From an uncultured Alistipes sp. (GTDB taxonomy: Bacteria > Bacteroidota > Bacteroidia > Bacteroidales > Rikenellaceae), in contig CALUNL010000003.1 in NCBI GenBank assembly GCA_944322005.1, positions 248,001-312,000 on the forward strand: a stretch of DNA of 64,000 nucleotides, in the 5' to 3' direction. Positions 1 through 64,000 of the stretch are shown here, one piece after another. How positions within the stretch are numbered: the first letter of the stretch is position 1; each line of letters opens with the position of its first letter. A program made the translations under genes and the position numbers. The notes beneath the pieces are model-generated. The model ran no database searches, had not been told where the DNA came from, and saw nothing but the letters and a program-made list of their open reading frames with translations.

Positions 1-63
1 GAACAGGCTGCGGCCATCGCACCGTATCTTCTTTTCGTACCGTACCCCTCGGATTTCGATTGA
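1..63 (+). CDS. C-terminal end of an unidentified gene (partial)
   Basis: The first frame is open from base 1 for 20 codons and stops at TGA 61-63, with a C-terminus ending in YPSDFD. It probably is the tail of a gene starting outside the window. The piece is too short to assign a family, and it could be a chance open frame. Confidence 0.35.
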   Translation, partial: EQAAAIAPYLLFVPYPSDFD

Positions 64-64
64 A

Positions 65-181
65 GACAACAGAAGGAAGGCATCGCAATGGAATCCGGAT
101 GCCTGAGGCGGTCGGGAGAACCGCCGCAAACGGAGGGTTCCGAAACGGATTACAAGAAAACAATAAAAAAAGAGAATAGTT
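65..181 (+). promoter_or_regulatory. Structured leader of rpsU (candidate)
   Basis: The bases before rpsU can fold. GGCGGT (107-112) pairs with ACCGCC (120-125), and outer segments GGAA and CCG (90-97) can pair with CGG and TTCC (131-141). A purine-rich GGAGGG at 132-137 lies partly inside this outer stem. Pairing is seen by eye only. A role in controlling S21 synthesis is inferred. Confidence 0.35.
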
Positions 182-376
182 ATGATCATCATGCCAGTAA
201 AGGAGGGCGAGAACATCGAAAGGGCCCTCAAGAAGTTCAAGCGCAAGTACGAGCGCACCGGAGTGCTCAAGGAGCTTCGCGCACGTCAGTACTTCACCAA
301 GCCGTCCGTAGCAAAGCGCGAGAAAATGGCTCACGCAATCTACGTCGAGAAGATGAGACGCGACGAAGAGGAATAG
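182..376 (+). CDS. rpsU: 30S ribosomal protein S21
   Basis: This 64-residue basic protein is bS21 of the small ribosomal subunit. It has the family pattern PVKEGENIERALKKFKRK near the N-terminus, followed by a conserved RARQYF-KPS segment and a charged tail. Length is normal. The start at 182 gives MIIMPVKEG, matching Bacteroidetes homologues that begin with two or three hydrophobic residues before PVKEG; a second ATG at 191 is possible. In Bacteroidia, bS21 is known to help cover the anti-Shine-Dalgarno tail of 16S rRNA, so its own leader is of interest. No strong Shine-Dalgarno sits right before the start, but AAAGGAGGG occurs inside codons 5-8. Confidence 0.97.
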   Translation: MIIMPVKEGENIERALKKFKRKYERTGVLKELRARQYFTKPSVAKREKMAHAIYVEKMRRDEEE

Positions 377-451
377 CATCGCACACAACGAGACGGTTCG
401 AAAGACCGTCCCGTTTTTCATATTTTCAAACAACCCAAAAAAGACTGAACA

Positions 452-844
452 ATGGCAGTACAGAACAACAACGCATCGGTAATATGGGGACTGGTGGTAT
501 TGTCGCTGATAGCGATAGCCGTTATCATAGCCCTCATGTTCGGACTCCCGACATACAACGTATGGCAGCAGGAGATGAGCGGCCGCGCCGAGCTGGCCAA
601 GGCCGAGCAGAACCGACAGATAAAGATAGAGGAGGCCAAGGCCAACCTCGAGGCCGAGAAACTCAACGCACAGGCCGAGATCGAGCGTGCACGCGGCGCA
701 GCCGAGGCAATACGCATCGAGAACGGCTCGCTGACGCCGACCTACATCCAGTACCTGTGGGTGCGCCAGCAGAACAACATCCCGGAGAAGGTCATCTACA
801 TCCCGACGGAGGCCAATCTCCCTATTCTGGAGGCGAAAAAGTAG
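452..844 (+). CDS. Small membrane protein with SPFH-like coiled-coil tail, no SPFH head
   Basis: The 130-residue protein has one strong transmembrane helix (about residues 10-33). A highly charged Glu/Lys/Ala coiled coil follows (about 38-90), then a short tail with LTPTYIQYLWVRQQNN and EKVIYIPTEANLPIL. The tail and coiled coil resemble the region that follows the SPFH domain in prohibitin/band-7 proteins, yet the SPFH head itself is absent. It is inferred to sit in the inner membrane and oligomerise through the coiled coil. It follows rpsU after 75 bases and ends just before a bidirectional terminator. The specific function is unknown. Confidence 0.8.
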   Translation: MAVQNNNASVIWGLVVLSLIAIAVIIALMFGLPTYNVWQQEMSGRAELAKAEQNRQIKIEEAKANLEAEKLNAQAEIERARGAAEAIRIENGSLTPTYIQYLWVRQQNNIPEKVIYIPTEANLPILEAKK

Positions 845-861
845 CATCCCCACAGCAGCAA

Positions 862-895
862 AAAATCGCCGGACCTTTAAAAGGCCCGGCGATTT
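862..895. terminator. Bidirectional intrinsic terminator
   Basis: AAAATCGCCGG pairs with CCGGCGATTTT around a short loop containing CCTTTAAAAGG. A-rich and T-rich flanks on both sides suit termination from both strands. It separates the plus-strand SPFH-like gene from convergent metK. Confidence 0.85.
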
Positions 896-930
896 TCTTT
901 TGCGCTCCCTTTAAGGGGTACGGACATCGG

Positions 931-2178
931 CTACAGTCCGAACTCGCGCTTGATAAGCTCCACCGAGTCGAGCTTCTCCCAGCCGAAAAACTCCACCTCG
1001 CGCTCGATCTCGCATCCGTTCTCTATGAACTTCACCGCCTTGCGGTAAGGGCGGTTACCGAAGTGGCCGTACGATGCCGTAGCCTCGAAAATAGGGTTCT
1101 TCAGACCGAAACGCTTCACGATGGCCGCAGGGCGCAGGTCGAACAGGCGTCCGATGCGCTCGGCTATCTCGCCCTCGCTTATGGAGAGGTGGTTCGTCCC
1201 GTAGGTATTGACGTATATCGACAGCGGCCGTGCGATGCCTATCGCATAGCTCAACTGCACGAGGACCTCGTCGGCAACACCCGCCGCGACCATATTCTTG
1301 GCGATGTGGCGGGCCGCATATGCCGCCGAACGGTCCACCTTCGACGAATCCTTGCCCGAGAAGGCACCTCCGCCGTGAGCACCGCGTCCGCCGTAGGTAT
1401 CGACGATGATCTTACGGCCCGTAAGGCCCGTATCCCCGTGAGGACCGCCGATGACGAACTTGCCGGTCGGATTGACGTGCAGCAGATAGTCGTCGCCGAT
1501 AAGGGCCGCAAGCGGATCGCCCACACGTTCGAGCCTCGCCTTAACGCGCGGGATAAGGATATTGCGCACATCCTCCTTTATCTGCGAAGCCTCGACATCG
1601 TCGTCGTGCTGCGTCGACACCACGATGGTATGCACCCTCAACGGGTGGCGGTTGTCGTCATACTCCACCGTAACCTGGCTCTTGGCATCCGGACGGAGAT
1701 AGGTCATCACCTTGCCCTCGCGCCTTATGACCGCAAGCTCCTTCAATATCACATGCGACAGGATAAGCGTCGCCGGCATGAGTTCGAGCGTCTCCTTGGT
1801 GGCATAGCCGAACATTATTCCCTGGTCGCCGGCACCCTGCTCCTCCTCCACTTCACGTACGACACCGCGATTGATGTCGGCCGACTGCTCGTGGATTGCC
1901 GAAAGTATTCCGCACGATGCGGCATCGAACTGATACTCGCTGCGGTTGTATCCGATACGGTCTATTACGCGCCTTGCCGTCTGCTGTATGTCGACATAGG
2001 CATCCGAGCACACCTCACCCGCAACTACCACGAGGCCCGTGGTGCAGAGAGTCTCGCACGCAACCTTGGAATCGGGGTCGCGCCGCAGGAACTCATCGAG
2101 GATGGCATCCGAAATCTGATCTGAAACCTTGTCGGGGTGCCCTTCCGACACCGATTCCGACGTAAACAAAAATCCCAT
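931..2178 (-). CDS. metK: S-adenosylmethionine synthetase
   Basis: MetK joins methionine and ATP to make S-adenosylmethionine, the cell's main methyl donor. The 415-residue protein has the N-terminal ATP/methionine motif GHPDK (13-17), the [10 protein letters not shown] loop near residue 118, and the glycine-rich [13 protein letters not shown] segment near 245. All are diagnostic, and length is slightly above the usual 380-400. The start ATG at 2178 gives [17 protein letters not shown]. Upstream on the same strand are a clear promoter and a SAM-II-like riboswitch, so the gene is very likely controlled by its own product. A long plus-strand open frame covers it but is an antisense shadow. Confidence 0.98.
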
Positions 2179-2232
2179 ACTTTAATAATTTTACTATTAA
2201 AATATGGAAGGATATGACTGTTGTACAAAAAT

Positions 2233-2284
2233 GCTGTTTTAGCGATTTTTTATTGTGGTTGCAATCAGTCCAAATCTTTCCACA
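2233..2284 (-). promoter_or_regulatory. SAM-II-like riboswitch in the metK leader
   Basis: Read on the minus strand, this 52-base stretch shows the SAM-II signature blocks in order: P1 strand UGUGG, then GAUUUG, UUGCA, the P1 partner CCACA, an A-rich linker, and GCUAAAA followed by CAG. GAUU in the loop can pair with AAUC just before GCUAAAA, and CU with AG after it, giving the expected pseudoknot. Block spacing closely matches SAM-II aptamers as I remember them. One deviation is two or three extra A residues between P1 and GAUUU. It begins within a few bases of the predicted transcription start. No covariance search was run. Confidence 0.8.
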
Positions 2285-2293
2285 TTCGTGGTG

Positions 2294-2324
2294 CAAATAT
2301 ACAAACAATATCCGAAGCGGCAAA
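2294..2324 (-). promoter_or_regulatory. metK promoter
   Basis: The minus strand carries TTTG (2324-2321), a 19-base spacer and TATATTTG (2301-2294), a perfect match to the Bacteroidetes primary-sigma promoter. The start point should fall near 2287, giving a metK leader of about 110 bases that contains the riboswitch. Confidence 0.85.
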
Positions 2325-2378
2325 TTCCGGCGGCAAAATATTGCATCATCCTGCTACTGCACGCATCACGCACTGCAC

Positions 2379-2409
2379 GAAAACGGCCGCACGCAATGCG
2401 CACGGCCGT
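2379..2409 (-). terminator. Terminator after the S1/P1 nuclease gene
   Basis: ACGGCCG (2383-2389) pairs with CGGCCGT (2403-2409), and on the minus strand the hairpin is followed by TTTT. It would end the nucleoside phosphorylase-nuclease transcript before the metK promoter. Confidence 0.65.
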
Positions 2410-2435
2410 AACAGGTTTACCGACAACGGATTCCC

Positions 2436-3221
2436 TTATTCGTCGAAATACTCGTTGAGCAGACGGGCGAGGCGGTATCCGGCATTACGCAACTGGATAC
2501 CCACCAGATCGCGCGACAGCTCGACCGTATTAGGATTGAGGACCTCCGTATTGAACGGGTTCCACTCGTATATCACGCAGTTGTTGTCGCCGCACTCCTT
2601 AACCCAGTCGAGAACGGTTCCCTTCTGCACCTTCTTCACGGCCGACTTTCCGAGATTGTCGAGTTTCTCGGCCATCTCCTCGGCGGAAGCCTTGCCGTAG
2701 AGCATGTTCGGCATCTTGTCATACACACCGTGGAAGGTCTTCTCCTGTTTGCCGTTGAGCGTGCAAGGCCAGAAGCAGCGCGGACCCGGTATATACGAGT
2801 GTGTCGGGCAGTGCATGTCGCCGACGAAGTGGAGAATCATGCGCAGGTTCATCACCACGGCCGAATCGGTAAGCTTCTCGTACTGGCGCAGGTTGTAGTC
2901 GGCCACCCTGACGCCGAGAATGGCATCACCCTTGTACAGACGCGGATTCGGATCATAGTTGTGGTCGGCATCCACATTGTAGGTGTGCCACGACGTCGTA
3001 TAGGCTATACCCTCATCGTTGCGGTGAATGTCCATCCATACCGCATCCGTCTTGAGGTCGTACGGCATGTACTTGGCAATGTTCTTTTTCGTGCGTTCGG
3101 TAAGGTGCCGCTCGGCAACCTTGATTACAATCTCATGTCCGAGCCGTCCCCATGCAAGAGCACTCTGGTTTACCATCGCAGCCGCTGCGACCGCGATAAG
3201 CATAATCTTGTACGATTTCAT
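2436..3221 (-). CDS. S1/P1 family zinc nuclease, exported
   Basis: The 261-residue protein has a signal peptide ending ALA before Trp24, so the mature chain starts with Trp, as in P1 nuclease where that residue binds zinc. Other family zinc ligands are visible: His29 (LGHE), an Asp in WMDIHRND, His in SWHTYNV, the HFVGDMHCPTH cluster and HGVYD (HxxxD). The set of three-zinc ligands seems complete, so it should be an active periplasmic or secreted nuclease cutting single-stranded DNA/RNA and 3'-nucleotides. It follows the purine nucleoside phosphorylase gene by 34 bases, suggesting a shared transcript for nucleic-acid salvage. Confidence 0.93.
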   Translation of the reverse strand: MKSYKIMLIAVAAAAMVNQSALAWGRLGHEIVIKVAERHLTERTKKNIAKYMPYDLKTDAVWMDIHRNDEGIAYTTSWHTYNVDADHNYDPNPRLYKGDAILGVRVADYNLRQYEKLTDSAVVMNLRMILHFVGDMHCPTHSYIPGPRCFWPCTLNGKQEKTFHGVYDKMPNMLYGKASAEEMAEKLDNLGKSAVKKVQKGTVLDWVKECGDNNCVIYEWNPFNTEVLNPNTVELSRDLVGIQLRNAGYRLARLLNEYFDE

Positions 3222-3255
3222 TTCAGGTAATATTAGGTTGTGTGTTATGTGTGTG

Positions 3256-3969
3256 TCAGATTATGTCGAATGCTATCTCCATCATATCCGTGAACGAACG
3301 CTCGCGCTGCTCCGCCGTGGTCTCCTCATGCGTTATGAGCGAATCGGATATGGTGCATATGCACAAAGCCTTCTTGCCGCTACGGGCCGCATTCATGTAG
3401 AGCGCCGAAGCCTCCATCTCCACTGCCAGCACGCCCATCTTCTGCCAGCGCTTCCAACCCTCCTTGTCGTCGCTGTAGAAGGTCTCGCTGGCAAGGACAT
3501 TGCCCACACGGTAGTTGATACCCATGCTCTCAGCCTTGGCCACAGCCTTCGACACGAGCGAAAAGTCGGCAATCGGAGCGAAGGTGCCCGGCAGCATGTA
3601 CTGTGCGGCATAGTTGGAGTTGTCGCACGCACCCATCGCTATCACCACGTCACCGCAGTGAAGGTCTGCCTGATATGAGCCGGCGGAACCGGTACGTATG
3701 ATCTTCTCGACCCCATAGAAGTTGAAGAGTTCGTAAGTATAGATGCCTATCGACGAGACACCCATTCCATGACCCATCACCGATACGCGCTTGCCCTTGT
3801 ATGTGCCGGTGAAACACAGCATGCCGCGCACCTCGTTGACCAGCTGCGGATTCTCAAGATATCTCTCGGCCATGAATTTCGCACGGCGAGGGTCGCCCGC
3901 CATAATAACTCTGTCGGCGATTTCGCCGTATTTTGCCCCGATATGAGGGGTCGGTGTCATATCTGCCAT
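3256..3969 (-). CDS. deoD: Purine-nucleoside phosphorylase, DeoD type
   Basis: This enzyme splits purine nucleosides with phosphate to give the free base and (deoxy)ribose-1-phosphate. Hexameric DeoD features are clear: TPHIGAKYGEIADRVIMAGDP at the N-terminus, RTGSAGS phosphate site, ASETFYSDD, AVEMEASALY, and ISDSL. I chose the ATG at 3969 (MADMTPTPHIG), which has AAGGAAAGAG just upstream. An open frame reaches 4017 but adds 16 residues absent from the family. Length is then 237 residues, normal. A TATATTTG box lies at 4002-3995 on the minus strand without a good -33 partner. The downstream nuclease gene suggests salvage of purines from imported nucleotides. Confidence 0.95.
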   Translation of the reverse strand: MADMTPTPHIGAKYGEIADRVIMAGDPRRAKFMAERYLENPQLVNEVRGMLCFTGTYKGKRVSVMGHGMGVSSIGIYTYELFNFYGVEKIIRTGSAGSYQADLHCGDVVIAMGACDNSNYAAQYMLPGTFAPIADFSLVSKAVAKAESMGINYRVGNVLASETFYSDDKEGWKRWQKMGVLAVEMEASALYMNAARSGKKALCICTISDSLITHEETTAEQRERSFTDMMEIAFDII

Positions 3970-4187
3970 ACTCTTTCCTTTTACTGTATTTATACAAATA
4001 TATGTATTTTCCGTCAAAAAAACGAACCCCTCCCCTCTTTTTTTTGCCTCAAACCCGTTGACGGCAAAACATTATGGCACCCGCTATCGGCACATATTGC
4101 CGTCCGAATACACAAAAAACGGAGGCCGGATGCGCCATTCAGTCCGATTTTCATTACCTTTGTTGAAAACCGCCAAAAGCACAAGCC

Positions 4188-4850
4188 ATGGATGTAAGAA
4201 TAGCCGAAGACTGGAAAGAGATTCTCGCTCCGGAGTTCGAAAAGCCGTACTTTGAACAGTTGACCGGATTCGTAAGGGCCGAATACGCATCGCACCGCAT
4301 ATTCCCGCAGGGTCGCAACATATTCAGGGCATTCGACAAATGCCCGTTCGACCGTCTCAAGGTGGTCATCATAGGGCAAGACCCCTACCACGGTGAAGGC
4401 CAGGCGAACGGACTGTGTTTCTCGGTCAATGACGGAGTGCAGTTCCCGCCGTCGCTGCAGAACATATTCCAGGAGGTGCATGACGATGTCGGCGCTCCGA
4501 TTCCCGAAAGCGGCAACCTCGACCGATGGGCCGAGCAGGGAGTGCTGCTGCTCAATGCCGTGCTGACGGTCAGGGCGCACGAAGCGGCCTCGCACGCCGG
4601 TCGCGGATGGGAGACCTTCACCGATGCGGTGGTCCGTGCCATAGCCGAACGCAAGAGCGGTATCGTCTACATGCTGTGGGGCAACTACGCGCAGCGCAAG
4701 GGTGCGATAGCCGACCCGTCGCGCAACCTTATCCTGAAGGCCGTACATCCGTCGCCGCTCTCGGCATACCGCGGATTTCTCGGCTCGCACCACTTCTCGC
4801 AGGCCAACGAATACCTCATAAAGACCGGACGCGAGCCGATACGCTGGTAA
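4188..4850 (+). CDS. ung: Uracil-DNA glycosylase, family 1
   Basis: Ung removes uracil from DNA as the first step of base excision repair. The 220-residue length fits. The water-activating motif GQDPYHG (about residues 63-69) carries the catalytic Asp. The C-terminal HPSPLSAYRGF motif (about 188-198) carries the catalytic His and the Leu that inserts into DNA. The protein ends normally. The gene is followed 32 bases later by a flavodoxin/ferredoxin fusion gene on the same strand, perhaps co-transcribed, though no functional link is known. Confidence 0.98.
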   Translation: MDVRIAEDWKEILAPEFEKPYFEQLTGFVRAEYASHRIFPQGRNIFRAFDKCPFDRLKVVIIGQDPYHGEGQANGLCFSVNDGVQFPPSLQNIFQEVHDDVGAPIPESGNLDRWAEQGVLLLNAVLTVRAHEAASHAGRGWETFTDAVVRAIAERKSGIVYMLWGNYAQRKGAIADPSRNLILKAVHPSPLSAYRGFLGSHHFSQANEYLIKTGREPIRW

Positions 4851-4882
4851 CATACTTACAAGGCACACAAAAAGTTACTGGA

Positions 4883-5722
4883 ATGAAGACAGGTTCGACC
4901 ATTGTCATAACATTCTCCCCCACTCACGCATCGAAGCGCGTGGCAAAGGCCGTAGCGCAAGGCGCGGACTGCAACGGCGGTTGCGGAATGCGGGAGATAG
5001 ACCTCACCCACACGGAAAAATGCGACTGCAGGCTGCCGGCCGATGCATTTGCCGTAATAACCGCACCCGTATACGGCGGCCACATCCCACCGACGGCGCT
5101 CGAACGCATGTCCGGCATCAGGGCCGACGGGACACCGGCCGCAATCATCGTCACATACGGCAACCGCGCCCATGAGGAGGCATTGCCGCAGTTGTACGAA
5201 TTTGTCACCGCAGCCGGATTCAGGGTGATAGCCGAAGGGGCATTCATCGGAGAGCACTCCTACTGCACGGACGAATACCATATAGCCGCCGGACGTCCCG
5301 ATGCCGACGACATCGCATTTGCCATGGAGTTCGGCCGTAAGATACGCGAAAAGATGGTGTCATTCCCGGATAGCGGAAGCATCCGGACCGTAAGTCCGCA
5401 GGATTTCCCGCCCGAGACGACGGATGCGGACATAACGGCGGCGTTCCGCAAGGAGCTGGGCGAGGTATTGCATTCGAAACCGGTGCCGCCCGCACCGGCA
5501 ACCGACGGCAACCTGTGCATCGGCTGCGGAAAGTGCGTATCGCTTTGCCCTACAGGGGCTATTGCAGCGGGCGACGAACTGCATACCGATCCACACAAAT
5601 GTATACGGTGCTGCGCCTGTGTAAAGGGATGCCCTCAACATGCGAGGAGCTACGACACCCCGTTCTCGGAGATGCTGTCGAAGTATTTTTCGGCGCGGCG
5701 CAAAAATACGGTTATGCTGTAG
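4883..5722 (+). CDS. EFR1-family flavodoxin/ferredoxin fusion protein
   Basis: The 279-residue protein joins an N-terminal flavodoxin-like domain (about 1-160; phosphate-loop-like segment ITFSPTHASKR, then PVYGGHIPP) to a C-terminal bacterial ferredoxin with two [4Fe-4S] motifs, CIGCGKCVSLCP and CIRCCACVKGCP (about 212-255). This is the EFR1 arrangement, a probable cytoplasmic electron carrier. The redox partner is unknown. The start at 4883 (MKTGSTIVITFSPT) puts the first flavodoxin strand at the N-terminus. The frame stays open upstream across ung, but that part is an out-of-frame shadow. Confidence 0.9.
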   Translation: MKTGSTIVITFSPTHASKRVAKAVAQGADCNGGCGMREIDLTHTEKCDCRLPADAFAVITAPVYGGHIPPTALERMSGIRADGTPAAIIVTYGNRAHEEALPQLYEFVTAAGFRVIAEGAFIGEHSYCTDEYHIAAGRPDADDIAFAMEFGRKIREKMVSFPDSGSIRTVSPQDFPPETTDADITAAFRKELGEVLHSKPVPPAPATDGNLCIGCGKCVSLCPTGAIAAGDELHTDPHKCIRCCACVKGCPQHARSYDTPFSEMLSKYFSARRKNTVML

Positions 5723-5736
5723 GCCATGAAACAGAA

Positions 5737-5764
5737 GATGGCGTCCGAATTCGCGGACGCCATC
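5737..5764. terminator. Hairpin between convergent genes
   Basis: GATGGCGTCCG and CGGACGCCATC form an 11-bp perfect stem with a 6-base loop between the EFR1 gene and the convergent minus-strand membrane protein gene. T-tracts are weak on both sides, so it is a likely but not textbook bidirectional terminator. Confidence 0.6.
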
Positions 5765-5802
5765 ATTCTCTAATACGGGCCATGCCGACAACATTATGGG
5801 AA

Positions 5803-6546
5803 CTATCTGTACTTACGGATAATCTCTATGGTTCTGTCAATCTCTCCGATATAGTACATGTAATTCTGCGAAGACTGTGTATTGGCGATAGTAATAAGGA
5901 ACTCCAACCCCTCAGGCTCGCCGGCAAGCAGCCGCAGATGCTCGTCCATAAAACCGCCGAAATCCGATGTCTTCTCCTGGCGCCTTATCTGCCTGTATGT
6001 AGCGGCCTTCACGTCGGCATTCTCCTGAAACTTCTCAAGCGCCTGATTTTTATGGTCCGCATACACGCCGTAATAGGTTTCGGCAGCCTTGACCGTCCCG
6101 TATGCCTTGATTATGTTCAGCACAAGCTCCTTATCCTGGACTTTCTGAATAAGGCCCGACGCCTTGAACATCTCCATGGCATCGTCAGTCAACGTATATA
6201 CGTCCCATTGGAAAAGCGGAGAGAGATATTTGCGAACGGAATCACAAGGAATGCTCTTCACTTTATTCTTGTTTTCGAAAATATAATTTGCGGCACGCTG
6301 ATTCAACGCCACCGTCTCTCCCATGTTACGAATACCATCCCTGTTCAGGAGAAGTTCGCTCTCTATCAGCTGCAACGTCTTTTTTATCTCGTTCCGAGTG
6401 CTGCGAGCCTCTATCCAGTCATTTCCGACAAAAGTAATCAGTATACCCAGCAGCACTGCTATGAAATTGCGGAAAAAGTCACCGAACTTGTATTCGGCAC
6501 TTATCTCCTTTATCCTCTTAATAATAAGTCTGGTTTTCATTCCCAT
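5803..6546 (-). CDS. Uncharacterised membrane-anchored protein (DUF6090-like)
   Basis: The 247-residue protein has a basic N-terminus, one transmembrane helix (about residues 26-42, FRNFIAVLLGILITFVGND), then a soluble helical domain. The order FFRNF, hydrophobic helix, NDWIEAR followed by a long charged helix resembles Bacteroidetes DUF6090 proteins, where a similar helix precedes a NxWNE segment. That similarity is from memory and unproven. ATG codons at 6546 and 6540 are both possible starts. It stands alone on the minus strand between rpoD and the EFR1 gene. Function is unknown. Confidence 0.75.
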   Translation of the reverse strand: MGMKTRLIIKRIKEISAEYKFGDFFRNFIAVLLGILITFVGNDWIEARSTRNEIKKTLQLIESELLLNRDGIRNMGETVALNQRAANYIFENKNKVKSIPCDSVRKYLSPLFQWDVYTLTDDAMEMFKASGLIQKVQDKELVLNIIKAYGTVKAAETYYGVYADHKNQALEKFQENADVKAATYRQIRRQEKTSDFGGFMDEHLRLLAGEPEGLEFLITIANTQSSQNYMYYIGEIDRTIEIIRKYR

Positions 6547-6598
6547 ATATTTGCAATTACTAAATCATAAGCACATCATTTTGTCGGCCTGCACGGAC

Positions 6599-6638
6599 AA
6601 AAAAAGTGCAGTCGTCCGAAAAACGTGACTCCTGCACT
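6599..6638 (-). terminator. rpoD terminator
   Basis: On the minus strand AGTGCAG (6638-6632) pairs with CTGCACT (6611-6605) and is followed by a run of seven T. It lies 24 bases after the sigma-factor stop codon. Confidence 0.8.
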
Positions 6639-6661
6639 CTCTTTCATTGAATATCCGACCG

Positions 6662-7522
6662 TCAGCCGAGGTAAGACTTGAGCAGCTTGCTGCGCGACGA
6701 GTGGCGCAGACGGCGTATGGCCTTCTCCTTGATCTGGCGTACGCGCTCGCGCGTAAGGTCGAACTTCTCGCCTATCTCCTCCAGAGTCATCTCCGAGCAG
6801 CCTATTCCGAAGAAATAGCGTATGATGTCACGCTCGCGCTCCGTAAGCGTCTCCAGCGCACGCTCGACCTCCGTCGCCAGCGACTCGTTGATAAGCCCCT
6901 TGTCGGCATTAGGCGAATCGGGGTTAACCAGCACGTCGAGCAGCGAGTTGTCCTCGCCGTCGGCAAACGGCGCATCAACCGAGATGTGACGTCCGGCAAC
7001 CCTCAACGTATCGGTCACCTTCTCCTTCGGCAGTTCGAGCTCCGTTGCAAGCTCCTCCGGCGACGGAGTGCGCTCGTGCTCCTGCTCAAAACGGGCAAAA
7101 GCCTTGTTTATCTTGTTGAGCGAGCCGACCTGGTTCAACGGCAGACGCACTATTCGCGACTGCTCGGCCAATGCCTGCAGAATCGACTGTCGAATCCACC
7201 ACACCGCATATGATATGAACTTGAAGCCTCGGGTCTCGTCGAACTTCTCGGCCGCCTTGATAAGGCCGAGATTGCCCTCGTTGATAAGGTCCGGAAGGCT
7301 CAATCCCTGGTTCTGATACTGTTTTGCAACTGAAACGACGAATCGCAGATTCGCCCTTGTGAGTTTCTCCAATGCCTCCTGATCGCCTTTGCGGATACGC
7401 TGGGCAAGTTCGACCTCCTCCTCTACGGTAATGAGTTCCTCCTTGCCTATCTCCTGCAGGTACTTGTCCAACGAAGCGCTTTCGCGGTTGGTAATGGATT
7501 TTGTAATCTTTAACTGACGCAT
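6662..7522 (-). CDS. rpoD: Primary RNA polymerase sigma factor (Bacteroidetes sigma-70/SigA)
   Basis: The 286-residue sigma-70 factor directs RNA polymerase to housekeeping promoters. Region 1.2 ([15 protein letters not shown]), region 2 with [18 protein letters not shown] and [15 protein letters not shown] (about 80-115), region 3, and region 4 with the helix-turn-helix [27 protein letters not shown] (about 245-272, in two parts) are present. There is no long N-terminal region 1.1, which is normal for this phylum's short primary sigma factor. This factor should read the TTTG/TAnnTTTG promoters listed in this window. The gene is monocistronic, with its own terminator. Confidence 0.97.
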
Positions 7523-7703
7523 CTCTATATATTAACTTCCAAAAAACAATCTACCGTGACCGGCCGTCCCATCGCCGTCCGAACCGGGAAGGTCCGTAAA
7601 TATCCATTTCTCACAAATCACCCTCTCTCGGGACCCTTCCCGAAGCAGTTTTACCCGCCTCTTCCGGCGACGGCGGCAAACGGTCACAGCCGACTGTTCC
7701 GTA

Positions 7704-9218
7704 CTACTCCACCACGACAAACGACATCTGGCGCCCGTCCGGATATATACCCTCGATGGAGACCACCTTGTCGGTCATGGCATTGAGCTCGCTCACCGAA
7801 CGTACCGGGCGGTCATTGATTCCCGTTATGATGAAACCATCACGGACACGCGCCCTGGCCAACAGACCTCCGTTCTTGACATCGGTTACCTGTACGCCGC
7901 CGCGAAGTCCCAGGCGCTTGAGCACCTTCGGCGAGGCATCGGCGAACCTGCCGCCGAGAACCTCCATGACATCCACATCTTCCGGAGTGAGTAATTCTGC
8001 TTTACCGGCTTTATTACGCAAAGTAACATCAAAATGTTTCACCGAATCACCCCTTTTTACCGATATTTTAACCTTGTCGTTAGGACGATGGCGCCCTATC
8101 TGCTCATACAATGTGGCAGAAGAGGTTATCGCAACGCCGTCGATCTCGGTTATGACATCGCCCTTGCGTATTCCGGCCTCATCGGCCGCGCCTCCCTCGG
8201 AGACGGATGCAACGTAAACACCTCCGATGGTGTCTATGCCGGTACGCTCACCCATCGCATCGATGAAATCCTGGTCGATGTAGCGATAGGATATGCCGAG
8301 CAATGCGCGCTGTACGATACCGTATTCACGCAGGTCGCATACTACCTTCCGGACAATAGTCTCCGGAATGGCGAACGAATAGCCTATGTAGCTGCCGGTC
8401 GAGGACTTGATGACGGTGTTTATGCCGACAAGCTCGCCCCTGGTGTTGACCAGCGCACCGCCCGAGTTACCCATATTTACGGCCGCATCGGTCTGGATGA
8501 ACGACTCGATCCGGAATTCGTTCGGGATAACATCCAAATTACGGGCCTTTGCGCTCACGATTCCGGCCGTAACCGTCGACTGCAGATCGAACGGAGAGCC
8601 TATCGCAAGCACCCACTCGCCCAGACGCAGGGCATCGGAATCACCGAACGGAAGCGTCGGAAGCCCAGAAGCCTCGATTTTTATCAGTGAAACGTCGGTT
8701 GCCGAGTCGCTGCCTATGATTTTGGCATCGAACGTACGGCCGTCGTAAAGTTTCACCCGGAGCTTGGAGGCATTCTCCGTAACATGGTTGTTGGTTACGA
8801 TATAGCCGTCTTCGGATATGATTACGCCCGAACCGCCGACCCGGCGCTCGCGGCGCTGAACGCCGCCGTCATCGGAATATCCGCGAGGGATGCCGAAAAA
8901 CTCGAAGAAAGGATCGAATCCGCGCCTTTCCGATATTACATCTATCTCCTGCGTGACCTCGACATTCACAACCGCCTTGACGGCATTCTCGGCCGCATAT
9001 GTCAGATCGGGATACGAGTCGGCGCTGTAGGCCGTGAATTGCGACCCGAGAGCAGGTGTATGTGAGACGACCGGACGCTCCACGGTCCGCTCAACATATT
9101 CCGCATCCGATGCGGAGTCGATGCGGCGGTCAACGAAATATACGGACAATGCCGTGGCGAGCAATGCTGACACGGCACATGTTCCTGCAAACAAAAATGC
9201 ACTCTTTTTCATAATCAA
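7704..9218 (-). CDS. degP: Periplasmic HtrA/DegP-type serine protease with two PDZ domains
   Basis: The 504-residue protein has an N-terminal hydrophobic signal/anchor (about 5-28), a trypsin-like domain and two C-terminal PDZ domains (about 310-400 and 410-500). The catalytic triad is visible as His145 (TNNHV), Asp175 (SATDVSLI) and Ser252 (GNSGGA). It should degrade or refold damaged envelope proteins. Either ATG, 9218 or 9212, may be the start; MKKSAFLF at 9212 resembles a standard signal-peptide start. The upstream region up to 9423 shows no clear promoter box on this strand. Confidence 0.95.
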   Translation of the reverse strand: MIMKKSAFLFAGTCAVSALLATALSVYFVDRRIDSASDAEYVERTVERPVVSHTPALGSQFTAYSADSYPDLTYAAENAVKAVVNVEVTQEIDVISERRGFDPFFEFFGIPRGYSDDGGVQRRERRVGGSGVIISEDGYIVTNNHVTENASKLRVKLYDGRTFDAKIIGSDSATDVSLIKIEASGLPTLPFGDSDALRLGEWVLAIGSPFDLQSTVTAGIVSAKARNLDVIPNEFRIESFIQTDAAVNMGNSGGALVNTRGELVGINTVIKSSTGSYIGYSFAIPETIVRKVVCDLREYGIVQRALLGISYRYIDQDFIDAMGERTGIDTIGGVYVASVSEGGAADEAGIRKGDVITEIDGVAITSSATLYEQIGRHRPNDKVKISVKRGDSVKHFDVTLRNKAGKAELLTPEDVDVMEVLGGRFADASPKVLKRLGLRGGVQVTDVKNGGLLARARVRDGFIITGINDRPVRSVSELNAMTDKVVSIEGIYPDGRQMSFVVVE

Positions 9219-9309
9219 AACAAATTAAACAAAAATTCAAAGAGTCCAAACATCCATAAGCAATATCGTTAATCGCAATATACAAAAGTTGAAAATGAAA
9301 CGGGGTGCA

Positions 9310-9341
9310 ACGGGTATTTATTGCAATACCCGTATTTTTTT
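9310..9341 (+). terminator. Orphan plus-strand terminator
   Basis: ACGGGTATT (9310-9318) pairs with AATACCCGT (9325-9333), directly followed by ATTTTTTTT on the plus strand. The flanking genes, htrA and the AraC regulator, both run on the minus strand, so no plus-strand gene explains it. It may act in reverse to end the AraC transcript, or end an unannotated short RNA. Confidence 0.6.
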
Positions 9342-9423
9342 TCGATTTGTTTCTTGTCGGGACTCCACTCCGTACACACATATAACATCCTGCCTTACAG
9401 CAGTATGCACTACATGCAACGGA

Positions 9424-10317
9424 TCACAGAAGGGAGCGGTCGGAACGGTACTCGGACGGCGATTTGCCGGAACGCTGGCGGAAGAATGCCGAGAATCGGC
9501 TCATGCCGTCGAAATTCAGCATGTATGCAATCTCCTTTATCGAGAGTGTCGTGTTTTCAAGCAGGTCCTTGGCCCTGTTGAAGCGCAGCTGGGCCTGATA
9601 CTGTGCAGGAGGTATTCCCACATAGGACTTGAACGCCCTGCGGAAACTCGTATATCCGACATTAAGCCGTTTCGCAATCTCTTCCGGCGATAGGTTTTCG
9701 TCTATGTGACACCTCATCATCTCCCTCGCCTTCGAGATGACATCAGCAATAGGCTTGTCGGAAAGAAGTCTGTTGACCGACTTGTAGAGCATCGAACCGA
9801 GCAGATGAACCACAATGCCGGATATGAGTTGCTGGAAACCGGTATGCTCGGCACGGGCGGTGCGGAAAATCTCGTTGTAGCACTCTTCGATACCGAGGCT
9901 GTAGCCTATGTGCATGAGCGGTCGCTGCCTCGAAAAGAATCCGGCGGCCACACGCTCGTCCATATCGCGGCCAACAAAGCCGACCCACCACTCGCGCCAT
10001 CCCGTATCCGGATTCGGCGAATATGCATGGTGCTCGTCAGGAAAAAGGACCATGACCGTACCGGCGCACACCTTCGTCGGAGGGCATGAATCGGACATGA
10101 AAACCCCCTCGCCCTCGACAACATAGACAAGCTGGTACTCATCGAGCACACGGCCGCTGCCCACGGAGCTGTACGCAAGCGGGTGCTTGCTAACTGGATA
10201 GGCATGGTGCGGCGGAACATTCTGGTATCCCGCCGTAGTGCACATCAGACCCCAACGCCGGTCGTTGGGATTTACCGTCATGTATATGCTCTCGCTTTTG
10301 GCCTCGGCCTGAATCAT
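9424..10317 (-). CDS. AraC-family transcriptional regulator
   Basis: The 297-residue protein has an N-terminal cupin-type sensor domain (about 20-170; HHAYP, YQLVYVVEGEGVF, GTVMVLFPDEHHAY) and a C-terminal AraC double helix-turn-helix (about 195-290; PEEIAKRLNVGYTSFRRAFK and LSIKEIAYMLNFDGMSRFSAFFR). The frame is open to 10554, but a promoter box ends near 10343, so I use the ATG at 10317 (MIQAEAKSES), about 20 bases past the predicted start of transcription. It diverges from mtlD and an organophosphate transporter. It probably senses a sugar or sugar phosphate and controls those genes. Confidence 0.92.
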   Translation of the reverse strand: MIQAEAKSESIYMTVNPNDRRWGLMCTTAGYQNVPPHHAYPVSKHPLAYSSVGSGRVLDEYQLVYVVEGEGVFMSDSCPPTKVCAGTVMVLFPDEHHAYSPNPDTGWREWWVGFVGRDMDERVAAGFFSRQRPLMHIGYSLGIEECYNEIFRTARAEHTGFQQLISGIVVHLLGSMLYKSVNRLLSDKPIADVISKAREMMRCHIDENLSPEEIAKRLNVGYTSFRRAFKSYVGIPPAQYQAQLRFNRAKDLLENTTLSIKEIAYMLNFDGMSRFSAFFRQRSGKSPSEYRSDRSLL

Positions 10318-10342
10318 ATCTGATGTCAGTGAAATATCACTA

Positions 10343-10373
10343 CAAATATAAAACATTCCCGCCGCAAAACCAA
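10343..10373 (-). promoter_or_regulatory. Promoter of the AraC regulator gene
   Basis: On the minus strand TTGG (10373-10370), 19 bases and TATATTTG (10350-10343) match the Bacteroidetes promoter with one change in the -33 box. The predicted start lies close to 10336 and fixes the regulator's translation start at 10317. Confidence 0.65.
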
Positions 10374-10425
10374 CCCATCGCGAAAACTTCTGCAAAACAA
10401 GCCATAAAAGCCTGCAAATGCGGTC

Positions 10426-10455
10426 ATATGCTTTTTTATTTTGAGCAAAGCATAT
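10426..10455. promoter_or_regulatory. Inverted repeat at the mtlD promoter (candidate operator)
   Basis: ATATGCTTT (10426-10434) and AAAGCATAT (10447-10455) are perfect 9-bp arms separated by 12 bases. The spacer contains the mtlD -33 box at 10440-10443. The placement suits a regulator binding site, probably for the divergent AraC protein, but binding is inferred. Confidence 0.55.
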
Positions 10456-10470
10456 TTTTTGGTATTTTTG
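10440..10470 (+). promoter_or_regulatory. mtlD promoter
   Basis: TTTG (10440-10443), 19 bases and TATTTTTG (10463-10470) fit the Bacteroidetes promoter exactly. The -33 box lies inside the inverted repeat. Confidence 0.8.
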
Positions 10471-10540
10471 TGCGTTTGTGAACGTACGCTCCGCCCGTTC
10501 GGAACGCCGACAAACAGACCATCGAAAAGATTTTAAACTT

Positions 10541-11692
10541 ATGAAACAAGCCATTCAATTCGGAGCCGGAAACATCGGACGAGGCTTCATCGGAGCAGTA
10601 CTGGAACAGGCCGGATACCATGTCGTATTCGCTGACGTCAACCAGACGGTAATAGACAAAATCAACGAAGACAAACGCTACACCGTACACATCATGGATG
10701 TCGAGTGCCGCGACCTCGTGATAGAGAACATCTCGGCGGTAAACTCTACCACTGATGCCGTTGTCGGGGAGATTGTCAAGTCGGACATTCTCACAACCGC
10801 CGTAGGCGTCGGCATCCTGCCGCGCATCGCGCCGGCAATAGCCCGCGGAATAGTTGCCAGAATGGAGGCCGGCATCGAGGAACCGCTCAACATCATAGCA
10901 TGCGAAAATGCCGTACGCGCATCGTCGCAGCTTCGTGAACACGTAACGGCCCTGCTCACCGACGAGCAGAAGGAGTACTGCAGCAAATGGGTCGGATTTC
11001 CCGACTGCTCCGTAGACCGCATCGTACCTCCGGTACGCAGCGAGAACCCGATAGACGTCGTTGTGGAGGCATACTATGAGTGGAATGTCGAGCAGAAGGC
11101 ATTCGTCGGAGGCGCACCGCACATCGAGGGCATGAACCTGGCGGACAATCTGACGGCGTATATCGAGCGCAAGCTCTTTACACTCAACACCGGACACGCA
11201 ATCACGGCATACCTCGGAAGCCTCCGCGGAATCCCTACGATAGACAAGAGCATCGCTGACGAACAGATCAGCGCGATTGTCAGGGGAGCCATGCAGGAGA
11301 GCGGGCTCGGACTTATCCACAAGTTCGGATTCGACCACGACGCACACTTCAAATATATCGAAAAGATCATCGGCCGCTTCAGGAATCCTTACCTCAACGA
11401 CGATGTAACCCGTGTAGGACGCGAGCCGCTGCGCAAGCTCTCTGCCAGCGACCGTCTCATCAAGCCTCTTCTCACGGCACGCGAATACGGAGTAGAGACC
11501 CCGAACCTCCTGCTTGGCATAGGTGCGGCACTCCGATACGACAACCCGGAGGATGCACAGAGCGTCAAGATGCAGGCGGAAATAGCCGAAAAGGGAATCA
11601 GGTCCGCAGCAGCCGGATTCACCGGCCTTAATGAGGACAACCCTGTTCTCGATGAAATAGTTAAGGCATACGAAAGCGTTGTCCGCCAATAA
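10541..11692 (+). CDS. mtlD: Mannitol-1-phosphate 5-dehydrogenase
   Basis: The 383-residue enzyme interconverts mannitol-1-phosphate and fructose-6-phosphate with NAD. An N-terminal Rossmann motif QFGAGNIGRGFIG (about 5-17) is followed by the polyol dehydrogenase signature around KLFTLNTGHAITAYLG (about 207-222), with the catalytic Lys and the His of NTGH. The start at 10541 (MKQAIQFGAG) places the Rossmann strand correctly; the frame extends upstream to 10478 but not usefully. The antiporter gene follows after 31 bases. Together they suggest use of an imported sugar-alcohol phosphate, because no mannitol phosphotransferase system is seen here. Confidence 0.94.
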   Translation: MKQAIQFGAGNIGRGFIGAVLEQAGYHVVFADVNQTVIDKINEDKRYTVHIMDVECRDLVIENISAVNSTTDAVVGEIVKSDILTTAVGVGILPRIAPAIARGIVARMEAGIEEPLNIIACENAVRASSQLREHVTALLTDEQKEYCSKWVGFPDCSVDRIVPPVRSENPIDVVVEAYYEWNVEQKAFVGGAPHIEGMNLADNLTAYIERKLFTLNTGHAITAYLGSLRGIPTIDKSIADEQISAIVRGAMQESGLGLIHKFGFDHDAHFKYIEKIIGRFRNPYLNDDVTRVGREPLRKLSASDRLIKPLLTAREYGVETPNLLLGIGAALRYDNPEDAQSVKMQAEIAEKGIRSAAAGFTGLNEDNPVLDEIVKAYESVVRQ

Positions 11693-11723
11693 CTCCAGAA
11701 AAACCTAAAACCGAATCTATAAA

Positions 11724-13169
11724 ATGACACCCGAACAGACAAAGAAATTCAAGTACTGGCAGTGGCGTACCATCATAGGTACGATGGTCGGCTACATCTT
11801 CTACTACCTACTGCGAAAGAACTTCTCTTTCGCAATGCCGGGTCTGACGGCAGAATACGGAATATCCAAGACACAGCTCGGTGCAATTCTCACCATAGCG
11901 GGACTGATTTACGGTATCTCGAAGTTCGTGAACGGAATGCTTGCGGACTACAAGGACGGACGCTGGCACATGGTTACCGGCCTTACGGTCTGTACACTGA
12001 CATCGTTCATCTTCGGTCTCGGCGCCAACATCGCCGAGTGGATAACCGGGGCTAGCTACGGCGCGGAATTCGTAAACGTCCTCGTAATCATATTCTCGAT
12101 ACTCTGGATTGTGAACAACATATTCCAGGGATGCGGATTCCCTCCATGCAACCGTCTCATCACGCACTGGGTTCCGTCCAACGAGCTTGCAACGAAGATG
12201 TCAATCTGGAATACGTCGCACTCCATAGGCGCCGGAATCGCAGGAATCCTCTGCGGAATCCTGATCATGGGCTATATGGGAACCGACATGAGTTCCGATC
12301 CGGAGACGGTGTCGCGCATAGCCGAAAACCTTGAAAAGAGCACCACAGACTCGGCCGTACTCGTGGCCGCCAAGAATGTCGGCGCATGGAAATGGTCGTT
12401 CCTCATCCCTGCGTTCATCGGAGTGTTCGGAATAATATTCCTTATCGCCACCCTCCGCGACACGCCTAAATCGGTGGGACTGCCGGAGCTCGACAAGGAG
12501 AGCGAGAAGAGCGAGACGAAAAAGGATTCGGCCGAGCTCAAGGCATACATCCGCAAGCACGTCTTCCTCAACCCTGTCATATGGATGCTGGCCATAGCCG
12601 ACTTCTTCGTCTATGTGATACGGTTCGCCGTACTCGACTGGGGTCCTACGTTCCTCCGCGAGGCGCGCGGGCTGTCGGCTGCAGAGGCCGGATGGACTGT
12701 CGTGATATTCGAAGTGTTCGGTGTCATCGGCATGCTCGGCGCAGGATGGATAACCGACAAGGTATTCGGAAGCCGCGGCACACGAACTTGCCTCTTCTGC
12801 ATGCTCGGAGCCATCATCTCGATCGTAACCTTCTGCCTGCTGCCGGAGACCACATCGCCGTTGCTCCTGCTCTTTGTACTTGCATTCGCCGGAATGTTCA
12901 TCTACGGACCGCAGGCGCTCATCGGAGTCATCGCATCGAACCACGCGACCCGCAAGGCCGCCTCTTCGGCCAACGGCGTAATCGGAATGGTAAGCTATGT
13001 CAGCGTAGCCATATCCGGCGTCGGATTCGGCTTCATCTCCGACCACTTCGGATGGGAGATGGTGTTCGTGACCATGGTAGTAATGGCTGTCATCGGACTG
13101 CTCATATTCCTCCCTATGTGGAACATGAAGCGCGACTCATACGGCGAAGACGAAGCCGCTGTAGAATAA
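11724..13169 (+). CDS. Organophosphate:phosphate antiporter (GlpT/UhpT type MFS)
   Basis: The 481-residue inner-membrane protein has about 12 hydrophobic helices and an N-terminus typical of the organophosphate antiporters (YWQWRTIIGTMVGYIFYYLLRKNFS, with GLTAEYGISKTQLG). The central FQGCGFPPCNRLITHW resembles the family segment after helix 4. A cytoplasmic loop near residues 250-275 is charged (ELDKESEKSETKK). Such carriers exchange inorganic phosphate for glycerol-3-phosphate or hexose-6-phosphate. The exact substrate cannot be read from the sequence. Next to mtlD, a sugar or polyol phosphate is plausible. Confidence 0.92.
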   Translation: MTPEQTKKFKYWQWRTIIGTMVGYIFYYLLRKNFSFAMPGLTAEYGISKTQLGAILTIAGLIYGISKFVNGMLADYKDGRWHMVTGLTVCTLTSFIFGLGANIAEWITGASYGAEFVNVLVIIFSILWIVNNIFQGCGFPPCNRLITHWVPSNELATKMSIWNTSHSIGAGIAGILCGILIMGYMGTDMSSDPETVSRIAENLEKSTTDSAVLVAAKNVGAWKWSFLIPAFIGVFGIIFLIATLRDTPKSVGLPELDKESEKSETKKDSAELKAYIRKHVFLNPVIWMLAIADFFVYVIRFAVLDWGPTFLREARGLSAAEAGWTVVIFEVFGVIGMLGAGWITDKVFGSRGTRTCLFCMLGAIISIVTFCLLPETTSPLLLLFVLAFAGMFIYGPQALIGVIASNHATRKAASSANGVIGMVSYVSVAISGVGFGFISDHFGWEMVFVTMVVMAVIGLLIFLPMWNMKRDSYGEDEAAVE

Positions 13170-13184
13170 CGGAAATGCAACATT

Positions 13185-13222
13185 CGGAAAGCCCGACACC
13201 CGCCGCGGTGCCGGGCTTTCCG
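13185..13222 (+). terminator. Terminator after the antiporter gene
   Basis: CGGAAAGCCCG pairs with CGGGCTTTCCG, extended by CACC/GGTG with one unpaired base, 15 bases after the stop codon. A T-run is missing (CGTCATTT follows), so strength is uncertain. Confidence 0.6.
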
Positions 13223-13296
13223 CGTCATTTGCGGCAAAATATCGCTGCTGCGATTTTCACCCATCCGCAAAATTTCATAATCCGGATAAATTTATC

Positions 13297-13334
13297 TATT
13301 TTTGCATCCCCGAAACAGAGAGCATGTCTCTGTT
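13297..13334 (+). promoter_or_regulatory. mnmA promoter box and 5' leader hairpin
   Basis: TATTTTTG (13297-13304) is a good -7 box without a clear TTTG partner upstream. Immediately downstream AACAGAGA (13314-13321) and TCTCTGTT (13327-13334) form a perfect 8-bp hairpin with a 5-base loop, in what would be the mnmA leader. Confidence 0.5.
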
Positions 13335-13361
13335 CCGAATCCCGAAAAAAACGTTTCGAAA

Positions 13362-14540
13362 ATGGCACGTGTAGTGGTAGGTCTTTCCGGAGGCGTCGAC
13401 TCCTCGGTGGCTGCATACCTGCTGAAGCAGCAGGGACATGAAGTCATCGGACTCTTCATGCGCAACTGGCACGACACCACCGGCACGCTCGAGGGCGACT
13501 GTCCGTGGCACGACGACCAGGTGTTCGCCGAGCTCGTCGCCCGCAGGCTCGACATCCCGTTCCATTATGTGGACCTGTCGCAGGAGTACCGCAAGCGCGT
13601 CGTGGACTACATGTTCGCCGAATACGAACGCGGGCGTACGCCGAATCCGGATGTGATGTGCAACCGCGAGATAAAGTTCGACGTCTTCATGAAGGAGGCA
13701 TTCAGGCTCGGAGCCGATTTTGTCGCAACGGGGCATTACTGCCGCAAGGCGGAGCGCACAATCGGAGGCGAGATCTCGTACAGGCTGCTTGCCGGAAGCG
13801 ACCCGAACAAGGACCAGAGCTACTTCCTCTGCCAGCTCTCGCAGGAGCAGCTCAAATATGCGATGTTTCCGGTCGGGGAACTTCTCAAGCCCGAGGTGCG
13901 CCGCATAGCCGAGGAGCAGCATCTGGCAACGGCCAAGCGAAAGGATTCGCAGGGGATATGTTTCGTCGGAAAGGTCGACCTTCCGGTATTCCTGCAGCAG
14001 AAGCTCGCCGCCGTCCGCGGCAACGTGCATGAAATATTGCCGTCGTGGCGCGGATACGCACACGCCGGAGACGAAGGGCGCACGCTCGACGAGATGGCGG
14101 CGCCGTACAGGTACACGGTCCGCGACGGAAAGAAGATCGGCGAGCACAACGGTGCCCACTTCTATACCGTCGGGCAGCGCAAAGGGCTCGGGATAGGCGG
14201 GCGAAAGGAGTCGTTGTTCATAATCGGCACGGACGTTGCCACGAATACCGTGTATGTCGGCGAGGGTGACTCGCATCCGGGGCTTTACCGCCGCGCCCTG
14301 CGGATCGAACGTGACGAAGTGCATTGGATAGAGCCGAAAACGGCCGCATCGGTTGGCGAAACGAGGCGTTACGACGTACGCATAAGGTACCGCCAGCCGC
14401 TGGAGAAGGCCTCGCTCATCGTACGCGAAGATGCGGTGTTCATCCTGTTCGACCGGCCACAGCGCGGGATCGCCGCCGGACAGTTTGCAGTATGGTACGA
14501 CGGGGACGAAGTGGTCGGTTCGGGCGTCATTTCGATGTAA
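13362..14540 (+). CDS. mnmA: tRNA-specific 2-thiouridylase
   Basis: MnmA puts sulfur on uridine 34 of tRNAs for Lys, Glu and Gln. The 393-residue protein has the PP-loop ATP motif SGGVDSS (9-15), the two catalytic cysteines Cys100 (DVMCNREIKF) and Cys200 (GICFVGK), and the C-terminal barrel with GQRKGLGIGG. The start at 13362 (MARVVVGLSGGVDSS) is the family start. It partners functionally with MnmE, also encoded in this window at 62.6 kb, in modifying the same wobble base. A 424-residue antisense frame over this gene is a shadow. Confidence 0.97.
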   Translation: MARVVVGLSGGVDSSVAAYLLKQQGHEVIGLFMRNWHDTTGTLEGDCPWHDDQVFAELVARRLDIPFHYVDLSQEYRKRVVDYMFAEYERGRTPNPDVMCNREIKFDVFMKEAFRLGADFVATGHYCRKAERTIGGEISYRLLAGSDPNKDQSYFLCQLSQEQLKYAMFPVGELLKPEVRRIAEEQHLATAKRKDSQGICFVGKVDLPVFLQQKLAAVRGNVHEILPSWRGYAHAGDEGRTLDEMAAPYRYTVRDGKKIGEHNGAHFYTVGQRKGLGIGGRKESLFIIGTDVATNTVYVGEGDSHPGLYRRALRIERDEVHWIEPKTAASVGETRRYDVRIRYRQPLEKASLIVREDAVFILFDRPQRGIAAGQFAVWYDGDEVVGSGVISM

Positions 14541-14575
14541 AAAACAGATAAAAAGGCAATAATACGACATTAAAT

Positions 14576-14606
14576 ATTGCGAATCAGGGAAAATTTGTTA
14601 TATTTG
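14576..14606 (+). promoter_or_regulatory. ppdK promoter
   Basis: ATTG (14576-14579), 19 bases and TATATTTG (14599-14606) match the Bacteroidetes promoter well. The ppdK start codon is 58 bases downstream. Confidence 0.75.
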
Positions 14607-14664
14607 TTTTTCGGGAAAATCACAACAAACCAAAATATCATTAACAAGAAAAACCAAATCAATC

Positions 14665-17394
14665 ATGGTAAAAGTAAAACGTGTCTACACCTTCGGTAAC
14701 AAGGAGGCCGAAGGAAACGGCAAAATGAGAGAGTTGCTCGGCGGAAAGGGTGCCAACCTCGCCGAGATGAACCTTATCGGAATTCCGGTTCCTCCGGGCT
14801 TCACCATCACCACGGAAGTTTGCGCCGAGTACTACAAGCACGGACGCGAGGCAATCATCGAGATGCTGCGTCCGGAGGTGGAGAGCGCAATCAAGAATAT
14901 CGAGAAACTCACCGGAATGAAGTTCGGCGACAACCAGATGCCGCTGCTGGTATCGGTTCGTTCGGGCGCACGCGCCTCGATGCCGGGCATGATGGACACC
15001 ATCCTCAACCTCGGTATGAACGACACCGCCGTGGAGGCAGTCGCAAAGCGCACGGGCAACCCGCGCTTCGCATGGGACTCCTACCGCCGTTTCGTGCAGA
15101 TGTACGGCGACGTGGTGCTCGGCATGAAGCCGGTATCGAAGGAGGACCACGACCCGTTCGAGGAGCTCATCGACGCACAGAAGGCAAAACGCGGCGTGAA
15201 GCTCGACACGGAGCTCTCGACCGAAGACCTCAAGGAGCTCGTTTCGGCATTCAAGAAGGCCGTAAAGAAGCGCACCGGAAGCGAATTCCCGACGAATCCT
15301 TGGGACCAGCTATGGGGTGCAATCTGCGCCGTGTTCGGTTCGTGGATGAACGAGCGCGCGATACTCTACCGCAAGCTCAACAACATCCCGTCCGACTGGG
15401 GCACCGCCGTATCGGTACAGGCCATGGTATTCGGAAACATGGGAGACAACTCCGCAACCGGCGTGGCATTCTCGCGTGACGCCGCAACCGGAGAGAACAT
15501 ATTCAACGGCGAGTACCTCGTAAACGCACAGGGAGAGGATGTGGTTGCCGGAATCCGCACCCCGCAGCAGATTACCATCGAGGGTTCGAAGCGCTGGGCA
15601 AAGGCGCAGAACATCTCCGAGGAGGTGCGCAAGGAGAAATACCCTTCGCTCGAGGAGGTTATGCCTGACGTATACAAGGAGCTCAACGAGATACAGCACC
15701 ACCTGGAGCAGTACTTCACCGACATGCAGGACATCGAGTTCACGATTCAGGACGGAAAGCTCTGGATGCTCCAGTGCCGCAACGGAAAGCGTACCGGCGC
15801 AGCCATGGTGAAGATTGCCATGGACATGCTCCGCGAGGGTCTGATCGACGAGAAGACCGCCGTACTGCGCTGCGAGCCGGCGAAGCTCGACGAGCTGCTT
15901 CACCCGATATTCGACAAGGATGCGATAAAGACCGCAAAGGTCATCGTAAAGGGTCTGCCGGCATCCCCGGGTGCCGCAACCGGTCCGGTAGTGTTCTTCG
16001 CCGACGATGCAGAGAAGCTCCTGGCAAAGACCGGACAGAAGGCCATCCTGGTACGTATAGAGACCTCCCCTGAGGACCTCAAGGGTATGCTCGACGCTGC
16101 CGGTATCCTCACCGCTCGCGGAGGTATGACTTCGCACGCAGCCGTCGTAGCCCGCGGTATGGGCAAGTGCTGCGTATCCGGTGCGGGTGAGCTCGACATA
16201 GACTACAAGGCCCGCACCATCAAGGTAAACGGATACACTATAAAGGAGGGCGACTGGATCTCGCTCAACGGCTCCACCGGAGAGGTATATCTCGGACAGG
16301 TGGCAACCCGCGAGGCCAATCTCGACGGAGATTTCGGAAAGCTGATGGATCTCGCATCCAAGTACTCGGTACTCAAGGTGCGTGCCAACGCCGACACTCC
16401 ACGCGATGCACAGCAGGCATTCGCATTCGGCGCCGAGGGTATCGGTCTCTGCCGTACGGAGCACATGTTCTTCGAGGGCGACCGCATCAAGGCGTTCCGC
16501 GAGATGATTCTGGCCGATGACGAGGCAGGACGCCGCGTGGCCCTGGCCAAGCTGCTCCCGATACAGCGCAGCGACTTCGAGGGCCTGTTCCGTGTGATGA
16601 AGGGATACCCTGTAATCGTACGTCTGCTCGACCCGCCGTTGCACGAGTTCGTTCCGCACACCGAGAAGGAACAGCGCGAAATGGCAGAGGAGATGGGCAT
16701 TCCGTTCGAGAAGGTCGTTGCGAAGGTCGAGTCGCTGCGAGAGCAGAATCCTATGCTCGGACACCGCGGCTGCCGTCTGGGCAACACCTATCCGGAAATC
16801 ACCGAGATGCAGGCACGTGCAATCATCGAGGCTGCAATGAACGTCAAGGCTTCCGGAACGCCTGTAAAGGTCGAAATAATGGTTCCGCTGGTTGGAAACC
16901 ACAAGGAGCTCCGCTACCAGAAGAACATCATCGACAAGACAGCAAACGAGGTATTCTCCGAGCGCAACGACAAGATCGACTACCTTGTAGGTACGATGAT
17001 CGAGGTTCCGCGTGCGGCTGTCACCGCAAACCAGATTGCAGAGGTTGCCGAGTTCTTCTCGTTCGGAACCAACGACCTTACGCAGATGACACTCGGATTC
17101 TCGCGCGACGACATCGCCAAGTTCCTCCCGACATACCTCGAGAAGAACATCCTGAAGAACGATCCGTTCAAGATCCTCGACCGCAACGGTGTTGGACAGC
17201 TCATCCGCGAGGCCGTATTCAAGGGACGTTCGACCCGTCAGGAGCTCAAGTGCGGAATCTGCGGCGAGCACGGCGGCGAGCCTTCGTCGGTAGAGTTCTG
17301 CCACTACGCAGGCCTGAACTACGTAAGCTGCTCGCCATACCGCGTGCCAATCGCGCGTCTGGCTGCCGCTCACGCTGCACTCAACGAGAAATAG
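14665..17394 (+). CDS. ppdK: Pyruvate, phosphate dikinase
   Basis: The 909-residue enzyme interconverts pyruvate, ATP and phosphate with phosphoenolpyruvate, AMP and pyrophosphate, linking glycolysis and gluconeogenesis. The N-terminal nucleotide-binding domain (1 to about 350, [14 protein letters not shown]), the swivelling phosphohistidine domain with catalytic His491 ([15 protein letters not shown]) and the C-terminal TIM-barrel with catalytic Cys889 (NYVSCSPYR) are all complete. Codon choice is strongly biased, consistent with high expression. The beta-barrel gene follows at 17402 with a 7-base gap. A 743-residue antisense frame over this gene is a shadow. Confidence 0.98.
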
Positions 17395-17401
17395 CGGTGT
17401 C

Positions 17402-17884
17402 ATGAAGAAATCTGCGCTGATATTCGCAACAGCCCTTACCCTGTTCCTGGCGGCCGTCTCAACGGCGACCGCACAGGAGAAGGGCAATTTCGGTCTCGGC
17501 GTACGAAATTCTCTGTACACCCATACCGGACACGGCGCCAAATACGGAGTGGGGCTCTTCTTCCGCTACAACCCGTTCGACGGGATGCGCATTGAGCCTT
17601 CAATAATGTATGTATGCGGCAAAAACTGCTCAATTGACCTGGCGGTAAACGTCGAATATATGTTCGGAATTAATAAAACCATGTGGATATACCCGATAGT
17701 GGGCTTCGGAGTGAACGAAATAAACCGCTGGTCGGCAAGTTTCAACTTCGGAGTCGGATACGACTGGGCCATGACACGGCACTGGATTCTGTCGGGAAAT
17801 GTCAAATACATGGTACAGACAGCCGATCACAGATATCTGAAAAATCCGATAACCCCAAGCATAGGGGTGTCATACAGATTCTGA
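17402..17884 (+). CDS. Small exported beta-barrel-like protein
   Basis: The 160-residue protein has a signal peptide (MKKSALIFATALTLFLAAVSTATAQ, cleaved about residue 25). Alternating hydrophobic strands rich in Gly and aromatic residues follow, and the chain ends in SYRF, a C-terminal Phe typical of outer-membrane beta-barrels. About 8 strands would fit. It begins 7 bases after ppdK, yet a functional link is unlikely. It ends before a strong terminator. A porin-like or structural role cannot be specified. Confidence 0.8.
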   Translation: MKKSALIFATALTLFLAAVSTATAQEKGNFGLGVRNSLYTHTGHGAKYGVGLFFRYNPFDGMRIEPSIMYVCGKNCSIDLAVNVEYMFGINKTMWIYPIVGFGVNEINRWSASFNFGVGYDWAMTRHWILSGNVKYMVQTADHRYLKNPITPSIGVSYRF

Positions 17885-17913
17885 CGGCTTACTGCGTAAA
17901 ACAGTATGATAAT

Positions 17914-17937
17914 GAGCGGGGGAAATATCCCCCGCTC
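17914..17937 (+). terminator. Intrinsic terminator after the beta-barrel gene
   Basis: GAGCGGGGG pairs with CCCCCGCTC around AAATAT and is followed by ATATTTATAAT. It lies about 30 bases after the stop codon. Confidence 0.8.
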
Positions 17938-18026
17938 ATATTTATAATATGCCATATAATCTGATTCTTACGCGTGGAAAAGTCCGAATACGATAGAAAA
18001 TAAACAATACTTTTTCGACATTTTTA

Positions 18027-18057
18027 TTTGATTATATCATGTTATTTTGTACTTTTG
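18027..18057 (+). promoter_or_regulatory. Promoter of the 18.1-kb envelope protein gene
   Basis: TTTG (18027-18030), 19 bases and TACTTTTG (18050-18057) match the consensus. The predicted start near 18063 rules out the upstream ATG at 18061 and supports 18088. Confidence 0.8.
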
Positions 18058-18087
18058 AGAATGGAAAACCCTATAAAAACGGATATC

Positions 18088-18651
18088 ATGAGAAAATTAA
18101 TCCTTTCATTGGCCGCTGTCTTTTGTGTATTGACAGTATCGGCTCAGACGGAAAAGTGGTCCGTAGGAGGACGCATTGGTTCAGGCCTCGAGGCCGTAGG
18201 ACAATATCACCTCGGCACCGTAGCAGGCAAACCGTTCTATATCGAGGGACGTTTCGGTATGTCCTGGACCGACAAAGTTACGCGTACGTACAACGACCCA
18301 ATCCTCGGCAGCTACAGACTCACCGGAAATGCCAACGCCGCCGGACTTACCGCCAACTTCACCGTATTGGCAGCATGGCGCTGCTTCGAGTTCGGACAGC
18401 TTGATGCAGGCGGATTCTTCTCCGATTTCGGATGCGGTATCAATGTCGGAGGCGCCGAGAACTTCGCATATGTAGGAGTCAGCGGTCTTGCCCGTGTAGG
18501 ATTCAAATTCAGCAGCGTACCGGTAGCATTGTCGTTCGACTGGACCCCGACATTCGGTCCTGACATCATCTACGGACAGGGTATCAGCGATGCCGGTTTC
18601 CACGCATACGGACTTGCCAACCTCGGCATCACCTGCACATACTCCTTCTAG
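18088..18651 (+). CDS. Exported beta-barrel-like protein
   Basis: The 187-residue protein carries a signal peptide (MRKLILSLAAVFCVLTVSAQ, cleaved after residue 19-20). It then has repeated beta-strand patterns rich in Gly, Phe and Tyr, ending CTYSF with a C-terminal Phe, as in outer-membrane barrels. It has its own promoter and terminator, so it is a single-gene unit. Similarity to the preceding 17.4-kb protein is limited to fold-level features. No specific function is recognised. Confidence 0.8.
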   Translation: MRKLILSLAAVFCVLTVSAQTEKWSVGGRIGSGLEAVGQYHLGTVAGKPFYIEGRFGMSWTDKVTRTYNDPILGSYRLTGNANAAGLTANFTVLAAWRCFEFGQLDAGGFFSDFGCGINVGGAENFAYVGVSGLARVGFKFSSVPVALSFDWTPTFGPDIIYGQGISDAGFHAYGLANLGITCTYSF

Positions 18652-18676
18652 GGACGAAGGGATACAAAACCATAAA

Positions 18677-18713
18677 CATGAAACGGGGAGCCTAAGAAGC
18701 TCCCCGTTTCATG
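18677..18713. terminator. Bidirectional terminator
   Basis: CATGAAACGGGGAGC pairs with GCTCCCCGTTTCATG, a 15-bp stem with a 7-base loop, between the plus-strand barrel gene and convergent def. Confidence 0.85.
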
Positions 18714-18730
18714 TTTTCCCCCATCCGGAA

Positions 18731-19279
18731 CTATCTCTTCACCTTGTAGCCGCACGAAAAACGTCCCTTGACAAGGTTCATTATCTTGCCGCGAAGGAGG
18801 TTGCGGCGCAGCGGCGAAAGGTGGTCCGTAAAGACCTCGCCCTCGAGATGGTCATACTCATGCTGTATAACACGCGCCGGAAGCCCGTCGAACTCCTCGT
18901 CGTGCGGCTCGAAATTTTCGTCGAGATAACGCATCTTCACCCTCACCGGACGCCGTACGTTCTCGTGTATGCCCGGCAGCGACAGACAGCCCTCCTCGAA
19001 GAGCGACGTCTCCTCCGAGTGCTCGTATATCTCCGGATTGACGAAGACACGGCGGTATTCGGCCAGTTCCGGATTCTCGTCGCCCCACGGCGTGCAGTCC
19101 ACGACGAAGAGACGGATGTTCTTGCCTATCTGCGGTGCGGCAAGTCCCACGCCGCTCGCCTCTTCGAGTGTGAGGAACATGTCCTCGACAAGTTTCTTGA
19201 AATCGGGGTACGAGGAGTCGATGTCCACCGACCTGTTCCTCAATACCTGTGAACCGTAAATTACTATCGGATATATCAT
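18731..19279 (-). CDS. def: Peptide deformylase
   Basis: Def removes the formyl group from new proteins. The 182-residue protein has all three motifs: GVGLAAPQIG, EEGCLSLPG (metal-binding Cys) and QHEYDHLEG (HExxH with two metal-binding His). I chose ATG 19279 (MIYPIVIYG), the family start; the frame extends to 19321 but adds only a basic stretch. It is the last gene of a probable minus-strand transcript WG/Sel1 gene, ruvX, def, with 78 bases between ruvX and def. Confidence 0.97.
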   Translation of the reverse strand: MIYPIVIYGSQVLRNRSVDIDSSYPDFKKLVEDMFLTLEEASGVGLAAPQIGKNIRLFVVDCTPWGDENPELAEYRRVFVNPEIYEHSEETSLFEEGCLSLPGIHENVRRPVRVKMRYLDENFEPHDEEFDGLPARVIQHEYDHLEGEVFTDHLSPLRRNLLRGKIMNLVKGRFSCGYKVKR

Positions 19280-19357
19280 AATCAACAAATTATAATTTTT
19301 CTCCCTTCCGGCACGGCGCATGCCGAGCCATTAATTCCAACGGCACATTCCGTGCTA

Positions 19358-19771
19358 TTATTGCAGCGACTCCATATATGATTGCAGTATAATCGTGGCC
19401 GCAACCTTGTCTACGAGTGCTTTGTCGCGTCGGGCCATGCGCCCTATGCCGCTTTCGCGGATGGTGCGCTGTGCCATTACCGACGTAAACCGTTCGTCAT
19501 ATAACACCACCCTCTTGTCCGGATATGCCGACCGCAAACGGCCTGCGAGCGGCTCGATGTAGCGCATTGTCTCCGACGGCGAACCGTCCATGCGCGAAGG
19601 TTTCCCCAGGACAATCGTCTCGACATCGTTCTCCGCGACATATTTTGCGATATAACGCTCCAACTCGTGCGTCGGAACCGTAGCCAAAGCCCCGGCAATC
19701 ATCTTCAGCGGGTCGCTCACGGCCAGTCCCGTACGCTTCGTTCCGTAATCTATGGCAAGTATGCGTCCCAT
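19358..19771 (-). CDS. ruvX: Putative Holliday junction resolvase / pre-16S rRNA nuclease YqgF
   Basis: The 137-residue RNase H-like protein has the family motifs: AIDYGTKRTGLAVSD at the N-terminus with the first catalytic Asp, VLGKPSRMDG, YDERFTS, and the C-terminal DKVAATIILQ with the last Asp. In E. coli this protein acts in 16S rRNA 5'-end maturation. A recombination role was proposed earlier. The start is 1 base after the stop of the WG/Sel1 gene, so the two are translationally close. Confidence 0.96.
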   Translation of the reverse strand: MGRILAIDYGTKRTGLAVSDPLKMIAGALATVPTHELERYIAKYVAENDVETIVLGKPSRMDGSPSETMRYIEPLAGRLRSAYPDKRVVLYDERFTSVMAQRTIRESGIGRMARRDKALVDKVAATIILQSYMESLQ

Positions 19772-19772
19772 A

Positions 19773-22355
19773 TTACCTATACCTCTCCGCGATAATCACA
19801 AGGCCTTCGACAGCCACACCTTTCAGCCCTAAATCCTCGCCCGTGGCAACTGCAAGATCATACCACTTGCGGGCCAGCACCGCATCCTGCTTCACGCCAT
19901 AGCCCCCTGTGGCATAAAACCGCGCAAGTTCCAGCATTGCCTTGCTGCTACCGGCATCGGCGGCCTTATGGAACCACTCATAGGCTCTGTCGTAGTTGCC
20001 CTTGTCGTCCTCCCCCATATTGTCGCAGCACATACCGGCATAATACATGGACTTGACATCTCCCTTTTCATCGGCACACATCTCGAACCAGTGCCGTGCC
20101 GTAGGATAGTCCTTATCTTTGTAGTAATAGACTCCTGCATTGAACATGCCCTCCTTCGACCCGAGCATGGCAGCCGCAACGGTATATCGCTTGGCCTTCG
20201 GGATGTCGGTCCCGACCTCGTCGCAAATGTTCTCGGAATAGTACCGCCCCATTGAGACCATCGCTACGGGATGGCCCTGTTCGCATGCGGAACGGAACCA
20301 GTATGTCGCTACCTTATGTTCATCCATATACTCGTATCCCTCGGCAAGGGCGCATTTGGCGTCGGCCAGATTCTGTTCCGCCGCCGCCCTGAAATATTCG
20401 AGAGCCTTCGGAAGGTTGCGCTTCACGACATTACCGTCGAGATAAAAGGCTCCGACAATATTCTGCGAATAGCACTCGCCGGCATCGGCCGCAATCTTGA
20501 ACCAACGGAACGCCTCCGCATGGTTGTCCGCCCGAAGGTACTCCTGCCCGACACGGCTGAATGCATGCACGAAGCCGGTATCCTCGGCCAGACGCTTTAG
20601 CCAGTATATCTTTTGCAAACGGTCGGTAAATCCGGGATACCCGCGGTCGAACATCTCTATGATGTTTATTACGGCATCCGTATATCCCATGTCAGCGGCC
20701 CTTTTGAGGTAGAGGTATGCATTGCGGTAGTCGCCGCGGTCCATGCAGTCGAGCCCACTGTTGTATGCATTCGCAAGTTCGGCGGTTACCCTAACGTTCT
20801 TCTTACGGAGTTCGAACTGTTTCTGCGCTGATTCATACTCCTTTTCCTGCTTCGCTATACGCTCGTTGCATTGGCCTGCAGCCTTGCGGTCTCCGGCCCG
20901 GAGATAGAACTCGCGGGCAACCATGCAACTGCCCATATCCCCGAGCGAATAGTAGCAATCGCCCAGACGTGAGAGTATTCTCTTCGAAGATGGGTAGCGG
21001 GACATAACCCTCGTGAACTCCTCTATCGCACGGTCGCAATCACGCTGTGTACCGCGGCCGTATAGATAGCAATCACCAAGGACATCGGCATTGTCGTGGT
21101 TTCCGCTCTCTTTTGCCTTCGAAAGTAATGCGAATATCGTTGCATATGGAGGATTGGGGATAAAACTGCGATTGTTCAGGATGGATGCCATGGCCGATTG
21201 AGAATCGGCGTTGCCGAGCCATGCGGCACGGTTATGCCAATATGCAGCGGAGGCTATGTCGGCGAATCCGAGTGCCTTTTCGTTGTATTGCCTGCCCAGT
21301 TCGACACTGTCGGCATGCGAAAGTGCACTCTTGCGAACCTCCTGCTCGAGCTTCGTCGCCAATATTTCATTGGCCTTTTCAAGCGAGTTCTTCACCGACT
21401 GATAAGCTCCGGAATCGACCTTTTTGCTCACAATACGGTTGCACTTCTTCTCAGAAACCTTGTCGGCACTCTTCTGCTTTATCGGCACAATCACATCGCC
21501 GTTCATGTCGATCGCTCCGAAACGTCCGTTCTCGCTTACGATAAAATAGCATCCGCCATAGACCGACTTATACTCCATGGAATCGTAGCGCGCCTTGATG
21601 AGAAATCTGAACGCACGGTCCACAACACCCCACTTGCCGTTCATATTCACAATTGCAAGACCATTATACCAGTTCCCGATGTATGTTAATGCAGGCTTCA
21701 CCACAAACTTTCCGTTGCGGCCTATTATACCCCATTTACCGTCGGACCTCACAGACATGAACATGGTCGAAGGCCTCTTAATGTCAGCATATTCGTATCC
21801 AGATGCATCGCTGCATGAAAAATCGGTAACGAATATCGGTTCGGAAGTCGGTGCTATGCACGAAAGCTTTCCATTAGAAAGAGCAAGCATGGGTTTACCT
21901 CCAAATGTTGTTTTGGTCAAGAATCTGTCGTACACCGGAGGTAAGACGAACTCACCGTGCTTGTTTACGGCACCCCACAGTCCGTCCTTATCGGCTTTGG
22001 CCGCAATAAGAGGATTCTCCTCAAACTCCATGCGGGTCAAATCCTCGGCAGCAAGCTCGGCAAGCTGTGGTTTCAGAACGAATCTCCCCCGACTGTCGAT
22101 AATGCCCCACTTGCCATCCGCCTTTACAGCCGCATAACCGTCTTCATAGATGACTCTGGCGCAGTCTTCGAACATCGGAGCTATTTTCCAGTTGGAGGAA
22201 GATTTCTTGCTCCACTCCGAGAGTTCCATGTAACCGTATTTCCCGTTTGTGGATTTGGTCCTGATCCAGAAAGATGCAGCCGACACCCGGCCGGCAGCCA
22301 TGACGGCTGTCATAACGAGCAATGCCAACACTATTCGTCTCATCATAGCATACAA
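19773..22355 (-). CDS. Exported WG-repeat and Sel1-repeat protein
   Basis: The 860-residue protein has a signal peptide (about 1-26). A first part (about 30-310) has at least five WG repeats (WGIIDSRGRF, WGAVNKHGEF, WGIIGRNGKF, WGVVDRAFRF, FGAIDMNGDV). A long second part (about 350-850) has Sel1/TPR-like helical repeats (for example AYLYLKRAADMGYTDA, FRWFKIAADAGE, YEWFHKAADAGSSKAM). Both repeat types bind proteins or form scaffolds. An envelope scaffold role is inferred from the signal peptide. It leads a short operon with ruvX and def. ATG codons at 22355, 22346 and 22343 could each be the start. Confidence 0.85.
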   Translation of the reverse strand: MYAMMRRIVLALLVMTAVMAAGRVSAASFWIRTKSTNGKYGYMELSEWSKKSSSNWKIAPMFEDCARVIYEDGYAAVKADGKWGIIDSRGRFVLKPQLAELAAEDLTRMEFEENPLIAAKADKDGLWGAVNKHGEFVLPPVYDRFLTKTTFGGKPMLALSNGKLSCIAPTSEPIFVTDFSCSDASGYEYADIKRPSTMFMSVRSDGKWGIIGRNGKFVVKPALTYIGNWYNGLAIVNMNGKWGVVDRAFRFLIKARYDSMEYKSVYGGCYFIVSENGRFGAIDMNGDVIVPIKQKSADKVSEKKCNRIVSKKVDSGAYQSVKNSLEKANEILATKLEQEVRKSALSHADSVELGRQYNEKALGFADIASAAYWHNRAAWLGNADSQSAMASILNNRSFIPNPPYATIFALLSKAKESGNHDNADVLGDCYLYGRGTQRDCDRAIEEFTRVMSRYPSSKRILSRLGDCYYSLGDMGSCMVAREFYLRAGDRKAAGQCNERIAKQEKEYESAQKQFELRKKNVRVTAELANAYNSGLDCMDRGDYRNAYLYLKRAADMGYTDAVINIIEMFDRGYPGFTDRLQKIYWLKRLAEDTGFVHAFSRVGQEYLRADNHAEAFRWFKIAADAGECYSQNIVGAFYLDGNVVKRNLPKALEYFRAAAEQNLADAKCALAEGYEYMDEHKVATYWFRSACEQGHPVAMVSMGRYYSENICDEVGTDIPKAKRYTVAAAMLGSKEGMFNAGVYYYKDKDYPTARHWFEMCADEKGDVKSMYYAGMCCDNMGEDDKGNYDRAYEWFHKAADAGSSKAMLELARFYATGGYGVKQDAVLARKWYDLAVATGEDLGLKGVAVEGLVIIAERYR

Positions 22356-22374
22356 TCGGTTCGTTCAACTATGA

Positions 22375-22409
22375 TGACGGAGCATACTTTTAACACATAC
22401 GCTCCGTCA
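22375..22409 (-). terminator. Hairpin after glyS
   Basis: TGACGGAGC (22375-22383) pairs with GCTCCGTCA (22401-22409), with ATAC steps inside the 17-base loop. It lies between glyS and the WG/Sel1 gene. No T-run follows on the minus strand, so it is only a possible terminator. Confidence 0.4.
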
Positions 22410-22468
22410 CCTCAAATCATATAATATCTGCCCATACGCTGCAGCCTCAGATGGCCGCATGCTGCGGT

Positions 22469-24013
22469 TTACAGATGCAGCTTCTTGTAGAGCGGACGGA
22501 ACGAAACCGCTTCGCCCACCATATCATGCAACCTGTCCATTCCGACACGCTCCTGCTCCATCGAGTCGCGGTGGCGTACGGTAACCGTACCGTCCTCGAG
22601 CGTCTGATGGTCGACCGTTATGCAGAACGGCGTGCCGATGGCATCCTGACGGCGGTAACGCTTGCCTATGGAGTCCTTCTCGTCGTACGTGACGTTGAAA
22701 TCGTACTTCAGGTCGTCAATAATCTTCTGAGCAACGTCCGGAAGTCCGTCCTTCTTCAGGAGCGGAAGCACGGCCGCCTTAACCGGAGCAAGGCATGCCG
22801 GGATGCGGAGCACCACGCGCTCCTCGCCGTTGTCAAGCTTCTCCTCGCAATAGGCTGCAGACATAACCTGCAGGAACATACGGTCCACACCTATCGAGGT
22901 CTCGACAACATACGGCACATAGCTCTTGCCGGTCTCCGGATCGAAATACTGTATCTTCTTGCCCGAGTACTCCTGATGGCGGCTCAAATCGAAATCGGTG
23001 CGCGAGTGGATACCCTCGACCTCCTTGAATCCGAACGGAAAGTTGTACTCGATATCGGTTGCGGCATTGGCATAGTGCGCAAGTTTCTCATGGTCGTGGA
23101 AGCGGTAGTTGTCATCGCCGAAACCGAGGGCGCGATGCCATGCCATACGGGTGTTGCGCCACTCGTTCCACCACTTCATCTCGGTGCCCGGCTGCACGAA
23201 GAACTGCATCTCCATCTGCTCGAACTCACGCATGCGGAAGATGAACTGTCGTGCGACAATCTCGTTGCGGAAGGCCTTGCCGATCTGTGCGATTCCGAAC
23301 GGGAGCTTCATACGGCCCGTCTTCTGCACGTTCAGGAAGTTGACGAATATGCCCTGCGCCGTCTCCGGACGGAGGTATATTGTGTTCGCCCCCTCCGACG
23401 TGGAGCCCATCTGCGTCGAGAACATCAGGTTGAACTGGCGCACGTCGGTCCAGTTGCGTGTTCCGGAGATAGGGCACGCAATCTCGCAATCCAGAATAAT
23501 CTGGCGCAGCTCTGCCAGGTCATTGGCATTCATGGCATCGGCAAAACGCTTGTGGACGGCATCGCGGTGTGCGGCGGTCTCGAGCACGCGCGGCGATGTC
23601 GAACGGTACTGCTGCTCGTCAAACGCCTCGCCAAAACGCTTGCGGGCCTTCTCGACCTCCTTCTCTATCTTCTCGTCCTGCTTTGCCAGCCAGTCCTCGA
23701 TAAGGACATCGGCACGGTAACGCTTCTTCGAATCCTTGTTGTCTATGAGCGGGTCGTTGAAGGCGGCGACATGGCCCGACGCCTCCCATGTGCGCGGGTG
23801 CATGAAGATGGCCGCGTCGATACCGACTATATTCTCGTGGAGCTTAACCATCGAATCCCACCAGTAGCGCTTGATGTTGTTCTTCAACTCGACGCCGTTC
23901 TGGCCGTAATCGTAAACCGCTCCGAGTCCATCGTAAATCTCGCTCGACGGGAATATGAATCCGTACTCCTTGCAGTGAGCAACCAGCTTCTTAAACAGTT
24001 CGTCCTGTGTCAT
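22469..24013 (-). CDS. glyS: Glycyl-tRNA synthetase, single-chain class II type
   Basis: The 514-residue enzyme charges tRNA-Gly. It is the homodimeric eukaryote/archaea-like form, not the alpha2-beta2 form. Evidence is GFIFPSSEIYDGLGAVYDYG at the N-terminus, motif 2 around FRNEIVARQFIFRMREFEQME, motif 3 near VVETSIGVDRMF, and a C-terminal anticodon-binding domain. I chose ATG 24013 (MTQDELFKKL); the frame runs on to 24091 without homology. A TATCTTTG box lies at 24059-24052 on the minus strand, about 40 bases before the start, with no clear -33 partner. Confidence 0.97.
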   Translation of the reverse strand: MTQDELFKKLVAHCKEYGFIFPSSEIYDGLGAVYDYGQNGVELKNNIKRYWWDSMVKLHENIVGIDAAIFMHPRTWEASGHVAAFNDPLIDNKDSKKRYRADVLIEDWLAKQDEKIEKEVEKARKRFGEAFDEQQYRSTSPRVLETAAHRDAVHKRFADAMNANDLAELRQIILDCEIACPISGTRNWTDVRQFNLMFSTQMGSTSEGANTIYLRPETAQGIFVNFLNVQKTGRMKLPFGIAQIGKAFRNEIVARQFIFRMREFEQMEMQFFVQPGTEMKWWNEWRNTRMAWHRALGFGDDNYRFHDHEKLAHYANAATDIEYNFPFGFKEVEGIHSRTDFDLSRHQEYSGKKIQYFDPETGKSYVPYVVETSIGVDRMFLQVMSAAYCEEKLDNGEERVVLRIPACLAPVKAAVLPLLKKDGLPDVAQKIIDDLKYDFNVTYDEKDSIGKRYRRQDAIGTPFCITVDHQTLEDGTVTVRHRDSMEQERVGMDRLHDMVGEAVSFRPLYKKLHL

Positions 24014-24206
24014 GATTGTAGATAATGTTTTCGGTTTTTGTTCTTTGACGACAAAGATAACAAACAATTGGCAGATTTCACTCGCCTGCAAGCGATTTTA
24101 TAGGTTCTAAAAGGGTGTTGCGGAGATTTATCTCCATATTTTTTCGGTTATTACATAACCGAACGCGCAGCAGGAATGATTTCGGAATGAAAAACCCACC
24201 CCAAAA

Positions 24207-24238
24207 TTTGGTTTATATTACAAACTACTTTATATTTG
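24207..24238 (+). promoter_or_regulatory. Promoter of the 24.3-25.5 kb module
   Basis: TTTG (24207-24210), 20 bases and TATATTTG (24231-24238). The first ATG of the open frame (24236) lies inside the -7 box, so translation must start later, at 24296. Confidence 0.75.
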
Positions 24239-24295
24239 CAACAGAGAAAACCTCAAAGCATAAAGTCTGAAGCCGTGAAGAGAGACGAAAAGAAC

Positions 24296-24493
24296 ATGAC
24301 AATCGACGGGCGCGCCGCTGAACGAAGGTCGGCGGTACGCCACACGGCGATATTCGCCGTCGTATGCGCCATGCTTGCAATCCTCAACCTCGCCACGTCG
24401 CCGTATCCGTGGGTTTTATGGGTAATCGGCGGATGGGGATTCGGGTTGGCCATACAATGGGTAAGCTGTATTCTTCCGGAGGATCGCGGGTAA
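24296..24493 (+). CDS. Small two-helix membrane protein (2TM domain)
   Basis: The 65-residue protein has a charged N-terminus (MTIDGRAAERRSAVRH), two close hydrophobic helices (AIFAVVCAMLAILNL and PWVLWVIGGWGFGLAIQWV) and a short tail. This fits the 2TM domain found near regulators in Bacteroidetes. It is the first gene of a three-gene unit with a larger membrane protein and a winged-helix protein. Start choice rests on the promoter position. The function is unknown. Confidence 0.75.
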   Translation: MTIDGRAAERRSAVRHTAIFAVVCAMLAILNLATSPYPWVLWVIGGWGFGLAIQWVSCILPEDRG

Positions 24494-24543
24494 GGCCGTC
24501 CTCTCCATGCCACTTCAAATCCGTCCAAACAAAAAACAAGACC

Positions 24544-25203
24544 ATGCAGGAGAAAAAACTTACAGAACAGGAGAGTCTGGAGCTCATAAACTCCATGATC
24601 AGCAACACGAGGACGCAACTCACACGCGGAGCCGGGGTGCCGTTCCTCATATGGGGATATACCACAGTAGCCGTATCGCTCTGGGAGTATGCCATGCACT
24701 ACTTCAACCTCTACTGGGGATGGGGATGGTTCGCCCTGCCCGTAATAGGATGGGCATTGACATACCTCTACTCCCGCCACAGCAAGCGGCAGGAGTATGT
24801 AAAGTCATACGTTGACCGTGCCATATACGCCGTATGGACCGTATTCGGAATATCGGTACTGTTCGCATTCGGCGCTGCACTGGTATACAATATATCGATG
24901 TTCTTCATGATGACGCTGCTCATCGGCATGGGAACGGCCATAACGGGCGCAATCATAAAGTCGAAGGTCGTAACCGCAGGCGGCGCACTGACGATGCTCT
25001 CGTCGACGATATTCGCGCTGCGCCACATGTACCTCCCGGAGGTACGGGAGATGGGGCGCCAGGCCATATTCGCATACTCCATGAACGACATGCTGATATT
25101 TGCCGCCATATTCTTCCTGCTCATGTGCATACCGGGGCACATACTCGTCCGCAAGGCAAAGATGAACGACGCAAACAGCAACGGCAATGTTCAGAGAGCT
25201 TAA
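24544..25203 (+). CDS. Multi-span membrane protein of unknown function
   Basis: The 219-residue protein starts with a charged cytoplasmic segment (MQEKKLTEQESLELINSM) and has about five or six transmembrane helices to residue 207, ending in a polar tail. The opening segment resembles a short soluble helix seen in Bacteroidetes proteins encoded beside a winged-helix regulator. Its last 17 bases overlap the next gene, so the two are probably co-translated. Nothing catalytic is visible. It may sense or receive a signal passed to the regulator. Confidence 0.8.
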   Translation: MQEKKLTEQESLELINSMISNTRTQLTRGAGVPFLIWGYTTVAVSLWEYAMHYFNLYWGWGWFALPVIGWALTYLYSRHSKRQEYVKSYVDRAIYAVWTVFGISVLFAFGAALVYNISMFFMMTLLIGMGTAITGAIIKSKVVTAGGALTMLSSTIFALRHMYLPEVREMGRQAIFAYSMNDMLIFAAIFFLLMCIPGHILVRKAKMNDANSNGNVQRA

Positions 25204-25483
25204 CCCACTGCTGCACTCCGAGCTGCGGCTCGCCGTGATGTCGATACTCGTAAGTGTCGAGAGTGCCGACTTCGTCTACCTGCGCAAGCAGACAGGCGCG
25301 ACGGCAGGCAACCTGAGCGTACAGATAGACAAGCTGCAGAAGGCCGGTTACATCGATGTCGAGAAGGGGTTCAACGGCAGGATGCCTCGCACGGTATGCC
25401 GTATAACACGCCAGGGAGTCGATGCCTTCGAGGAGTACGTGAAGGCAATCAGCGAATACATCTCGAGCAAGCCTTCGAGATAG
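25187..25483 (+). CDS. Winged-helix transcriptional regulator (HTH_34 type)
   Basis: The 98-residue protein is a lone winged helix: LHSELRLAVMSILVSVESADFVYLRKQTGATAGNLS is the helix-turn-helix, with recognition helix NLSVQIDKLQKAGYI, then the wing GFNGRMPRTVCRIT and a C-terminal dimerisation helix. This matches the small HTH_34/MarR-like group common in archaea and Bacteroidetes. It overlaps the membrane-protein gene by 17 bases and ends just before a strong terminator. It probably regulates its own operon. No ligand domain is present. Confidence 0.9.
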   Translation: MFRELNPLLHSELRLAVMSILVSVESADFVYLRKQTGATAGNLSVQIDKLQKAGYIDVEKGFNGRMPRTVCRITRQGVDAFEEYVKAISEYISSKPSR

Positions 25484-25506
25484 GCCCGTCCAATCAACCA
25501 TACAAA

Positions 25507-25535
25507 ACGGGCCCTGTACAAAATACAGGGCCCGT
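25507..25535. terminator. Bidirectional terminator
   Basis: ACGGGCCCTGTA pairs with TACAGGGCCCGT around CAAAA, between the winged-helix gene and convergent radC. Confidence 0.85.
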
Positions 25536-25554
25536 CATCTTGCATTTGTTCCCG

Positions 25555-26184
25555 TCACAGCAATCCCGCCTGACGGAAACTGAACTCACCGTCGGAAGAG
25601 AGAATGATGTGGTCGAGCAGACGTATGTCGAACAGCGCCAGTGCCCCGGCGATCTTTCGCGTAAGCGCCTTGTCCTGTTCGCTCGGCTCGGCCGCTCCGG
25701 ATGGATGGTTATGCACCATCAGCACCTGTGTTGCGAGCAGTTCCAATGCTCTCTTGGCTATCAGGCGGTGGTCTACGACCGTGCCCTGCACGCCGCCCTG
25801 GCTCACACGCTGGCGTTCGATGATGCGGTTCGAGTTGGTAAGGTAGAGCACCCAGCACTCCTCGTGTTTCAACCCCTCGATCAACGGGCGGAATATCCGC
25901 GCCACGTCGCCGCTTGTGGAGATGGAACCGACGGTATCGGCATCGGCTGCCATAAGCCTGCGTCCGAGTTCGGTCGCCACGGCAAGGCGTTCGGCCTTGC
26001 GCAAACCGAGGCCCTCGAACATTCGCAGCCGCGACAGCGGCATGCGCATCACACCGGCAAGCGAACCGCATTCCGAAAGGAGCCGCGCGGCAACGCCCTC
26101 GTCGTCCACCAGAAAGGCGACGAGTTCCTCGTCGGTCAATGCACCCGCTCCACGCAAGGCTATCTTGTCATACAAGGCCTTCAT
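25555..26184 (-). CDS. radC: RadC-type JAB/MPN-domain protein
   Basis: The 209-residue protein has an N-terminal helix-hairpin-helix (about 20-75) and a C-terminal MPN domain with the metalloprotease-like motif VHNHPSGAAEPSEQD (about 157-171) and an upstream Glu. RadC proteins were once linked to DNA repair, but that link has been questioned; the activity is not settled. It is slightly short at the N-terminus, missing the usual REKL-type lead, but the core is complete. It follows rnc by 8 bases and is the last gene of the acpP-fabF-rnc transcript. Confidence 0.93.
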   Translation of the reverse strand: MKALYDKIALRGAGALTDEELVAFLVDDEGVAARLLSECGSLAGVMRMPLSRLRMFEGLGLRKAERLAVATELGRRLMAADADTVGSISTSGDVARIFRPLIEGLKHEECWVLYLTNSNRIIERQRVSQGGVQGTVVDHRLIAKRALELLATQVLMVHNHPSGAAEPSEQDKALTRKIAGALALFDIRLLDHIILSSDGEFSFRQAGLL

Positions 26185-26192
26185 GGAGATAT

Positions 26193-26987
26193 TTAGTTGG
26201 CTGTTTTATCGGATTTCTCCGCTCTGTCTATCCTGTCGAGCTTGTCGAGAAGGCTGGCGCACACCTCGTCGCTCATCTCATACGATACCGACCGTGCAGC
26301 TCCCTGCTCGGCCTCCTTTTTCGATTCGCCGTATCCGTGTCCGGCCTCCAGCCCGTCGATTATGGCTACGGAGTGGAACTGCTGGCGGTTGCGGCACTGG
26401 GCATCGTTGCGCGTGCGGAACTGGATGTTGTGGTGGTTCTTCTGCCCCCACTCTATGAGGCGGCTCTTGAAGTCGGTCTCCGACTCGTCGACCTCGTCGA
26501 GCGAGAGATAACGGGCATATATGTCGTTTATGAGCAGGCGGTTGACAAAATCGTAACCCTGGTCGAGATAAATGGTGCCCATCATCGCCTCGAAGGCGTC
26601 GCCGAATATATGTTTCTGGGTAAAATTGCCCGACTGGTTGCATATGACGCACCTGTCGAGACCGATCTCCCTGGCTATGGAATTCAACGAGGCGCGGGAC
26701 ACGATCTTGGAACGCAGTTTGGTGAGTGCGCCCTCGTCATATTCGGGAAATTCAATGAAAACATAGTCGGAAGTCACACTCTCGATGACAGCATCACCGA
26801 GAAACTCCAGACGTTCGTTATTTATAGTCTGCCCGTCGACCGACAGCGATGCCGAACGGTGTATCAGGGCGAGTTTGTAGAGTTCTATGTTATGAGGGAC
26901 AAAGCCGAACATATCGTCGATCATACGATAGTAAGCCTTGTCGCGTCCGAAATTTCTCTTTATCGGACGAAGAATAAAATCAAACAC
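26193..26987 (-). CDS. rnc: Ribonuclease III
   Basis: The 264-residue enzyme cuts double-stranded RNA in rRNA processing and decay. The signature NERLEFLGDAVI is at about residues 57-68, the second metal-binding Asp/Glu pair is in GDAFEAMMGTIYLD, and a double-stranded-RNA-binding domain occupies about 165-240 (GYGESKKEAEQGAARS). A 20-residue charged tail follows. The gene sits 5 bases after fabF, a common Bacteroidetes arrangement acpP-fabF-rnc. Confidence 0.97.
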   Translation of the reverse strand: MFDFILRPIKRNFGRDKAYYRMIDDMFGFVPHNIELYKLALIHRSASLSVDGQTINNERLEFLGDAVIESVTSDYVFIEFPEYDEGALTKLRSKIVSRASLNSIAREIGLDRCVICNQSGNFTQKHIFGDAFEAMMGTIYLDQGYDFVNRLLINDIYARYLSLDEVDESETDFKSRLIEWGQKNHHNIQFRTRNDAQCRNRQQFHSVAIIDGLEAGHGYGESKKEAEQGAARSVSYEMSDEVCASLLDKLDRIDRAEKSDKTAN

Positions 26988-26992
26988 TGATT

Positions 26993-28246
26993 TTACAATT
27001 TACGGAGGACGATTGTCGAGTTGTGTCCGCCGAAACCGAACGTGTTGCTCACTGCCACTTTGACGTCGCGTTTCTGCGCCTTTCCAATCGTCAGGTTCAA
27101 CTTGTCGTCGATTTCAGGATCGATCTTCTCAACATTGATGGTCGGAGGGACAATTCCCTTCGTAATGGCCATCACGCATGCCAACGCCTCGACGGCAGCC
27201 GTAGCGCCGAGAAGGTGTCCCGTCATGGACTTGGTGGACGAGATGTTCATCTTGTAGGCATGGTCGCCGAACAGCTTCTGCACAGCCTTTATCTCGGCCT
27301 TGTCGCCAAGAGGCGTGGAGGTGCCGTGTGCATTGAGGTAATCCACATCCTCGATGCTCAATCCGGCATCGTCGAGCGCATTGCGCATCGACGCAATCGC
27401 GCCGCGACCCTCCGGGTCCGGTGCGGTCATGTGGTGTGCATCGGCAGACATGCCGCCGCCTGCAACCTCGCAATATATCTTTGCTCCGCGAGCCTTCGCA
27501 TGTTCGTACTCCTCGAATATGAGTGCGCCCGAACCCTCTGCGATAACGAATCCGTCACGATCGGCATCGAACGGACGCGATGCATGCTGCGGGTCGTCAT
27601 TACGTGTCGAAAGAGCCTGCATGGAGCTGAATCCGCCGACCGAAGGGACGATAATCGGAGCCTCCGAGCCGCCGGTAACGATGATGTCGGCCTTGCCCCA
27701 GCGCACCAGATTCAGTGCGTCGATCATGGCGTGGTTGGACGATGCGCACGCCGATACCACGCTGTAGTTCGGACCCATGAATCCATATTTGATGGAGATG
27801 TGGCCCGCTGCAAGGTCTGCTATCATCTTCGGTACAAAGAATGGACTGAACCGTGGGATTCCGTCTCCCTCGGCCCAGCCCATAACCTCTTCGTAGAATG
27901 TCTGCATTCCACCTACGCCCGAACTCCATACGACTCCGACCCTTTCGAGGTTCTCCGTCTCAACATCGATCTTCGCATCCTCGACGGCCTGCGTCGCGGC
28001 TATGAGCGCATACTGCGCATACAGATCGTACTTGCGGACCTCCTTGCGGTCGAAATATTTCGTCCAGTCGTAGTTCTTTACCTCGCACGCAATACGGGAC
28101 TTGAAATTGGTTGCATCAAAGTGGGTAATCGGCGCTCCGCCACTGACTCCGTTCTCGAGATTACGGAAATATTCTTCGATATCGTTGCCTATCGGATTGA
28201 TTGTTCCTATGCCGGTAATTACTACTCTTCTCTGCTCTTTCATCAT
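26993..28246 (-). CDS. fabF: 3-oxoacyl-[acyl-carrier-protein] synthase II
   Basis: FabF extends acyl-ACP chains by two carbons in fatty-acid synthesis. The 417-residue protein has the catalytic Cys in VVSACASSNHAM (about 165-176) and two catalytic His in NAHGTSTPLGD (about 307) and KSMTGHLLGA (about 340), so it should be active. The double ATG at 28246/28243 leaves the exact start open by one residue. It lies 45 bases after acpP in the same transcript, which provides its carrier partner. Confidence 0.97.
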   Translation of the reverse strand: MMKEQRRVVITGIGTINPIGNDIEEYFRNLENGVSGGAPITHFDATNFKSRIACEVKNYDWTKYFDRKEVRKYDLYAQYALIAATQAVEDAKIDVETENLERVGVVWSSGVGGMQTFYEEVMGWAEGDGIPRFSPFFVPKMIADLAAGHISIKYGFMGPNYSVVSACASSNHAMIDALNLVRWGKADIIVTGGSEAPIIVPSVGGFSSMQALSTRNDDPQHASRPFDADRDGFVIAEGSGALIFEEYEHAKARGAKIYCEVAGGGMSADAHHMTAPDPEGRGAIASMRNALDDAGLSIEDVDYLNAHGTSTPLGDKAEIKAVQKLFGDHAYKMNISSTKSMTGHLLGATAAVEALACVMAITKGIVPPTINVEKIDPEIDDKLNLTIGKAQKRDVKVAVSNTFGFGGHNSTIVLRKL

Positions 28247-28291
28247 GATCTTAATTCGTATTGCGGACTTGTAAAGACGATCTATTTATAA

Positions 28292-28528
28292 TTATTTCGT
28301 GTGCTCCTCGATGTACTTGATTGCGTCACCGACGGTAGTTATCTTCTCAGCATCCTCATCCGGAATCTGAAGACCGAATGCCTTCTCGAACTCCATAATC
28401 AATTCTACCGTATCCAAAGAGTCTGCGCCCAGATGGCCGGTGAAGCTTGCTTCAGGAGTAACCTCCGACTCTTTAACTCCCAATTTGTCAACGATAATCT
28501 TGACGACTTTTGTCTGAATCTCTGACAT
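28292..28528 (-). CDS. acpP: Acyl carrier protein
   Basis: The 78-residue acidic protein carries growing acyl chains on a phosphopantetheine arm attached to the Ser of [15 protein letters not shown] (about residue 37). Start at 28528 ([10 protein letters not shown]) matches the family; an extra ATG at 28537 would add three residues. It leads the acpP-fabF-rnc-radC transcript. Confidence 0.97.
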
Positions 28529-28605
28529 AACTTTCAATTTTTAGTTAAACATTTATTGTTGGTTGATATCCTTTTCCCAATAAATTCTTCTGTCTTATAC
28601 GCTGT

Positions 28606-28667
28606 CCGAAAAAAATTCGGCAACTTCCATCGCCGAAGTTTTATCGGATTCGCACCGCGCAAAAATA
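28606..28667 (-). promoter_or_regulatory. acpP promoter box and leader hairpins
   Basis: On the minus strand TATTTTTG (28667-28660) is a -7 box with no clear -33. Downstream, AACTTC/GAAGTT (28622-28627 with 28635-28640) and CCGAA/TTCGG (28606-28610 with 28616-28620) form two hairpins in a leader of about 120 bases before acpP. The purpose is unknown. Confidence 0.45.
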
Positions 28668-28765
28668 ACACTTTTTTATTATCTTTGGCATAAGAAAGTA
28701 AAGATTTTATAATCTGATTTTACCCGCATCGCTTCAACAGATTGAAAACCAACAACGTAACATCA

Positions 28766-29467
28766 ATGAATCTGCTTCTTATTTCAAATTCCACCAATGC
28801 AGGCGAGGAGTATCTCAAATATCCGATGCCGCAGATATCCGAACATCTCAAAGGCATCCGCGAAGTAGCATTCGTGCCATACGCGGCCGTCACATTTTCA
28901 TATGCGGAGTACGAGCGCAAGGTACAAAAGCGGTTCGACGAGATAGGAATCCGCGTGAGGTCGGTACACCGTGCCGACGACCCGGTCCGTATGATTCGCC
29001 GTGCCGAAGCCGTATGCGTCGGAGGCGGCAACACATTCGCACTTGCGAAGAAAATGCAGCAGCAGGGGCTGATGTCGGCGATACTGCGCCGCATAAAAGA
29101 TGGTGTGCCATATGTCGGATGGTCGGCCGGAAGCAACGTCTGCTGTCCCACCATATGTACGACCAACGACATGCCGATCGTACAGCCGGAGTCGTTCAAG
29201 GCCATCGGAGCCGTACGTTTCCAGATCAATCCTCACTACCTCGACGCCAATCCGGCAGGTCACGCCGGCGAGACGCGCGAACAGCGCATTCTGGAATACA
29301 TAGAGGCCAACAGGAACCGTTATGTGGTCGGTCTGCGCGAGGGATGCATGCTTAAATACGACGACAGCGGACTTCGCCTGATAGGATCCCGGCCGATGAG
29401 GATATTCAAGTACGGAATCGAACCTTTCGAAGTGAACGCAGGCGATGACCTGTCGTTCCTGCTGTAA
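28766..29467 (+). CDS. pepE: Dipeptidase E (alpha-aspartyl dipeptidase, family S51)
   Basis: The 233-residue protein is a cytoplasmic serine peptidase of the class-I glutamine-amidotransferase fold that cleaves dipeptides with N-terminal Asp. It has the nucleophile elbow GWSAGSN (about 120-126), the substrate loop CVGGGNTFAL (about 80-90) and the His segment INPHYLDAN (about 155). The start at 28766 (MNLLLISNSTNAG) fits the first strand. A TTG upstream at 28742 is less likely. A TATCTTTG box lies at 28680-28687. Confidence 0.95.
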   Translation: MNLLLISNSTNAGEEYLKYPMPQISEHLKGIREVAFVPYAAVTFSYAEYERKVQKRFDEIGIRVRSVHRADDPVRMIRRAEAVCVGGGNTFALAKKMQQQGLMSAILRRIKDGVPYVGWSAGSNVCCPTICTTNDMPIVQPESFKAIGAVRFQINPHYLDANPAGHAGETREQRILEYIEANRNRYVVGLREGCMLKYDDSGLRLIGSRPMRIFKYGIEPFEVNAGDDLSFLL

Positions 29468-29511
29468 GCACGACGCGGAACCCGACCAAGAGGATATACT
29501 TATATTTATAT

Positions 29512-30507
29512 ATGAAAACCTCCCTGCGATACCGTCTGCACAGCGGGAAGAACTCCAAGATAGCCTACTATATAAGGCAGGCGTCCAGATGCGCCGTGCC
29601 GAAATCGGTACTGCGCCGGCATCTGGACAAGATCCTTGTTGAAGGCGACCGCAAATACCGCTCTTCTGATGTCAGGTCACGCATAGAGTACTACAACAGA
29701 CTGGCAGACGGCACGCAGATAGGAGCAGGCGCAACCCGTCTGGGGGATTTCGCACTGCGCGGAAACAGCAGTACTTATTTCTTCGATTCATACGAGTTCA
29801 CCCGATGGTTCGACGACGATCTGCTGTGGCACTATCTGTTCGGAGACATCACCCACATTCCGGAACACCCGTCCATACTCAAGAGCCGCCCGATAGCCGG
29901 CGACAATGCCAATTCGGTACTGCTGAATCTGGACAAGTGCCGCCACTTCGTATTCCTGAAGGACCGTATACCGTTTGAGAAAAAGGCCGACATGGCCATA
30001 TTCCGCGGTTCGGTCAAGGACAACGAGAACCGCATACGCTTCATCGAAAAATTCGACGGTAGCCCGCGTGTGGATGCCAGCAACACCATATCGGGCGGAG
30101 GCGGTCACTCCGTATCGAGCGACTCAGGAAAGATGGCGCCCAGGATATCGCTATACGACCATCTGAAATTCAAGTACATAATGGCGCTCGAAGGCAATGA
30201 CGTCGCAAGCAACCTGAAATGGATAATGTCATCGTCATCGATTGCTGTCACCCCTCGCATGCGTTACGAGACATGGTACATGGAGGGACGTCTGATACCC
30301 GACGTGCACTACATCGAAATAAAGCCCGATTTCTCCGACCTCGAAGAGCGCATGGATTACTACTCCTCTCATCCAAAACTGGCTCGCGAGATAATCGGGA
30401 ACGCCAACGAATATACGCGCCAATTCCGCGATCCCGAACTCGAACGGTACATCTCACTGTCGGTACTGCGACGCTACTTCGAGGCTACGGGGCAGATATC
30501 CGATTGA
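29512..30507 (+). CDS. Glycosyltransferase family 90 protein
   Basis: The 331-residue protein matches the GT90/CAP10-type group. It has HFVFLKDRIPFEKKADMAIFRGSVKDNENRIRF (in parts; FRGS and the following Arg are typical), PRISLYDHLKFKYIMALEGNDVASNLKWIM and a late DLEERMDYY. Bacterial members add xylose or similar sugars to lipopolysaccharide or capsule. The gene sits 44 bases after pepE and 16 before yraN, and waaA is close. That supports a role in lipopolysaccharide core building, but the sugar is unknown. No membrane segment is seen. Confidence 0.85.
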   Translation: MKTSLRYRLHSGKNSKIAYYIRQASRCAVPKSVLRRHLDKILVEGDRKYRSSDVRSRIEYYNRLADGTQIGAGATRLGDFALRGNSSTYFFDSYEFTRWFDDDLLWHYLFGDITHIPEHPSILKSRPIAGDNANSVLLNLDKCRHFVFLKDRIPFEKKADMAIFRGSVKDNENRIRFIEKFDGSPRVDASNTISGGGGHSVSSDSGKMAPRISLYDHLKFKYIMALEGNDVASNLKWIMSSSSIAVTPRMRYETWYMEGRLIPDVHYIEIKPDFSDLEERMDYYSSHPKLAREIIGNANEYTRQFRDPELERYISLSVLRRYFEATGQISD

Positions 30508-30523
30508 AAACCATCCACTGATT

Positions 30524-30889
30524 ATGAGCGAAACAATGCGTCAGGGGGCCGAAGGCGAGCAGGCGGCGGTCGAATGGCTGCGCGCCAACGGCTACCTCAT
30601 CGTCGAGCGCAACTGGAGATACGGCCGCTATGAAATCGACATCATAGCCGAGCGTTTCGACACACTACACATAATCGAGGTGAAGACCAGGAAAAAGGGG
30701 TCGCTGACTTCGGCGGAGGATGCCATCGACGAGAGGAAATGCAGAGCTCTGTCGCATGCGGCAAAGGCATATATGGCCATGCATCACACACATTCGGAGC
30801 TGCAGTTCGACCTGATAGCGGTGGAAACAGGGCATAACGGAGAAAAAACAATACGTTTGGTTGAGAATGCAATACAATACGGGTGGTAA
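30524..30889 (+). CDS. YraN/UPF0102 family endonuclease-like protein
   Basis: The 121-residue protein has the predicted nuclease fold of the UPF0102 family: GAEGEQAAVEWLRANGYLIVERNWR, GRYEIDIIAE with the metal-binding Asp, IIEVKTRKKG with the E-x-K pair, and a C-terminal FDLIAVE. It could act in DNA processing. The biological role is not settled. It begins 16 bases after the GT90 gene. Confidence 0.93.
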   Translation: MSETMRQGAEGEQAAVEWLRANGYLIVERNWRYGRYEIDIIAERFDTLHIIEVKTRKKGSLTSAEDAIDERKCRALSHAAKAYMAMHHTHSELQFDLIAVETGHNGEKTIRLVENAIQYGW

Positions 30890-30890
30890 T

Positions 30891-30922
30891 TTTGCAGTTA
30901 CGGCAAAAAATACATACCTTTG
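30891..30922 (+). promoter_or_regulatory. waaA promoter
   Basis: TTTG (30891-30894), 20 bases and TACCTTTG (30915-30922) match the consensus, just after the yraN stop codon. The waaA start codon lies about 31 bases past the predicted transcription start. Confidence 0.75.
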
Positions 30923-30958
30923 CAAGGTTTTGTAGAAACGGCATATTCAGAGATTCAG

Positions 30959-32188
30959 ATGTGGCTCTACAACATAGGAATTACAGTATACGAGTCGGCC
31001 ATAAAACTCGCTTCGGCATGGTATCCGAAAGCCAGGCTGTGGAGTGAAGGCCGCAAAGGTCTTCTCGAACGGCTGAAAACGGCCATAAAGCCGGGAGAGC
31101 GCATAATCTGGATACACATCGCATCTCTCGGAGAGTTCGAACAGGGCCGCACCATAATCGAGAAGATACGCAGCGAAAGGCCGGAATTCAAGATTCTGGT
31201 CACATTTTTCTCCCCCTCAGGATATGAAATCCGCAAGAACTACAAGGGAGCCGACTACATCTTCTACCTTCCTTCCGACCGGCCGTCGAACGCCAGAAGG
31301 TTCATGGACATCGTAAATCCGGAAATAGCCATATTTGTAAAATACGAGTTCTGGCTCAACATGCTGGGCGAACTGAAGCGCCGCAACATACGCACGTACA
31401 TCGTGTCGGCGATATTCCGGCGCAACTCGGTATTCTTCAGGCCGTACGGAGGCATCTGGCGCGATGCGCTCGAGACCTTCGACACGATATTCGTACAGAA
31501 CGAGGAGTCGAAAACCCTGCTCGCCGAACTCGGGTACGACAACGTTGTGGTGGCCGGCGACACAAGATTCGACCGTGTGGCGCAGATTGCAGCCGGGACG
31601 GTGAAGATAGAGCTTGTGGAGCGTTTCCGTGACGGCAAACGTCTATTCGTCGCAGGTTCGACCTGGGGCCCGGACGAGGAGATTCTCCAGAGACTGATAA
31701 ACGACAACCCCGACATAAAGTTCGTCGTCGCCCCGCACGAGATGGACGAAAAAAGAATCGAGAAGATCATTGCAGAGACGCGTGGCGGAGCCATACGCTA
31801 CACATGTGCGTCGGCCGATTCAGTAAAAGACAAACAGGTGCTGATTCTCGACACGATGGGAATGCTCTCGTCGGTATACGGATACGCCACATGGGCATAC
31901 ATCGGCGGAGGCTTCGGCGTCGGCATCCACAACACACTCGAAGCGGCCACATTCGGACTTCCGATATCGTTCGGGCCGAACTACTCGAAATTCAAGGAGG
32001 CCCGCGACCTGATTACCCTCGGTGCAGCCGAATCGGTGTCATCGTACGATGACCTGCGAGAGTGGTTTACACCGCTGCGTGATGATGCAGAGGCACTGGC
32101 AAAGGCAAGCCGCGCTTCAAAGGGCTACACCTCGAAGCATCAGGGAGCAACCGACATATTCGTCAAGACAATATTTTCACACGATTAG
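30959..32188 (+). CDS. waaA: 3-deoxy-D-manno-octulosonic acid transferase
   Basis: The 409-residue GT30 enzyme adds Kdo to lipid A at the inner membrane. A hydrophobic N-terminal anchor (WLYNIGITVYESAIKLASAW) is followed by HIASLGEFEQGRTI, the VKYEFWLNML segment, then the C-terminal GT-B half with AGSTWGPDEEIL, FVVAPHE and the donor-site GGGFGVGIHNTLEAATFGLP. I use ATG 30959, after the promoter. The 3' end overlaps the convergent GT2 gene by 26 bases. Confidence 0.96.
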   Translation: MWLYNIGITVYESAIKLASAWYPKARLWSEGRKGLLERLKTAIKPGERIIWIHIASLGEFEQGRTIIEKIRSERPEFKILVTFFSPSGYEIRKNYKGADYIFYLPSDRPSNARRFMDIVNPEIAIFVKYEFWLNMLGELKRRNIRTYIVSAIFRRNSVFFRPYGGIWRDALETFDTIFVQNEESKTLLAELGYDNVVVAGDTRFDRVAQIAAGTVKIELVERFRDGKRLFVAGSTWGPDEEILQRLINDNPDIKFVVAPHEMDEKRIEKIIAETRGGAIRYTCASADSVKDKQVLILDTMGMLSSVYGYATWAYIGGGFGVGIHNTLEAATFGLPISFGPNYSKFKEARDLITLGAAESVSSYDDLREWFTPLRDDAEALAKASRASKGYTSKHQGATDIFVKTIFSHD

Positions 32189-33110
32189 CAAGACGCACCT
32201 TCTCTCCGGAGTGATGCTGCGTCTCGATTCCCTTGCTTATGCCTTTGCGCATACGGGCAAGCCATACGGCTTTCGTCGGACGCAGCGTAAGCACATACCA
32301 CGCACACAACACCGCCGTATAGAACCGCTTGCGCCTCTCATCGGCAAACAAGGCATCGACGTTGCCTTCGATATCCGCCCTGACGTACTTGCTGCGGCCT
32401 ACTCCGAAACTCAGCCGTCTGAAATAGTCCTCCGTAAGTTTCGACTGCGGAATATGATGGTATATCACAGCTCCTGGGACATAATACGGACGTTCACCGA
32501 TAGCCCGCAGCCTCGAGAACATCTCCGTCTCCTCTCCGCCGGTCAGAGTCTCGCCGTTGCGGCCCAGCATAGGGTCGAAGCCTCCGTGAAGGCTGAATAT
32601 CTCGCGCCGGAATGCCATGTTACCGCCAGCCGGCACCATCGAAGCCGGGAACGGCCGTATACGGGCACCCAACCTGATGGGGTTGGCAATCATATGCTCG
32701 GTATATCTGGTCATCCATCCCGGGCGTCCGTTCTCATACTTTGGAATCACCGGGCCGCCGGCCACATGGGCGATATTGCGATCGAAAAATGATATGTAGG
32801 TTTCCACATACTCCGGCACTATGGTCTCGTCATCATCTATTATGGCGATATACTCGCCTACGGAGCTCTCGATACCACGGTTGCGCGCATGCGACAATCC
32901 CTGTGCGGACTCATGAACCATACGGATATTCAGTCCCGGATGGAGCCTTGCGAAGGAATTGAAATCATCGACGGTGGAATCGGTCGAGTTGTTGTTGACA
33001 ACTATACATTCCCACGTCTTCGGCATCGCCGTCTGGGCAGCTACCGACTCAAGTGTACGCAAAAGAGATTCAGCGCGGTTGTAGGTAGAAATTATGAGTG
33101 ACAATTTCAT
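32163..33110 (-). CDS. Glycosyltransferase family 2 protein
   Basis: The 315-residue inverting GT-A enzyme starts with SLIISTYNRAESLLRTLESV, has the nucleotide-sugar motif VVNNNSTD, the metal-binding IIDDDE (about 92-97) and the acceptor-side GGEETEMFSRL (about 190). No clear membrane helix is present except a weak C-terminal one (AVLCAWYVLTL). It probably adds a sugar to lipopolysaccharide or another glycan, in line with the adjoining waaA and GT90 genes. Its 3' end overlaps waaA by 26 bases in opposite direction. Confidence 0.93.
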   Translation of the reverse strand: MKLSLIISTYNRAESLLRTLESVAAQTAMPKTWECIVVNNNSTDSTVDDFNSFARLHPGLNIRMVHESAQGLSHARNRGIESSVGEYIAIIDDDETIVPEYVETYISFFDRNIAHVAGGPVIPKYENGRPGWMTRYTEHMIANPIRLGARIRPFPASMVPAGGNMAFRREIFSLHGGFDPMLGRNGETLTGGEETEMFSRLRAIGERPYYVPGAVIYHHIPQSKLTEDYFRRLSFGVGRSKYVRADIEGNVDALFADERRKRFYTAVLCAWYVLTLRPTKAVWLARMRKGISKGIETQHHSGEKVRLANRVKILS

Positions 33111-33245
33111 ATTGCACCTGTCATTTTAAACAGCCCCAAAATTATACTTTTTTACTATCCTCTCAAAATATAATAACATTCAAGAAACGTCATTTCGGGC
33201 AAATTTCTTATCTTTGGATGTATTTTAACCTAAATTGCCTATCAT

Positions 33246-34556
33246 ATGAAACGTTTCATGCTATTTGCAATGCTCCTTGCAATAGGAGTATCGTTCGCCA
33301 CGGCACAGCCAAAACAGACGTTGGTCCGCGTCAATGTCTCTCCGGACCACAGTGACTGGAACTACACCTGCGGAGAGAAGCCTAAATTCGATGTGGCGGT
33401 CGTGACAAACAGCTGTCCGATACCAGGAGTGGAGATATACTATGAAATATCAGAAGACAAGATGCCTCCGTTCAAGAAGGGCACTATGACCCTGAAGGAC
33501 GGCACGGCAACCATCACCGGATATACGATGAAGAAGCCTGGATTCATGCGCTGCCGCGTGTGGACGAAGGTGAACGGATACAAATACGAGGAGTGTGCAA
33601 CGGCCGGATTCGACATCGACCGTATAGAGCCGACAACCGTGATGCCGGATGACTTCGAGGAGTTCTGGGCAAAGGCAATAGAGGCCAACCGGAAGATAGA
33701 GATGCTGCCGGAGCTCACACTCGTACCAGAAAAGTGCACATCGAAGGTGAACGTATATTCGGCAAGCTTCCAGAGCTTCCGCAAGGGGTCACGCATATAC
33801 GGCACACTGTGCGTGCCGGTGGAAATAAAGGGGAAATGTCCGGCAATACTCATCGTTCCGGGAGCCGGATGCCGCTCCCGCAAGGGATTCTACGACGAGG
33901 CCGAAAAGGGATTCGTTACATTTGAGATCGGAATACACGGAATACCGACCGTACTGAAAGACGAAAGCCTATACTCGGATCTCAAGAACGGCTCACTGCT
34001 CAACTACCAGTTGGCCGGCATCGACGACAAGGACGGATATTTCTACAAGCGCGTGTTCGTGGGATGCGCCCGCGCGATAGATTTCCTCGCATCGCTGGAC
34101 TTTGTGGACGAGAACATGATAGGTGTCACAGGCGGCAGCCAGGGCGGAGCGTTGAGCATAACAACCGCATACCTCAACCCGAAGGTGAAGTGTGCCGCGG
34201 CATTCTACCCTGCCATGTGCGACATCGCCGCACGCATTCACGGACAGTCGAGCGGATGGCCGAACGTATTCACGTCGGGCAAGGATACGCTCTCCGAGGA
34301 GCGTCTCGAGACGATAAAGTACTACGACGTTGTCAATTTTGCCCGCAAACTCACGGTGCCGGTATTCTTCTCCTACGGTTATAACGACATGACATGCTGC
34401 CCGACCTCGGTGACCGGAGCCTACAATGTCATAACGTCGCCGAAATCCCGCATGATCGTGCAGCAGTCGAGGCACTATACGTTCCCGGAGCAGTGGAAGG
34501 CACGTTCGAAATGGATGATGGAGAATGTGGTGAAACAGGCTCCTGCGGCGAACTGA
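33246..34556 (+). CDS. Exported acetyl-xylan-esterase-like alpha/beta hydrolase
   Basis: The 436-residue protein has a signal peptide (MKRFMLFAMLLAIGVSFATAQ), an N-terminal beta domain (about 25-130) and a C-terminal CE7/AXE1-like hydrolase. The nucleophile Ser is in TGGSQGGALS (about 298), with Asp in GYNDMTCCP and His in QQSRHYTF near the end. It may remove acetyl groups from plant or host glycans, or from antibiotics, in the periplasm. A TATCTTTG box lies at 33209-33216 without a clear -33. The gene ends before a strong terminator. Confidence 0.88.
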   Translation: MKRFMLFAMLLAIGVSFATAQPKQTLVRVNVSPDHSDWNYTCGEKPKFDVAVVTNSCPIPGVEIYYEISEDKMPPFKKGTMTLKDGTATITGYTMKKPGFMRCRVWTKVNGYKYEECATAGFDIDRIEPTTVMPDDFEEFWAKAIEANRKIEMLPELTLVPEKCTSKVNVYSASFQSFRKGSRIYGTLCVPVEIKGKCPAILIVPGAGCRSRKGFYDEAEKGFVTFEIGIHGIPTVLKDESLYSDLKNGSLLNYQLAGIDDKDGYFYKRVFVGCARAIDFLASLDFVDENMIGVTGGSQGGALSITTAYLNPKVKCAAAFYPAMCDIAARIHGQSSGWPNVFTSGKDTLSEERLETIKYYDVVNFARKLTVPVFFSYGYNDMTCCPTSVTGAYNVITSPKSRMIVQQSRHYTFPEQWKARSKWMMENVVKQAPAAN

Positions 34557-34598
34557 TTTGTCGCTGCGGATACAAGCCCGATACGACGGGTGACAAAG

Positions 34599-34631
34599 CG
34601 GACGGCGGCCCGAAGAGGCCGCCGTCCGTTG
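34599..34631 (+). terminator. Terminator after the esterase gene
   Basis: CGGACGGCGGCC pairs with GGCCGCCGTCCG, a perfect 12-bp stem with a 6-base loop, followed by TTGTAG. The T-tract is weak. Confidence 0.7.
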
Positions 34632-34683
34632 TAGCTGCATATCACGGCATTCCGGTGGCAGCCCAAAATAATTTAGGGCAAAA

Positions 34684-34715
34684 TTTGCATTTGCCGAAAA
34701 TTTGTAGTACTTTTG
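34684..34715 (+). promoter_or_regulatory. Promoter of the initiator tRNA gene
   Basis: TTTG (34684-34687), 20 bases and TACTTTTG (34708-34715) match the consensus. The mature tRNA begins 46 bases further on. Confidence 0.8.
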
Positions 34716-34731
34716 CACTTGCAAACGCGGA

Positions 34732-34751
34732 AAACCCCCTATTTGGGGTTT
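34732..34751 (+). other. Hairpin between promoter and tRNA
   Basis: AAACCCC (34732-34738) pairs with GGGGTTT (34745-34751) around CTATTT, in the 5' leader of the tRNA precursor, ending 10 bases before the mature tRNA. It might guide 5'-end processing or folding. This is inferred. Confidence 0.5.
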
Positions 34752-34761
34752 AAAGATACAT

Positions 34762-34835
<74 letters not shown>

Positions 34836-34839
34836 CCTT

Positions 34840-34872
34840 GACGGACGGCACAATCGCCGTCCGTCTTTTTTT
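34840..34872 (+). terminator. Terminator of the initiator tRNA gene
   Basis: GACGGACGGC pairs with GCCGTCCGTC around ACAATC, followed by seven T. It lies 4 bases past the tRNA end. Confidence 0.92.
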
Positions 34873-35048
34873 GTGTAAAATTCCTGAATTGCCGGCACGT
34901 CAGGATACACACATCCCCAAAAAAAAACGGCACATGGCGAATACCAATGCAAAAAATTTCTTATATTTGTATAGAACGTAAAACCCGTGGGAATCATGCC
35001 TGCCATATAAACACGGGACGTGATTCCGACAACAAAACCCTCCCTGCC

Positions 35049-35540
35049 ATGAAACGTTCGACATTACAAAAGATCTGTGTCGGATTGACATCCGTCGCAC
35101 TGCTGCTGTTTCTTGCCTGTCCCGTATACCACAACTCCCTGGAAGCCATTACCGGCTGGGAATTCATAAAGGCCTCTTCGATATTCAAGTATACGTTCAT
35201 GGTGAACACCGAAGGTCATGCGGAATATTTCCTGTGCTGCCTGCCGCGCCCAATACTTTTCCTGTTGTGGTGTCTCGGAAACATCTCGCTCATGTTCTCT
35301 CGCCGGTACAAGATCATACTTCTCGGCATATCGCTATCCATCCCGATGTACATATACATGCTGGCCTCGTCGGCCGCAAACTATACGACGGAATACGTAC
35401 TCTGGGGAACCTACGTATCGATGGTGCTTACGGCAACGGCATTGGGTATGGCCCTGAAATCGAGAAAAGAGAGCAAAGAGCAGACAGCGTGCGGCAAGAC
35501 AGCCGAGCTCGACAACGAAGATGACGATCAGGAGGAGTAA
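35049..35540 (+). CDS. Four-helix membrane protein of unknown function
   Basis: The 163-residue protein has four hydrophobic helices (about residues 9-27, 58-84, 89-108 and 115-137) and an acidic C-terminal tail ending in DNEDDDQEE. No motif is recognised. I chose ATG 35049 (MKRSTLQKI) because a TATATTTG box at 34962-34969 puts the earlier ATG upstream of or in the leader. It stands between the initiator tRNA and another small membrane protein gene on the same strand, and 284 bases of non-coding sequence follow. Confidence 0.65.
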   Translation: MKRSTLQKICVGLTSVALLLFLACPVYHNSLEAITGWEFIKASSIFKYTFMVNTEGHAEYFLCCLPRPILFLLWCLGNISLMFSRRYKIILLGISLSIPMYIYMLASSAANYTTEYVLWGTYVSMVLTATALGMALKSRKESKEQTACGKTAELDNEDDDQEE

Positions 35541-35824
35541 GCGGCTATGCCATCGAACGACGGGATGTCCAGCCATATGGTTCCATAAAACAAAAGCGGT
35601 ACGAATATTGCCTGCGACACATGATACGGATACAAAAAACACGCATTTCGCAAATGGAGTCCCGGTTCATACTGCGATTGCCGGCAGCCATGCAAATGAA
35701 ATAACATATTTTCTCGGGAATCACACATATAATTACTATATTTGTCCGGTATCGGGAGCACAAGCGTCTTAAGACGACATGGCGACCGTACACAAATGAC
35801 AACAAAACATAACAAATCCATAAA

Positions 35825-36277
35825 ATGAAAAGAGTGTGGGGAATACTGGCCGCAGTAGTCGTAGTGGCGCTGGCCGTATTCGTATATTTCAGATTCTACT
35901 TCGTATTCGGCGAAGGAGTAAAGAGCGGCGAATTGAACTATGTCGTCTACAAAGGAGTGCTGTTCAAGACCTACGAGGGCAAACTGATACAGTCAGGAAT
36001 CCGCTCCCGCACGGCCGGCTCGATCCAATCCTACGAATTCGAGTTCTCGGTTGACAACGAACGCATCGCCAAGGAACTGATGCTGCAGGGCGGCAAGACG
36101 GTAGAACTGCACTACAAGGAATACTTCGGAGCACTGCCGTGGAGAGGCTTCACCAAGTTCGTAGTAGACAGCATAATATCCACAAAGAAAACAGTTCCGG
36201 CGCCAACGGCGAGCCAGCCGCAGCCGGATAACCAGCAGCCACAGCAGGACAAAAAGGAGATTGGCAAGACAATATAA
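35825..36277 (+). CDS. Small single-span membrane protein common in Bacteroidetes
   Basis: The 150-residue protein has one N-terminal helix (about 5-27, GILAAVVVVALAVFVYF). A conserved soluble domain (about 33-120) follows, with GVLFKTYEGKL and VELHYKEYFGALPWRGFTKFVV, and a Pro/Gln-rich tail. Homologues in Bacteroidetes are often mislabelled 6-phosphogluconate dehydrogenase, but nothing of that enzyme is present. A TATATTTG box is at 35737-35744, and a 12-bp palindrome (CGTCTTAAGACG, 35765-35776) lies in the leader. Function is unknown. Confidence 0.78.
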   Translation: MKRVWGILAAVVVVALAVFVYFRFYFVFGEGVKSGELNYVVYKGVLFKTYEGKLIQSGIRSRTAGSIQSYEFEFSVDNERIAKELMLQGGKTVELHYKEYFGALPWRGFTKFVVDSIISTKKTVPAPTASQPQPDNQQPQQDKKEIGKTI

Positions 36278-36298
36278 CGTCATGCAGGCACAAAAGAG

Positions 36299-36328
36299 TG
36301 GCGGCGCGGGAACAATCCTGCGCCGCCA
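36299..36328 (+). terminator. Hairpin after the single-span protein gene
   Basis: TGGCGGCGC pairs with GCGCCGCCA, with GG/CC continuing inside, about 20 bases after the stop. The flanking T-tract is weak. Confidence 0.55.
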
Positions 36329-36390
36329 TCAATTTATCGCGCCAGCGACAATCACACCGGCACAGCCATCCTGTCGTATCAATAAAGAAA

Positions 36391-36418
36391 AAGACCTCCG
36401 AAATACTTCGGAGGTCTT
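36391..36418 (-). terminator. Terminator of the tRNA-Phe gene
   Basis: AAGACCTCCGAA pairs with TTCGGAGGTCTT, and on the minus strand the stem runs into TTTTTCTTT, 7 bases past the tRNA 3' end. Confidence 0.88.
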
Positions 36419-36424
36419 GCGGTG

Positions 36425-36497
36425 TGGTGCCACGAGGAATCGAACCGCGGACACAAGGATTTTCAGTCCTTTGCTCTACCATCTGAGCTATGGCACC
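36425..36497 (-). tRNA. tRNA-Phe (GAA)
   Basis: On the minus strand the 73-base gene starts GGTGCCATAGCTCAG and folds with acceptor GGTGCCA/TGGCACC, D arm GCTCAGATGGTAGAGC, anticodon loop CTGAAAA (anticodon GAA) and T arm TCCGCGGTTCGATTCC-type. Discriminator is A and CCA is not encoded. All stems pair well. Confidence 0.97.
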
Positions 36498-36530
36498 ATA
36501 TCCGGCAACATGTTTGTCATGTTTGCGGGG

Positions 36531-36561
36531 CAAAGATAGGCAAAAATTCCGACTTTGCAAA
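36531..36561 (-). promoter_or_regulatory. tRNA-Phe promoter
   Basis: On the minus strand TTTG (36561-36558), 19 bases and TATCTTTG (36538-36531) match the consensus exactly. The tRNA begins 33 bases downstream. Confidence 0.85.
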
Positions 36562-36619
36562 CGTTATCGGCAAAAAATACATTTTTTATAACGGCGGATA
36601 CCGGGTATCAGGTATGGAT

Positions 36620-37003
36620 TCACCCCTCAAGTTCGTCCCAGAAACGTTGCGGGAGCCATATGTTGCCGACGTCGACGGCCTTTGCGAACAGCGGTGCAAT
36701 CTCCGACGGCGAAAAACCGGCAATGCCGCAACCTATCTCCGTAACGAGAAATTTCAGTTCAGGGTGCCTGCGTGCGAAGTCGATAAACTCATCGACATAA
36801 GGCCTTATCGTCTCCACGCCGCCCTGCATGGTCGGGATGGCATAGCTGCGCCCGTGCAACCCTACACCCTCTCCCCATACGGCTCCGAACCGCATAAAGG
36901 CAAGCCTTGCCGCACCGCCGCCGTGCATGCCGGCAAGGTTGCTGCCGAAGACGAACACCTCGTCATCGGACAATGACGATATGTAACCGGGAGAGATCCT
37001 CAT
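36620..37003 (-). CDS. A1S_2505-type (macrodomain-like) protein
   Basis: The 127-residue protein has DDEVFVFGSNLAGMHGGGAARLA near the N-terminus (in parts), GRSYAIPTMQGG in the middle, and VTEIGCGIAGF, as in A1S_2505 proteins. These are related by fold to macrodomains and can be of phage or bacterial origin. An ADP-ribose-related role is possible but unproven. ATG 37003 (MRISPGYISS) and ATG 37024 (MHIFASDM) both fit. A minus-strand promoter box TATATTTG at 37019-37012 overlaps the second and lies only 9 bases from the first. Long upstream open frame to 37126 is not supported. Confidence 0.75.
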   Translation of the reverse strand: MRISPGYISSLSDDEVFVFGSNLAGMHGGGAARLAFMRFGAVWGEGVGLHGRSYAIPTMQGGVETIRPYVDEFIDFARRHPELKFLVTEIGCGIAGFSPSEIAPLFAKAVDVGNIWLPQRFWDELEG

Positions 37004-37193
37004 ATCCGATGCAAATATATGCATGCCTGCTCTTTTCTGCAAGAGGAGCGGACACTCCGCACCCTCCCGCACACGGAGACCGGAGAACGGCAATGACACG
37101 GAAAAAACCTGTCCCAATATCCTCAAAGAAGATATCCGGCGAGGAAAATCCCTTTTTATTTGTTATATTTGTCCGATTAACGACCTAAACATT

Positions 37194-38474
37194 ATGACAC
37201 GCGAAGAGTTCGACAGAATCATACGGCTTATACGGCAGGAGGTGGTACCGGCAATCGGATGCACCGAGCCTATAGCGGTTGCGCTGTGCGCGGCAAAGGC
37301 AAAGGAGACGCTGGGATGCGTTCCGGAGAGCATCGACATAGCATTAAGCCCCAACATATACAAGAATGCCATGGGCGTTGGAATCCCGAACACGGGAATG
37401 ATAGGACTTCCGATAGCCATCGCACTCGGCGTGACGGTCGGCAAGTCGGAATACGGGCTTGAGGTTCTGTACGATGTGACGGCCGAGGCCGTGGAGGAGG
37501 CAAAACGGTATCTCGAATCGACACCGATAAAGATTGCCACCGACAACGACTGCGGTGAGGTGCTGTACGCAAAGGCCACCGTACGATGCGGAGACGACAG
37601 TGCGACAGCGGTAATTGCAGGTTCGCACACCAATTTCACATATATCTCCCGCAACAGTGACATATTGCTCGACAAGCGCGGCGGAAGCGGCAGCGACACC
37701 GCCGACGAAGGTACTGACCTTACGCTGCGCAAGGTGTTCGAGTTCGCCGAAACGGTGCCTGCCGCCGACATAGAGTTCCTGTGGGAATCGGCGGAGATGA
37801 ACGTAGCGGCGGCGGAACTGTCATTCAACGGCGATTACGGACACGGGCTCGGGAGGATGCTCCACGACGAGGCCAAATCTTCGATTTTCGGCAATACGCT
37901 CTTCACAAAGATACTCTCATACACGAGCGGAGCATGTGACGCCCGCATGAGCGGCGCCATGGTTCCGGTCATGAGCAACTCCGGCAGCGGCAACCAGGGC
38001 ATATCCACGACCGTACCGGTATTCATATTCGGAAAGGCGCACAACGAACCGCACGAGCGGATACTCCGTGCGCTTACGCTGAGCCACCTTACGGTAATCT
38101 ACATAAAGCAGAGCCTCGGCAGGCTTTCGGCGCTTTGCGGATGCGTGGTTGCGGCAACCGGCTCGAGCTGCGGTATCACATATCTTATGGGTGGCGGCTA
38201 CGAGGAGGTTTCATATGCCGTGAAGAACATGGTCGCCAACCTCACCGGCATGATCTGCGACGGCGCGAAGCCGAGCTGTTCGCTGAAGGTAACCAGCGGC
38301 GTAGCCACGGCCGTACTTTCGGCAGCGCTGGCCATGGAGCACAGGTATACGACATCGCTCGAGGGCATAATCGACGACGATGTGGACAAGTGCATCCTCA
38401 ATCTGACCGACATCGGCAAGAACGGAATGAAGGAGACAGACAAACTGATTCTTAACATAATGACCAACAAATGA
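37194..38474 (+). CDS. cyuA: L-cysteine desulfidase family protein (UPF0597)
   Basis: The 426-residue protein belongs to the CyuA/YhaM (L-serine dehydratase alpha-like) family, which breaks L-cysteine into pyruvate, sulfide and ammonia using an iron-sulfur cluster. Seen are VVPAIGCTEPIAVALC at the N-terminus, MGVGIPNTG, NSGSGNQGI, a cysteine pair in SALCGCVVAATGSSCGI and MICDGAKPSC. I chose ATG 37194 (MTREEFDRII). The box TATATTTG is at 37164-37171. The stop overlaps the next start by ATGA, so a histidine phosphatase is co-translated. The symbol is by family, not proven activity. Confidence 0.88.
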   Translation: MTREEFDRIIRLIRQEVVPAIGCTEPIAVALCAAKAKETLGCVPESIDIALSPNIYKNAMGVGIPNTGMIGLPIAIALGVTVGKSEYGLEVLYDVTAEAVEEAKRYLESTPIKIATDNDCGEVLYAKATVRCGDDSATAVIAGSHTNFTYISRNSDILLDKRGGSGSDTADEGTDLTLRKVFEFAETVPAADIEFLWESAEMNVAAAELSFNGDYGHGLGRMLHDEAKSSIFGNTLFTKILSYTSGACDARMSGAMVPVMSNSGSGNQGISTTVPVFIFGKAHNEPHERILRALTLSHLTVIYIKQSLGRLSALCGCVVAATGSSCGITYLMGGGYEEVSYAVKNMVANLTGMICDGAKPSCSLKVTSGVATAVLSAALAMEHRYTTSLEGIIDDDVDKCILNLTDIGKNGMKETDKLILNIMTNK

Positions 38475-39769
38475 CCGTACTAACCAGAACCATCCTCGCT
38501 GCCGTTTCAGCCCTTGTCTGCGCGACAATGGCCGTACAAGCACAAGACGCAGAATTTTTCAAGAAATCCGATTCGCTCTACTATCTCGACATATACCGTC
38601 CGTATCCGTCGGAGATGATTTCAAACACCACCCCCGCGCCGAAGGGATACAAACCATTCTACATAAGCCACATAGGGCGCCACGGATCACGCTGGAACGC
38701 CGTCGCCTACATGTACGAGCGACCGTTGAATATATTCCTGAAGGCGCATGAGGCCGGAGAGCTAACTCCGCTCGGAGAGAGGTTCCACGACGACTGGCTG
38801 AAGATATCGGCCGATGCCAAGGACCGTTACGGCGACCTTTCGCCGCTCGGAGCGCAGGAGCACAAGGGAATAGCGAAAAGGATGTACGAGTCATACCCGG
38901 AGGTATTCTCCTCCCGCGGCGGAAAGAAGAGCCGCGTGGAGTGCCGCTCGACCGTCGTTCCTCGATGCATACTCTCGATGGCGTCGTTCGTCGAGGAGCT
39001 TTCGCGCCTGGCGCCGGATACGGAGATAACTATGGAGGCGAGCAAGGCAAACGCATATTACCTTGCGCCATACGCGAGCCTCAACAGCATAAAGGGGACG
39101 TCGAAACCGCTCAGCGACTCGGTAAGGCGCGCCAACATGCCCGACCCGGAACGGCTTATTGCCTCGCTGTTCAAGAGCGGCAGCAAGGTGGCAGCAGAAG
39201 ATATAAAGAACCCGAAGGAGTTCATGTTCGACATGTATATGGGAGGGGCGATACTCCATGCGACAAACCATGTCGGGATAACGACTCTCGAATACCTGTT
39301 CACGGACGAGGAGCTTGCACAGCTGGCCAAATGCTCGACCATGAGGCGCTACATTCTGACGGGCCCTTCAGAGAGATTCCTCGAAAACATTCTCGACACG
39401 TCGAGACCTCTCCTTCGCAATGTCATCGAAACGGCCGACAGGGCCATTGCCAAAGGTGACGAACAGGCGACACTGCGGTTCGCACACGACGTGAACCTCA
39501 TTCCGTTCATCGCCCTGATGGGAATCCGGGAGGGGTCATACGTCTCCGACGACTACGCATCGGTACCGGCCAACTGGCTGGCCAGCCGTGTCAGCCCGAT
39601 GGGAACCAACGTCCAACTGATATTCTTCCGCAACAAGAAGGGTGATATTCTCGTAAAGGTTCTGTTCTGCGAGCGCGAGCAGGTTCTCGACGAAAAGGCC
39701 GGGACACCCGTAAACGGCGTCTACTACCGTTGGACGGACCTCAAAAAGTATCTCGAATCGAAACTGTAA
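38471..39769 (+). CDS. Exported histidine phosphatase (acid phosphatase/phytase-like), copy 1
   Basis: The 432-residue protein has a signal peptide (about 1-24) and the branch-2 histidine phosphatase signature YISHIGRHGSRW, with Arg70 and nucleophile His71. The late FAHDVN supplies the His-Asp pair. It should remove phosphate from phytate, sugar phosphates or nucleotides in the periplasm. It starts inside the last codon of cyuA and is followed 24 bases later by a paralogue with the same order of motifs. The pair look like a tandem duplication that diverged. Confidence 0.9.
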   Translation: MTVLTRTILAAVSALVCATMAVQAQDAEFFKKSDSLYYLDIYRPYPSEMISNTTPAPKGYKPFYISHIGRHGSRWNAVAYMYERPLNIFLKAHEAGELTPLGERFHDDWLKISADAKDRYGDLSPLGAQEHKGIAKRMYESYPEVFSSRGGKKSRVECRSTVVPRCILSMASFVEELSRLAPDTEITMEASKANAYYLAPYASLNSIKGTSKPLSDSVRRANMPDPERLIASLFKSGSKVAAEDIKNPKEFMFDMYMGGAILHATNHVGITTLEYLFTDEELAQLAKCSTMRRYILTGPSERFLENILDTSRPLLRNVIETADRAIAKGDEQATLRFAHDVNLIPFIALMGIREGSYVSDDYASVPANWLASRVSPMGTNVQLIFFRNKKGDILVKVLFCEREQVLDEKAGTPVNGVYYRWTDLKKYLESKL

Positions 39770-39793
39770 CAAAGCCATAATACGACCCTTATA

Positions 39794-41206
39794 ATGAAAA
39801 AGACCGCAAGTACACTATTCATGCTGTTGCTGCTGTCGATACCGACGGCAATATTCGCACAACAGCCAACGCCCGAATTCTTCCGGAAAAATCCCGACTG
39901 CATGGGCGGAATATACTATTCGTACCACTTCGAAGAGAGCGAACTGACACCCGTACCGAAAGGATTCAAGCCGATATACATCAGCCACTTCGGCCGCCAT
40001 GGCTCACGCTGGCACGCAAGCACCAGTTCGTATCTATATCCGCAGGAGGTTCTGAACTTCGCCGCAAAACACGGATGGCTCACTCCTTACGGAGAATCTC
40101 TACAGAAGACCGTCGACGGAGTGTGCAGCCGTGCGCACGGCCGTACGGGAGAACTTTCGCAGCAGGGAATAGACGAGCAGCGCGGAATAGCCGAACGCAT
40201 GTACAGGTCATATCCGTCGCTCTTCAAGGGCAAGGGCATATGCATCGAGAGCCGCTCGTCTTCCGTTCCGCGCTGCATACTCTCGATGGCGGCATTCAAC
40301 GAACGCCTCAAGGAGCTGAACCCGTACCTCCAGATAAGCCGCACGACCAACCAACGGTGCCAGCAGTACATGATTCCGTCGCAGGGGCGAAAGAACATCT
40401 CGCTCGACGTTAAGAAAGTAACGCGTCCGGAGATGGTGAAGGCTGCGAAGATGGTCGGAGAGGAGATTGTCGGAAAGATATTCACGTGCGACTTCCAAAG
40501 GATTGCCGACTCGACGTTCATCTCGCTATCGCGGTTCACGCGTGCACTGTACGACGTAGTCTCGACGATGCAGGACACGGAGGGAGATTTGCGTCTGGAC
40601 GACGTCTTCACCACCGAACAGCGGATGTCGATATGGGAGAAGGTGAATGTCGACCGCTATGCCTCGTTCGGGCCGTCGCTTCAATGGGGCGATGCCACGT
40701 TGTACGACGCAACGTTCACGCTCGAAGAGATTGTGCGCGATGCCGACGAGTTCCTCGCGGAGGGCGGACGCACGGCATTCCTGCGCTTCGGGCACGACGT
40801 AACCGTCATTGCGGCGCTTGCCGCCATGCAGGTAGAGGGCAAATGCGTCCGTACCGACGATTTCGACAACCTGAAAGATGTCTGGACAGATTTCAGCATA
40901 TCGCCGATGGCCGCGAACCTCCAGTTCATATTCTACCGCAACAAGGCGGGTGATGTCATCGTAAAGCTCCTGCACAACGAGAAGGAGTGCCGCCTGCCCA
41001 TAGAGAGCGACATGGCACCCTACTACCGCTGGGACAACCTCAGAGAGTTCATATCGAAGCGTATCGCGGAGATACGCTCCACCCCGATGGCAGAACAACT
41101 CCGCAGAAATTCCGCCGAAATAGAGGTGATATCGTACCATAAGGCCATGCAGAAGCGCAAGGCAAAGGCCGACAGCGAAACGGACAAATCCAGAGTGGAC
41201 AGGTAG
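39794..41206 (+). CDS. Exported histidine phosphatase, copy 2
   Basis: The 470-residue paralogue has a signal peptide (MKKTASTLFMLLLLSIPTAIFA), the signature YISHFGRHGSRW with Arg68 and His69, and FGHDVT with the His-Asp pair. Shared blocks with copy 1 include ESRSSSVPRCILSMAAF and PMAANLQFIFYRNKAGDVIVK. It has a longer, Lys/Arg-rich C-terminus. It ends before a strong terminator, closing the cyuA transcript. Substrate is unknown. Confidence 0.9.
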   Translation: MKKTASTLFMLLLLSIPTAIFAQQPTPEFFRKNPDCMGGIYYSYHFEESELTPVPKGFKPIYISHFGRHGSRWHASTSSYLYPQEVLNFAAKHGWLTPYGESLQKTVDGVCSRAHGRTGELSQQGIDEQRGIAERMYRSYPSLFKGKGICIESRSSSVPRCILSMAAFNERLKELNPYLQISRTTNQRCQQYMIPSQGRKNISLDVKKVTRPEMVKAAKMVGEEIVGKIFTCDFQRIADSTFISLSRFTRALYDVVSTMQDTEGDLRLDDVFTTEQRMSIWEKVNVDRYASFGPSLQWGDATLYDATFTLEEIVRDADEFLAEGGRTAFLRFGHDVTVIAALAAMQVEGKCVRTDDFDNLKDVWTDFSISPMAANLQFIFYRNKAGDVIVKLLHNEKECRLPIESDMAPYYRWDNLREFISKRIAEIRSTPMAEQLRRNSAEIEVISYHKAMQKRKAKADSETDKSRVDR

Positions 41207-41241
41207 CCACGTACGGCAACACACGTCACCGCATTTAATAT

Positions 41242-41286
41242 ATATAGGTATGGCCCCGTAATCCGGGTTCATACCTATATTTTTTT
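41242..41286 (+). terminator. Terminator after the phosphatase pair
   Basis: ATATAGGTATG pairs with CATACCTATAT and a run of six T follows at 41281-41286. Part of the loop also pairs (CCCG with CGGG). Confidence 0.92.
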
Positions 41287-41305
41287 GCGGAAATTTGGAA
41301 AAATA

Positions 41306-41330
41306 TAGTATTATGTATTGCATAATACTA
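41306..41330. promoter_or_regulatory. Palindromic operator candidate before the PspC/PadR operon
   Basis: TAGTATTATG (41306-41315) and CATAATACTA (41321-41330) are perfect 10-bp arms around TATTG. The palindrome covers the -33 box of the promoter. It is a likely site for the PadR regulator of the same operon, which would block polymerase. Binding is inferred. Confidence 0.65.
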
Positions 41331-41348
41331 AAACTTGTATTATATTTG
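41317..41348 (+). promoter_or_regulatory. Promoter of the PspC/PadR/GIN operon
   Basis: ATTG (41317-41320), 20 bases and TATATTTG (41341-41348). The upstream box lies inside the palindrome. The first start codon is at 41387. Confidence 0.75.
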
Positions 41349-41386
41349 TATCAGAAAAGTAATAAACAATACCAACATCCAATACC

Positions 41387-41905
41387 ATGAAAGAGACAAT
41401 AAACGTAAATGTAGGTTCACAGGCATTCACTCTCGACAAGGACGCTTACGAGAGGCTGGCGGAGTATCTGGACGACGTACAGAGCAGGCTTGCCGAAGAC
41501 GAGACCGGCACGATGAACGACATCGAGATTCGTTTTGCCGAAATTTTCAACGAGTTGAGGCCGTCGAAGATGATGGTTATATCCATCGACATGGTGGAGA
41601 TGGCCATTGCGAGGATGGGACAGCCCGACGAATTCGGACCGGCAAAACGCGTCCGTAAAGGCACCGAAGAGGAGCCGGAGTCGAAATGCACGCTCCGCCG
41701 TTCGCGCACCAACCGTTCGATTGCCGGCGTATGCGGCGGTCTGGCCGAGCACTTCGGCTTCGATGCAACGGCACTGAGGTTGATAATGCTGTTCCTCATA
41801 CTCTTCGGAGGCCTGTCGATATGGGTCTACATAATACTGTGGATAATAATCCCGGAGGAGGAAGTAAAAAAGACAAATACAAAACAGAGGTATGAAAGAA
41901 GATAA
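41387..41905 (+). CDS. PspC-domain protein with N-terminal cytoplasmic domain, short form
   Basis: The 172-residue protein has an N-terminal domain (about 1-90: VNVGSQAFTLDKDAYERLAEYLDDV, DIEIRFAEIFNEL, MAIARMGQPDEF) and a PspC domain (about 100-160: LRRSRTNRSIAGVCGGLAEHFGFDATALRLIML, then a hydrophobic helix). The N-terminal domain is shared with the last gene of the operon. PspC proteins elsewhere sense envelope stress. The last 14 bases overlap the PadR gene, implying coupled translation. Confidence 0.88.
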   Translation: MKETINVNVGSQAFTLDKDAYERLAEYLDDVQSRLAEDETGTMNDIEIRFAEIFNELRPSKMMVISIDMVEMAIARMGQPDEFGPAKRVRKGTEEEPESKCTLRRSRTNRSIAGVCGGLAEHFGFDATALRLIMLFLILFGGLSIWVYIILWIIIPEEEVKKTNTKQRYERR

Positions 41906-42224
41906 CGTAACTGCACAGATGCGCAAGGGAATAATGGACTATTGCATCCTGTCAATCCTTGCAAACGGAGATTCGTACGCTCCGAAAATCATCGCCGAAC
42001 TGAAGGAGGCGCAGATGATAGTGGTCGAAGGAACCCTCTACCCCATACTCACACGGCAGAAGAATGCCGGATACCTCACCTACCGTTGGGAGGAGTCGCC
42101 GCAGGGACCGCCGAGAAAATACTACTCGCTGACGGAGGCGGGACGCAAGTATCTCGCACTGCTGGACGAGGCCTGGGACAACCTTGTATACCAGATAAAC
42201 CAGATAAGACAGAAACACCAATAA
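41892..42224 (+). CDS. PadR-family transcriptional regulator
   Basis: The 110-residue winged-helix protein has the PadR pattern: MRKGIMDYCILSILANGDSYAPKIIAEL, IVVEGTLYPILTRQKNAGYL and the wing WEESPQGPPRKYYSLTEAGRKYL, then a long C-terminal dimer helix. It lacks a large ligand domain (PadR subfamily 2). It overlaps the PspC gene and probably represses the operon through the palindrome at 41306-41330. Confidence 0.95.
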   Translation: MKEDNVTAQMRKGIMDYCILSILANGDSYAPKIIAELKEAQMIVVEGTLYPILTRQKNAGYLTYRWEESPQGPPRKYYSLTEAGRKYLALLDEAWDNLVYQINQIRQKHQ

Positions 42225-42239
42225 AAATCAACAGAGAAG

Positions 42240-43283
42240 ATGAAAAAGTCAATCATACTGTTATCCGCAGCGGCCCTGGCCCTGTCTCCGGCCGTAGCTA
42301 TGGCCTCCGGAGCCGAAGCTTCGCAAAACGGAGTGAAGGTCGTAGAGAAATCCGGCGTAAAGACGATATCCGTCACGGACGGAGAGGAGAAGAGGGACGA
42401 CGGTGACATCATCATATCCGCCCGCAAGAGCAACATGGATTTCAACAAGATAGAGGTGCGCGGCGGAATAAAGGTCATCGTCGAGGAGCGAACAGACGGC
42501 AACATAATCATCCGTGCACACAAGGATCTATACAAGTACCTCGACATGAGCGTTGAGAACGGAAGGTTTCTTGCGGCGCTGGACCATCCGAAAAGACACG
42601 GCCAGTTCAAAGGATACGTTGAAATATATATTCCGAACAACTCCAGGATAGACAACATATACGTATCGGGGGCATCGTCCGTATCGGCCAAACCCGTGCT
42701 CAAGGCCAAGACATTCGACATCAGTGCCACCGGAGCTTCGTCCGTATCGGCCGACATCGAAACCGACGTGCTGAACGTGTCTTGCAGCGGAGCGTCGAGG
42801 TTGGCATCCGACGCCGTAATCGCCGACAAATGCCAGATAACCTGCACCGGCTCGTCAACGGCAAGGCTTTGCAACGCAGGAATAAACAACCTGACTGTAA
42901 ACAATATGGGAGCATCGACATTCTCCCTGAACGGGCTGAAGTCGGAAAAGTGCACATTCACATGTATCGGCGCATCGAAGATGACCCTCGAGGGCATCGA
43001 AGCGGGATACTGCAAGATAGAGTGCTCCGGAGCATCGAAGACGGTGGCGTCCGGCCGCAGCGGCAGGGGTTCGGTATCGTCGATCGGCGCCTCGGCCGTA
43101 GACTGCGGAGAACTCGAATACGAGAACCTTGAAGTAGAGGCTTCGGGGGCATCCAAAGCCACGGTACGATGCACCGGCGAACTCGATATCGAGGCCAGCG
43201 GAGCATCCAGCATCAGATATGACGGGGGTTGCGCCCTCTCCAGCATAGACACATCGGGTTCAAGTTCAATCAAAAAATTGTAA
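42240..43283 (+). CDS. Exported GIN/DUF2807-domain beta-helix protein
   Basis: The 347-residue protein has a signal peptide (MKKSIILLSAAALALSPAVAMA) and the GIN domain start FNKIEVRGGIKVIVEER. Then comes a long series of short beta-strand repeats, each with a GAS, GSS or SGAS turn (for example VSGASSVSA, TGASSVSA, CSGASRLA, IGASKMTL, CSGASKTV, SGASKATV, SGASSIRY). This predicts a regular beta-helix in the envelope. The gene lies between PadR and the second PspC gene, and GIN proteins often accompany PspC/PadR in Bacteroidetes. The role may be adhesion or signal sensing. Confidence 0.9.
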   Translation: MKKSIILLSAAALALSPAVAMASGAEASQNGVKVVEKSGVKTISVTDGEEKRDDGDIIISARKSNMDFNKIEVRGGIKVIVEERTDGNIIIRAHKDLYKYLDMSVENGRFLAALDHPKRHGQFKGYVEIYIPNNSRIDNIYVSGASSVSAKPVLKAKTFDISATGASSVSADIETDVLNVSCSGASRLASDAVIADKCQITCTGSSTARLCNAGINNLTVNNMGASTFSLNGLKSEKCTFTCIGASKMTLEGIEAGYCKIECSGASKTVASGRSGRGSVSSIGASAVDCGELEYENLEVEASGASKATVRCTGELDIEASGASSIRYDGGCALSSIDTSGSSSIKKL

Positions 43284-43288
43284 CAGCC

Positions 43289-44401
43289 ATGAACGAAATC
43301 AAGAAATGCAGCCTGTCGGGCATATCGTTTACCTTCGACATAAAGGCCTACACCAGGCTCGACGAGTACATATCGTCACTCAAAAAGGCATATGAGAATA
43401 CTCCGGACGGACCGGAGATAATCGCAGACATCGAGGCACGCATAGCAGAACTCATACTCTCGGCACAGCACGACGAGAAGTATGTGGTGCAGGAACCGCT
43501 CATCTGCAACATCATCAAGCAGCTCGGCACCGCCGAGGACATTGCCGACACGGAGCCGGAAAAGAGCGAACCGCGCATCCCGAAACGTCTATACCGCGAC
43601 GTGCAGAACGGCAAACTGGGCGGCGTATGCGCCGGACTGGGCAAGTACTTCAACATCGATCCGGTAATCATACGGCTCATACTCTTCATACCGCTGCTGC
43701 TGTTGCCGATAGGCTCCATCAGCGACATCTGTGCGAGCACGTTCCTGATGTTCATCGTCGGATACATCATCATGTGGTTCGCGGTGCCGGTGGCCAGGAC
43801 CGCCCGCCAGAAGCTCGAGATGGAGGGCGAGGCGATAACCGTCCGCTCCATCAGCGACAAGACCGGCGCCACGCCGGAACAGACCGCAAAGTCGAGCGTG
43901 GCCTCCGCCGTAACGGTGCTCGGGCGCATACTCGTCATCCTGCTCAAGCTCTTCCTCGCCGCAATGCTCTTCCCGCTCGTAATCTCACTAATAGCCCTTA
44001 TCGTGTCGATAATAGCCATAATAGCGGACTGCACGCCTCTTACCAACGAATTCATGTTCGGAAACATGGGATCGCTGACCGATGTCCTCACGACAGTTCC
44101 GGAGGCGCTGGCAATACTTGGCATAACGATTGCACTTATTCCGGTAGCGGTACTCACATACATGTTCATCACGCTGCTGGTGAACAAGCGGCCGAACAAA
44201 TGGGTGCTGTTGAGCTCGTTGATATTGTGGGTGATAGTATTCGTAAGCACGGTGATCGTAGCCGTAAAGCAGTTCCCGGACGGCATGACCGTGAACAACG
44301 GAGGCATAACCATAACCGCCATCGACGCACCGAGCCAGGACCAGCTCGACCAAATGGAAGCGCTGATATACGAGGAGAACGTCGAGAGCATAGACAAATA
44401 G
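43289..44401 (+). CDS. PspC-domain membrane protein, long form
   Basis: The 370-residue protein has an N-terminal domain (about 1-95: SLSGISFTFDIKAYTRLDEYISSL, DIEARIAELILSA, IIKQLGTAEDI) homologous to that of the first operon gene. A PspC domain follows (about 108-180: RDVQNGKLGGVCAGLGKYFNIDPVIIRL), then about five more transmembrane helices to residue 345 and a short tail. The fused extra membrane region may be the signalling part. It is the last gene, 5 bases after the GIN gene, and is followed by a terminator. Confidence 0.88.
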   Translation: MNEIKKCSLSGISFTFDIKAYTRLDEYISSLKKAYENTPDGPEIIADIEARIAELILSAQHDEKYVVQEPLICNIIKQLGTAEDIADTEPEKSEPRIPKRLYRDVQNGKLGGVCAGLGKYFNIDPVIIRLILFIPLLLLPIGSISDICASTFLMFIVGYIIMWFAVPVARTARQKLEMEGEAITVRSISDKTGATPEQTAKSSVASAVTVLGRILVILLKLFLAAMLFPLVISLIALIVSIIAIIADCTPLTNEFMFGNMGSLTDVLTTVPEALAILGITIALIPVAVLTYMFITLLVNKRPNKWVLLSSLILWVIVFVSTVIVAVKQFPDGMTVNNGGITITAIDAPSQDQLDQMEALIYEENVESIDK

Positions 44402-44434
44402 AGAATTTTCCTAACCAAAGCATTTTTCATAGTG

Positions 44435-44467
44435 AAGCCAACCTGCCCGTACAGGTTGGCTTTTTTT
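44435..44467 (+). terminator. Terminator of the PspC/PadR operon
   Basis: AAGCCAACCTG pairs with CAGGTTGGCTT around CCCGTA, followed by T to 44467. Its T-tract overlaps the -33 box of the pfkA promoter. Confidence 0.9.
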
Positions 44468-44496
44468 GGGTTTTGCACAAATAATTTTTACCTTTG
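44465..44496 (+). promoter_or_regulatory. pfkA promoter
   Basis: TTTG (44465-44468), 20 bases and TACCTTTG (44489-44496) match the consensus. The -33 box is the end of the previous terminator's T-tract. Confidence 0.75.
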
Positions 44497-44530
44497 GATG
44501 TCGATTCCAAAAAACGCACGACACAAATTT

Positions 44531-45511
44531 ATGGCATCAATAAAGTGCATAGGCATTCTCACCTCCGGAGGCGACGCCCCGGGCATGAATGCAGCAATAA
44601 GGGCCGTGACACGCACGGCAATCTACAACGGTTTCCATGTAAAAGGGATCATGCGCGGATACCGCGGACTGATAAGCAACGAGATCATCGAATACCATTC
44701 GGAGAGCGTCAGCAACATCATACAGAAGGGCGGTACGATTCTCAAGACGGCCCGCTGTCCGGAGTTCAAGACACCGGAGGGACGCAAAACGGCATACGAC
44801 AACATGAAGGCCGCCGGGATAGACGCACTGGTGGTCATCGGCGGCGACGGCACGATAACCGGAGCGCGGATATTTGCCGAAGAGTACGACGTCCCGATTG
44901 TCGGACTGCCCGGAACAATCGACAACGACCTCTCGGGGACCGACTCAACGATAGGTTTCGACACGGCTCTCAACACCATAATGGAGGCTGTCGACAAACT
45001 GCGCGACACGGCGACAAGCCATGAGCGGCTCTTCTTCGTCGAGGTGATGGGCCATACGGCAGGATACCTTGCGCTCAACGGCGCCATCGCCACCGGAGCC
45101 GAGGCTGCGATAATACCGGAGGCAAGCACCGGCGACGACCAACTCAAGACTCTCATCGACAACGGTTTCCGCAAGAGCAAGAACTCCGCCATCGTTCTCG
45201 TGGCCGAGAATCCCGAAACGGGAGGCGCCATGGGTCTGGCCGAGAGGGTCAAGAAGGAGTATCCGCAATATGACGCAAGGGTCACTATACTCGGGCACCT
45301 GCAAAGGGGCGGCTCACCGTCGGCAGTGGACAGGATTCTCGCCTCAAGGCTCGGAGCAGCCGCCATCACGGCGCTCAAGGAGGGCCAGCGGAACGTCATG
45401 ACCGGAATAAGGAACGGCGAAATAGTCTATGTGCCGTTCTCGCTGGCCATAAGCCACACCAAACAGATGAACCGCGACAATATCGAGCTCGTGAAGGTTC
45501 TATCGATATGA
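44531..45511 (+). CDS. pfkA: 6-phosphofructokinase
   Basis: The 326-residue ATP-type enzyme makes fructose-1,6-bisphosphate in glycolysis. It shows [18 protein letters not shown] (ATP site), [30 protein letters not shown] with the catalytic Asp, [12 protein letters not shown], and [15 protein letters not shown]. The glycine after GGDG (T-I-T-G) fits ATP rather than pyrophosphate use. It is the first gene of pfkA, PfkB kinase, dipeptidyl peptidase. Confidence 0.97.
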
Positions 45512-45534
45512 CAAAACGACTTTAATCCCGACAA

Positions 45535-46536
45535 ATGAAGAATGTTATAGGTATCGGTAACGCGCTTACCGACATGCTGGTAAATCTGCAGTCGGACTCG
45601 GTCCTCTCCAGATTCGGCATCGCGAAGGGTTCGATGATGCTCGTAGACAGCAAACTGCAGTCGCAAATCTCGAAATCGGTGGCAGGATTTCCATATTCGC
45701 TGTCTCTCGGAGGATCGGCCGACAACACCATAAGGGCCATGGCTCGTCTCGGTACCCGGGTCGGCTTCATCGGCAAGGTGGGAAGCGACACGACCGGAGA
45801 CTTTTTCGAGCAGGCACTCCAGAACCTCGGAGTGAAGCCGGTGATATTCCGCGGGCGCAACCGTTCGGGCAAGTGCGTATCGCTCATCTCGCCTGACGGT
45901 GAGCGAACGATGCTCACCCACCTCGGGGCAGCCGAGGAGCTCTCGTCCGACGAGATAAGCCCGGAAATATTTGACGGGTACGACTGTCTCTACGTGGAGG
46001 GCTATCTGGTACAGGACCACACGCTTATCGAGACGGTAATGCATACAGCAAGGAGACGCGGGCTTAAGATAGCGATCGACCTTGCGAGTTTCAACGTCGT
46101 GGCGGACAACCTCGAGTTCCTGCACAGGCTCACACGAGAGTATGTCGACATACTCTTCGCCAACGAGGACGAGGCCAAGGTGTTCACCGGCAAGGACGAT
46201 GCAGCGGATGCCGTACAGGAGATATCGCAGATATGCGACCTCGTGGTGGTCAAGGTCGGAATGAAGGGCGCCATTATAAAACACGGCGACGAGATGATAC
46301 ACGTCGGCATCATGGCGGCGGCAAAGCGCGTCGACACCACCGGTGCAGGCGACTTCTACGCCGCAGGATTCCTGTATGCGCTGTGCGAGGGCATGTCGTT
46401 GAGGCAGTGCGGAACCATAGGTGCGATTACGGCAGGCAAGGTCATCGAAGTGGTCGGAACCACCCTCGGAGAGGAGGCCTGGGAACACATATTCACGCTT
46501 ATAAACCGGGTAAAGACCGAAAAATACCTGTTCTGA
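45535..46536 (+). CDS. PfkB/ribokinase-family carbohydrate or nucleoside kinase
   Basis: The 333-residue protein has GIGNALTDMLVNL, the PfkB signature 1 around GGSADNTIRAMARLG with GFIGKVGSD, and the C-terminal active site VDTTGAGDFYAAGFL (about 267-281) with the catalytic Asp. Overall length and motif spacing resemble adenosine kinase-like members of Bacteroidetes. The sugar or nucleoside is not determined. It lies 23 bases after pfkA and its stop overlaps the next start (TGATG). Confidence 0.92.
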   Translation: MKNVIGIGNALTDMLVNLQSDSVLSRFGIAKGSMMLVDSKLQSQISKSVAGFPYSLSLGGSADNTIRAMARLGTRVGFIGKVGSDTTGDFFEQALQNLGVKPVIFRGRNRSGKCVSLISPDGERTMLTHLGAAEELSSDEISPEIFDGYDCLYVEGYLVQDHTLIETVMHTARRRGLKIAIDLASFNVVADNLEFLHRLTREYVDILFANEDEAKVFTGKDDAADAVQEISQICDLVVVKVGMKGAIIKHGDEMIHVGIMAAAKRVDTTGAGDFYAAGFLYALCEGMSLRQCGTIGAITAGKVIEVVGTTLGEEAWEHIFTLINRVKTEKYLF

Positions 46537-48512
46537 TGAGAGCACTGCACATATCGGCCATTGCTGCCGCATCGCTTACCGTGGCGATATCCGCATCCGC
46601 CAATCCGGACGGGCGCAGGCTGCTTACGATGGAGGATGCGATACTGAACCGCGAACTCGTTCCGAAGAACTACACCGTGGAGTGGAACGCGGAGAACCCG
46701 AAAGAGTATTTCACCACGGACGGAGACAAACGTCTGGCCGTGGATATACGCTCGGGCCGCACAAGGGAGGCGGCTGCGCAGAAAGACTCCATTCCGGCGA
46801 CGACGAAACCTCATGCCGAACTGCGCGGCAACAACATAGTATGGATCTTGGCCGACGGCACGGAACGGGAAGTGACAGCTTTCGACAATCCCGACATGGT
46901 ATGCGGACAGTCCGTGTCGCGCAACGAGTTCGGGATCAGCGGAGGTCTGTTCCCGTCGCCCGACAACTCACGTCTCGCATTCTACGTCAAGGACCAGTCG
47001 CGCGTCGGCGTTTTCCCCCTGCTCGACATAACGACCCGCACGGGCACACTCGTCGAACTGAAGTATCCGATGAACGGCATGGAATCCGAGCGCATATCCG
47101 TGGGGGTATACGACACCGTGACGGGAAATACGGTTACGCTCGATGTCGATGACTTCGACGAGGAGCGTTACATAACCAACCTGACATGGTCGCCCGACAG
47201 CAGACGCATATATGCGCAGGTGCTCGACCGTGCACAGAAGAACATGCACCTCAACTGCTATGACGCCGTCAGCGGAGAGTTCATGGAAACCCTGCTTACG
47301 GAGCACAACGACCGTTTCGTCGAGCCGCAGTACCCGCTCTATTTCATCGGCAACGACAAATTCATATATACGACCGACAACCGCGACGGCTACCGCAACC
47401 TCTACCTCTATTCGATACCCGATGCGACGCTTTCGCGCCTTACCGCAGTCGATGCCGACGTGGAGTATGTCGGACAGGACGGCCGCGGCGGCATATATTA
47501 CTACTCGGCAGAAGTTTCGCCGGTGGAGCGGCACCTCTTCCGCAAGGACCTGCGCAACGGACGCACGCTGCGCCTTACCCCCGACGAGGGATGGCACACA
47601 TGCACCCTTTCGCCTGACGGGCGCTATTTCAGCGACAACTACTCGTCGTTGAACGTGCCGCGCGTGGTGGCCGTGGCATCGACCGACGGACGTTTCCGAC
47701 GCGAGGTGTTCCGCGCCGACGACCCGAGCGAAGGGTACAACTACTGCCCCATCGAACTCGGTACGGTAAAGAGCGCAGACGGACGCTACGACAACTACTA
47801 CCGACTGATACGGCCCAAGGATTTCGATCCGTCGAAAAAATACCCGGTGATACTCTATGTATACGGAGGCCCGCACTCGCAGCTCGTGCGCAACAACTTC
47901 CAGGCATCGCTGCGGCGCTGGGAGATGTATATGGCCCAACACGGATACGTCGTATTCGTCATGGACAACCGAGGCACGACCAACCGCGGAGCCGAATACG
48001 AGAAGGCCATACACCGGCAGTGCGGCGTATGCGAGATGGAGGACCAGATGGAGGGTCTGAAGTGGCTGATGTCGCACGAATGGGTCGACAGGGACCGCAT
48101 AGGCGTACACGGCTGGTCGTACGGCGGCTTCATGACCATATCGCTCATGGTGAACCATCCAGACGTATTCAAGGTCGGCGTGGCCGGAGGTCCGGTCATA
48201 GACTGGAAATGGTATGAGGTGATGTACGGAGAGCGTTACATGGAGACCGAGCGCACAAACCCGGAAGGATTCGCCCGCACGTCACTCATTCCGCGTGCGA
48301 AGGACCTTAAGGGGAAGCTGCTGATATGCCAGGGGGTGATAGACGACACGGTGGTATGGCAGCACTCGCTGAACTTCATCGAGGCATGCATCGAAAACGG
48401 AGTACAGGTCGACTACTTCCCTTACCCGCGTGCAAAACACAACGTGATGGGCAAGGGCCGCGTACACCTCATGCAGAAGGTGACCGACTATTTCGAAGAT
48501 TACCTGAAATAG
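46536..48512 (+). CDS. Dipeptidyl peptidase IV-like serine peptidase (S9B)
   Basis: The 658-residue exported peptidase has a signal peptide (about 1-22), an N-terminal eight-bladed beta-propeller (about 60-390) and a C-terminal hydrolase. The catalytic Ser is in HGWSYGGFM (about 527), the Asp in QGVIDDTVVW and the His in AKHNVMG. It should remove dipeptides after Pro or Ala in the periplasm for peptide use. It shares a base with the PfkB stop codon and lies in a glycolysis-linked operon, which is unusual. Confidence 0.95.
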   Translation: MRALHISAIAAASLTVAISASANPDGRRLLTMEDAILNRELVPKNYTVEWNAENPKEYFTTDGDKRLAVDIRSGRTREAAAQKDSIPATTKPHAELRGNNIVWILADGTEREVTAFDNPDMVCGQSVSRNEFGISGGLFPSPDNSRLAFYVKDQSRVGVFPLLDITTRTGTLVELKYPMNGMESERISVGVYDTVTGNTVTLDVDDFDEERYITNLTWSPDSRRIYAQVLDRAQKNMHLNCYDAVSGEFMETLLTEHNDRFVEPQYPLYFIGNDKFIYTTDNRDGYRNLYLYSIPDATLSRLTAVDADVEYVGQDGRGGIYYYSAEVSPVERHLFRKDLRNGRTLRLTPDEGWHTCTLSPDGRYFSDNYSSLNVPRVVAVASTDGRFRREVFRADDPSEGYNYCPIELGTVKSADGRYDNYYRLIRPKDFDPSKKYPVILYVYGGPHSQLVRNNFQASLRRWEMYMAQHGYVVFVMDNRGTTNRGAEYEKAIHRQCGVCEMEDQMEGLKWLMSHEWVDRDRIGVHGWSYGGFMTISLMVNHPDVFKVGVAGGPVIDWKWYEVMYGERYMETERTNPEGFARTSLIPRAKDLKGKLLICQGVIDDTVVWQHSLNFIEACIENGVQVDYFPYPRAKHNVMGKGRVHLMQKVTDYFEDYLK

Positions 48513-48533
48513 GCCCGAAATACAAAAAGATGC

Positions 48534-48563
48534 GGCGGGAGGATTTCGAATGATCCTCCCGCC
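48534..48563. terminator. Bidirectional terminator
   Basis: GGCGGGAGGAT pairs with ATCCTCCCGCC around TTCGAATG, between the dipeptidyl peptidase gene and the convergent transporter gene. Confidence 0.85.
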
Positions 48564-48588
48564 GCCATGTTTTCCGGCCGTGCCGATG

Positions 48589-50253
48589 TCACGACAAGGC
48601 AATAAGGACAAGTATCTGCGCCGCAAAGATACGCATGAACATCGTCAACGGATATACCGTCGCATAAGCGACCGAGGCATTGTCGTTGGTCGCCACGGTA
48701 TTGGCATACGCAAGTGCCGGAGGGTCGGTCATGCTGCCAGACAACAGACCCATTATGGAGAAGTAATCCAGTTTGAACAACTTGCGAGCTATGATGCCTG
48801 CGATCAGAAGCGGAAGCACCGTTATGACTGCTCCATAAAGCACCCACCAGTAACCGCCGTTGACCACGGAGCTTACGAACGACTCGCCCGCACCGAGTCC
48901 CACGGCCGCAAGGAAGAGCGAGATGCCGATCTCGCGTATCATCATGTTGGCGCTGTTGGTGGTGAAGGTAACGAGTTTGTAGCGCGGACCGTACCGTCCG
49001 ACAAGTATGGCGACAATCAGCGGGCCGCCGGCAAGTCCGAGTTTTACCGGCTGCGGGACACCCGGGAACATGATCGGAATCGAGCCGAGCACCACTCCGA
49101 GGAATATTCCGATGAATATCGGCAACAGGTTCGGATGGTCGAGACGCTTCACGGAATTGCCGAGGATGGCGGCAACCTGGTCGAGGTCGTTCTTGCGTCC
49201 GATGACAACCACCACGTCTCCCATCTGAAGACGCAGTTCGTATGTAGCAACAAGTTCGATACCGGCACGCACCACGCGGGTGATGGTCACGTTGTAGTTT
49301 TCGCGTATGTGCAGGTCACTTATGTGTTTGCCGTTGAGCTGCGGCTTGGTCACAACAATACGTCGTTTCTCAAGGTTGGATGCAGAGGAATGCCACTGCG
49401 ATTCGTCTATATGCACGCGCTCGCCAATGAGCGACTGCATCAGCTCCTCGTCCTGGCTGCCGACGACAACTCTCAATATGTCGTTCTCATGCAGTACGGT
49501 ATCGCCGGAGGCTATCTTCTGCGACATGTCGCCGCACATCATGCGCGCAACGACAAACTTGCTGCGGGCGATGCGCCCAACGTCGCGTATGCTCTTGCCG
49601 AATACAGCCTTGTTTGTCACACGGAGGTCGATGCGAACCGTATGTGGAGTATTGCCCCCGCGCTCGGTTACGGCCGCCTCACGGTCAACCTTTATCCTGA
49701 AAACCCACCTTATGACAAGCATTGCGAATATAATTCCGAGAACGCCCAGCGGATATGCCACCGCATAGGCCGAGGCGAGAGTATTGTCGGTTTCGCCAAT
49801 GATGTCCGACATGGTCTGCTGGGCGGCACCGAGGCCAGGAGTATTGGTGACGGCACCGGACATCACACCCACCATCGTCGTAAGGTCCTCCCCCGTAACG
49901 GCATGGATCGAATATGTGATGATGCAGCCGAGCAGGACTATCACGCCAGCAAGTATGTTGAATCGCAATCCGCCCTCCTTGAGTGACGAGAAGAATCCGG
50001 GACCCACCTGCAGGCCTATCGAGTAGACGAAAAGTATGAGTCCGAACTCCCTGACAAAATCACATATGCGGCTGTCGATGCCGAAACCGAAATGCGACAA
50101 CACTATGCCGACGAACAGCACCCACGTTACACCGAGAGATATGGATCCGAACCGTATACGGTTCAGAAGCAATCCGAGGGCGATTGTGAGCGAGACAATC
50201 AGAACGGCATTGGCTATACCGGATGAAAAAAAGAGATTTGTCAACCACTCCAT
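48589..50253 (-). CDS. YidE/AspT-type putative antiporter with two RCK_C domains
   Basis: The 554-residue inner-membrane protein has two AspT/YidE/YbjL membrane halves (about 5-185 and 375-550), each with about five helices, around a cytoplasmic centre (about 200-370) with two TrkA-C/RCK_C domains (VVARMMCGDMSQK, VTITRVVRAGIEL). Both halves share the pattern LGLLSGxxTxxPxLA, here GVMSGAVTNTPGLGAAQ and GLLSGSMTDPPALAYA. AspT exchanges aspartate and alanine, but this subgroup's substrate is unknown. It has its own promoter. Confidence 0.92.
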   Translation of the reverse strand: MEWLTNLFFSSGIANAVLIVSLTIALGLLLNRIRFGSISLGVTWVLFVGIVLSHFGFGIDSRICDFVREFGLILFVYSIGLQVGPGFFSSLKEGGLRFNILAGVIVLLGCIITYSIHAVTGEDLTTMVGVMSGAVTNTPGLGAAQQTMSDIIGETDNTLASAYAVAYPLGVLGIIFAMLVIRWVFRIKVDREAAVTERGGNTPHTVRIDLRVTNKAVFGKSIRDVGRIARSKFVVARMMCGDMSQKIASGDTVLHENDILRVVVGSQDEELMQSLIGERVHIDESQWHSSASNLEKRRIVVTKPQLNGKHISDLHIRENYNVTITRVVRAGIELVATYELRLQMGDVVVVIGRKNDLDQVAAILGNSVKRLDHPNLLPIFIGIFLGVVLGSIPIMFPGVPQPVKLGLAGGPLIVAILVGRYGPRYKLVTFTTNSANMMIREIGISLFLAAVGLGAGESFVSSVVNGGYWWVLYGAVITVLPLLIAGIIARKLFKLDYFSIMGLLSGSMTDPPALAYANTVATNDNASVAYATVYPLTMFMRIFAAQILVLIALS

Positions 50254-50296
50254 AACAAAAAACTTAACCTAACCAGACGTTTTACAAAAAACCTCG

Positions 50297-50328
50297 CAAA
50301 TATAATGAAAGGCGAGAGGAGAGACAAA
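50297..50328 (-). promoter_or_regulatory. Promoter of the YidE-type transporter gene
   Basis: On the minus strand TTTG (50328-50325), 20 bases and TATATTTG (50304-50297) match the consensus. The leader to ATG 50253 is about 37 bases. Confidence 0.8.
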
Positions 50329-50621
50329 TGAAAAACGAAGTTTTTATGTCATACCGGCACAAATTATACCCTGCACAATCCGCAATATGGCGAAAATCGA
50401 GATACACGTCATTAAAAAACCGACATTACTCATTGCCGGATTCATGCCAGAGCATTATAATATACCGAAAATCAAGAAAAAGAGTATATTATATCCACAG
50501 CCGCCAATATATTCGCACTGAGACGAATTCCGAATCGGTGAGCATGGAAATATTTCCATCGAAGGGGTATTTCGCTTATTGAACAACGCAAAGGAATGAC
50601 TCGCGCATGGCGTTGCGCCCG
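50329..50621. other. Non-coding stretch between the OstA-like and transporter genes
   Basis: This 293-base stretch holds no convincing gene. A 16-bp perfect palindrome (ATGGAAAT/ATTTCCAT, 50544-50559) is present, about 60 bases past the ostA stop. No clear terminator for the minus-strand ostA operon is visible. Short open frames here are AT-rich and lack any family match. Confidence 0.6.
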
Positions 50622-53177
50622 TCACAGATCGTACGACAGATTGTCGAGCCATTCGATGGTTTCGGAAGAAAGGGTGTCCGTACGGTCCGACCACAGTTTC
50701 TGACGGATAAGCCGCCGGCGGTCATTGTCGATCTTATCGGTTATCGGGAACGTCGGCTTCTCAAGCCGCTCCTTGACCTCCCGCAATGACTCGCGGATAC
50801 GGCGCGTCATGACGTCCGAACGCGACGGGCGACGCTCTATCTCCCACTTGAATCCGTCAAGATATATGGGCTGGTCCTCCGGAATCTTGTCCAGCGGATA
50901 GAATATGTAGGTCGGATTGTTGCGGTATGTAATGCCGACTATCTGCCGGTCCTCGACATAAGAGGACATGTCACCGCTCTCGACGTAGGCCAGCATGGAG
51001 ATGTCAGGCGATCCCTCCTCCTGCATGTAATATATGGTCTGTACGTTACCGTTTACATCGTTGCGGTATATCTGGTTATTCTCGAAAAAGGCACTCATCT
51101 CCTTGCCGGTCACCTGGTTGTAGTGCACCGTGTCTATCTCCGCCGCAGTCATTGGCTTGCCCTCGAAATCGGCCCTCACAATCTGCTGGTTGCGCGTTAT
51201 GATGTGCATCTTCTCCGAAGTGATCTGGTTATTGTCGTTCCAGAGTACCGGCGATATGAACAGATGTATGACCGAATCGATGCTTGTGGCAACGATAGAG
51301 TCACACACGGCCTGGAAATCGCTGCGATACATCCTCACGTTGCGATATCCGAGTACCATGCGGTATGTGGAGTCGACGGCAACGGTATCCGCGACAGCCA
51401 CACTGTCTGCCTCCTCCTTCGGGAAATAGACGGATATGAGCGAATCGAGTATCCGGTTCGTCACCGAATCCTTCATAAACATCTCCGCCCCGATGATCGA
51501 ATCCACCGAAAACAGTACTGCAGAATCCACGGGCGCCACCTTTATACCCTTACGGGTCAACCTTTCCATCGAACGGCGGAACTTCTCCTCGGCCCGCAAC
51601 TGCGCCTTCGCATTGCGCACGGAGTCCGCCCTCTCGGCCTTGATCAGAAGCGCAGTACGCTTGGCCTGACGCCTGTCGGCGATGGAATCGAGCTTTATGC
51701 GGAGAATCTCCGCCTTGACCTTGCGCACGGAGTCCCGCTCCTTCTTAGCCTTCTCCTTCAACATAGCCCTGCGTTCGGCCTTTGTAAGCGTATCCATCGG
51801 GTTGACCGGAAGCGTATCCGCCCTCAAAGAGTCCGTCGCAAGGGTATCGGCCGGAGCCTGTATTTCACCAGAGCTTTCTCCGTCTCCAAGGCCGAGCTTT
51901 TCACGCACAGCCTGCGAAGTCTTGTCGGCGCGTGCCTTGATATCCTCCGCCCTGTTCTGTTCGGCATTCGGACCTGTCTCCGATTCAGAAACCGATTCTT
52001 CATCCGACTTCTGCTCACCCTTTCTTCTCTTTCCGGACATCTTTTTCTCTGCCTTCTCGGCCATCGCCTTCTCCTCCGCCATACGGATAGAATCGGCACG
52101 CTCGGCCGCAGCTCGCAGCGAATCGGCACGCTCGCGCTCGATACGTTCACGGACCGGGTCCCTCGTATAGAGAAACATCGAATCCGAACGCATGAAGACA
52201 GAATCGCCCTGCGAGACGTCATAGCTCAACACTATCGGGTCCTTCGTAAGGAAGGCGTTACCTGGTTCCTTCCAGTATTCGCCCCAGTCGCCGAAGGCCA
52301 TGACCATCTGCGAACGGTCGTCGATCTGGATATTGCTCTTCAGACGTGCATAACCGCTTTCACGGAAGTAGTCGAGGGTATCGCTCCACAACTCCTGATT
52401 CTCCGTCAGGATGTAGCCGTTGCGCTTGAGCGAATAGAGCTGGCTGTCGCGGTCGAATGATCCGCAGTCGGCATACAGATACTCGTTCTCCTTGGTATTC
52501 CAGATATTGGTATTGTAGAAGAAATTGGCCTTGTTTGTCTCGATGTTGTAAACGACCGAGTCGCCTGTCATGTCATAGGTCTCGTTACGCATCTGTACGT
52601 CATCCACACATATGACATCCTTCAGGTCGGCATAGTAGTATCCCCGTTCCGATTCGAGCATGTCCCCGTCGTTGGTCACCACGCCGCCGCCGTAGTACTC
52701 GCCGATGTTCTCCTTGGTATTGAACTTGAAATTATAGGTATAGAGTGTAGCGCTCCTGTCCACCACCTTGACTATGCGCGAATAGACATAGGCCTCGTTC
52801 AGATCGCCGTTATATTCGGCACGCTCTCCGTAGATATATGTGGTTCCCTTGTTTATGAGGACATTGCCGAAGCACTCGAGCCTACGTTCGGAGTATCTCA
52901 CCGCGCTGTCGCAGGTAATGACCGCACCGTTGTGGTGCGCAGCGACATTGCCGACAACGATATATATCTTGGAACCGTTGTGGTCGGTCTGACGTCCGAG
53001 ATCGGACTTGATATCCACAGCACTGCTCTCCCCCTCGGACCGGGCCTTCTGGTCTCCGTCACCGGAGGTGCGCTCCGCAGGAGGTGCCTGCAGATACGGC
53101 ATTCCCGATGTCCCGGCGAAAACCACGCTCGCCAGAAACGCCAGAACAACCGCTATGGCAACCAAGCCCCTCCGCAC
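50622..53177 (-). CDS. OstA-like (LptA/LptD N-terminal domain) envelope protein
   Basis: The 851-residue protein has a signal peptide (MRRGLVAIAVVLAFLASVVFA). OstA-type beta-jellyroll repeats span about 55-330 (IVVGNVAAHHNGAVITCDSAV, FGNVLINKGTTYIYGERAEYN), then a long low-complexity insert (about 340-590). A second OstA part follows (about 620-850). OstA proteins carry lipopolysaccharide through the periplasm. The insert is rich in Glu, Arg, Ala and Ser with repeated ADS-R units. It follows a SurA chaperone gene by 1 base, so the operon serves outer-membrane assembly. Whether this is LptA-like or another carrier is open. Confidence 0.88.
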   Translation of the reverse strand: MRRGLVAIAVVLAFLASVVFAGTSGMPYLQAPPAERTSGDGDQKARSEGESSAVDIKSDLGRQTDHNGSKIYIVVGNVAAHHNGAVITCDSAVRYSERRLECFGNVLINKGTTYIYGERAEYNGDLNEAYVYSRIVKVVDRSATLYTYNFKFNTKENIGEYYGGGVVTNDGDMLESERGYYYADLKDVICVDDVQMRNETYDMTGDSVVYNIETNKANFFYNTNIWNTKENEYLYADCGSFDRDSQLYSLKRNGYILTENQELWSDTLDYFRESGYARLKSNIQIDDRSQMVMAFGDWGEYWKEPGNAFLTKDPIVLSYDVSQGDSVFMRSDSMFLYTRDPVRERIERERADSLRAAAERADSIRMAEEKAMAEKAEKKMSGKRRKGEQKSDEESVSESETGPNAEQNRAEDIKARADKTSQAVREKLGLGDGESSGEIQAPADTLATDSLRADTLPVNPMDTLTKAERRAMLKEKAKKERDSVRKVKAEILRIKLDSIADRRQAKRTALLIKAERADSVRNAKAQLRAEEKFRRSMERLTRKGIKVAPVDSAVLFSVDSIIGAEMFMKDSVTNRILDSLISVYFPKEEADSVAVADTVAVDSTYRMVLGYRNVRMYRSDFQAVCDSIVATSIDSVIHLFISPVLWNDNNQITSEKMHIITRNQQIVRADFEGKPMTAAEIDTVHYNQVTGKEMSAFFENNQIYRNDVNGNVQTIYYMQEEGSPDISMLAYVESGDMSSYVEDRQIVGITYRNNPTYIFYPLDKIPEDQPIYLDGFKWEIERRPSRSDVMTRRIRESLREVKERLEKPTFPITDKIDNDRRRLIRQKLWSDRTDTLSSETIEWLDNLSYDL

Positions 53178-53178
53178 G

Positions 53179-54609
53179 CTACTTCACCCAGTTTTTATTG
53201 ATGAACTCACCGTCGCGGTATTCAGGCTCGATATATACGTACATCGCATCTATCTTGCGGTTGATCCACTCGTTGAACATGCGCTGCTGCTTGTCGACAA
53301 GCGCCATCTGCTCTATGCGCAGATAGTCTTCGTCAAGCGACGCCGGATGCGACGGTATGACCTCCACGAGTTTCACTATCTTGCAGAGATCGTTGCCCAT
53401 AAGGTCCTTCGTTCGGTATGCCGGGGAGATTTCGCCCTCCTTGAGCACACGTATGGCATTGTAGTCGTCGATGCTCTTTCCGCCGCCGAGGCCGAAGTCC
53501 TCCTTCAGGAACTTCGTCGCCGTAAGTTTGGCGTCGAATGCGGAATAGCGTTCAAGCAGGTCGTGGTTGGATACGATTCCGCCGTTCATCTTCGAATACT
53601 TGTCGTCGGAGAACTTGGCCGCAGCCGCCTCAAACGTTATGGAATCCTTGCGGATAAGGTCGGCTATGCTGTCAAGCTCGCGCATCGGACGGATGATGTC
53701 GTCATCCGAATATGTAGGACGCAACAATATGTGGCGGCAGTGGTACATCTGTCCCTTTTTGTCTATCATCTGTATGAGATGGAAACCGTACTCCGTCTCC
53801 ACCACCTCCGAAACCTGTCCCGGCTTGAGCTCGGACAATGCGTCGGCAAAAGGTTGTACAAAGCCGGCAAGCTGCATCGGCTCAAGCTCTCCGCCACGGA
53901 TGGCCGAAGGGTTCACGGAATACATTCGTGCCAAAGTCGAGAAACTCGTCTTGCCGGTAACGATCCTCTCGCGCATTTCAAGCAGACGCTCACGGGTACG
54001 GCGCTTGGCGGCCTCCATTCCGGCCGGGAACTTGGTTATGTGTGCATACACATACTGCTCGGCTATTATCGGAAGGCTGTCCCTGCTGATATTCCTGTAA
54101 TAGCGCTCCACCTCTCCAGGAACGACATTGATCTTACTGATAACCTCCTGCTGCATGGCGGCCGCATAGCTCTGCTCCTCGAAATTCCGGCGCAGGAGCT
54201 CACGTATATGGTATATGGCCATATGGTTCTTGCGCTCCAGGGCGGTAATCGAACCCTCCTGATCTACCAAAGCCTGTACACGACTCTCGACATTCTGGTA
54301 AACCTCACCGGTATTTATCGACACCGAATCGATAAGGGCCTGGTTGTAAAGCAGTTTACGCATAAGAAGGTTTTCGAGGGCCTCATTCATCGGGTCGCGG
54401 TCGGAGGTATAGCCTTCGGCACGGCGCTGCTCGACAATCTGGTTGGCAAGGTCCTCAACCTCGGAGTGCATGATGGCCGAACTTCCGACCACGGCAACCA
54501 CCTTGTCCAACATCACGAACTTCTTCTGCGCATGCAACCCCGCTACGGCAACCGTAGTCAGGAACGCTACCAACAAGTCTCTTTTCATCTTTATATTCAT
54601 ACCAATCAA
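53179..54609 (-). CDS. surA: SurA-type peptidyl-prolyl isomerase
   Basis: The 476-residue periplasmic chaperone has a signal peptide (about 8-27), an N-terminal SurA chaperone domain and two rotamase domains. The first is around VYAHITKFPAG to VVETEYGFHLIQM, the second around CRHILLRPTY to LVEVIP. It should help outer-membrane proteins fold. It ends 1 base before the OstA-like start and overlaps the upstream SurA-like gene by 4 bases. ATG 54609 or 54600/54588 are possible starts. Confidence 0.93.
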   Translation of the reverse strand: MIGMNIKMKRDLLVAFLTTVAVAGLHAQKKFVMLDKVVAVVGSSAIMHSEVEDLANQIVEQRRAEGYTSDRDPMNEALENLLMRKLLYNQALIDSVSINTGEVYQNVESRVQALVDQEGSITALERKNHMAIYHIRELLRRNFEEQSYAAAMQQEVISKINVVPGEVERYYRNISRDSLPIIAEQYVYAHITKFPAGMEAAKRRTRERLLEMRERIVTGKTSFSTLARMYSVNPSAIRGGELEPMQLAGFVQPFADALSELKPGQVSEVVETEYGFHLIQMIDKKGQMYHCRHILLRPTYSDDDIIRPMRELDSIADLIRKDSITFEAAAAKFSDDKYSKMNGGIVSNHDLLERYSAFDAKLTATKFLKEDFGLGGGKSIDDYNAIRVLKEGEISPAYRTKDLMGNDLCKIVKLVEVIPSHPASLDEDYLRIEQMALVDKQQRMFNEWINRKIDAMYVYIEPEYRDGEFINKNWVK

Positions 54610-55520
54610 TTATTTACAATGGAGTCGGCGCAACCCTTAACAGGTTCCGCCACATCTTCGTGCATCACCTTCGCGTGTCCGTTCTCGACAGCGTCATCCA
54701 ACAGCCGGCGCTCATAATCCCTTATCACCTCTCCCTGGCGCTGGTTGATTATTATGCGGCGGATGTTGTCCCGTACCATAAACAGCGGTGTACGGTCGCC
54801 CGGACGCAGTACATCGGTAATGCGGAAACAATAATATGTCCTGTTGTGATGTATCTGCTGTATGTTCCTTCGTGAAAGCATGTCATCGTACTTCACGGAC
54901 CTCAATACAGGGACATATGACAGAAACTCGGAGAAATCAACCCACTCGTCGAACTCCGTCAACGGGAAATTGTTCTTGCGGCACAGAGCCTCGAAGTCGC
55001 GTCTGTCCTCGCTGCGCGAGGAGCCCATAAGCCGCAGCAACTGCTCGCGGCGCGAATATCCGTCGCTGATTGCCACGATGCATCCCTTGACCACAGGCTT
55101 TGTCAGCAGGAAATCACTGCTGTGGCGGTTGTAGTACTCCTCTATCTCGGCATCGGTCACCTCCGAGCGCATCTCCGTATCGAGATAATACTGTTCTATC
55201 TTGCGTATGAGCAACGATTGCCTGTACTCCTCCACCATGCGGTCGATATCGGCTGCAGACGAAGAGAACATCAGTTCCGCCTGCTGGAGCTTGAGCTGCT
55301 TGACCATCCACCGGTCGATGTATGCATCGACATAATCGACACTGTCGGCACCCGACAGGCCTTTCGGCATCATGCGCTGTACCTCGGAGATTCTGAGCGA
55401 CTTGCGGTCCACGCGCGCAAGAACGTCATCGTCCGAGAACAACTGGGGCGACTGGCGGCATGAGACCGAAACAAGCAACGGCAGAATGGCAATTATCTTT
55501 CCGACGTATCTCATATACAT
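54606..55520 (-). CDS. SurA-like lipoprotein without an isomerase core
   Basis: The 304-residue protein has a lipoprotein signal (LLVSVSC, Cys about 21), and a helical SurA N-terminal-type domain (VLARVDRKSLRISEVQRMMPKG, YIDRWMVKQLKLQQAELMF). The C-terminal half (about 145-270) has only weak rotamase traits. It probably acts as a membrane-attached helper to SurA or the OstA-like protein. It overlaps surA by 4 bases. A TACCTTTG box lies at 55532-55525, a few bases ahead of ATG 55520 or 55514. Confidence 0.8.
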   Translation of the reverse strand: MYMRYVGKIIAILPLLVSVSCRQSPQLFSDDDVLARVDRKSLRISEVQRMMPKGLSGADSVDYVDAYIDRWMVKQLKLQQAELMFSSSAADIDRMVEEYRQSLLIRKIEQYYLDTEMRSEVTDAEIEEYYNRHSSDFLLTKPVVKGCIVAISDGYSRREQLLRLMGSSRSEDRRDFEALCRKNNFPLTEFDEWVDFSEFLSYVPVLRSVKYDDMLSRRNIQQIHHNRTYYCFRITDVLRPGDRTPLFMVRDNIRRIIINQRQGEVIRDYERRLLDDAVENGHAKVMHEDVAEPVKGCADSIVNN

Positions 55521-55602
55521 TCTGCAAAGGTAAGATTTTTACCGGAATAAAACGCACTTCAGTGCAATAATATTGCCGTGCAAGAAACTTTTAATCCTTT
55601 GC

Positions 55603-57081
55603 TCAATGTCTTATGCCGTCGTCGTAGACTTTGTCCTCGGATTCTTCATGCAACGGGCGCCATACCTGTTCGAAAAACGGGTTGCGGCGAGCCTCCGCGT
55701 CGTAATTCCACGGTGAAGGAAAACACTCCGGGCACCAGTGTCCGCCAAGCAGCACCGTCACAGGCGAAGCCTTGAACATATGTCCGCAGGCACACTCCCA
55801 CTCAAGCGGAGAATCGATATCTCCAACGGCCATGGTGTCCGAAAGACACTTTCCGCCACGAAAAGCCGCCACAGAGCGCATATCGCGTATGGAGAGTTCC
55901 GACAGAGGGATCGATTCGTCATATCCGTGATCAAGTACTTGCCGCCTGTCACTTGCCGGGTCGGGCATATCCGGAACATCGTTCCAGTCGGGGATGGCAT
56001 TCCACCGTTCACGCGAGCCGAAATAGGCCGACACATGCGACGCATCACCGCTTTTTACCCAGTGCATCGTACCGAATCTGCGGTTCCTTGTCAACAGCCC
56101 GATAGCGGAACGGATAACGAAGGCCGGAACGAACCTTGCAAGGGAGTAGTACCACGGGAGTGTACGGCTCATGCGGGCAAAATACTCTTCAACCGGCACA
56201 TTCCCACGGAAATGCAGAATCTCTTCGAGGCGGTCCGAGTCGAGGTACCACTGGCCATGGAAGTTTCCGAGCGCAAACCATTTGGTCTTGAATATCCGTT
56301 CCGGAGCGGGACAGGATATACTCTTCATTATCAGTGATTCGAACCGGTAATTGGTAAGCCGGTAATCGCTTCCGCTGCTTATGTTGTAGAACCTGTTCCA
56401 GAAATCATCAGGCACACCGTCCTCACATACGTTCGCAAGCAGCCGGCCTGAATCCTCCACCGTAGCCCATTCGAGGACACCGCGCAAAGGGACATGAAAC
56501 ATTATAGGCTCTATCTTCTTCAGTATGTCCGGATACAGTATTCCCGACTGCCGCAGGCTGACCCAGTACTTCAGGCCGGATTCCGTGAATATGCGCTCCG
56601 CAAGGCACTTGGAAACAGCGTAATGGTCATATATGGAAGGGCACAAAGGATCACCCGTACGGCCCCAATGCACCGGAGCACGGCGGTCGCCGGTCTGTGC
56701 CACACTGCCGATATAGACAACCTTGACCTTATCGGCATCGGGACGAGCCTTTACCGCACGCACGATGTTTTCAGCCGCCGTCACATTCACACGCAGTGCC
56801 GTCCTCGGGTGGTAATCGGCCCTCGGAGAGACCATTCCTCCGACATGCAGTACATAGTCGGCATCGCGCACCGCTTCCGCCACATCCTCATAACAGGTAA
56901 GGTCCCCCCACACTATACGGAAACCATCAACATCTGCATAACGGGACAGCTTGCGCCGATTCCTGAACGAATCCCTTGCCAACACCGTAACAGCAAATCT
57001 GTCGGAACGGGAGATAATTTCACGCAGGCCCGCAGAACCCATAACTCCGGTTGCCCCCGTAAGCATTATGCGTTTTTTCAT
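55603..57081 (-). CDS. NAD-dependent epimerase/dehydratase with C-terminal zinc ribbon
   Basis: The 492-residue protein has an N-terminal extended SDR domain (about 1-330). It has the Rossmann motif TGATGVMGSAG, the catalytic Tyr-Lys in YDHYAVSKCLAE with an upstream Ser (IGSVAQTG), and a substrate lobe. A C-terminal part (about 400-490) contains CACGH and CPEC, a likely treble-clef or ribbon zinc site. The start at 57081 (MKKRIMLTGATG) matches the family; the frame runs to 57180 without support. The combination is unusual. The sugar nucleotide or other substrate is unknown. Confidence 0.85.
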   Translation of the reverse strand: MKKRIMLTGATGVMGSAGLREIISRSDRFAVTVLARDSFRNRRKLSRYADVDGFRIVWGDLTCYEDVAEAVRDADYVLHVGGMVSPRADYHPRTALRVNVTAAENIVRAVKARPDADKVKVVYIGSVAQTGDRRAPVHWGRTGDPLCPSIYDHYAVSKCLAERIFTESGLKYWVSLRQSGILYPDILKKIEPIMFHVPLRGVLEWATVEDSGRLLANVCEDGVPDDFWNRFYNISSGSDYRLTNYRFESLIMKSISCPAPERIFKTKWFALGNFHGQWYLDSDRLEEILHFRGNVPVEEYFARMSRTLPWYYSLARFVPAFVIRSAIGLLTRNRRFGTMHWVKSGDASHVSAYFGSRERWNAIPDWNDVPDMPDPASDRRQVLDHGYDESIPLSELSIRDMRSVAAFRGGKCLSDTMAVGDIDSPLEWECACGHMFKASPVTVLLGGHWCPECFPSPWNYDAEARRNPFFEQVWRPLHEESEDKVYDDGIRH

Positions 57082-57275
57082 CGAAATTGCCCAAAAAAAG
57101 TTAAAAATGTCGTTTTTTCGCAGGCAAATGTATGGAAAATATGGTTTCCGCAATAGCCTCACGTCCGCAATGCACGCCAATACACAGGCGTTTCGCAGAG
57201 ATGAAACCCCTGCAAATCACAAAACTCGGCCATTACGTTTTAGAAAACGGCCCGTTCGTTGAAAAGTGAAAAAAA

Positions 57276-58187
57276 TCAGGACAAGGCGCCATTCGTGCGT
57301 CCCGACGAAAATACCTTGCGGTATGACTCGATGCAGAACAGGACGAACAGCAACAGCGATATCCCGTAGACGACATAGTAGAGCGTTCCTCCACCGAGCA
57401 TCTGGTAGAGCGTAAGCCCGTTCATGTCGAAACATATGAGTGCAAAAGCGAATGCGTTGTTTATGGCATGAAGTATTATCGCCGAGAAGATGGATGATGT
57501 CCGGACATAGATCGTACCGAGAATCGCACCGACAACTATGCCCGCCAATGCCGTTGCCGGCTCAACGTGCACTATTCCGAAAAAGAGGGCAGAAACCGCT
57601 ACGGCAATTCCATTGCTCCACCGGCGGCGGAGGGTCTCAAGCACTATGCCCCTGCACAGCGTCTCCTCGAATACGGGAGCCATCACCACAGCCGTGAGAC
57701 AGGCCCACATGCCGCGCCCGACCCCTTCGTTGGTGACCGACGGCAGGAGGTTCATCAGCGGTTCGAGCACAATCTGTGCGACAACCACCCAGACGATTCC
57801 GGAGAGTATGATGTTGGGGTTGAATCCCGATGCCGACCACCTCACCCTGGGCATGCGGCCGCTGCGGAATCTCACGTAAAGGGCGACAAACAACAGCGCA
57901 AGAGACATGGACAGCGGATAGAGAATGGCAATGGTTTCACCTCTCAGAACCTGTGTCCGCATATAGCTCTCCACATCATCGGTGGCCAACGACGACACGT
58001 CGGGCATCCTCAACCCGAACGACGATGACAAAAAGGCCCCCAGCACCTGCGAGGCGAAGAACAGCAGCAGCATGACGGCGATATCCGTCACGGTCGGAAA
58101 CTTGCGTCCGGCACCCTGCTCCGGATTATCCCCATGGCTCCGCATGGCCTTGCCTAGTGTTTTTTCCTTGTTGTCCTGCTCCGTCAT
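57276..58187 (-). CDS. CPBP-family intramembrane metalloprotease
   Basis: The 303-residue protein has about seven membrane helices and the CPBP (Abi) motifs: EETLCRG (about 186) with two Glu, FFGIVHVEP with the first metal-binding His, and HAINNAFAF (about 250) with the second. These enzymes act in protein maturation at the inner membrane. The ATG at 58187 (MTEQDNKEK) is used, because a TATCTTTG promoter box sits at 58225-58218 on the minus strand. The frame to 58220 is upstream of the start of transcription. Confidence 0.92.
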   Translation of the reverse strand: MTEQDNKEKTLGKAMRSHGDNPEQGAGRKFPTVTDIAVMLLLFFASQVLGAFLSSSFGLRMPDVSSLATDDVESYMRTQVLRGETIAILYPLSMSLALLFVALYVRFRSGRMPRVRWSASGFNPNIILSGIVWVVVAQIVLEPLMNLLPSVTNEGVGRGMWACLTAVVMAPVFEETLCRGIVLETLRRRWSNGIAVAVSALFFGIVHVEPATALAGIVVGAILGTIYVRTSSIFSAIILHAINNAFAFALICFDMNGLTLYQMLGGGTLYYVVYGISLLLFVLFCIESYRKVFSSGRTNGALS

Positions 58188-58340
58188 AATGTCTGCGTAT
58201 ATTGGCGTTACGGGGTCCAAAGATAATCAAATTGGAGGAATCATTATGCAATTTCAATTTAATTTTATTAAATTTGTCCGATATTCGCCATATGCGAAAA
58301 AGCCGCAGGCGAAGCATTACACCAACAAAAACGGGAGAAA

Positions 58341-59108
58341 ATGGCAAAGGTTGTAGCACTTGCGAATCAGAAAGGCGGAGTCGGCAAGACCACTACCGCG
58401 ATAAACCTGTCGGCATCCATAGCCCTGCTCGGGAAGAAGGTCCTGCTGCTCGACGCCGACCCGCAGGCCAATGCGACATCGGGCCTCGGTTTCGACATAA
58501 ATCTCGACGGAATATACGAGTGCATATCGAACGAAAAGAGCGCCGATGAGGTTATACTGAAGAGCCCGGACGTGAAGAACCTTTGGGTGCTGCCTTCGAG
58601 CATAGACCTTGTCGCGGCGGATGCCGAACTTCCGAAAAGGGAGGACTGCCACCATGTGATGAAGAACATAATAGACGGCCTGCGCGACAGGTTCGATTAC
58701 ATATTCATCGACTGTTCGCCGTCGCTCGGCTTCACGACCGTAAACATACTTACGGCGGCCGATTCAGTGCTGATCCCGGTACAATGCGAATACCTGGCGC
58801 TCGAGGGATTGAGCAAGTTGCTGAATACCATAAAGATAGTCAAGAACGGATTGAATCCGTCGCTCGAAATAGAGGGATTCGTACTGACAATGTACATGCG
58901 CAACCGTCTCAACAACCAGGTGGCCAACGAGGTGCGCGAGCACTTCGGACCGCTGGCATACGACACCGTAATACAGCGCAATATCCGCCTCGGCGAGGCG
59001 CCGTCATACGGAAAGCCGATAATGCTGTACGACGCATCGGCGACAGGTGCCGTGAATTACCTGACTCTCGCCAAGGAGTTTTTGAAGAGAAACCGTAAAA
59101 AACAATAA
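58341..59108 (+). CDS. parA: Chromosome-partition ATPase ParA/Soj
   Basis: The 255-residue P-loop ATPase has the deviant Walker motif [10 protein letters not shown] (about 9-18), [24 protein letters not shown] and the late [11 protein letters not shown]. It moves ParB-bound origin DNA in chromosome segregation. A TAAATTTG box lies at 58269-58276. parB begins 1 base after its stop codon. Its lead gene position in a five-gene unit with cell-wall and tRNA genes is common for the phylum. Confidence 0.97.
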
Positions 59109-59109
59109 C

Positions 59110-59976
59110 ATGAAACAGAAAGGATTGGGCCGCGGGCTCGATGCCATATTCGGCACCGGCGCCATAGACGTCAAGGCCAAACCCATGTCGCACATGACGG
59201 AGATAGCCATCGGCGACATTGTCCCTAATCCGACGCAACCGCGCAAACAGTTCGACGAGGAGAGTCTCGGGGAACTTGCCGATTCGATCCGCGTACTCGG
59301 CCTCATACAGCCGATCACGGTAAAGGCCGAGGGTGACAGGTACATAATCATAAGCGGAGAGAGACGCTGGCGGGCCGCAAAGGCAGCCGGTCTTGAGACG
59401 GTACCGGCATATATCCGTGAGGTAGACGACACCAACCTGCATGCCATGGCCCTCGTGGAGAACATCCAGCGCCAGGACCTCAACGCCATAGAGGTGGCGC
59501 TCGGATTGCAGCGCCTGGTGGATGAGTGCGGACTGACACAGGACGAACTGGCCGACAAGGTCGGCAAGAAACGCTCGACGGTGGCGAACTACATGCGCCT
59601 GCTCAAGCTTCCCGACGAGGTGCAGCTTGCCGTAAAGGAGGGAATAATATCCATGGGACATGCAAAGGCGATCGCCTCGGTCGAGAAGCCTTCGCAACAG
59701 CTTCTCGTTCTCAGGAAGTGTGTACGCAACAACCTCTCGGTGCGCCAGGTCGAGGAGCTGGTACGCTCGATGGCCGAGCGGAAAAGAAAGCCTGAATGCC
59801 CTGCGGAAGAGGAGTACCCGGAATCGTACACGAGACTCGTCGAATACCTCGAAAAGTTCTTCTCCGAGGACATAAGCATCAAGCGCGGCAAGAACGGAGG
59901 CGGAAAAATCGTCATCGGATTTGACAACGACGGCGACATAGAGCGCTTTATAGACCGCTTTTCAAAGAAGAACTGA
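59110..59976 (+). CDS. parB: Chromosome-partition protein ParB
   Basis: The 288-residue CTPase binds parS sites and loads along DNA. N-terminal domain: IGDIVPNPTQPRKQFDEESLGELADSI and the CTP-binding GERRWRAAKAAGL (about 80). The central helix-turn-helix is around LTQDELADKVGKKRSTVANYMRLLKLP (about 140-166), and the C-terminal dimer domain follows. No consensus parS palindrome was noticed in the window. Confidence 0.97.
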   Translation: MKQKGLGRGLDAIFGTGAIDVKAKPMSHMTEIAIGDIVPNPTQPRKQFDEESLGELADSIRVLGLIQPITVKAEGDRYIIISGERRWRAAKAAGLETVPAYIREVDDTNLHAMALVENIQRQDLNAIEVALGLQRLVDECGLTQDELADKVGKKRSTVANYMRLLKLPDEVQLAVKEGIISMGHAKAIASVEKPSQQLLVLRKCVRNNLSVRQVEELVRSMAERKRKPECPAEEEYPESYTRLVEYLEKFFSEDISIKRGKNGGGKIVIGFDNDGDIERFIDRFSKKN

Positions 59977-59999
59977 ACCACCGAACCGACAACAGACAG

Positions 60000-61220
60000 A
60001 TGAAGAGAGCATTCGGCATGGCAATAACCGGACTGGCGGGCGGACTATGGCTCAAGACATTGGTTCTGGCCGTTGCGCTGTCGTCGTTCGGGGTATCACA
60101 CGCCCAGTTCCTGCGGCAGCCGCGAGGCCCTCGACAGGTGGTGAAGAGCGGACTGCTGCAGAAGCCCGATTCGGCCGCAATCGCCAGGCGCGACTCGATT
60201 CTCGTGGCCGGGCTTGTGGATTCGCTGCTGAAGTTGCCGACGGATTCGCTTCCGTCGGTATCAGACTCCATACGTCTGATGCTTCCCGACACGATACGCC
60301 AGACCATATTCCCCGACTCCCTGCAGAAGGACACCGTGGCGCTGACCGAAAAGCAGCTGCGAAGACAGCAGCGGCGCGAAAACCGCAAACCCCTCCTGAG
60401 CGACTCAATGGCGCTGCGGAAGGTATGCTGGGCATCGCTCGTGCTGCCGGGATTCGGACAGATATACAACAAGCAGTACTGGAAGCTGCCAATTCTGTAC
60501 GGCACGTTCGGGGCGTCGCTCGGAATGTTCATCCATGAGAACAACAAGTACAAGCCACTCAAGAAGCAGTTCGATGCGATGACCGACCAGGGACTCAACC
60601 GGACACCGGAACTCGATGCCATCCAGACACAGATGATACGCCACAACACATGGCGTCAGATACTGCTCGGAACGACCATAGCATCGTACCTCTACTTCAT
60701 CGGTGATGCCGCGGTATGCTACGCGACGAACGAAGTATCATCGGTGAACAAGGCAACTACCCTGTCGACGATATGCCCCGGCGCAGGACAGATCTACAAC
60801 AAGAGCTACTGGCGCGTACCGATCGTAGTCGGAGGCTTCGCCACCACGATCTACTGTATCGACTGGAACAACCGCGGATACCAGCGCTTCAAAAAGGCAT
60901 ACAGGCTCAAGTATGCCTATGACCAGGCACCGGACGACTACCCCAACGGCTCGCTCGACGAGTTCGGCGGGCGCTACTCCGCATCGTTCCTCAAGAACCT
61001 GCGCGACAGCTACCGTCGAAACCGCGACCTCTGTATAATCATAACCGCCGGCCTCTACATTCTCCAGATTGTGGACGCGCATGTGGATGCCCATCTGCGG
61101 GATTACGACATCTCCGACGATCTGGCCGTAAGCCTGCAACCCATGGTAGACTACTCGTACAACCCGATAATGCGGGGAAACTCCGCATCATTCGGAATGA
61201 GTTTGAACTTTACGTTCTGA
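60000..61220 (+). CDS. DUF5683-domain membrane protein
   Basis: The 406-residue protein has a signal or anchor (about 15-35), a Ser/Asp-rich linker, and a DUF5683 region (about 140-370). The region contains two copies of a motif: LPGFGQIYNKQYWKLPILYG and CPGAGQIYNKSYWRVPIVVG. About four transmembrane helices follow the motifs. It is a Bacteroidetes family found beside parB. It might place or anchor the partition machinery or envelope, but no function is proven. It is 23 bases after parB. Confidence 0.9.
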   Translation: MKRAFGMAITGLAGGLWLKTLVLAVALSSFGVSHAQFLRQPRGPRQVVKSGLLQKPDSAAIARRDSILVAGLVDSLLKLPTDSLPSVSDSIRLMLPDTIRQTIFPDSLQKDTVALTEKQLRRQQRRENRKPLLSDSMALRKVCWASLVLPGFGQIYNKQYWKLPILYGTFGASLGMFIHENNKYKPLKKQFDAMTDQGLNRTPELDAIQTQMIRHNTWRQILLGTTIASYLYFIGDAAVCYATNEVSSVNKATTLSTICPGAGQIYNKSYWRVPIVVGGFATTIYCIDWNNRGYQRFKKAYRLKYAYDQAPDDYPNGSLDEFGGRYSASFLKNLRDSYRRNRDLCIIITAGLYILQIVDAHVDAHLRDYDISDDLAVSLQPMVDYSYNPIMRGNSASFGMSLNFTF

Positions 61221-61227
61221 TAGAGAC

Positions 61228-62595
61228 ATGAAATTTTACATCAAGACAGCCGCATTCATCGCCCTTGCGATGACGGTCGGCATATCGTATGCGGCTTCGC
61301 CCGAGAAGACGCGACGCAAACACCATAAGACAGTCCATGTTCCGGTATACGACACCATCCGCATGGTGGTGACCGACACCGTGCGCATAGTTCCGAAGGC
61401 TTCGCCGAGGATCGACACCCTGCGGCTCGAACAGACGCCGGAAGAGATAGACTCGCTGGTAGAGGCATGGAGCGTGATGCAGACCCAGGCCGGAGACGAA
61501 TCGTTCTTCGGACAATACTCCGAAGAGCTTGAGTCGGAAAAGGCGATGCCGAAAGACTCGCTCTACAAGTCACGTCTGCAGGACCTGGTGTCTCCAGTAC
61601 ACCTGCCATACAACTACATCGTCCGCAACTACATCGACCAGTACCTCAATGGCCGGTGGAGTCCGCTCAGGAACATACTTGCACTGTCGAAGTATTACTT
61701 CCCGATAATTGAGCAGGAACTCATAAAGGAGGGACTGCCTGTCGAGCTGCGGGCACTGCCGATAATAGAATCAAACCTGTCGATACTTGCAACATCGAGG
61801 ATGGGTGCCGTCGGACTGTGGCAGTTCATGCCAGCAACGGGCAAGAATCTCGGGCTGGAGATAAACTCGCTCGTCGACGAACGCTGCGACCTCATCCGTT
61901 CAACCCGAGCCGCATGCCGTTTCCTGAAGGACCTGTACCGCATATACGGCGACTGGACGCTCGCCATAGCCGCCTACAACTGCGGACCCGGCAATGTCAA
62001 CAAGGCCATCGCACGTGCCGGCAGTGAATCCAAGACCTTTTGGGACATATACGACTTCCTGCCGAGGGAGACCCGCGGCTACGTACCAAAATTCATCGCC
62101 GCATCGTACGTCTACGCATACCACGACCTGCACGACGTCGACCCGGCCCCGACTCCGGGTTACATAGCCACCGACACCGTCACGGTCGACCGCGTCATGC
62201 ATCTGGGACAGGTGGCATCGACCATAGACATACCGCTCGAAGCGCTGCGCGCACTCAACCCGCAGTACAAGATAGACATCATCCCGGCATCGCGCAAGAC
62301 ATATTCGCTGACACTGCCCGTAAGCTATCTGTCGGAATATATCGAGAACCGCGACTCCATATACGCAAAGGACTCCCTGTACCTGAAGGAGTACATGAAT
62401 CCGGCAAACCTCGAGAAGAAACGCGCCGAGGGCGTCGGATACATATACAAGGTACGCCAGGGAGACAATCTGAGCGTCATCGCCAAGCGCAACAGGGTGA
62501 GCGTGAAGGATCTCATGCGCTGGAACCACCTGCGCTCGACGGTAATACGCCCGGGCCAGCGGCTGCGCATCGAAAGACCGAAACCGAGAGGATAG
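61228..62595 (+). CDS. mltD: MltD-type lytic transglycosylase with LysM domain
   Basis: The 455-residue periplasmic enzyme cuts peptidoglycan. It has a signal peptide (MKFYIKTAAFIALAMTVGISYA) and a transglycosylase domain (about 130-290) with catalytic Glu in PIIESNLS, then GLWQFMPATG and AYNCGPGNV. One C-terminal LysM (about 405-450: YKVRQGDNLSVIAKRNRVS) binds peptidoglycan. It lies 7 bases after the DUF5683 gene and 4 before mnmE. Confidence 0.95.
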   Translation: MKFYIKTAAFIALAMTVGISYAASPEKTRRKHHKTVHVPVYDTIRMVVTDTVRIVPKASPRIDTLRLEQTPEEIDSLVEAWSVMQTQAGDESFFGQYSEELESEKAMPKDSLYKSRLQDLVSPVHLPYNYIVRNYIDQYLNGRWSPLRNILALSKYYFPIIEQELIKEGLPVELRALPIIESNLSILATSRMGAVGLWQFMPATGKNLGLEINSLVDERCDLIRSTRAACRFLKDLYRIYGDWTLAIAAYNCGPGNVNKAIARAGSESKTFWDIYDFLPRETRGYVPKFIAASYVYAYHDLHDVDPAPTPGYIATDTVTVDRVMHLGQVASTIDIPLEALRALNPQYKIDIIPASRKTYSLTLPVSYLSEYIENRDSIYAKDSLYLKEYMNPANLEKKRAEGVGYIYKVRQGDNLSVIAKRNRVSVKDLMRWNHLRSTVIRPGQRLRIERPKPRG

Positions 62596-62599
62596 ACGA

Positions 62600-63928
62600 A
62601 TGTTCGACCATGAAGTCATAGCAGCCGTGGCCACCGCCACGGGAGGCGCAATCGCCGTAATCCGCGTAAGCGGCAGCGGTGCCGTGGAGTGCTGCGACCG
62701 AATTTTCAAAGGGCGCAAGCCCCTCTCCGAGGCCTTGCCGAATACCGTTCACTACGGCTATATCATGGACGGCGGCCGCACGGTCGACGATGTGCTGGCA
62801 ACGGTATTCCGTGCGCCGCACTCGTACACCGGCGAAGACTCTGTAGAGATATCCATACACGGCTCCGCTTATATAGCATCCGAGGTGATGTCGCTGCTGT
62901 TGCGCAACGGCGCCCGAGCCGCCCGAGCCGGAGAGTTCTCCGCAAGGGCATTTGCCGCCGGCAAGCTGGACCTCTCGCAAGCCGAAGCCGTCGCCGACAT
63001 CATCGCAGCCGGCTCGCGCGCCGAACTCGCCATGGCCTCGTCGCAGATGAGAGGCGGATATTCGCAAACGCTGCGCGAATTGCGCGGGCGCCTGCTTGAA
63101 ATAACATCGCTGCTCGAACTCGAGCTCGACTTCTCGGAGGAGGATGTCGAATTCGCCGACCGCAAAAAGCTCGGGGCCATGCTCTCGGAGACAGAAGGCA
63201 TCGTTTCGCGTCTTGCGGAGTCGTTCCGGACCGGAAACGCCATACGCAACGGCATACGCGTGGCGATAGTCGGAGCACCGAACGTCGGAAAGAGCACTCT
63301 CCTCAACCGGCTGCTGGAGGATGACCGGGCAATGGTCTCGGAGGTCGCCGGAACCACACGCGACACCATAGAGGAGGAGATGACAATCGACGACATACGT
63401 TTCCACTTTGTCGATACGGCCGGATTGCGCAGTAGCGATGACAGGCTCGAGCGAATGGGTATGGAGCGCACACGCCGAGCAATCGAATCGGCACAGATTG
63501 TAATCCGCATGGTGGAGCCGGAGGTAAAGGAGATCGGACCGCTGCCTGAATCCGAAGGGAAACGGGAGATAATCGTCGTAAACAAAATTGACAGGTCGGG
63601 CGAACGCAACATTCCGGACGCGATATATATTTCGGCTCGCGAAGGGGTTGGAATCGACAAGTTGTGCAGGGCGCTGCGTTCGACAGTCGATACGGACGGT
63701 GTTTACCGCGGTGAAGCGGTAGTGTCGAACATACGCCATTACGATGCACTGCAGAGAGCCCGCGAATCTATTGTAAAGGCACAGGACGGACTTGTGGGCG
63801 GCATATCGTCGGAACTGCTGTCGGAGGAGTTGCGCATGGCGACCGATGCGCTCGGCGAAATCACCGGCGAAATCACCTCCGACGAGATTCTCCAGAACAT
63901 CTTCTCGAAGTTCTGCATCGGCAAATGA
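62600..63928 (+). CDS. mnmE: tRNA uridine-5-carboxymethylaminomethyl modification GTPase
   Basis: The 442-residue GTPase modifies uridine 34 of several tRNAs together with MnmG, and works on the same base as MnmA in this window. N-terminal folate-binding domain, helical domain, and an inserted G domain with GAPNVGKST (about 223-231), DTAGLRSS and NKIDRSG. The C-terminal CIGK is complete, with the catalytic Cys. It is the last gene of the parA unit. Confidence 0.97.
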   Translation: MFDHEVIAAVATATGGAIAVIRVSGSGAVECCDRIFKGRKPLSEALPNTVHYGYIMDGGRTVDDVLATVFRAPHSYTGEDSVEISIHGSAYIASEVMSLLLRNGARAARAGEFSARAFAAGKLDLSQAEAVADIIAAGSRAELAMASSQMRGGYSQTLRELRGRLLEITSLLELELDFSEEDVEFADRKKLGAMLSETEGIVSRLAESFRTGNAIRNGIRVAIVGAPNVGKSTLLNRLLEDDRAMVSEVAGTTRDTIEEEMTIDDIRFHFVDTAGLRSSDDRLERMGMERTRRAIESAQIVIRMVEPEVKEIGPLPESEGKREIIVVNKIDRSGERNIPDAIYISAREGVGIDKLCRALRSTVDTDGVYRGEAVVSNIRHYDALQRARESIVKAQDGLVGGISSELLSEELRMATDALGEITGEITSDEILQNIFSKFCIGK

Positions 63929-63969
63929 CGGCTTGTAAACAACCGTAACCAATCATAATCATTTAGAAT

Positions 63970-64000
63970 AAAGTCGCTGTATATCAGCGACTTTTATTTT
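63970..64000 (+). terminator. Terminator of the parA-mnmE operon
   Basis: AAAGTCGCTG pairs with CAGCGACTTT around TATAT, followed by TATTTT to the window end, 41 bases after the mnmE stop. Confidence 0.9.

Follow-up and report, generated by a model that had tools for sequence, protein, structure and literature searches.

The SAM-II aptamer that precedes metK, the gene for methionine adenosyltransferase, in Rikenellaceae is followed by a strand that is complementary both to the aptamer and to the metK initiation region, and the two complementarities co-vary with their partners among genera. We describe this arrangement in the window, by which we mean the whole stretch of 64,000 nucleotides that was analysed, and in relatives from its family and phylum. 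The platform is probably a SAM-responsive OFF switch which works by strand exchange with occlusion of the start codon, and possibly by termination in addition. We infer the direction of control as well as its level, which may be translation or translation together with termination. The features concerned, in the order of transcription, are as follows.

2294..2324, minus strand: promoter-like site from reading of the sequence, TTTG (2324-2321), 19 nt, TATATTTG (2301-2294)
2229..2289, minus strand: SAM-II aptamer (RF01726), 65.7 bits against a gathering score of 44, at or near the transcript 5' end
2266..2287, minus strand: aptamer 5' half; three blocks, 18 bp in all, can form with the linker strand (-20.1 kcal/mol for the duplex, z -3.7)
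2193..2220, minus strand: candidate switching strand, 2220-2200 complementary to the aptamer 5' half and 2209-2193 to the metK initiation region
2173..2209, minus strand: predicted start-codon hairpin of 17 bp, 2209-2193 with 2189-2173, loop 2192-2190, metK AUG (2178-2176) inside
2164..2172, minus strand: U-tract TTTTTGTTT directly 3' of the hairpin, within metK codons 3-5
931..2178, minus strand: metK, methionine adenosyltransferase, 415 aa (TIGR01034, 519 bits, cut-off 309.4)

A preliminary description, made from the sequence alone, had proposed a SAM-II-like riboswitch at 2233-2284 with metK as the downstream gene, and had named an Rfam covariance search and covariation among related leaders as checks. 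The search places that span within a full-length match to RF01726 (2229-2289, model positions 1-60, E 2e-10 in the 64-kb window), far above the threshold, and the TIGR01034 match bears out the gene. Membership of the element in SAM-II is as sure as a covariance model allows, and from its sequence it would be expected to bind SAM. RF00521, the alphaproteobacterial SAM-II model, scored 22.7 bits at the same site, below its threshold of 36. The pairs of the P1 stem and the pseudoknot are present in SAM-II leaders of the family: in 64 of them, GAUU/AAUC and CU/AG were paired in 94.1% of 748 cells (shuffles 93.7%) and both sides had changed in 2 cells (shuffles 1.3), so that covariation among these leaders is uninformative because the bases hardly vary. 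As an aptamer, the element is ordinary. It is the only RF01726 copy in its genome, among sampled genomes the model matches 132 of 150 in the family and 45 of 296 in the phylum, and metK lies directly downstream in 150 of 160 fetched loci, in 149 of them behind a linker.

TTTG and TAnnTTTG form the promoter consensus in Bacteroidota. The TATATTTG box ends 4 nt upstream of the aptamer match, in agreement with the earlier claim that the aptamer starts within a few bases of a consensus promoter, and of 107 family metK leaders 85 have TAnnTTTG close to where the aptamer begins, versus 1.5% in mononucleotide shuffles. Therefore, the aptamer opens the metK transcript.

Between the aptamer match and metK lies a linker of 50 nt (2228-2179); the leader gap recognized in the preliminary description is thus real, although its estimate of about 55 bases was slightly long. 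Eighteen pairs can form between linker and aptamer (2287-2278 with 2209-2200, 2276-2274 with 2213-2211, and 2270-2266 with 2220-2216), and ten of the linker bases involved, 2209-2200, also belong to the hairpin that encloses the metK AUG. That hairpin contains three G-U pairs and 2 G-C pairs among its 17; folded alone, the window linker forms it at -15.4 kcal/mol with a probability of 1.00 that the AUG is paired. The 7-bp repeat TTTAATA/TATTAAA had been taken for a separate element: the repeat exists, but as the inner part of this longer hairpin. The accompanying remark that the switching mechanism may differ holds up as well; the AUG is part of the hairpin, and the 5' arm of the hairpin can pair with the aptamer too. 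The aptamer 5' shoulder GAAUGUGGAA resembles the metK start region GUAUGGGA, and therefore one strand can pair with either. In silico, the leader shows the hallmark of strand exchange: a single switching sequence can pair with either of two partners that exclude each other, and the aptamer contains one of the two.

In the mechanism that we propose, the strand 2220-2193, transcribed right after the aptamer, would pair with the aptamer 5' half when SAM is scarce, which would dismantle the binding pocket and leave the metK start codon open. Bound SAM would hold the aptamer shut and leave the strand free to fold onto the metK initiation region, so that the AUG would be enclosed in the hairpin and MetK synthesis would stop. 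Where the hairpin is compact, transcription termination may come on top, owing to the U-tract that follows. Folding predictions, made with programs that model neither the pseudoknot nor SAM, put the whole window leader into the start-codon hairpin even when the aptamer is free (P 0.99): the unconstrained fold has -27.4 kcal/mol, separate folds of aptamer and linker add up to -23.8, and the best fold with an open AUG reaches -23.2. Since the leader favours the hairpin when the aptamer is free, a regulated ON state needs folding during transcription. In window transcripts that stop 20 to 4 nt short of the AUG, about 18 pairs form between 5' half and linker, and 5 remain once 8 nt of metK have emerged; in the 69 family leaders whose linkers measure 40-76 nt, such pairs average 16.9 with the transcript stopped 12 nt short of the AUG.

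Both pairings were scored across the phylum as z values against dinucleotide-shuffled linkers. The sample comprised 116 loci fetched from 139 RF01726 matches in the family and all 44 matches of the phylum outside it, 160 in total. After removal of ten loci without a metK hit (L042, L075-L082 and L157) and of L150, where the linker is absent, 149 loci (106 family, 43 other) formed the duplex set; without four more that had no ATG or GTG where the start was projected, the set came to 145 (102 family, 43 other). In the 102 family leaders, the aptamer/linker pairing has a mean z of -1.70 and the start-region pairing one of -1.59, the latter being below 0 in 94. In 83 leaders the two have 5 nt or more in common, as against 50.1 ± 4.5 expected, and they overlap in 64 of the 65 leaders with linkers of up to 76 nt. 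The AUG is paired with a mean probability of 0.88 in the linker alone versus 0.67 in shuffled linkers. Within the window, 49 open reading frames picked by third-position G+C average 0.54, and metK is one of 2 that reach 0.99 or more.

Because the leaders of one family are related, independent changes are fewer than these counts, and phylogeny was treated by genus averages and by draws of one leader per genus. Genus means fall below 0 in 16 of 19 genera for the aptamer pairing (Wilcoxon p 5e-5) and in 18 of 19 for the start pairing (p 1e-5). When the 63 distinct start contexts were permuted among leaders, the score was lower in 2000 of 2000 permutations, and with one leader per genus (50 draws) the mean z was 4.15 and the weakest 2.85. 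Permuting the aptamer halves gave z -6.1 over all leaders, and a mean of -2.29 with a weakest value of -0.44 when one leader was taken per genus. Both pairings thus weaken once partners are exchanged between genera. The start region and its linker partner change together, as in GUAUGGGA with CUUCCAUAU in the window, GUAUAUAUGGG with UCCCAUUUAUAC and UUUAAAAUGGCA with UCCAUUUUAAAA elsewhere, and CUGUGGGA with UUCCCGCG at a GUG start.

Some results weigh against the proposal. On MAFFT alignments of 64 short-linker family leaders, RNAalifold found no linker hairpin, and the whole-leader alignment returned P1 only; two-sided changes in the best register numbered 118 versus 114.8 ± 6.3 in shuffles, which is no excess. 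As we read the alignments, the switching strand appears to shift register between lineages. Signals are weaker in the 37 of 102 family leaders with linkers above 76 nt (z -0.90 and -0.98 for the two pairings). Several of these long-linker leaders (L041, L047, L057, L060, L102, L099 and others) carry inserts between the hairpin arms, which lengthen the loop, and some inserts hold G+C-rich inverted repeats. Two other pairings gave no clear family signal: the aptamer 3' strand with the linker (z 0.20 in the family, -0.89 in other families) and a wider initiation region with the upstream linker (-0.19 and -0.45).

The start-codon pairing appears to stop at the border of the family. In the 43 SAM-II metK leaders of other families, its z is 0.09 and that of the aptamer pairing -1.31. 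A second set came from 80 contig-derived metK loci, 73 with a usable start, which a pattern search split into 53 with and 20 without SAM-II. Among the 48 of the 53 that were scored, with at least one from Rikenellaceae (L161), the start pairing has z -0.15 and the aptamer pairing -1.16. An Rfam check of the 20 removed L162, an Alistipes locus with SAM-II at 70.1 bits and a leader of the same kind as that of the window; the remaining 19 metK without SAM-II show no start pairing (z 0.13, 6 of 19 below 0; P(AUG paired) 0.47). A start-codon hairpin as a general trait of SAM-II metK is therefore rejected, and the start-codon arm seems to be peculiar to the window's family. Since the aptamer pairing is seen outside the family and the start pairing is absent there, the anti-aptamer strand may be older and wider than the start-codon arm.

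Relatives that lack the riboswitch provide a further control. Of the 18 family genomes without an RF01726 match, 11 have a metK match, and 10 leader loci of metK in such genomes contained no SAM-II at E up to 1. Nine of them could be scored, L253 being left out for want of an ATG at the projected start and a second, split metK of genome G308 (L259, L261) being uncounted; their start pairing has a mean z of -0.20, with P(AUG paired) 0.59, and differs from that of family leaders with SAM-II (p 5e-4). This comparison bears on the reading that the hairpin is real but uncoupled from the aptamer, damping metK translation at a constant level or locking it according to temperature, with the aptamer acting by another route. 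The fold does suit such a lock, as the window leader favours the hairpin with or without the aptamer. Nevertheless, we hold it to be very unlikely, since the hairpin is missing from the metK leaders of relatives without SAM-II and since the same strand co-varies with the aptamer 5' half and serves both pairings in nearly all short linkers.

The U-tract raises the question of termination. MetK residue 3 is Phe in 88 of the 102 family SAM-II leaders, encoded by UUU in 84 of the 88, and it goes with linker length (63 of 65 short linkers, 25 of 37 longer than 76 nt). Phe3 occurs in 3 of 10 family metK without SAM-II, a difference from the 88 of 102 with p 3e-4 when phylogeny is ignored, whereas Tyr takes this position in all 19 metK without SAM-II that lie outside the family, and in at least 42 of the 43 SAM-II metK from other families. 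The U-tract and the Phe3 pattern therefore favour a terminator or a double action. On the other hand, the stem of the hairpin is AU-rich, and a terminator scan of 2050-2450 found 0 (shuffles 0.6).

Attenuation alone would keep the strand exchange but take the same hairpin for an intrinsic terminator, with the AUG in its 3' arm by coincidence; with SAM, polymerase would stop within codons 3-6, and the output would be transcript length instead of ribosome access. Besides the position of TTTTTGTTT and the tie of Phe3 to short linkers, the putative terminators described behind many alphaproteobacterial SAM-II aptamers (PMC1273637) speak for this account. We consider it unlikely, if less so than the fixed lock: the stem has few G-C pairs and escapes the scan, and 14 of the 102 family leaders lack Phe3, of which several of the 13 scored keep the start pairing (L138 z -2.8, L131 z -2.0). 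Phe3 could, moreover, be one old substitution inherited family-wide. Occlusion of the start codon by strand exchange, with termination as a possible second output, is the reading that we prefer.

One locus has dispensed with the linker. In L150 (genome G420, a single genome bin), the last 9 nt of the aptamer match (GCUAAAAUG) contain the metK AUG. Here the start codon would be occluded directly, and the MetK of this locus begins MSYLFTS, so that Gly2 and Phe3 are gone along with the linker. Relatives without riboswitch or linker are mostly without MetK Gly2/Ala2 and Phe3. Tentatively, the SAM-II riboswitches of Rikenellaceae may have moved to strand exchange through mimicry of the start codon, with the hairpin also serving as a terminator, the tail of which falls within codons 3-5, and with the MetK N-terminus (Gly2/Ala2, Tyr3 to Phe3) shaped by the riboswitch.

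Several SAM-II copies stand apart from metK or have leaders of another build. In seven family genomes (L076, L077, L078, L079, L080, L082 and L157, with contexts L241-L247), SAM-II precedes proteins of 258-300 aa, six of these being second copies; two of the proteins were searched and had no Pfam or PHROG match. A MerR-like HTH protein and a DnaD-like helicase loader are found nearby, and phage integrases in L241, so these seven copies are perhaps a riboswitch on a mobile element. The promoter box TAGCTTTG is present at three of them, and their pairing scores (aptamer z -2.5 to 0.4, start -0.9 to 0.6) give no sign of the platform there. L081 (genome G332) is a second, degenerate match at 45.2 bits before a gene which we take to encode UDP-glucose dehydrogenase. 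Outside the family, L075 (genome G156) is a single weak match of 31.9 bits, below the cut-off, and the gene behind it is presumably an O-acetylhomoserine sulfhydrylase. Leaders of family f6 (L020, L021, L023-L028) have extra hairpins in the aptamer loop and a CUUUAG just downstream that complements CUAAAG of the aptamer, possibly another platform; the z of -0.89 for the pairing of aptamer 3' strand and linker, obtained from 39 leaders of other families, supports this weakly.

SAM-II is the textbook riboswitch whose aptamer itself hides the Shine-Dalgarno site. The element of the window shares with the proteobacterial SAM-II of RF00521 the fold, a promoter just before P1 and an association with methionine and SAM genes (PMC1273637; Sinorhizobium meliloti metA/metZ, PMC9373788), but in the parts of these papers that treat the platform the Shine-Dalgarno site is located within or next to the aptamer, or else the aptamer is followed by a terminator, whereas here a gap of 50 nt intervenes and a separate strand can pair with the AUG. 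'SAM-II long loops' are on record from Bacteroidetes and marine samples (Weinberg et al., 2010, PMC2864571); the window element matches this group in aptamer sequence and structure, in phylum and over the full model, and the main-text passages on the group give no expression platform. The metX-type SAM-II is classed under 'direct occlusion' in the pertinent section of PMC10907184. Direct occlusion places the ribosome site in or beside the 3' part of the aptamer, which is not the case in the window, with its 50 nt to the AUG; L150 is the exception. The same source describes the add riboswitch of V. vulnificus, which likewise has one switching sequence with two exclusive partners and a sequestering hairpin over the AUG, but it belongs to another aptamer class and is an ON switch, and the window hairpin covers no Shine-Dalgarno site, only the start codon and its neighbours. 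Within the literature in reach on SAM-II expression platforms, RF01726 and Bacteroides or Alistipes metK, which leaves aside most subscription journals and all supplements, this platform was not found.

Structure at the start region is described as tuning translation in Bacteroidota, a phylum without Shine-Dalgarno sites (PMC6847099). Because such sites are missing, the action of translational riboswitches in this phylum is a real gap, to which a strand that pairs by turns with the aptamer and the start codon, and co-varies with them, would be a concrete, testable answer. Relatives that have the platform, relatives that lack it and relatives that have lost the linker can be compared as a natural experiment. 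If the proposal is true, a SAM-II riboswitch would join the strand-exchange group instead of the direct-occlusion group, as these are drawn in the relevant passages of PMC10907184.
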